Notes under the pieces: generated by a model
Databases searched by the model: none
What the model saw: the letters and a program-made list of their open reading frames with translations, nothing else
Told to the model about the DNA's origin: nothing
Part shown: piece by piece, positions 1 through 21,964 of the stretch
Layout of the letters: each line of letters begins with the position of its first letter
How positions within the stretch are numbered: position 1 is the stretch's first letter
Program-made: the position numbers and the translations under genes
NCBI GenBank assembly: GCA_017456805.1
Contig: JAFTIQ010000061.1
Coordinates: 1 to 21,964 of the forward strand
Length of the DNA: 21,964 bases
Origin: Lentisphaeria bacterium
Lineage (GTDB): Bacteria > Verrucomicrobiota > Lentisphaeria > Victivallales > UBA1829
Direction of reading: 5' to 3'

Positions 1-141
1 ATCAGGCTCTGGATCTGGATTGGGTTCTGGATCTGGCTCCGGATCGGGGTCTGGATCGGGTTCTGGATCGGGTTCTGGATCGGGTTCTGGATCGGGTTCT
101 GGATCTGGTTCCGGATCGGGCTCTGGATCTGGTTCTGGATC
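1..141 (-). repeat. Pro-Asp/Glu-encoding low-complexity repeat
   Basis: A degenerate 6/12-bp tandem repeat (core TGGATCGGGTTC on the plus strand, most regular at about 50-100) encodes alternating Pro with Asp or Glu on the minus strand; one Asn is the only exception. It continues to the window edge, so its full length is unknown. Such a stiff, acidic linker plays the spacer role that Gly-rich linkers play in M13 pIII. It lies in a repeat type prone to slippage. Confidence 0.85.
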
Positions 142-996
142 AACAGGGGAAGAACCGGAAGGAGCTTCAATCAGCCCGATGTAAACTCCATCAGAACCTT
201 TTTGGGAGGTTGAATACCACAAACCGTCAACCTGGACAAAAGTTTGACCAGAGTATTGTGAACTTGAATCTGCTAAAATCTTGTTCGAGGACGTGCAAGA
301 TGCTGCATGTTCAACACGCGTGTTTATATATTCCTTCCGCCATCGCTCCTCGGCGTCAGCTCCAGATACGTCAGATGTTACAGAGACGGTAAAACTGCCA
401 CCGCAACAAGCATGGCGGGAAGTGCTGCAACGGTGATGTTGACTCGAAAAATACTGTGAACCGCAAAACTCGCAAGTTTTTTTTACGCAATTCTTTTCAT
501 GATCTTGTGAAAAATTTTGCATTGCGGTGATAACAGCAGCTTGATCTTCGCTGTTATCGCCTGTCATAGTGGAGAGAAGATCACTGCTGTAAAACATTTT
601 TTCCAATCCGCATTGGGGACACTTATATTTTTGGCAAAAATGCGAAATTTTATAAGATTGAAGACAGGTTCCACATATCATCGGCTCAGTTGAATGAGAG
701 TGTCCTGTATCACAAACAAAACAAAGTTCTTTGCCACAGTCAGCACAATTATAACTGCCGACACTATTGCAAGGAGATTCGTAGTAGAAGAGGAAGCAAG
801 AACTGCAGCTCCAAAATTTTGTAACATGAATATTTTCGTTGAAGGCAAGATCCTTTGAGTCAGGATCCCAAACAAAACGAGACATTGTTTGAGAGCAACC
901 AGGACAGGATTTCACTTCAATTGATGTTGAAGAAATCCAACCAGCATATGAAAAAAACATTAAAAAAAGGAAAAAAAGTGAAAGAGAATTTTTCAT
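1..996 (-). CDS. Secreted cysteine-rich protein with Pro-Asp/Glu repeat, pIII-position (partial, C-terminus outside window)
   Basis: This frame is open from an ATG at 996 to the left edge (332 codons) with no stop, so the C-terminus lies outside. The ATG follows AAAGGA at a usable spacing and overlaps the stop of the upstream 49-aa gene (TAATG). Residues 1-18 form a signal peptide (MKNS, Leu/Phe-rich core, probable cleavage after SYA). Residues 31-234 carry about 21 cysteines, including seven CxxC pairs (CPGC, CSSC, CADC, CFVC, CGTC, CPQC, CEFC), which look like stacked zinc ribbons or disulfide knots. Residues 286-332 are almost pure (Asp-Pro-Glu-Pro)n. In filamentous phages the gene after the coat and small membrane genes is usually the adsorption protein pIII, which has N-terminal receptor domains joined by a low-complexity linker to a membrane anchor. 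Position, export signal and linker fit that role; the sequence itself is not one I recognise, so the function is inferred. Confidence 0.75.
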   Translation of the reverse strand, partial: MKNSLSLFFLFLMFFSYAGWISSTSIEVKSCPGCSQTMSRFVWDPDSKDLAFNENIHVTKFWSCSSCFLFYYESPCNSVGSYNCADCGKELCFVCDTGHSHSTEPMICGTCLQSYKISHFCQKYKCPQCGLEKMFYSSDLLSTMTGDNSEDQAAVITAMQNFSQDHEKNCVKKTCEFCGSQYFSSQHHRCSTSRHACCGGSFTVSVTSDVSGADAEERWRKEYINTRVEHAASCTSSNKILADSSSQYSGQTFVQVDGLWYSTSQKGSDGVYIGLIEAPSGSSPVDPEPDPEPDPEPDPEPDPEPDPEPDPEPDPDPDPEPDPEPNPDPEPD

Positions 997-1145
997 TATA
1001 TGATTGTCCTTTGGTTTTTAACGTGAATAAGAAACTGCACAAAAGTAACTCCGACAAGAAAACCCACGGAGACACATAAACTTTGGCATAGAAAAACAAG
1101 TTGTTTCGTCAATTGCACAAGCTCAATCACATCAGAAGAGTTCAT
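996..1145 (-). CDS. Small inovirus-type membrane protein, 49 aa
   Basis: An ATG at 1145 is preceded by a clear ribosome-binding site (GGAG, 6 nt away) and opens a 49-codon frame ending in TAA, which overlaps the next ATG as TAATG, implying translational coupling. The protein starts MNSSDVIELV and has one hydrophobic span at about residues 17-41, ending in a short basic tail (HVKNQRTII). This N-out/basic-C-in layout is that of the small structural or assembly proteins (pVII, pIX, pVI types) encoded beside the major coat protein in filamentous phages. Its place between a pVIII-like gene and a pIII-position gene supports the reading. Which phage protein it equals cannot be told from sequence. 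Confidence 0.7.
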   Translation of the reverse strand: MNSSDVIELVQLTKQLVFLCQSLCVSVGFLVGVTFVQFLIHVKNQRTII

Positions 1146-1178
1146 ATGTATCTCCGTGGGAAAAGAATAATTTCTTAA

Positions 1179-1424
1179 TTAGATTTTGCGGATCCAGCTG
1201 AGACCTTTACGGACAAGCAGGAAGGCAACGTATCCGCCAATCGCAACAGCTGCGACAGCGCCAAGGGAAGAAATCGCCGTGGTAGCGTAGCCCGCAACAT
1301 TGATTCCGGTTTCAGGCAGAGTGACCGCAGCTTCTTCAGCGTGAACTGCTGCAGTTGCGAGGACTCCAAGAGCTGTGATTGCGCCAGCCTTGGAACAAAC
1401 GAGAGATTTCACAGAGTCAAACAT
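1179..1424 (-). CDS. Major coat protein precursor, inovirus pVIII-like
   Basis: An 81-aa precursor starts at an ATG with AAAGGA 8 nt upstream. Residues 1-29 form a signal peptide that ends in the classic AVHA cleavage site. The predicted mature protein of about 52 residues starts with an acidic stretch (EEAAVTLPE), continues as an Ala/Gly-rich amphipathic segment, then a hydrophobic helix (AVAAVAIGGYVAFLLV), and ends in a basic DNA-facing tail (RKGLSWIRKI). Size, charge layout and order match M13 pVIII (50 residues when mature), although residue identity is low, as is usual in this family. The protein would be inserted in the inner membrane and then assembled as the helical sheath round the ssDNA. 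It is followed 33 nt later by the 49-aa membrane gene. Confidence 0.85.
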   Translation of the reverse strand: MFDSVKSLVCSKAGAITALGVLATAAVHAEEAAVTLPETGINVAGYATTAISSLGAVAAVAIGGYVAFLLVRKGLSWIRKI

Positions 1425-1607
1425 GTTTAGATTCCTTTCGTTTTGACTTTGTTATATTACCGGCCGGAAGAATATCCGACTACAACGGTCAGGGTCATAG
1501 CTTCTCAAGATACTTTAACCCCCTGACCAAACTGTAAAAAAAGAAATATATCAAAAGGGAAAATATAAATCCCTTCCAAGAACATTCGACAAAATAAGAA
1601 AAAGGGG
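1425..1607. other. Inovirus intergenic region with hairpins (candidate origin, packaging signal or promoter)
   Basis: This 183-bp gap between the replication gene and the coat gene has no ORF with a start signal. It contains a perfect 8-bp inverted repeat, GGTCAGGG at 1487-1494 and CCCTGACC at 1521-1528, with a 26-nt loop and no T-run after it on either strand. In filamentous phages intergenic hairpins serve as rolling-circle origins, packaging signals or terminators. A TAATAT box at about 1454-1459 (minus-strand reading) is a possible -10 for the coat gene, but no good -35 is visible. The role is open. Confidence 0.45.
1555..1575 (-). terminator. Weak candidate terminator after the replication gene
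   Basis: AAGGGA at 1555-1560 and TCCCTT at 1570-1575 form a 6-bp stem with a 9-nt loop, followed on the minus strand by a T-rich stretch. The stem is short and A+T-rich, so termination is only a possibility. Confidence 0.25.
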
Positions 1608-2459
1608 TCATTGTGCAGCTCCTGGAATCATGGAAAAATATTTTCCGAAATTGAAAAAATCCAACTTAACTTTTCTTTGTTCATCTTCAAAATGTTTGAA
1701 ATCAGAATCAGAAAGAAAATGCTTTTTCTTGGAATATAAAAGAACTTCATCAACATGGACAGATTGATATAATGATCCCGGAAATAGCTTAGAAGCAAAT
1801 TTGAAAACCAGATCGTAACAGCGGTTAAAATCAGAGTTCTGCTGAGCATTAATAATATCAAGTTTCCATGAAAAAGAAGAATTCCAATACATATATTTGA
1901 AGAGACCGGGAAAAGTGGAGTTAAGACTATTACAAGACTCTCTCCAACGCTTAGCTGCGCCATTTACCCAAGAAAAAGGAAGGATAACAGCCCTGATCCA
2001 ATTTCGGGAGTAACAGACAAGCCTAACCCCCTTTTCTCGCTCTTGTTTTTGCATATACTTAGTCATGTAGGCAGCAACCCCCTTATAACTTTTTCCATAA
2101 GTCCAGATACATTTACAAAAACCAAAAGGCTTGGATGATACTGAAAAGAATCCACGGACATACTTCAAAAACACATTGAGCGAAGGCAATGAAGATATAT
2201 TCCCCAAAACATGAAAATGCCACGCACCGCGCTTTTGTCGTTCTGCAACTAGAATATATTTGAAGTCATTCCACATTTTCTTGATCGCCGTGTTCAACAA
2301 ATTCCAATGTTCGCCAGCTATCTTTCGATCAGTGACATTATCAGAAAAAGTCAAGGTAAAAAAGAATGTTTTTCCCTGACCAACTCCGAAAGTTTTCACA
2401 AATTGAAAAATATTCTCCCTATCGCGATAAATCGCTTTTTTCTCGTATGATGTGTTCAT
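1608..2459 (-). CDS. HUH-family rolling-circle replication initiator (Rep, pII-like)
   Basis: This 283-aa protein carries the three motifs of HUH endonucleases in order: motif I TFFFTLTF (about 31-38), motif II HFH in GAWHFHVLG (81-83), which binds the metal, and motif III AYMTKY with the catalytic tyrosine at 131 or 135 and an intervening lysine. Such enzymes nick the plus-strand origin, stay covalently attached through the tyrosine and start rolling-circle replication of small ssDNA phages and plasmids. The ATG at 2459 is the only usable start, because an in-frame stop lies 43-45 nt upstream; its ribosome-binding site is weak (GGGG). The gene lies between the ssDNA-binding and coat genes. 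Several Reps of this type occur in Microviridae as well, but the neighbours point to an inovirus. The stretch is visibly more A+T-rich than the host genes to the right. Confidence 0.88.
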   Translation of the reverse strand: MNTSYEKKAIYRDRENIFQFVKTFGVGQGKTFFFTLTFSDNVTDRKIAGEHWNLLNTAIKKMWNDFKYILVAERQKRGAWHFHVLGNISSLPSLNVFLKYVRGFFSVSSKPFGFCKCIWTYGKSYKGVAAYMTKYMQKQEREKGVRLVCYSRNWIRAVILPFSWVNGAAKRWRESCNSLNSTFPGLFKYMYWNSSFSWKLDIINAQQNSDFNRCYDLVFKFASKLFPGSLYQSVHVDEVLLYSKKKHFLSDSDFKHFEDEQRKVKLDFFNFGKYFSMIPGAAQ

Positions 2460-2592
2460 GCAAAACCCCGCAATTTTGCTTTTTATTTGAATTGGAACCT
2501 TTTACTCTGGTTACCCTGAGAAAAGTACTGAAAAGAAGGGGTTCCCTTGAGAAGCTTATGCCAGGGGGAATTCTAGAAACCTGAGCACCCGT

Positions 2593-2859
2593 TTACTTGC
2601 AAGGCTCGGATGCCAAAAACCTTTGCGGGCGAAAACTTTCGAGTGATCTTCCATTTTGAAGAACGGAAAAATCAAAAGAAGCCTCAAAAACAGCAATGAC
2701 ACGCTGATTCGGCGTATAATTCTGAGGTGCTTTCAACATTACCTTGCCACCTTCGAATATAAAGTAGCAATAGAGATTTTTGGGATCTTTTCCGAAGGAC
2801 TCGGAGAATCTGCCACGGATTGACAGTGTACAAATTGACTGAATTGTTTGGAGTTCCAT
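2593..2859 (-). CDS. Probable phage ssDNA-binding protein (pV-like), 88 aa
   Basis: The frame is open from 2925, but the first 22 codons run through the dif-like hairpin. The ATG at 2859 has AAAGG 7 nt upstream, so I start there (MELQTIQSIC). The resulting 88 residues match the 87-residue length of M13 gene V protein. It is predicted mostly beta, with aromatic and basic residues spaced as in an OB-fold (YCYFIFEGGKVMLKAP, then NQRVIAVFEASFDFS, then RSLESFRPQRFLAS). Gene V protein coats the new phage ssDNA and holds it for packaging. Length, composition and position next to Rep and the coat gene support the call; no catalytic motif exists to confirm it. The 133 bp between this gene and Rep has no ATG-started ORF on this strand. 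Confidence 0.6.
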   Translation of the reverse strand: MELQTIQSICTLSIRGRFSESFGKDPKNLYCYFIFEGGKVMLKAPQNYTPNQRVIAVFEASFDFSVLQNGRSLESFRPQRFLASEPCK

Positions 2860-2880
2860 GCGTAAACCTTTCTCTTTTAC

Positions 2881-2951
2881 CCAACTTCGCATAATATTCG
2901 TTATATTAAATCGCAGATTTAACATAACTATGTTATATTATGCGACGTTGG
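2881..2951. other. Paired inverted dif-like Xer sites, folded attP / prophage-host junction
   Basis: Two dif-like sites face each other. The left one (2884-2911) has a XerC-type arm ACTTCGCATAA, a 6-bp centre and a XerD-type arm TTATATTAAAT. The right one (2917-2948) has a XerD-type arm ATTTAACATAA, a 10-bp centre and a XerC-type arm TTATGCGACGT. Each half resembles E. coli dif (the left site matches at about 20 of 28 positions by eye). Together they fold into one hairpin: an outer 17-bp stem with one mismatch, an asymmetric internal loop (3 against 7 nt), an inner 11-bp stem with one mismatch, and a 5-nt tip. In CTXphi two inverted dif-like sites on the phage plus strand fold in this way to form the attachment site used by host XerC/XerD. 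Phage genes end on one side, and host tilS lies on the other. Confidence 0.72.
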
Positions 2952-2969
2952 AAGTTGTGGTGTTCAGCC

Positions 2970-2986
2970 CCCCCTCTCTGAGGGGG
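2970..2986. other. GC-rich hairpin beside the attachment site
   Basis: CCCCCTC (2970-2976) pairs perfectly with GAGGGGG (2980-2986) over a 3-nt loop. No T-run follows on either strand, so it is a poor intrinsic terminator. It sits 20-odd bp on the host side of the Xer hairpin and downstream of tilS. The 171 bp from 2952 to 3122 otherwise shows nothing recognisable. Confidence 0.45.
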
Positions 2987-3122
2987 ATGCTGTGAAATTT
3001 TGTGAAAAATAATTAGAATATCCCAGACAAAGTAATTTTGTAAAGATGTGGAATACTTGACAGATTAAGATTTATACAGTGAATAAGACGGCTCTAAAAG
3101 GTCGGAAGAAGCAGGAACAGAT

Positions 3123-4514
3123 TTATAAAAATGAATTTGCTGATTCATTCATTACAAAGCAATTTTTTCCGGAGATCAGGCTTTGAGAAAATGAAAAACC
3201 GTATGAATCTGAATTTTGGGCAGGGTATTTGGCGGAACGTTTCACTCCCGGAATCCAAATAATTTCTCCAGTGTAATCACATAAAACCGGATAATAATCA
3301 CGCAATGGAGCAGGGATCGAGGCATCAGATAATAATTTTCGGACCAAAACAGGGGTATGCTTTCCAAAAGGAATCATTTGATCCCCAGGTTCTGTATTTC
3401 TGAGCAAAAGAGGCTGTTTCACTGCTTCGGGGGCAAAAACCGCATCAATAATACCATCGCCCTTCCCTATGAAATTCCGGGAAAAATAAATCGTCATATT
3501 GGATAAATTGATTTCTGATTGTTCTAAGGGATTCCATTGAATGGACTTGATTTTTTCTTTTTTCAGCAGAAAAAGATCTTCATTCCCAATGAATAATGAA
3601 TAATCAGGGTATCCTGTGATATTTAGTTCAGAGTACCCCTGCCCTGATTTTTTTGTCCTTAATTCCGATTTAAAACGATCGATTAAAATGTGTCCGGGGA
3701 TCACATCTGAACCGATTGTTTCAGATAAAAAACGACGGAAAACCCGGTAGAGAATTGCATCCGGAAGGCTTCTCCAGCTTCGGCATTGGGTAAAATTCCT
3801 TGCTGCATAAGTCTTTTCGGTATAAGATTCAATAAATGATGCATCGGCTTGCAAATTCAAAAGAGCTCTGGATAAGCCATCTTCCGCGTAGGGGAATTTT
3901 TGATAGATCAAGGGCAAGATCTTGTTTCTCAAGAAGTTGCGTCCATAATCCACTTCCAGATTGGTGGCATCTGTTCTCCATTGAAGTCCCCTGCCCTGTA
4001 AAAAATCAGTGATTTGTTTCCGGGTGTAAGAAAGTAAGGGTCTGATAATCGTAATTCCTTGATTATGATTGAATTCTGAAAAAGAAGTCAATGCGCTTGT
4101 GTTAGATCCGCGCATCAATCGCAGAAATAGATTTTCAATTTTGTCATTGGCATTATGTCCGAGGGCGATAATGGATTCCGGAGGGAGCTGTTTCCAGTGG
4201 GCAATCCGCAATCGCCGGGCGGCGGCTTCCACGCCTTCTCCCGGGGCGAGATGTTCAGGAACATTGAGCGTGATGCAGGTGAATGGAATTTTCAGATCCG
4301 AGCAGATTTTTTGACAGAACCTGGCATCTTCCTCCCCTGCCCTACCCCGCAAACCGTGTTCAAAATGGATCGCGTTCAGAGTAAAATGAAACGCTTCCTG
4401 TGCCTCATATAGAAGCAGAAGAAGCGTTAAACTGTCTGCGCCTCCGCTGAATCCGCAATAAACGGTTTTATGATCAAGAAGTTGTGCGTAATCAGCGGAG
4501 AGTGACTGGATCAT
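3123..4514 (-). CDS. tilS: tRNA(Ile)-lysidine synthetase TilS
   Basis: This 463-aa cytoplasmic enzyme attaches lysine to C34 of tRNA-Ile(CAU) with ATP, changing its reading from AUG to AUA. The N-terminal PP-loop ATPase is clear: GFSGGADS at about 21-28, then HFEHGLRG and EAAARRLRIAHW. RGSNTSALTSF and IIRPLL follow, then a substrate-binding middle part and the C-terminal TilS domain (RNTEPGDQMIPFG, VRKLLSDASIPAPLRDYYPVL, IIWIPGVKRS). Length is usual for the full-length form. The usual second motif (HxxDDQxET type) is altered here to GHNANDKIEN. It starts two bases after the trxA stop, so the two genes are one operon. Confidence 0.95.
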   Translation of the reverse strand: MIQSLSADYAQLLDHKTVYCGFSGGADSLTLLLLLYEAQEAFHFTLNAIHFEHGLRGRAGEEDARFCQKICSDLKIPFTCITLNVPEHLAPGEGVEAAARRLRIAHWKQLPPESIIALGHNANDKIENLFLRLMRGSNTSALTSFSEFNHNQGITIIRPLLSYTRKQITDFLQGRGLQWRTDATNLEVDYGRNFLRNKILPLIYQKFPYAEDGLSRALLNLQADASFIESYTEKTYAARNFTQCRSWRSLPDAILYRVFRRFLSETIGSDVIPGHILIDRFKSELRTKKSGQGYSELNITGYPDYSLFIGNEDLFLLKKEKIKSIQWNPLEQSEINLSNMTIYFSRNFIGKGDGIIDAVFAPEAVKQPLLLRNTEPGDQMIPFGKHTPVLVRKLLSDASIPAPLRDYYPVLCDYTGEIIWIPGVKRSAKYPAQNSDSYGFSFSQSLISGKNCFVMNESANSFL

Positions 4515-4516
4515 TT

Positions 4517-4828
4517 TCAGAGATCAAGAGCCTTGAGCAGAGCTGCTTTGTTCTGAACGCCGGGAAGATTCTTGACGATTTCGCCGTTGTTCATCACGTA
4601 GAGAGACGGCAGGTTGCGAACTGCAAAACGCTGTGCAAGTGCCTGACATTCTTCAACATTGACCTTGACGACTTTTGCTTTGTCGCCAACTTCTGCAGCG
4701 ATTTCATCGAGAATTGGGGAGAGCATTTTGCAGGGGCCGCACCATTCTGCCCAAAAGTCCACAAGGACCAGACCTTCGGCTGTTTCTGCATCAAATGTTT
4801 CATCATTCAGGTGTTTTACCTCACTCAT
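4517..4828 (-). CDS. trxA: Thioredoxin
   Basis: This 103-aa thioredoxin has the full fold signature: LVDFWAEWCGPCKMLSPILDE with the redox-active WCGPC at about 29-33, then VKVNVEE, and the cis-proline loop NLPSLYVMNNGE. It reduces cytoplasmic protein disulfides using thioredoxin reductase and NADPH. I start at the ATG at 4828 (MSEVKHL), which has AGGAG 7 nt upstream, rather than at the in-frame start 7 codons earlier. TilS follows 2 bp downstream. The common cis-Pro motif IPT reads LPS here, a minor variant. Confidence 0.96.
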   Translation of the reverse strand: MSEVKHLNDETFDAETAEGLVLVDFWAEWCGPCKMLSPILDEIAAEVGDKAKVVKVNVEECQALAQRFAVRNLPSLYVMNNGEIVKNLPGVQNKAALLKALDL

Positions 4829-4859
4829 TTTTTCTCTCCTGTTCATCATTTTTTATTGT

Positions 4860-4868
4860 AATATAGCG
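4860..4868 (-). promoter_or_regulatory. Candidate -10 box for trxA-tilS
   Basis: On the minus strand this reads CGCTATATTAC, with TATATT about 32 bp before the trxA ATG. No convincing -35 is visible. The GCTATATTA core recurs upstream of glnN and of the zinc-ribbon gene at 16972-17817, which supports its being a promoter element. Confidence 0.45.
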
Positions 4869-4880
4869 TTTTGGGGTGCG

Positions 4881-4921
4881 AAAGGGGCTTTGCTGCCATT
4901 TTTTGGAAACAAAGCCCTTTT
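4881..4921 (-). terminator. Candidate terminator after metG
   Basis: AAAGGGGCTTTG at 4881-4892 pairs with CAAAGCCCTTTT at 4910-4921 with one bulge, over a 17-nt loop. It lies between the metG stop and the trxA promoter. The U-run on the minus strand is only three bases, so efficiency is doubtful. Confidence 0.4.
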
Positions 4922-5034
4922 ACCGAATTCTCAGAAAACCAAACTGTTTCAATGACCAGAGGTTCCCTTTAAGACAATAATAGTCTGCTTTTCGGAATTT
5001 TCAAGTCCTGTTGCAGAAAAAAGTCCGGAAAAAT

Positions 5035-6978
5035 TTATCCGATCTTGGCACCGCTGGGGAAATCCGGGATGTCAACCGTAATCAAACGGACGGTGTCACC
5101 GGCAGAAGCAGCAAGGAGCATTCCGCAGGATTCGATTCCGCGCAACTTTGCGGGCATAAGATTTGCCACAATGACCACCAGCTTTCCGACCAGTTCTTCG
5201 GGTTTGTAGTGCAATGCCAATCCGGCAACGATCTGACGCTGTTCGGTTCCGACTTCCACCTGGAGTTTCAGCAGCTTTTCAGTGCCTGCAACAGGTTCTG
5301 CAGCCAAAACTTTAGCTGTACGCAATTCTGTTTTGAAGAAATCGGTAATCGTAATACAGCCTTCGGGGACGATCGGTTCCGGCTTCTTTTCCTTGATCGC
5401 AGGGGCTTTTTCCTGTTTCTTTTTGGCGGGAGCTTCCTGTTTTCCCTCTTTTTCCACCATAATACGGGGGAAGAGTCCATCGATATCAGAAATCGGGTTT
5501 CCGGGGGTGGAGTTCCCTGCGGATTCGAGATCGTCGAATGTGACATCGCCTGATGCTCCGATGCAGCTCAGAAGAACTTTCATTTTTTCCGGCATGACAG
5601 GAGAAAGGATTCCGCCGACGATCCGGAGAACTTCGATTGCTGTGTAAAGGACAGTGGCAAGACGTTCCAGATTACCTTCTTTTGCAAGGGTCCAGGGGGC
5701 AGTCTGTTCCATGTAGCGGTTTGTCGCGCGGATCACATTCATGACTTCGGCGATTCCTTTATCCGGCTGCAGGGATCGGATTGTGCTTTCCATTGTTTTG
5801 ATTGCAAGATGAGCTTTGTTCATCAGAACGATATCAATTTCTTCGAACTTTCCGGGCTGAGGAATCTTGCTGTCGAAGTTGCGAACCGTCATTTTGATAG
5901 CCCGGTTTGCGAGATTGCCCAGGTCATTTGCAAGATCAGAATTGTACCGGTTGATGAAAGATTCTTCCGTAAAGCCGGAGTCCTGACCGAGAGTCATTTC
6001 TGCGAGGAGGTAGTAACGGAAGGCATCCACGCCGTACCGTTCAGCCATATCCATGGGATTGACCACGTTTCCGGCAGATTTACTCATTTTATCGCGTCCG
6101 CTGAGCCACCAGCCGTGAGCCAGAATGGTTTTGGGCGGTTCGATGCCGATTGCTTTCAGCATTGTGGGCCAGTAGACAGTGTGCGTTGTCAGAATATCTT
6201 TTCCGATCAGATGATGACATTCGGGCCACCATTTCCGGAAATTTTCATCATTTACGCCGTATCCGATAGCGGAAATATAGTTGATCAGCGCATCGAACCA
6301 GACGTAGCAGACGTAATCCTTATCGAAGGGGAGTTCGATTCCCCAGGAGAGTCTTGCTTTGGGTCTGGAAATACAAAGATCTTCCAGCGGTTTTTTGAGG
6401 AAACCGAGGGTTTCATTTGCGCGGAATGCGGGTTTAATGAAATCGGGATGAGTCTGGATGTGTTCGATCAGCCAATCCTGATATTTGCTCATCCGGAAAA
6501 AGTAGTTGGATTCCACGATATCATTTGTCGGGCGTTTGCAGTCGGGACAAAGATTGCCGTCGATCAGGTCTTTATCTGTGAAAAATCGTTCGCAGGGGAC
6601 ACAGTAGTGACCGTTGTATTCCGCTTTGTAGATCAGATCTCTGTCGTAGAGATCCTGCAGGATCTTCTGAACGATCTTTGTATGCCGTTCCTGGGTTGTA
6701 CGGATGAAGTCATCGTTTCCGATTCCGAGTTTTTTCCAGAGTTCCTGATAACGGATCACGGTTTCGTCGCACTGCTGAATGGGGGAGATTCCCTTTTCAT
6801 CGGCAGCTTTCTGAACCTTCTGACCGTGTTCATCGGTACCTGTCAGGAACCAGACGGGTTCGCCCATCATTTTATGATAGCGGGAAATCACATCTCCGAG
6901 GATCGTTGTATAAGAGTGGCCGATGTGAGGTTTGTCATTCACATAATAAATAGGAGTAGTAATGTAAAATGGATTCAT
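5035..6978 (-). CDS. metG: Methionine--tRNA ligase with C-terminal tRNA-binding domain
   Basis: This class I synthetase charges tRNA-Met with methionine. The chosen start at 6978 (MNPFYITTPIYYVND) has AAAGGAGGG 5 nt upstream; the longer frame from 7029 lacks such a site and runs into the promoter. HIGH reads HIGH at 18-21, the zinc knuckle reads CVPC...CPDC, and KMSKS reads KMSKS at about 297-301. An alpha-helical anticodon-binding domain follows (WTLAKEG, EVLRIVGGILSPVMPEKM), then a Lys/Glu/Ala-rich linker (KKKQEKAPAIKEKKPEP), then an EMAPII/Trbp111-type OB-fold (ITDFFKTELRTAKVLAAEPVAGTEKLLKLQVEVG, MPAKLRGIESCGMLLAA). This is the long dimeric bacterial architecture; its 648 residues are normal for that form. 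Confidence 0.97.
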   Translation of the reverse strand: MNPFYITTPIYYVNDKPHIGHSYTTILGDVISRYHKMMGEPVWFLTGTDEHGQKVQKAADEKGISPIQQCDETVIRYQELWKKLGIGNDDFIRTTQERHTKIVQKILQDLYDRDLIYKAEYNGHYCVPCERFFTDKDLIDGNLCPDCKRPTNDIVESNYFFRMSKYQDWLIEHIQTHPDFIKPAFRANETLGFLKKPLEDLCISRPKARLSWGIELPFDKDYVCYVWFDALINYISAIGYGVNDENFRKWWPECHHLIGKDILTTHTVYWPTMLKAIGIEPPKTILAHGWWLSGRDKMSKSAGNVVNPMDMAERYGVDAFRYYLLAEMTLGQDSGFTEESFINRYNSDLANDLGNLANRAIKMTVRNFDSKIPQPGKFEEIDIVLMNKAHLAIKTMESTIRSLQPDKGIAEVMNVIRATNRYMEQTAPWTLAKEGNLERLATVLYTAIEVLRIVGGILSPVMPEKMKVLLSCIGASGDVTFDDLESAGNSTPGNPISDIDGLFPRIMVEKEGKQEAPAKKKQEKAPAIKEKKPEPIVPEGCITITDFFKTELRTAKVLAAEPVAGTEKLLKLQVEVGTEQRQIVAGLALHYKPEELVGKLVVIVANLMPAKLRGIESCGMLLAASAGDTVRLITVDIPDFPSGAKIG

Positions 6979-7020
6979 AGTTTCCCTCCTTTCCACTTTA
7001 AACAGACTACATTTTTGGTT

Positions 7021-7026
7021 AATATA
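7021..7026 (-). promoter_or_regulatory. Candidate -10 box for metG
   Basis: TATATT on the minus strand, about 43 bp before the metG start and followed by an A+T-rich leader with a very strong ribosome-binding site. It is the same hexamer seen before trxA, glnN, rex and the 16972-17817 gene. Confidence 0.4.
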
Positions 7027-7119
7027 CACTCATTCTTTCATTTTTCAATTCAAAACCCTTGATCTCTCTTTATTTTTACGGATTTATTTTCTTGTTTTTT
7101 TGAAAAGTATGCTTGCATT

Positions 7120-7164
7120 TTGAAAAAAGAGAGATATATGTATATACAAACTTTTAATTATAAT
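7120..7164 (+). promoter_or_regulatory. Promoter and candidate operator of the carbohydrate operon
   Basis: TTGAAA at 7120-7125 and TATACA at 7143-7148 are spaced by 17 bp and could be -35 and -10; a perfect TATAAT lies further on at 7159-7164. The palindrome TGTATATACA at 7139-7148 overlaps the first -10 and resembles the TTGTACGTACAA-type operators of AraR-family regulators. A related half-site, TATACAA, recurs at 7164-7170. Because the third gene of this operon encodes an AraR-type repressor, autoregulation by this site is likely but inferred. Confidence 0.45.
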
Positions 7165-7184
7165 ATACAAAAGGAGTAGGATTT

Positions 7185-8147
7185 ATGGAACTGAAACAGT
7201 CACTCCAGAAGACAAAAGAACTTGGAATGAAAGCGGAAAAAATCGCGGCAGAGATCAGAAAACTGGAGAAAAACGGAAAGCCGGTTCCCCAAAAGAAAAG
7301 AGAGGCTTTGCAGCGGGCGCATGATCAGCTCATGCGGTCAATCTCAGCAAGTTTCCGGACAATGGACCGGAAAGGTCCTTCTCATTTTTCAAAGGACAAC
7401 ACATGGATCTGGGGTGGTCCGACACCTTTCTGGGGAGGTTCGATGGATCCGGATTGCGCCTTGCGCGGCGCGGAATATTTTGATCTCGACAACATCGTTT
7501 ATATGTATGGTCCCACCGATGAAGAAACGATCAAGCTGCACCAGCCGGCGAAAAAACTGATTTGTCAGCTCTCTGAAATCAACCGTTCGCCCGGGGTTGT
7601 CTGCGGTTCCGATGCGGAAAATGCAGAACTGTTGAGCAAACTTTCTTTGAAATATCCCAATATCAAGGGAGGGATGATTGATGACCTCATCGGTAATTAC
7701 GGAAGAAATCTTTCATTGAAAGAAGTCAAAGTAATTTATGAGAACCTGAAAAAGCATAATAAGGATTTACAGCTTTACAATGTGGTTTACACCCATGAGC
7801 TGAATTCTCCTTTCATTCCGCTGATCGAACCCTATACGGATGCAGTGAATCTCTGGGTCGGACTGAATTATCAATTGACGACGCTGGATCTGGATATTGA
7901 AAAGTGCCGTGCGGCGTTTCCCGGAAAAAAGATCATGCTTGGAATTTTTATTTATGACTATTTCGCATCTGCCAATCCAAACAGTCTGGAATTCCTTGAA
8001 ATCGAACTGAAACGGGCAAAAAAATATCTGGCGGAAGGCAAGATTCATGACCTGATCCTCATGGGAGATCGGGAAGTGAAAAAATGTCCGGCAGAATGTC
8101 AATTTGTGAAAGATTTTCTGCAAAGCGAATTCCGCAAAGGCCGCTGA
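7185..8147 (+). CDS. Uncharacterised probable TIM-barrel protein of a carbohydrate operon
   Basis: I do not recognise the family of this 320-aa protein. It has no signal peptide. Residues 1-55 are strongly charged and helical (EKIAAEIRKLEKNGKPVPQKKREALQRAHDQ), possibly a coiled coil. The rest alternates short beta strands and helices as in a (beta/alpha)8 barrel, with acidic strand ends such as KGGMIDDLIGNYG, YNVVYTHELNSPF, VNLWVGLNYQ, KKIMLGIFIYDYF and IHDLILMGDREV. Aromatic segments (WIWGGPTPFWGG, IVYMYGPTDEE) would suit a sugar-binding cleft. It starts with AAAGGAG at good spacing and ends one base before the alpha-galactosidase start, so it is co-transcribed with it. A glycoside-processing or sugar-modifying role is likely from context; the reaction is unknown. 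Confidence 0.8.
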   Translation: MELKQSLQKTKELGMKAEKIAAEIRKLEKNGKPVPQKKREALQRAHDQLMRSISASFRTMDRKGPSHFSKDNTWIWGGPTPFWGGSMDPDCALRGAEYFDLDNIVYMYGPTDEETIKLHQPAKKLICQLSEINRSPGVVCGSDAENAELLSKLSLKYPNIKGGMIDDLIGNYGRNLSLKEVKVIYENLKKHNKDLQLYNVVYTHELNSPFIPLIEPYTDAVNLWVGLNYQLTTLDLDIEKCRAAFPGKKIMLGIFIYDYFASANPNSLEFLEIELKRAKKYLAEGKIHDLILMGDREVKKCPAECQFVKDFLQSEFRKGR

Positions 8148-8148
8148 T

Positions 8149-10125
8149 ATGGAAAAACCATTTCTCTTTCAAAAAGACGGGACAGAGGTAACGTTTGACG
8201 GTGCAGCTTTGATTCTGCAACATGCTGGATTTATTCGGAAATGGATCCTGAAGAACGGATGGTGCACTGTTCTTACCGGTTCAAAGGAGTCCGGAGCCGG
8301 ACAGATAAAAAATCCTGCTCCGGATTGGAAGATCACAGCCTGCGAGGGAGCAGCGGAACTCGTATCCGTTGAATGTCAGGAACATGCAGAACGGAAATCA
8401 GTGCTGATTACTTCGCTTTTCCATTATCCGGAATCACAACTTTATCTGAAACATGAGATTACCTGTTTTCCGGGCGTTCCCGGAATGAGAATCCAAGTCA
8501 GCTTGAAATCAGAAGTGGAGATTCCGGCTTTTGAACGCAGTCCTGAACGCGGAGCCCTGCCCCAATTTGTGGATGGCTATTCTGAATCATTGCCTCTGGG
8601 AGATTCCTTTGCCGGATATCATGGGTTCGGATTCAATAATGATTCCCAGCACCGGTATTCACTGGAAACTCCGATTCTGACCGAATGCAGCGGATATGTG
8701 AATGAGTCTGACGGGCTGGTAAGCGTTGGAAACTGCAATGGGATTTTCCTGTATCGGGCGGATGGCAGCGGCTTTGTACTGGTGAAAGAGTCTCATAAAT
8801 GTGCTAACAGTTCCGGGGTTTCAACGGGTGAATTTATTTTCCGGAAGAATCAGATTCATTCCACCGGACTCGGTTTTTCTGACGGGTCTCCCCACTGGCT
8901 TTCCGGGGAAGGTTTTCACTCTGCCTGGGCCAACTGGTGTGTTCCGTTCCGATCCGGGATGAATGAGGCTGTCCGGAATCTGAAACAGTTTGACCGGGCG
9001 AGATATCCCTTTGAAAAAGAACGGGATATGTTTATTGCTATGAACACATGGGGCTCCCGGGGAGATGCTTATTTTTCCCGGATGGCTGCAACAGAAGAAA
9101 ATGTGCTTGCTGAATTGGAAAGCTGCGCAGATCTGGGGATCGATCTTTTGCAAATTGATGACGGATGGCAATTCAAACCCGGGACGGCTGACTTTCAAAA
9201 CTGTGCCTGGGTCCCCTCCCCTGAAGGGTTTCCGCATGGATGGAGTGCTGTCAAACAGCGGGCAAAAGAGCTGGGAATGAAGCTCGGATTATGGGCTCCG
9301 CCTGATTTTATCACAGCAGAACAATTGATCGAAAATATCCGGGAAGGCGGATTCCGGAGAATCAAACTGGATTTTCTGAATCTGACCAAACGGAACCTGC
9401 TGGATCAATTGCTGGAATTCGCTCAAAAGATCATCTCGTCAAGCCCGGAACCCGTTGGGATCAATTGGGATATTACAGAAAAAAGCCCCCGCATGGGATT
9501 CTATTTCGGACGGGAATATGGAAATATCTTTTTGCAGAATTGCGAAAACTCGCCGCCGGGAATGACAAGCAAACGGTTTATTGCTTATGATCCGGAAGTT
9601 ACGCTGAATCAGACTTGGCTTCTGGCAAAATATTTTAACTTGAATCAAGTCCAGATCACAATCCAGAGAATCGCGGAATCTCCTCATGGAAAGGGATATC
9701 CGCAGGATTATGCTTGCGGGATCGCTCTCATGGGGAATCCTCTGTTCTTTCTGGAAAGCAGACGGTTTTCGGAAGAGGAACGCGCTCTTGTCAAGAACGT
9801 GCTTACGGTTTATAAAAAATACCGGGAAAAGATTCTGAACGGATATGTCTCTCCCATCGGACGGCAGCCGGATGGAACAGTTTGGACCGGTTTCCAGTGC
9901 ACTTGTTCTCACGACTGTGGTTTTCTGACGCTGTTCCGGGAAAAAGATTCAGAAGAACCCTCCGCAAGGATCCGGTTGGATGTTCCTGCCGGAAGCACAA
10001 TCCGTCTGCAAGGACTTTATCAGGGAAAAGATCAGATCCTGAAACCGGAACCGGATGGAACATATTTGTTCAGCGATCTTGAACGTGCTGCATGGGCCTT
10101 TTACCGTTATGAGGTGACGGAATGA
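8149..10125 (+). CDS. Alpha-galactosidase-like glycoside hydrolase (clan GH-D, GH36/GH27-like)
   Basis: This 658-aa protein has an N-terminal beta-sandwich-like part (1-290) and a C-terminal catalytic barrel. The barrel shows the clan GH-D hallmarks: MNTWGS, DLLQIDDGWQ (about 332-341), GMKLGLWAPPDF, and IKLDFLN with the probable nucleophile Asp near 408. The order is as in GH36 enzymes, which remove alpha-galactosyl groups with retention. The usual acid/base region is divergent (GINWDITEKSPRMGFYFG), so the exact substrate cannot be assigned. No signal peptide is present, so it acts in the cytoplasm on imported oligosaccharides. It starts one base after the preceding stop and overlaps the regulator gene by four bases (ATGA). 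Confidence 0.82.
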   Translation: MEKPFLFQKDGTEVTFDGAALILQHAGFIRKWILKNGWCTVLTGSKESGAGQIKNPAPDWKITACEGAAELVSVECQEHAERKSVLITSLFHYPESQLYLKHEITCFPGVPGMRIQVSLKSEVEIPAFERSPERGALPQFVDGYSESLPLGDSFAGYHGFGFNNDSQHRYSLETPILTECSGYVNESDGLVSVGNCNGIFLYRADGSGFVLVKESHKCANSSGVSTGEFIFRKNQIHSTGLGFSDGSPHWLSGEGFHSAWANWCVPFRSGMNEAVRNLKQFDRARYPFEKERDMFIAMNTWGSRGDAYFSRMAATEENVLAELESCADLGIDLLQIDDGWQFKPGTADFQNCAWVPSPEGFPHGWSAVKQRAKELGMKLGLWAPPDFITAEQLIENIREGGFRRIKLDFLNLTKRNLLDQLLEFAQKIISSSPEPVGINWDITEKSPRMGFYFGREYGNIFLQNCENSPPGMTSKRFIAYDPEVTLNQTWLLAKYFNLNQVQITIQRIAESPHGKGYPQDYACGIALMGNPLFFLESRRFSEEERALVKNVLTVYKKYREKILNGYVSPIGRQPDGTVWTGFQCTCSHDCGFLTLFREKDSEEPSARIRLDVPAGSTIRLQGLYQGKDQILKPEPDGTYLFSDLERAAWAFYRYEVTE

Positions 10126-11177
10126 CCTATCACTCCAAAATCAGACAGGAACTTCTGGACCAGATCTCACGGATGCAGCCGGGAGAACGGATCCCGAATG
10201 AATTGCATCTGGCAGAGTTTTTCGGTGTTTCCAGAATGACCGTCAACAAGGTGATCTCTGAACTCGCCCGGGAGGGTTTTCTGGTCAGAGGCAGAGGAAG
10301 AGGTTCTTTCGTTGCAAGAAAAAAAACGTCCCGGAAGATTGTCAGCATCCTGCTTCCGAGTGCAACTCTGATCCCGCAGGATCTGCAATATATCATTTCA
10401 GGCGCAACAGAAGCCGCCCGGAAAATGGGAGTCGGAATCGAATTGATCACTGTATCTCCGGATAATAATAAAGATCATATTGATTTTTCTGCGCTGGATC
10501 ATTTGACGGAAGACAGTTATGTTTTTGTGGTAAGCAACTGGTTTCACCGGGTGTTTCCGTTCCTCTGGCAAAAAAAATGCAAGACGCTTCTTCTTGACCG
10601 GCAGCTTCTCCAGTTTGCGCCTCAGAATGAGTTTATCAAAGCGTTTCAGATTCTTGATTGCGACATTCAAAGCATGGTCCGCTCTGCATTTCAGCGGCTT
10701 TATGATGCAGGCTGCCGCAGAATTGCATTCCGCGGAACCAAACCTGTTCTGGAATCGATCACCTGTCACTACTATGAATTGGAGTTGGAACGCAAAAAGA
10801 TGAAAGGCTTGGTGCTTCCTCAGGATAATTTCAGTATCAGACTTTCTGCTGCGGAGTTGGATATGATCGAAAAATTTCAGCCGGACGGTTTGATTTTTGA
10901 TGCTCACTATATCAGATCTCTTGTGGGGCAGGATTTATGGAAGGTTGCCAACATTCCGGAAACCATTGCGTTGGAGATGATCCGTTTCACGCCTGAATTG
11001 AATTTCCTGGATCATTGTCCCTCAGCCTTTGAAATCAATGGAGCAGCCGTCGGAGAAGCCGCCATTGAAATGCTGATGAATCATGGAGATGAAAAATACC
11101 GCAAAATCAAACCGCTCCATCATCCGGAATCGAAAAAACAGCATGTGCAAAACATATCATTTTTTGAAGTAATATAA
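10122..11177 (+). CDS. AraR-type GntR family transcriptional regulator with sugar-binding domain
   Basis: Residues 1-67 form a GntR winged helix-turn-helix: IRQELLDQISRMQPGERIPNELHLAEFFGVSRMTVNKVISELAREGFLVRGRGRGSFVA. From about residue 70 the protein is a periplasmic-binding-protein-like domain of LacI type (KIVSILLPSA, YIISGATEAARKMG, PDGLIFDAHYI, GEAAIEMLM), as in AraR, where a sugar releases the repressor from DNA. The C-terminal part is divergent, so the ligand is not predictable. The gene overlaps the alpha-galactosidase by 4 bp and is followed 20 bp later by the secreted hydrolase, so it very likely controls its own operon through the palindrome near 7139-7148. Confidence 0.85.
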   Translation: MTYHSKIRQELLDQISRMQPGERIPNELHLAEFFGVSRMTVNKVISELAREGFLVRGRGRGSFVARKKTSRKIVSILLPSATLIPQDLQYIISGATEAARKMGVGIELITVSPDNNKDHIDFSALDHLTEDSYVFVVSNWFHRVFPFLWQKKCKTLLLDRQLLQFAPQNEFIKAFQILDCDIQSMVRSAFQRLYDAGCRRIAFRGTKPVLESITCHYYELELERKKMKGLVLPQDNFSIRLSAAELDMIEKFQPDGLIFDAHYIRSLVGQDLWKVANIPETIALEMIRFTPELNFLDHCPSAFEINGAAVGEAAIEMLMNHGDEKYRKIKPLHHPESKKQHVQNISFFEVI

Positions 11178-11197
11178 ACTCAACCAAAGGAGAAAAT

Positions 11198-14191
11198 ATG
11201 AAAAAGAGAATTGTTTCATCTGCACTCCTGATCCTTTCGGCGATCGCAGTTGCCGGGGATTATGTTGTGCCGGTAACATCGGAATGGAAAGCCTATGATG
11301 TCGTTTACGAAAATGTCACAGGCGGAGTCCGGACCAGAGTAAAAAACAGAGGTTCCAAATTCTGGGGGCATATTGCAGTTTCATTCCCGAAGGGAAACGC
11401 CAATCAATATTTGCAGGTGGTTGTCGGAGATATGGAATCTGCAACAGCTGATCCGCAATGCGGGAATGCCAGTAAAAACGGTGGGGCATTCGGTCGGCTC
11501 TATACCGGATATAATACGTTTAAAATGCCGGATCATGCAATCCGGAACAGCTTTGTGCTGACTTTGGCAATCAAAGGGATCCGCGACACAGAAGTCGGCC
11601 CCTGGTGTGATTTCAAGGAAGTCCGGGCGACAGAAGCTCCGCTCAATGCTCCGGTGGTCACGCTTCTGGAAGGCGACACCATCAGGATCGGAAGCAAATT
11701 GAAGATCCGCCTTCAGCTTGAAAAAGATCTGGATATCTCTCCGGCTGTCCGTTTTTCTCTGAATCCGAAATTTCTGCCCTACCGTTTCAACAAAGAAAAT
11801 GAGATCATTCTGAAAAGAACAGCTCCGGCAGTTTATGAAGCAACGTTCACAGTTGATGAAAATGCGATCTCTTTTGATTCTTCCAAAACAAAGAAGTATG
11901 AAATCTATGCAATGGCAAAAATCAATCAGACGAGCTGCTATTTCAAAATCCCCTACCCTGTCTCAATCGCAACAAAGCAGCCAATGAATGAAATGGTTCT
12001 TGATGCTGCAAATAATCAGGTGCGTGATGATCGCCGGCTCTGGCTGAAACGTTCCAAAGGGATCAATCTCATCCTCAACCGACCGCTTCTCTACGCCCCG
12101 AAACCGGATTATGTCCACACAAGAAATGGGAATACAGATCCCACCGATTTGACCAATGGAAAACTTTCCCCCAGAACAGATGACAGAATCTGGTTCGAAA
12201 AGAGTTCTGTCGGCTGGTACAACACTGGAAACGATATTTACATCCGTATGGATCTGGGAAAAGTTCAGTCCGTCAGCAAAATCGTGATGCGTATTCTGGG
12301 CGGAACCAATGGTAATTTCAAATTCCCGAAACAGTTCAAAGTCTTCGTTTCCAAAGATGGTGTGAAATATCATCAGGCTTTTTCCATGGAAAAACTTGCC
12401 CCCAATGAACAGGGACAATGCGATTGGAAAAACTATTACTATCTGCCGGAGGATGCAGCTCATCCCAACACCAGATGCTATCCCTTTGAACTCGGAGTCA
12501 ATGCGGAAGCCCGGTATGTGATCCTCAATATTGCCGGAACGACCGGCGCTGTTTTCTCCGATGAAATGGTCTGTCTGAAAGCTGAGAAAAAAGACTCCGG
12601 CTTCAACCAGGCATATTCCAATCCCGGACAGGAAATTCCCATGTCCGGTCTGATCATCCGTCCCAGAGTAACCGAAATTGCTCTTCTGAACGGAATCGCC
12701 GCTGCCCAGTGGTTCAGAGTCACAGACATGAGAACTGCTGAAAATTTCCATAAAGATATCGATTATGTCATCGAAGTCCCCGAAGGAGTCACCGTCTACG
12801 ACCAGAAAGGAAATCCCTATCCAAAAAGCAAAAAATATGTTCTTCCTCTGAACAGAATTACCAAGCCCGGGCAGAAAATTCACAATCCCTTTGTGTTCCT
12901 GAAAGCGGATGGCAATGTAACCGGAAATCTGGTGGTGTATGCCCGTTCCGGTGGAGTGGATCAGTTCAAAACCGTTCTTCCGCTCCGGACCGTTACGATT
13001 CCGGAAATCAAGCCTTTCAAACGGCTGGAACTCAGCTTGTCATGGCTTTCCGACGGAGTCATTCCCATGTGGCCCGATTATCTCAAAATCTGGCGGAAAC
13101 TCGGGTTCAATATCGTTACCATGTTCCCCCGCAACTGGACGAACAGCGGAACCATCGCTCATCGTAAAAAACTGATGGATCAGGTCAGAGCTGCCGGGTA
13201 TCCTATCATCATGAACGATTCTCCCTATCATGAAATGCATCGGCACATGAAAAAACATCCGGAAATCTGCTGTACGATCCCCGGACAGAAAACGATCACC
13301 CTCTGTCCCTCTTACCGCGGCCCGCTCTTCGATCAGGAAATGGAACGGATCAAGAAAAATGTGATCCTGACAAAGCCGGATTATGTTTACTGGGATATCG
13401 AAACCTGGACCAGTGCTCATCAGACGGCACCCCATTGTACCCGGTGTCAGGAAGGCATGAAACGGACAGGGAAAAATGTCAATGAATATCTTCTGATGAT
13501 GGGTGATGAGACCAATGCCGCACTGAAAAAAGCTGTTGCCGCTGGTGCTGCTGAAGCCGGAATTCCCATGCCGAAAATCGGTTCTTACGCCCGGGAAGCC
13601 TCCAAGCCCTTCTACTATATCGAAGATTGGAAAACGTCTTACCCGGCATTTATGGATATGGCTCAGCCCAGCCTCTATGTCGTCGGCAGAGCCGTTGATG
13701 TTCACGATCGTGTCCTTGCAAACTACAAGCTGATGAAAAATAAACGGATCATTCCCTACTTGACCGCAGGAACTTACGGTGAATTTGAGCCGTACAAAGT
13801 GGAACAGATGGTTTTGGAATCCCTGGTCAACGGCGCTGGCGGGATCACCTACTTTGACTTCAACAGCTTTGATACTCCGCTTGATTTTTATTATCACGCA
13901 AAAGCCCTGGCGGCATTGCAGGATCATGAAGATCTGATCGTTGACGGCGTCCCGCAAGATATTACCGGTTCCAACAAAAAACTGGTGTATTCGATTACGG
14001 TCAAAGGAGATGAAGCGATTCTGCTGGTTGGCAATTATGACCGGGCGAATCCGGAAACGACGATCACCCTGCCCTTTGTTCCCACCGTGATCAAAGATCT
14101 GCGGGAGAACAAATCTCTTGCTCCGTCAGGCAAGACTTTGAATCTCAATGTTCCCCGGAGTGATGTGAGATTGATTTACCTGAAGAAGTAA
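11198..14191 (+). CDS. Secreted multidomain protein: discoidin-like domain plus glycoside-hydrolase-like barrel
   Basis: This 997-aa protein begins with a signal peptide (MKKRIVSSALLILSAIAVAG) and a good ribosome-binding site (AAAGGAG). Residues 20-150 and 160-280 look like beta-sandwich modules. Residues of about 305-465 resemble an F5/8 type C (discoidin/CBM32-like) domain: TDLTNGKLSPRTDDRIWF, IYIRMDLGKVQSVSKIVMRI, FKVFVSKDGVKYH, ARYVILNIAG. A further beta-rich part follows. From about 610 the sequence looks like a TIM barrel (LSLSWLSDGVIPMW, GFNIVTMFPRNW, DYVYWDIETW at 728-737, GAGGITYFDFNSFD), with D733 and E735 as possible catalytic residues, and it ends in a small beta-domain (EAILLVGNYDRA). 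I cannot assign a CAZy family. It probably degrades a galactose-containing glycan outside the cytoplasm and feeds the upstream enzymes. Confidence 0.8.
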   Translation: MKKRIVSSALLILSAIAVAGDYVVPVTSEWKAYDVVYENVTGGVRTRVKNRGSKFWGHIAVSFPKGNANQYLQVVVGDMESATADPQCGNASKNGGAFGRLYTGYNTFKMPDHAIRNSFVLTLAIKGIRDTEVGPWCDFKEVRATEAPLNAPVVTLLEGDTIRIGSKLKIRLQLEKDLDISPAVRFSLNPKFLPYRFNKENEIILKRTAPAVYEATFTVDENAISFDSSKTKKYEIYAMAKINQTSCYFKIPYPVSIATKQPMNEMVLDAANNQVRDDRRLWLKRSKGINLILNRPLLYAPKPDYVHTRNGNTDPTDLTNGKLSPRTDDRIWFEKSSVGWYNTGNDIYIRMDLGKVQSVSKIVMRILGGTNGNFKFPKQFKVFVSKDGVKYHQAFSMEKLAPNEQGQCDWKNYYYLPEDAAHPNTRCYPFELGVNAEARYVILNIAGTTGAVFSDEMVCLKAEKKDSGFNQAYSNPGQEIPMSGLIIRPRVTEIALLNGIAAAQWFRVTDMRTAENFHKDIDYVIEVPEGVTVYDQKGNPYPKSKKYVLPLNRITKPGQKIHNPFVFLKADGNVTGNLVVYARSGGVDQFKTVLPLRTVTIPEIKPFKRLELSLSWLSDGVIPMWPDYLKIWRKLGFNIVTMFPRNWTNSGTIAHRKKLMDQVRAAGYPIIMNDSPYHEMHRHMKKHPEICCTIPGQKTITLCPSYRGPLFDQEMERIKKNVILTKPDYVYWDIETWTSAHQTAPHCTRCQEGMKRTGKNVNEYLLMMGDETNAALKKAVAAGAAEAGIPMPKIGSYAREASKPFYYIEDWKTSYPAFMDMAQPSLYVVGRAVDVHDRVLANYKLMKNKRIIPYLTAGTYGEFEPYKVEQMVLESLVNGAGGITYFDFNSFDTPLDFYYHAKALAALQDHEDLIVDGVPQDITGSNKKLVYSITVKGDEAILLVGNYDRANPETTITLPFVPTVIKDLRENKSLAPSGKTLNLNVPRSDVRLIYLKK

Positions 14192-14209
14192 CTTCTTCTT
14201 TCTGATGAA

Positions 14210-14258
14210 AAAAGGGCTGCTGCGAACCCGAAACGGTAAGCAGCGGCCCTTTTGTTTT
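14210..14258 (+). terminator. Intrinsic terminator of the carbohydrate operon
   Basis: A 14-bp stem (AAAAGGGCTGCTGC at 14210-14223 with GCAGCGGCCCTTTT at 14240-14253, one G-T wobble) is followed by a run of T with one G. It stands 19 bp after the stop of the secreted hydrolase gene. Confidence 0.92.
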
Positions 14259-14279
14259 ATGAAATAGAAGTACAAGAAA

Positions 14280-14489
14280 TCAATCTACAACTGCGATATT
14301 TCCGTCGATGTATTCATTACCGTTGATAAAATAACGCAATGTGACACTTTTTTCAGTACCATCTTTAAAAACTGCTATGCAGTTGTACAAGGGAGATTCC
14401 GCATCCCCTCCCCGTGCGCTGTTGATCTTTTTGATTCTCTTACAAGTTGCACCGAACTTTTTGGAAATAAAAGAAAAATTGAGTCTGAA
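14280..14489 (-). pseudogene. 5'-truncated ORF remnant next to a dif-like site
   Basis: An open frame ends at 14280 and encodes about 70 residues, finishing VFKDGTEKSVTLRYFINGNEYIDGNIAVVD, which reads like the beta-rich C-terminus of a real protein. It contains no Met codon; the only possible start is a TTG at 14525 that would translate the dif-like site itself, and an in-frame stop lies further up. The simplest reading is a gene whose 5' part was lost by recombination at the Xer site. I do not recognise the family, and a chance ORF is possible. Confidence 0.35.
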
Positions 14490-14491
14490 TG

Positions 14492-14519
14492 ACTTAACAT
14501 AATGCAAATTATGCGATGT
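14492..14519. other. Canonical dif-like XerC/XerD recombination site
   Basis: A XerD-type arm ACTTAACATAA (14492-14502) and a XerC-type arm TTATGCGATGT (14509-14519) are separated by exactly 6 bp, the spacing of bacterial dif. Read on the opposite strand it matches E. coli dif at about 20 of 28 positions by eye. The XerC-side flank GG after the arm also matches the two sites at 2884-2948 (shared CCAAC-N-TCGCATAAT on the minus strand). It could be the chromosomal dimer-resolution site or the scar of an Xer-integrated element. Confidence 0.7.
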
Positions 14520-14535
14520 TGGCAATTCAAAAAAT

Positions 14536-14562
14536 AAGACCTATAAGACCTATAAGGCCTAT
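14536..14562. repeat. Three 9-bp tandem repeats beside the dif-like site
   Basis: AAGACCTAT occurs twice in tandem (14536-14544, 14545-14553) and a third time as AAGGCCTAT (14554-14562), the last copy overlapping a short palindrome around AGGCCT. They lie between the dif-like site and the end of rex. The role is unknown; protein binding or weak rex termination are both possible. Confidence 0.7.
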
Positions 14563-14572
14563 AAAAATCTAT

Positions 14573-15220
14573 TTACTCTTCCTGAATGGATTCGCCGGAT
14601 TCTTTGGCTTTGATTTTCGCAGAGAGAACTGCAAGACCGCCGGCAATCACTTCCCGTTGAACAATCACATCGTCCGGGACCTGGAGACAAATATTCGCAA
14701 AGTTCCAAAGATATCTTACACCTAACGCCACAAGTGCATCCGCGGTTCTCTGCGCGGCAACACTGGAAACACAAATGATCCCGATCTTCGGCGGATGATT
14801 CTTCAAACGGCGTTCCAGCGTTTCCATGTCAAAGACTTCATGTCCATGGATTTCTCTGCCGACTTTGTGGGGATCAGAATCAAAAACAGATTCGATCCGC
14901 AAGTTATAATCAATAAAATCAGAATATCCGAGCAGAGCGGAACCCAAAGCCCCTGCCCCGATCAATGTGGCAGACATCTTTTTATCCCATCCGATATAGG
15001 CAAGAATCGCATCGATCAGTTCGTTGATCAGATACCCATATCCACGATGTCCTTTCAATCCGGTCGCCGCAATATCTTTTCTTGTCACAATGGGTTCGAT
15101 TCCCATATATTGTGCCAGATCTGTACAGGAAACAGAGGTTGCTCCGTCCATACGCATTTGAAAAAGCTTATGCAGATAGCTCGGCATTCTGCGCATGGTT
15201 GGTGTATTCTGAATTTTCAT
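14573..15220 (-). CDS. rex: Redox-sensing transcriptional repressor Rex
   Basis: This 215-aa protein fits Rex in length and domain order. An N-terminal winged helix (YLHKLFQMRMDGATSVSCTDLAQYMGIEPIVTRKDIA, residues about 15-50) binds DNA. A Rossmann fold follows with the nucleotide-binding turn LIGAGALGSALLGY (about 86-99), FDSDPHKVGREIHGHEVFDMETL, and the conserved ends IICVSSVAAQRTADALVALGVRYLWNFA and VIVQREVIAGGLAVLS. Rex senses the NADH/NAD+ ratio and releases fermentation and respiration genes when NADH is high. The ATG has AAGGA 9 nt upstream. No Rex operator of the TTGTGAA type is seen here. It stands alone, with a divergent MATE gene on the upstream side. Confidence 0.93.
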   Translation of the reverse strand: MKIQNTPTMRRMPSYLHKLFQMRMDGATSVSCTDLAQYMGIEPIVTRKDIAATGLKGHRGYGYLINELIDAILAYIGWDKKMSATLIGAGALGSALLGYSDFIDYNLRIESVFDSDPHKVGREIHGHEVFDMETLERRLKNHPPKIGIICVSSVAAQRTADALVALGVRYLWNFANICLQVPDDVIVQREVIAGGLAVLSAKIKAKESGESIQEE

Positions 15221-15497
15221 CTCAGTTTATCCTTCATATTGATTAAATATATCCCGGTGCTGTTCTGAAGTCTGCAAAACGCGGATTCTCAAAAAAACAA
15301 AAAACATCCGCAAGAATTAACAGGCGCCGGAACGTCGGATTTTTCACATACCATACTTTACTCCCATTTTGATAAAAAGTCAAACGTTTTTTTGAAAAAA
15401 AACAGTTTCAAGAATTGAAAAAATAAAAAAAAGAATTACATTATGCACTCTGTAAAATAATAAAACTCTTTGAAATAAAAAACAAGGTTTGCAACGT
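15221..15497. other. Divergent intergenic region rex / MATE
   Basis: This 277-bp, very A+T-rich stretch holds the upstream regions of rex (TATATT on the minus strand at 15246-15251) and of the transporter. A GCGGAT/ATCCGC inverted repeat with a long A-rich loop is present near 15285-15320. I see no gene or RNA in it. Confidence 0.4.
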
Positions 15498-16904
15498 ATG
15501 ATCATGAAGATTCTTCGGGGATGGTTGGGGAAAGAGGCTTTCAGGGGAGAATGCGGCTACGGCGAAATCTGGCATATCGCATGGCCTTTCATCATTTTGA
15601 ACGCGGCAAACACCGTCATGATGGTTACAAACCGGGTGTTTCTTTCCAAACATTCTCCGGAAGAAATGGCGGCCGCAATGCCTGCCGGACAACTCTTCTT
15701 CACTTTTATGATCCTGTTTCTGATCACAACCGGGTTCACTGCGACGATTGTTGCCCAGTATCATGGTGCCGGAGATAAAATCAACTGCATCCGTGCCGCG
15801 TGGAACGGCTTCTACTTCAGCGCGGGGATCTCCTTCCTCTTATGTTTCGCGTTCCCTCTTGCCGGACCTTTTATTTTTGCAAGAAATGGGCATGATCCGA
15901 TCATTGCAGCACTTGAATCTGAATATTTCTCGGCGATGGCTCCCTGCGCTGTGCTGGCTTGTCTGGAAACACCTCTATTCTCCTTCTTTACCGGCAGAGG
16001 TAAAACAAAGGTGCTCGCTGTGATCAAAGGAACAAGCTGTATATTGTCGATCCCCCTGAATTATCTGCTGGTTTACGGTAAATTTGGCTGCCCGGAACTT
16101 GGGATCCTGGGCGCAGGATTGGCAAATACGATTGCGAACTTCTATTCTTTTCTCGCGATTCTCTTCTGTTTTCTGCTGGTGGATCAATCGGAATATCCCA
16201 CCAGAAGCAGAAAAGAATTCCGCTGGGAATTTGTCAAAAAACTGCTTCTTTTCGGAACTCCAGCCGGTTTTCAGGGATTCCTGCGGAATGTGGGATTCGC
16301 TATAACAGTCATGATGATCGGCAGATTGGGAAATGAAGCTTTGACCGCCACAAGCATTGCCCTTTGCATTAACATGGTGGGAAATATGCCCATCTTCGGA
16401 ATGTCCGATGCAACCGGGATCCTGACCGGTCAATTCATTGGCAAAAAAGATTTGAAAACAGCCGGTTCGATTTTCTGGAAAGCATTCCGGATGCTGCTCC
16501 CCTGGCTGAGTATTACAGCTGTCCTCTATCTTCTGGAACCGGAATTCCTGATCGATTTGTTCGGTTCTGACAACTCATCCGGTGAGATCAATATGGTAAA
16601 AACCGTGGAATATGTCAAGTTCATCCTTCTGATGGCAGCCTTTTTCAACTTTTTTGATGCGATCCGTTTTCTCCTGATGGGTGCATTACGCGGCGCTGGC
16701 GATACGAAAATCCCGCTTCTGATCGGGATCGGAACCTCCTGGGGAATTCAAATGCCCGGAACGATCCTTCTTGTTATGGTGTTCGGATCCACCATTGAAC
16801 AGGTCTGGATCCTGCTGACCTGCTATATCGCAATTGATGCGCTTCTGATGCTCTGGCGGCGCGGAACCGGCGCGTGGAAAAAGATTAAAATCATCGAAGA
16901 TTAA
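15498..16904 (+). CDS. MATE family multidrug/solute:cation antiporter
   Basis: About 468 residues with roughly twelve hydrophobic helices in two similar halves, the MATE layout. Typical segments are IWHIAWPFIILNAANTVMMVTNRVFLSKHSPEEMAAAMPAG in helix 1-2, LITTGFTATIVAQYHGAG, the inter-helix ILGAGLANTIAN, and in the second half GTPAGFQGFLRNVGFAITVMMIGRLG and LLMGALRGAGDTKIPLL. Such transporters export drugs or metabolites against Na+ or H+. I start at the ATG at 15498, with AAGG 10 nt upstream, because an upstream TTG at 15489 is too close to that site. It ends just before a terminator that serves the convergent gene. The substrate is not predictable. Confidence 0.92.
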   Translation: MIMKILRGWLGKEAFRGECGYGEIWHIAWPFIILNAANTVMMVTNRVFLSKHSPEEMAAAMPAGQLFFTFMILFLITTGFTATIVAQYHGAGDKINCIRAAWNGFYFSAGISFLLCFAFPLAGPFIFARNGHDPIIAALESEYFSAMAPCAVLACLETPLFSFFTGRGKTKVLAVIKGTSCILSIPLNYLLVYGKFGCPELGILGAGLANTIANFYSFLAILFCFLLVDQSEYPTRSRKEFRWEFVKKLLLFGTPAGFQGFLRNVGFAITVMMIGRLGNEALTATSIALCINMVGNMPIFGMSDATGILTGQFIGKKDLKTAGSIFWKAFRMLLPWLSITAVLYLLEPEFLIDLFGSDNSSGEINMVKTVEYVKFILLMAAFFNFFDAIRFLLMGALRGAGDTKIPLLIGIGTSWGIQMPGTILLVMVFGSTIEQVWILLTCYIAIDALLMLWRRGTGAWKKIKIIED

Positions 16905-16916
16905 ACTTCTCCGGAC

Positions 16917-16950
16917 AAAAAAACTGTTGCAGAACAAGGTCTGCAACAGT
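16917..16950 (-). terminator. Intrinsic terminator of the zinc-ribbon membrane protein gene
   Basis: A perfect 11-bp stem (ACTGTTGCAGA at 16923-16933 with TCTGCAACAGT at 16940-16950) and a 6-nt loop are followed on the minus strand by a run of seven T. It lies 22 bp after the stop at 16972. It also sits at the end of the convergent MATE gene but has no T-run in that direction. Confidence 0.9.
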
Positions 16951-16971
16951 CGGATCAGTTAAGATTCCAGA

Positions 16972-17817
16972 TTACCGCAGCGGGAAATAAGCTGTGTTCT
17001 TGATGTACTGATCAATGTTCTTGCTGGTGATCATGACATAACGCATACTGAATGCTTCATCAAGATTTTCCGGAGCCGGTTTTTCATAGTCAGCTTCTTT
17101 GAGACCGGTTTTGCCGACAATCGCAGCAACGATGACTTCTTCGCCGGGTTTAGCACCTTTGAAGAAGAAACCGAGAGAAGAGACTTCTCCGCTGAGCAGA
17201 GCAATTTTCTGCTTTCCTTTTGCTTTCCAAATGGAAAGTTTAGCGAGTTCACGGGGTTCAAAGGGAAGATCTTCGAGAAGAACAAACAGAGCTTCACCGT
17301 TTGCCTTGAAGAAATCATTGAATTCTTTTGCAGTTGCTCCGGGCATTGCTGCCATTTCATCTTCACTGCGGACATAATTCAGAGCTTTAACTTCTGCATT
17401 GGGAAGATATTTTTTGAGACAATCAACGCGTTTCCTGTTATATTCGTTCTGTTCCCAGTTGGTTCCTCCGGGAGCGACGATGATGATTTTCTGAGAAGCA
17501 TAGTTCTGTTTGATGAACTCAGAGATAGTTTTCAATCTGGATTCTTCAAATCTTTCCATACTTGTCATCATATCACGTTCTTCTTTGCTGGCACGGAAAA
17601 CACCTTCGTTGTCCAAGTATATGAAGGCACCAGCCAACAGAACCAGAAGAGCAATAAATGCGGCAGCAGCGATAGCAATGACTATTTTCATGCTGTTTTT
17701 TTTAGGCTGCTGATTCAAAACAAAGCTGTTTCTGCAAAATGGACATATCACTTGTATTCCCGGAACTGCAGCTTGAAGATTGATCTGATTCTGACAATAG
17801 GCACAACGAATAATCAT
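16972..17817 (-). CDS. Zinc-ribbon single-pass membrane protein of unknown function
   Basis: I do not recognise a named family for this 281-aa protein. Residues 1-35 form a zinc ribbon (CAYC at 5-8, CPFC at 25-28) of the kind found at the N-terminus of many membrane proteins in PVC bacteria. After a basic stretch (PKKNSMK) comes one membrane helix (about 44-67, IVIAIAAAAFIALLVLLAGAFIYL), which places the ribbon in the cytoplasm. The outer part (70-281) is alpha/beta, with KIIIVAPGGTNWEQNEYNRKRVDCLKKYLPNAEV and ALFVLLEDLPFEPRELAKLSIWKAKGKQKIALLSGEV, which resembles a Rossmann-type fold. The start has AAAGG 7 nt upstream, and the gene has its own promoter and terminator. Confidence 0.8.
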   Translation of the reverse strand: MIIRCAYCQNQINLQAAVPGIQVICPFCRNSFVLNQQPKKNSMKIVIAIAAAAFIALLVLLAGAFIYLDNEGVFRASKEERDMMTSMERFEESRLKTISEFIKQNYASQKIIIVAPGGTNWEQNEYNRKRVDCLKKYLPNAEVKALNYVRSEDEMAAMPGATAKEFNDFFKANGEALFVLLEDLPFEPRELAKLSIWKAKGKQKIALLSGEVSSLGFFFKGAKPGEEVIVAAIVGKTGLKEADYEKPAPENLDEAFSMRYVMITSKNIDQYIKNTAYFPLR

Positions 17818-17870
17818 TTTTTTACCTTTCTTTATTGGTTATTTATAAAAAAAAATCTTAAACTTCTTCT

Positions 17871-17879
17871 AATATAGCA
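17871..17879 (-). promoter_or_regulatory. Extended -10 promoter of the zinc-ribbon membrane protein gene
   Basis: On the minus strand TGCTATATT is an extended -10 (TGn-TATATT), preceded 16 bp earlier by TTGTTT as -35. It stands about 54 bp before the start codon at 17817. Confidence 0.5.
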
Positions 17880-17914
17880 TTATTTACATTAAAAACAAGC
17901 ACAAAAAGAAAAAA

Positions 17915-18511
17915 TTATTTTTTCATCTTCCGGCAGATGATTTTTCGCCATTCGCTCAGTTTCTGCCAATACGATTCCGGCAGTCGTTCCGGAATATCAT
18001 GCCCGGCAGCGGTTGCGGATAGAAGCTGATCCAGAAAATCCCCTGCCCTGCCCTCCTGCGGCGGCAGTTCCCCGCCCTCACGAAGCAGCATCAGATAGAC
18101 AAGCGAAAGATAAGGTTCCGGGGCTTTTCCCGATTGAATGGATTTCAGAAACAGATTCAACACCTGATAGGTTTCCGGAATCGGGATCATCGGCGCAGTG
18201 TTGGCAAGCAGCATTGTGGAAAGTTCACATGCCGCCAGATACCCGGGGATATTCTCGGCAATGGAATCGTTGTTTGTCTTCAATTCCATTTTTCCGGCAG
18301 TCAACAGTCCGCTCAAGTCATCGCTTTTGGATTTGAATTCGATATGCAGTTCCCGGAACAAACCTGCAACGGGGAATTTTCCGGCTTTTCCGGAAGCATG
18401 ACCCCGCATTACAAAATCCAGTTTGCCCAGTTCCGGAGAAATTCCGGAAACGATCAGACTGGATTCTCTGTACGGAATTTTTTTCAGGATGATATAATCC
18501 GTTTCGATCAT
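17915..18511 (-). CDS. recO: DNA repair protein RecO (short form)
   Basis: This 198-aa protein has the RecO N-terminal OB-fold signature: TDYIILKKIPYRESSLIVSGISPELGKLDFVMRGH, then the basic GKAGKF and LFRELHIEFKSKSDDLSGLLTAGKMEL. A helical domain follows (YLAACELSTMLLANTAPMIPIPETYQVLNLFL). RecO anneals ssDNA and, with RecR, loads RecA on SSB-coated gaps. It is shorter than typical RecO (about 240 aa) and lacks the four-Cys zinc finger that many members have. Its ATG overlaps the stop of the receiver gene by 4 bp (ATGA), so translation is coupled. The identification rests mainly on the N-terminal part. Confidence 0.75.
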   Translation of the reverse strand: MIETDYIILKKIPYRESSLIVSGISPELGKLDFVMRGHASGKAGKFPVAGLFRELHIEFKSKSDDLSGLLTAGKMELKTNNDSIAENIPGYLAACELSTMLLANTAPMIPIPETYQVLNLFLKSIQSGKAPEPYLSLVYLMLLREGGELPPQEGRAGDFLDQLLSATAAGHDIPERLPESYWQKLSEWRKIICRKMKK

Positions 18512-18936
18512 TCTTTTTCCGGGGATTTCGCAAGATCCAGAATTCTGCGGATTTCCCTTGCCATATCGCCGATCCGATGGGGCTTCGGCAAAAATCCTGC
18601 TGCCCCATTCTGCAAAAGATCATCCACTTCATCCAGAGAAACAAACCCGCTGGAAAGAAGCACCTTTACATTGGGATCAATCTCTTTCAGCTTGTGGAAC
18701 GTTGCATGACCGCCCTGCTTCGGCATGATCATATCCAACAGAACCAAATCGATTTGACCGGGGTTGCTTTCATAAATTTCCACAGCATCCAATCCGTTTT
18801 CAGCAAGAAGGACCGAATAGCCGAGTTTCTGCAAAGCCTCAATCAGAAAATCCCATACAGTTTCCTGATCATCAACGATTAAAATCGTTTCATCTCCGCC
18901 AGTCAGCTGCATCCGCCTGTTGTTCTGTTCTTCCAT
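18508..18936 (-). CDS. Stand-alone response regulator receiver (CheY-like)
   Basis: A 142-aa single-domain receiver starts at the ATG at 18936, with AGGGG 7 nt upstream (a TTG two codons earlier is less likely). All phosphorylation residues are present: D22/D23 in ILIVDD, the phospho-acceptor D68 in DLVLLDMIMPKQGG, S85/S86 in VLLSSG and K108 in GFLPKP. It has no output domain, so it would act by protein contact or phosphorelay. It starts 24 bp after glnN and overlaps recO by 4 bp. Its place between a nitrogen-assimilation gene and a repair gene gives no clear clue to the pathway, and no histidine kinase is in the window. Confidence 0.92.
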   Translation of the reverse strand: MEEQNNRRMQLTGGDETILIVDDQETVWDFLIEALQKLGYSVLLAENGLDAVEIYESNPGQIDLVLLDMIMPKQGGHATFHKLKEIDPNVKVLLSSGFVSLDEVDDLLQNGAAGFLPKPHRIGDMAREIRRILDLAKSPEKE

Positions 18937-18960
18937 TTTCAACCCCTGTTTTATCTATCA

Positions 18961-21099
18961 TTAAAGAATAAAAAGCATTTCCCGATACTTCGGCAGCGGC
19001 CAGTAATCATCATCGACCTGTTTTTCCAGGGAATCGACATTTTTCCGCATTTCACTCATGATGCTGAGAATCTGCTTGGAACTGTTTTCTGTGAGAGCCT
19101 CTTCCAAACGGTTAGCACAATCTTCAACGGCATCCGCAAGCGTGCCGATCCGTTCCGCCATTGCTGTCTTTGCAGAAATTCCTGCGTTCAAACCAGCCTG
19201 TTTCATGTTGCAGATTCCGCTTGCCAGCTCAGCTATCTGTCTGGTGGCTGCCGGCAAAAACAGCGTTCTGGCAAGGCTCAGAGAAAGTTCCCCTTCAATC
19301 TTCACTTTCCGGCTGTATTCTTCACAGAAAACATCATGCCGTGAACGAAGTTCCTGTTTGGTGAAGACTCCGTATTTTTCCATGAGGATCTCATTCTTTT
19401 CATCAAGGAACGCTGCCAGTGCCGCCGGTGTGGATGCCGCATTGGGCAAACCGCGTTTGGCAGCTTCCTTCCGCCAGGATTCCGTATAATTGTCCCCGTT
19501 GAAAATCACTCGTTTATGTTTCTTGATCACTGACTGCAGGACTTTCTGCAGTTTTTCATTGAAATTATCCCGGCCTGCCTTTTCAAGCTGGGCTGAAATA
19601 TCATCCATTGCCTCTGCGACGATCGTGTTCAGGATCACGTTTGCCCCGGCGCACGCCTGACTTGAGCCGGGTGCACGGAATTCAAATTTGTTTCCGGTGA
19701 ATGCAAACGGACTCGTTCTGTTCCGGTCAGTCGCATCTCGGGGAAGCGGCGGAAGCGTATCAACACCGATCTTCATCAATCCGGCATGTTTGGAAGACTT
19801 CAGATTCCCTTTTTCAATCTGTTCGATCACATCCGTGAGCTGTTCCCCGAGGAAAATGGAAATGATCGCAGGAGGAGCTTCCGCAGCTCCAAGACGATGA
19901 TCATTCCCCGCAGAAGCAGTCGTCGCACGCAGCAGATCTGCATGTTTATCAACAGCCTGAATCACAGCACAGAGTGTCGTGAGGAAAATCGCATTCTGGT
20001 GGGGGTCTGATCCGGGATTCAGCAAATTCAAATTACCGTAATTGACAGACCAGTTCACATGTTTTCCGGAACCATTGACGCCTGAAAACGGTTTTTCATG
20101 GAGCAGACAGACGAATCCGTGTTCTGCGGCTTTCTGCTTCAGCACATCCATAACAAGCATGTTATGGTCACATGCAAGGTTCAAATCTTCAAACAGCGGT
20201 GCAAGTTCATACTGCGCCGGTGCCGCTTCATTGTGCCGGGTCTTCGCCGGAATCCCAAGCCGCCAGAGCGAATGTTCCACATCCCCCATAAACGCAAGAA
20301 TCCGGGGCTGAATCGTTCCAAAATAATGATCATCCAACTGCTGATGCTTCGGGGGCGCCGCGCCAAACAAAGTTCTGCCGGCCTGAACAAGATCGGGCCT
20401 TGCCAAATAAAAATGACGGTCGATCAGGAAGTATTCCTGTTCCGCCCCAAGGGTAACAGTCACGATTTCCTTGCCGTCCTCGCCGAAACAGCGCATCAGC
20501 CGGGAAACCGCATTCTTGATCGCGTTGATCGATTTCAAAAGCGGAGTCTTCCGGTCAAGAGCCTCTCCGGTGTAAGAGCAGAAAACCGTTGGAATACAAA
20601 GGGTTGCGCCATTTGGATGTTGCTTGATGAATGCCGGACTTGTGGGATCCCACGCCGTATAGCCGCGTGCTTCAAAGGTCGCGCGAAGTCCGCCGGAGGG
20701 AAAACTGGATGCATCCGGTTCGCTGATGATCAGATTTTTCCCGGAGAAAACAGTGATTGCCTTCCCATCGGAATCCGGTTCGACGAAGGAGTCATGTTTT
20801 TCAGCGGTGGAACCTGTCAACGGCTGAAACCAATGAGTAAAATGAGTTGCGCCTTTTTCGATCGCCCACCGTTTCATTGCATTTGCCACATCGTCGGCGA
20901 TGGTCGGATCCAGCGGCGATTTTTCGGTGATTGTCTTATAAAGTTTTTGAAAGACCCCTTTCGGAAGACGTTCGCGCATACAATCAATTCCGAAAACATC
21001 GGAAGCATAGGTTTCGAGATCAAAAGGAACAGCATCCCCGGACTTCAAAGCGGGTCGAGCCGCGACAGCCGCAATAGCGTCTTTGCGAGTTTCAAACAT
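18961..21099 (-). CDS. glnN: Glutamine synthetase type III
   Basis: This 712-aa enzyme makes glutamine from glutamate, ammonia and ATP and is of the long GSIII class found in Bacteroidetes, cyanobacteria and PVC bacteria (about 700-730 aa). Diagnostic parts are the N-terminal [18 protein letters not shown], the [24 protein letters not shown] block, [13 protein letters not shown] (metal-binding Glu), [52 protein letters not shown], and [22 protein letters not shown]. The start at 21099 has AGGAGA 6-7 nt upstream. It leads an operon with the receiver gene 24 bp downstream and then recO. An extended -10 is visible upstream. Confidence 0.97.
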
Positions 21100-21143
21100 A
21101 GTGGGTCTCCTGTAAATGACTCCGTTTTTCTAAAAATCAACAT

Positions 21144-21152
21144 AATATAGCA
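21144..21152 (-). promoter_or_regulatory. Extended -10 promoter of the glnN operon
   Basis: On the minus strand TGCTATATT is an extended -10, with TTGAAA 16 bp upstream of TATATT as -35 (about 21166-21171). It lies some 45 bp before the glnN ATG. The rest of 21153-21321 is A+T-rich with no gene seen. Confidence 0.55.
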
Positions 21153-21321
21153 CGGATTTATCAAATTTCAAAAGGTGGAACAAACGCTATTAAAAAATAA
21201 TTGAAATAAAAACGTCTATTTCTTTACTCTTTCACTTTTCTCAGTTAATTTTTGCTGTTACAAGTTCCACTTCAAAATAAAATGTGGGCAAGCAAAATTC
21301 AGATCACAATCTTTTTTTCGC

Positions 21322-21358
21322 AAAAAAACACCCCGTCTGCCGAAGCGTCCGGGGTGTT
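21322..21358 (-). terminator. Intrinsic terminator of the Sel1-repeat gene
   Basis: AACACCCCG (21327-21335) pairs with CGGGGTGTT (21350-21358) over a 14-nt loop, and the minus strand continues with a T-run. It lies 24 bp after the stop at 21383. Confidence 0.88.
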
Positions 21359-21382
21359 GAATGTCGAAAAATTAACGAATAT

Positions 21383-21964
21383 TTATTGCGAAACATTTAA
21401 TTTTTTCAATGCTTCCTGTGCCTCAATATCCCCTTGTTCTGCAGCCTTGCGAAACCAGAATACTGCTTGCTTCAGATCCTTTTGAACTCCATCGCCGTCT
21501 CTATAGCACTCACCTAAATTATATTGCGCTTGTGCATATCCTTGTTCTGCAGCTTTACGATACCAGAACACCGCCTGTGTCAAATTCTTTTGAACTCCAT
21601 CGCCGTTTTCATAGCAAAAGCCTAAATTACATTGCGCTTGTGCATCCCCTTGTTCTGCAGCTTTGCGATACCAGAACACTGCCTGTGCCATATCCTTTTG
21701 AACTCCATAGCCGTTTCTATAGCAAACACCTAAATTATATTGCGCTTGTGCATATCCTTGTTCAGCGGCTTTTCTCCACCAGAACACCGCCTGTGTCAAA
21801 TCCTTTTGAACTCCATAGCCGTTTTTATAGCAAACGCCTAAATTAAATTGCGCTTGTGCATATCCTTGTTCAGCGGCTTTGCGATACCAGAACACTGCCT
21901 GTGCCAAATCCTTTTGAACTCCATCGCCATTTCTATAGCAATCACCTAAATTAAATTGCGCTTG
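21383..21964 (-). CDS. Sel1-like (TPR-type) repeat protein, partial at N-terminus
   Basis: The frame is open to the right edge, so the start lies outside the window; no ATG start is implied by the Met-like first residue at 21907, which is a TTG inside the repeat. The visible 193 residues consist of about five 36-residue Sel1 repeats of the form AEQGYAQAQYNLGVCYRNGYGVQKDLTQAVFWYRKA, ending EAQEALKKLNVSQ. Sel1 repeats form helix-turn-helix solenoids that bind proteins, often in envelope stress or signalling. Because the N-terminus is missing, export and partner domains cannot be judged. Confidence 0.92.
   Translation of the reverse strand, partial: QAQFNLGDCYRNGDGVQKDLAQAVFWYRKAAEQGYAQAQFNLGVCYKNGYGVQKDLTQAVFWWRKAAEQGYAQAQYNLGVCYRNGYGVQKDMAQAVFWYRKAAEQGDAQAQCNLGFCYENGDGVQKNLTQAVFWYRKAAEQGYAQAQYNLGECYRDGDGVQKDLKQAVFWFRKAAEQGDIEAQEALKKLNVSQ
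21400..21964 (-). repeat. Near-identical 108-bp tandem DNA repeats inside the Sel1 gene
   Basis: A 108-bp unit repeats at a constant step (for example the TTGCGCTTGTGCAT block near 21525, 21633, 21741, 21849 and 21957), with very few differences between copies. Each encodes one 36-residue Sel1 repeat. The similarity at the DNA level suggests recent duplication or gene conversion and makes copy-number change and misassembly likely here. Confidence 0.9.

Follow-up and report, generated by a model that had tools for sequence, protein, structure and literature searches.

CTXphi, through its folded attachment site (attP), serves as the standard example of a virus that exploits chromosome-dimer resolution by means of single-stranded DNA. 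In integron attC sites, likewise, a folded single strand is recombined with a double-stranded site by the integron integrase. These attC sites form the other single-strand family (PMC3089051); they are likened to the present locus by description and differ in the recombinase, which is the integron integrase there and is proposed to be host XerC/XerD here. As described in PMC3089051 and PMC4246890, CTXphi attP consists of two dif-like sites in opposite orientation about 90 nt apart, attP1 with a 12-bp centre and attP2 with a centre of 5-7 bp, which fold into a forked structure of about 150 nt. The exchange is performed by XerC alone, compatibility depends on the bases that adjoin the XerC arm, and integration leaves attP1/attP2 at one prophage end and a new functional dif at the other; PMC5357621 agrees with this account. 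Neither CTXphi site suits as a double-stranded substrate since the centres are extended or incompatible, and RS1, YpfPhi and CUS-1Phi are related members of the type (PMC4246890). CTXphi-type IMEX are characterised as filamentous phages that lack an integrase of their own, recombine as (+)ssDNA and are not excised. VGJphi-type phages also use XerC at dif, with a single dif-like attP that has a 7-bp centre (PMC3089051). Inoviruses of Lentisphaerae have been published and are described as residing outside the host chromosome (PMC11361711); the terms 'dif site' and 'XerC' are absent from the main text of that paper. Among the titles and abstract openings within reach, which leave out most subscription journals, there was no report of dif-like attP sites in Lentisphaerae phages.

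The window, the whole 21,964-nt stretch of DNA that was analysed, contains a 71-nt hairpin built from two inverted dif-like sites (Table 1). The initial annotation had described two inverted XerC/XerD-type sites 5 nt apart with centres of 6 and 10 bp; the sequence and a pattern scan both confirmed the pair, and the centres read TATTCG and TATAACATAG. The pattern TCGCATAAT N5-14 TATRTTAA matched three times in the window against 0.00 expected (100 shuffles), namely at both hairpin sites and at a third site at 14494-14516. Half of the hairpin used as an exact pattern gave 0 matches, and a blastn search of the hairpin against phage records gave none.

Table 1. Features of the hairpin and its surroundings in window coordinates; arms and centres are delimited with 11-bp arms.
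Feature	Position	Strand	Basis or remark
pIII-like protein, leaves the window	1..996	-	Position and EPDP repeats; Pfam/PHROGs matches to low complexity only
Coat-like protein, 81 aa	1179..1424	-	Signal peptide and membrane segment by eye; no Pfam/PHROGs match
Phage replication protein (Rep), 283 aa	1608..2459	-	PF23343 E 2.3e-15; phrog_3419 E 1.9e-16
Phage ORF, 88 aa	2593..2859	-	ATG 21 nt past the hairpin; position of an ssDNA-binding protein, no family match
Compact 71-nt attP-like hairpin with a pair of inverted dif-like sites	2881..2951	-	Sequence, pattern scan, ssDNA fold
attP2-like site, whole	2884..2911	+	Sequence
attP2-like XerC arm ACTTCGCATAA, 11 bp	2884..2894	+	
attP2-like centre TATTCG, 6 bp	2895..2900	+	
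attP2-like XerD arm TTATATTAAAT, 11 bp	2901..2911	+	
Spacer CTGCG between XerD arms, 5 nt	2912..2916	-	
attP1-like XerD arm TTATGTTAAAT, 11 bp	2917..2927	-	Sequence
attP1-like centre TATAACATAG, 10 bp	2928..2937	-	Sequence
attP1-like XerC arm ACGTCGCATAA, 11 bp	2938..2948	-	Sequence; probable host half, judged from the plain dif of relatives
Host tilS	3123..4514	-	PF01171 E 3.2e-44; syntenic in G093, G094 and G095; places the chromosomal dif

Positions 2881-2951 were folded as single-stranded DNA, as had been proposed, and gave -20.1 kcal/mol on the minus (phage coding) strand (z -9.32) and -17.3 kcal/mol on the plus strand (z -7.12), with 0 of 200 shuffles as good in either case. Since any two inverted copies of dif will necessarily pair, folding energy is not independent of dif-likeness; what is independent about the hairpin is its unequal centres, its 5-nt spacer and its location. 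On the minus strand, an outer stem of 16 pairs with one internal mismatch is separated by four unpaired nucleotides, an isolated pair and a mismatch from an inner 13-pair stem that ends in a loop of 3 nt. The predicted outer stem of 17 bp, bulge of 3 against 7 nt and inner stem of 11 bp were thus close, but the stem counts differ and the interruption is altered. The XerD arms pair at 11 of 11 positions. Because the spacer between them is only 5 nt, the fold is a single unbranched imperfect hairpin, and the term 'forked' used for it earlier does not apply.

The layout matches the published CTXphi layout apart from spacing and branching, which supports the CTXphi-like attP reading put forward in the initial annotation; its statement that one CTXphi centre is enlarged and that the sites lie far apart is also in print, as 12 bp and about 90 nt (PMC4246890, PMC3089051). 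As in CTXphi, two inverted dif-like sites lie at dif, at one end of a probably filamentous prophage. The site with the enlarged centre adjoins the host XerC arm, and the other centre (6 bp) falls within the range of 5-7 bp; the bases next to the XerC arm may be compatible with the host centre, as deduced from relatives. The differences are an attP1 centre of 10 rather than 12 bp (enlarged in kind, 2 bp shorter), a spacer of 5 rather than about 90 nt, and an unbranched hairpin of 71 nt rather than a forked one of about 150 nt. In its anatomy the window hairpin is therefore a compact variant of the CTXphi-type attP that departs from the published spacing and fork; its host, a Lentisphaerota-like bacterium, is a further difference.

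Phage genes are directed away from the hairpin on one flank and tilS occupies the opposite flank, in agreement with the suggestion that the structure marks one prophage end. The window covers about 2.9 kb of the phage, in which neither the coat-like nor the pIII-like protein gives a meaningful family match; none of the 17 homologues of the 81-aa coat-like protein carries a functional name. From the look of these two proteins the phage is most likely filamentous, and any Zot gene that it has would fall beyond the window. Rep is 73-81% identical to Rep of the related phages P0002-P0005. As a single-protein query it had no match among viral contigs; an alignment of Rep matched 42 distant loci there, whose dif-like matches we took as chance. 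Against phage records, Rep found nine distant entries with less than 50% covered. Through the phylum, the alignment had matches in 9 of 387 genomes, and the two out-of-class matches examined (L338, L339) have no inverted dif-like pair.

To the right of the hairpin the host genes tilS, trxA and metG follow one another, an order that is kept between the window and the relatives G093, G094 and G095. Identity of these three relatives to the window is 58-59% for TilS, 78-93% for TrxA and 66-92% for MetG, the 66% being a partial match at a contig end. A search for TilS in the genome collection found a single relative, from a Lentisphaerae MAG (39% identity). G093, G094 and G095 each have a plain dif (centre TATATA) some 200 nt 3' of tilS, oriented like attP1 of the window and without a hairpin, which speaks against the refuting case named in the initial annotation, the same hairpin in relatives lacking the phage. 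Since a plain dif occupies the same tilS-linked spot in all three, the phage appears, by synteny, to be inserted in the host chromosomal dif. The host centre at the window locus was taken from these relatives. Across the class, the dif pattern with a centre of 5-14 bp had matches in 100 of 197 genomes; the commonest centre among the matches listed was ATATAT, which is TATATA in the 11-6-11 reading. A separate broad dif scan matched at least 120 stretches.

We scanned for inverted XerC arms enclosing XerD-like arms in 151 stretches (overlaps included) from part of the 197 genomes, together with the window. Four dif-integrated sister elements with unequal pairs were counted: L012 (G066; centres 10/7, spacer 74 nt), L279 (G131; 11/6, 44 nt), L280 (G132; 11/6, 35 nt) and L302 (G154; 9/7, 100 nt). 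Their near ends all have the same design, with centres of 9-11 and 6-7 bp, and at the far end of each (4/4) its own XerC flank is followed by a canonical dif. L012, L280 and L302 occur as tandem copies (L012 adjoins a run of N), whereas L279 is bordered on either side by one and the same flank; both patterns are expected if each insertion regenerates dif. The L280 repeat unit is 8.6 kb long and encodes Zot (PF05707 E 1.1e-5; phrog_197 E 1e-10) and a secretin (PF00263 E 4.8e-9; phrog_1012 E 1e-8). Only L012 has the same kind of Rep as the window phage (39% identity). Together, the window site and the four sisters indicate a CTXphi-like trick in Lentisphaeria, far from vibrios. A fifth candidate, L318/L383 (G182; L318:12006-12178), is an inverted pair at dif with centres 7/6 in the coding direction and strong folds (-44.6 and -47.7 kcal/mol). 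It has the opposite orientation to the other elements, a secretin-like ORF adjoins it (by eye) and its far end lies past the contig; it was left out of the sister count and of the comparison below. The inverted pairs L028/L272, L055 and L283 were omitted as weak, and L013 (G080) has a dif-like site near rep with no clear inverted partner. As a separate observation, L302:6901-11921 holds two tandem 2.5-kb elements, each with a Rep_1-like Rep and an attP hairpin and ending in dif; no coat or Zot gene was seen in them, and they are satellite-like in the manner of RS1.

We consider it highly probable that a filamentous phage entered the host chromosomal dif as single-stranded DNA and that the window hairpin is its attP(+), which most likely functions in the manner of a CTXphi-type attP(+). 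Within the phage coding strand, the two inverted dif-like sites would pair into a duplex made up of a XerC arm, a centre of unequal sides (10 vs 6 nt) and a XerD arm that a tiny loop closes. This folded duplex would be bound, together with the chromosomal dif, by host XerC and XerD, and XerC would exchange one strand pair at the XerC-arm border; the cut in the attP1-like site is predicted between 2938 and 2937. The unequal centre would prevent a second exchange and host replication would complete the insertion. The prophage would then start with a host XerC arm and the hairpin, matching 2951-2881, so that the outer XerC arm is probably the host half of the original chromosomal dif. It should end beyond the window in a regenerated dif consisting of the XerC arm, TATATA and TTATGTTAA.

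Pairing was compared in the five Lentisphaeria elements, the window and the four sisters. Their XerD arms differ between elements and pair within them at 11, 11, 10, 11 and 11 of 11 positions, and the one transition that distinguishes the two XerD arms is in 5/5 of the type that puts a G.T pair on the coding strand. In all five elements attP2 can pair with the first three bases of the host centre, and the first three bases of attP1 pair with the host at 3, 2, 2, 2 and 2 of 3 positions. For the window, 3/3 bases adjacent to the XerC arm are compatible on both sides, with a host centre taken from relatives and a rule that discriminates poorly: phages L012, L279 and L280 fit all five hosts. Two published pairs scored likewise gave 3/3 and 3/3 in one case and 2/3 and 3/3 for CTX-G/difG. 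Host-centre pairing is consistent with the CTXphi-type route and not decisive.

The compactness of the hairpin also raises another route. A spacer of some 90 nt discourages cruciform extrusion and one of 5 nt could permit it, so the attP could fold in double-stranded DNA. With its 5-nt spacer and A+T-rich imperfect palindrome, the site might be extruded from supercoiled double-stranded DNA and adopt its fold in the replicative form as well as in the prophage; integration would then be independent of single-stranded DNA and reversible at the regenerated dif. We regard this as unlikely. If true, the one-way integration of CTXphi would have been turned two-way by shrinking a loop. Because the window offers a 71-nt natural substrate that lacks the long forked middle, both the need for the fork and reversibility can be tested with one oligonucleotide.

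We tabulated 19 elements: the window, the four sisters and 14 of 18 viral contigs found with longer-spacer patterns (two scans, 10 and 8 contigs). L341, L342, L345 (microvirus capsid), L349 (same hairpin as L348), L375 and L377 were left out, the last two because their arms do not fold onto each other. All 12 of the viral contigs searched with Pfam for Zot, the 14 less L374 and L379, gave a match. Several rows are related to one another, so the following counts are not independent. On the coding strand the larger centre precedes the smaller in 13/19 elements, the centres are equal in 5/19 and the order is reversed in 1/19, and the coding strand gives the more stable fold in 16/19. Transitions favouring a coding-strand wobble number 13 against 7, with 58 transversions (both arms), a weak bias. 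All the other elements share with the window inverted, unequal or near-equal dif-like sites that fold, but the spacer between XerD arms is 32-100 nt in these 18 and 5 nt in the window, whose hairpin is smaller than any other compared. Centre size and spacing in the window that are off the published values, the equal or reversed centres of some elements and the orientation of L318/L383 are points against a CTXphi-type reading.

Such an outlying size could also mean that the hairpin, while of the same ancestry, is a crippled relic that has lost its spacer and no longer works, the insertion having been made by an ancestor or by an intact partner phage. No compared element has a spacer shorter than 32 nt, and a search of viral contigs with compact patterns, which as exact patterns overlook diverged arms, turned up no counterpart that is both folded and dif-like. 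The compact pattern matched two contigs with one shared sequence and tailed-phage-like genomes (L341, L342); these were rejected as counterparts: pairing extends over 12 bases of the outer arms, yet the fold reaches just -12.7 kcal/mol and the inner arms do not resemble dif. A relaxed compact pattern matched 20 viral contigs with a best fold of only -10.9 kcal/mol, among them L354/L369, L356 and L365 with partial pairing across the arms. Decay is nevertheless improbable in our view: the Rep, coat-like and 88-aa ORFs are open, the XerD arms pair throughout, and the foot of the hairpin, the presumed place of XerC action, has not changed. Among the contigs set aside, the microvirus contig L345 (capsid PF02305) carries at 20-112 a dif-like site with an inverted XerC-arm-like stretch nearby and no fold across the arms.

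Integration of double-stranded DNA through one dif-like site, as in VGJphi-type phages, with the second inverted site incidental or regulatory, is less probable still. The window phage likewise is probably filamentous and sits at dif with a XerC-side junction, and such phages do use XerC there with a single 7-bp-centre site (PMC3089051). However, the window has two inverted sites with centres of 10 and 6 bp, neither of them 7 bp, and the extended or incompatible centres of CTXphi are unsuited to double-stranded use (PMC4246890). The two-site layout is, moreover, kept in the four sister elements. Filamentous phages carry hairpins in intergenic regions and this one precedes a phage start codon by 21 nt, but an ordinary replication origin, terminator or regulator that is dif-like by chance is very improbable, as both sites match the class dif pattern with 0.00 expected and the location is that of the chromosomal dif of three relatives, whose syntenic empty sites make chance unlikely. 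The attP(+) of a filamentous phage integrating as single-stranded DNA thus remains our preferred reading.

A second perfect dif-like site is present at 14492-14519 (minus strand; centre TTTGCA in the 11-6-11 reading). It has the same orientation as the chromosomal dif, lies 11.5 kb from the hairpin between a 997-aa ORF and rex, and has no inverted partner within the window. We rejected it as the occupied or regenerated chromosomal dif, because in G093, G094 and G095 it is the dif next to tilS that marks the chromosomal site; a role as the phage-end dif is also contradicted, since what follows it in the window is rex instead of phage DNA. G093 and G095 share a syntenic block that reaches from tilS to the 997-aa ORF, and no comparable dif with at most two mismatches per arm follows that ORF in these two genomes, apart from a site with four mismatches at L380:6430.

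Inverted dif-like pairs of a different kind, with an identical centre in both copies (not ATATAT) and about 107-138 bp apart, were seen at several loci and kept out of the 19-element table. They are located in G142 (L061:8619-8771, L335:890-1043, L336:774-926), G153 (L062:5787-5939, L337:5505-5658), G095 (L065:15-144), G188 (L322:11980-12117) and G088 (L070:5990-6119 and 9958-10086). A promoter scan of L061 gave no excess (2 found, 2.3 expected), and literature titles and abstract openings contained no report of Xer-flipped pairs with identical centres. The pairs of L061, L336 and L337 precede large repetitive surface-protein-like ORFs, those of L322 and L070 lie at the start of pseudopilin-like ORFs, and L065 and L335 have neither ORF type. 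They resemble invertible elements whose orientation might be switched by Xer-type recombination. Finally, the end of the window (21383-21964, minus strand) encodes a repeat protein, which we take to be a Sel1-like repeat protein, with 108-nt DNA repeats that are 84-89% alike.
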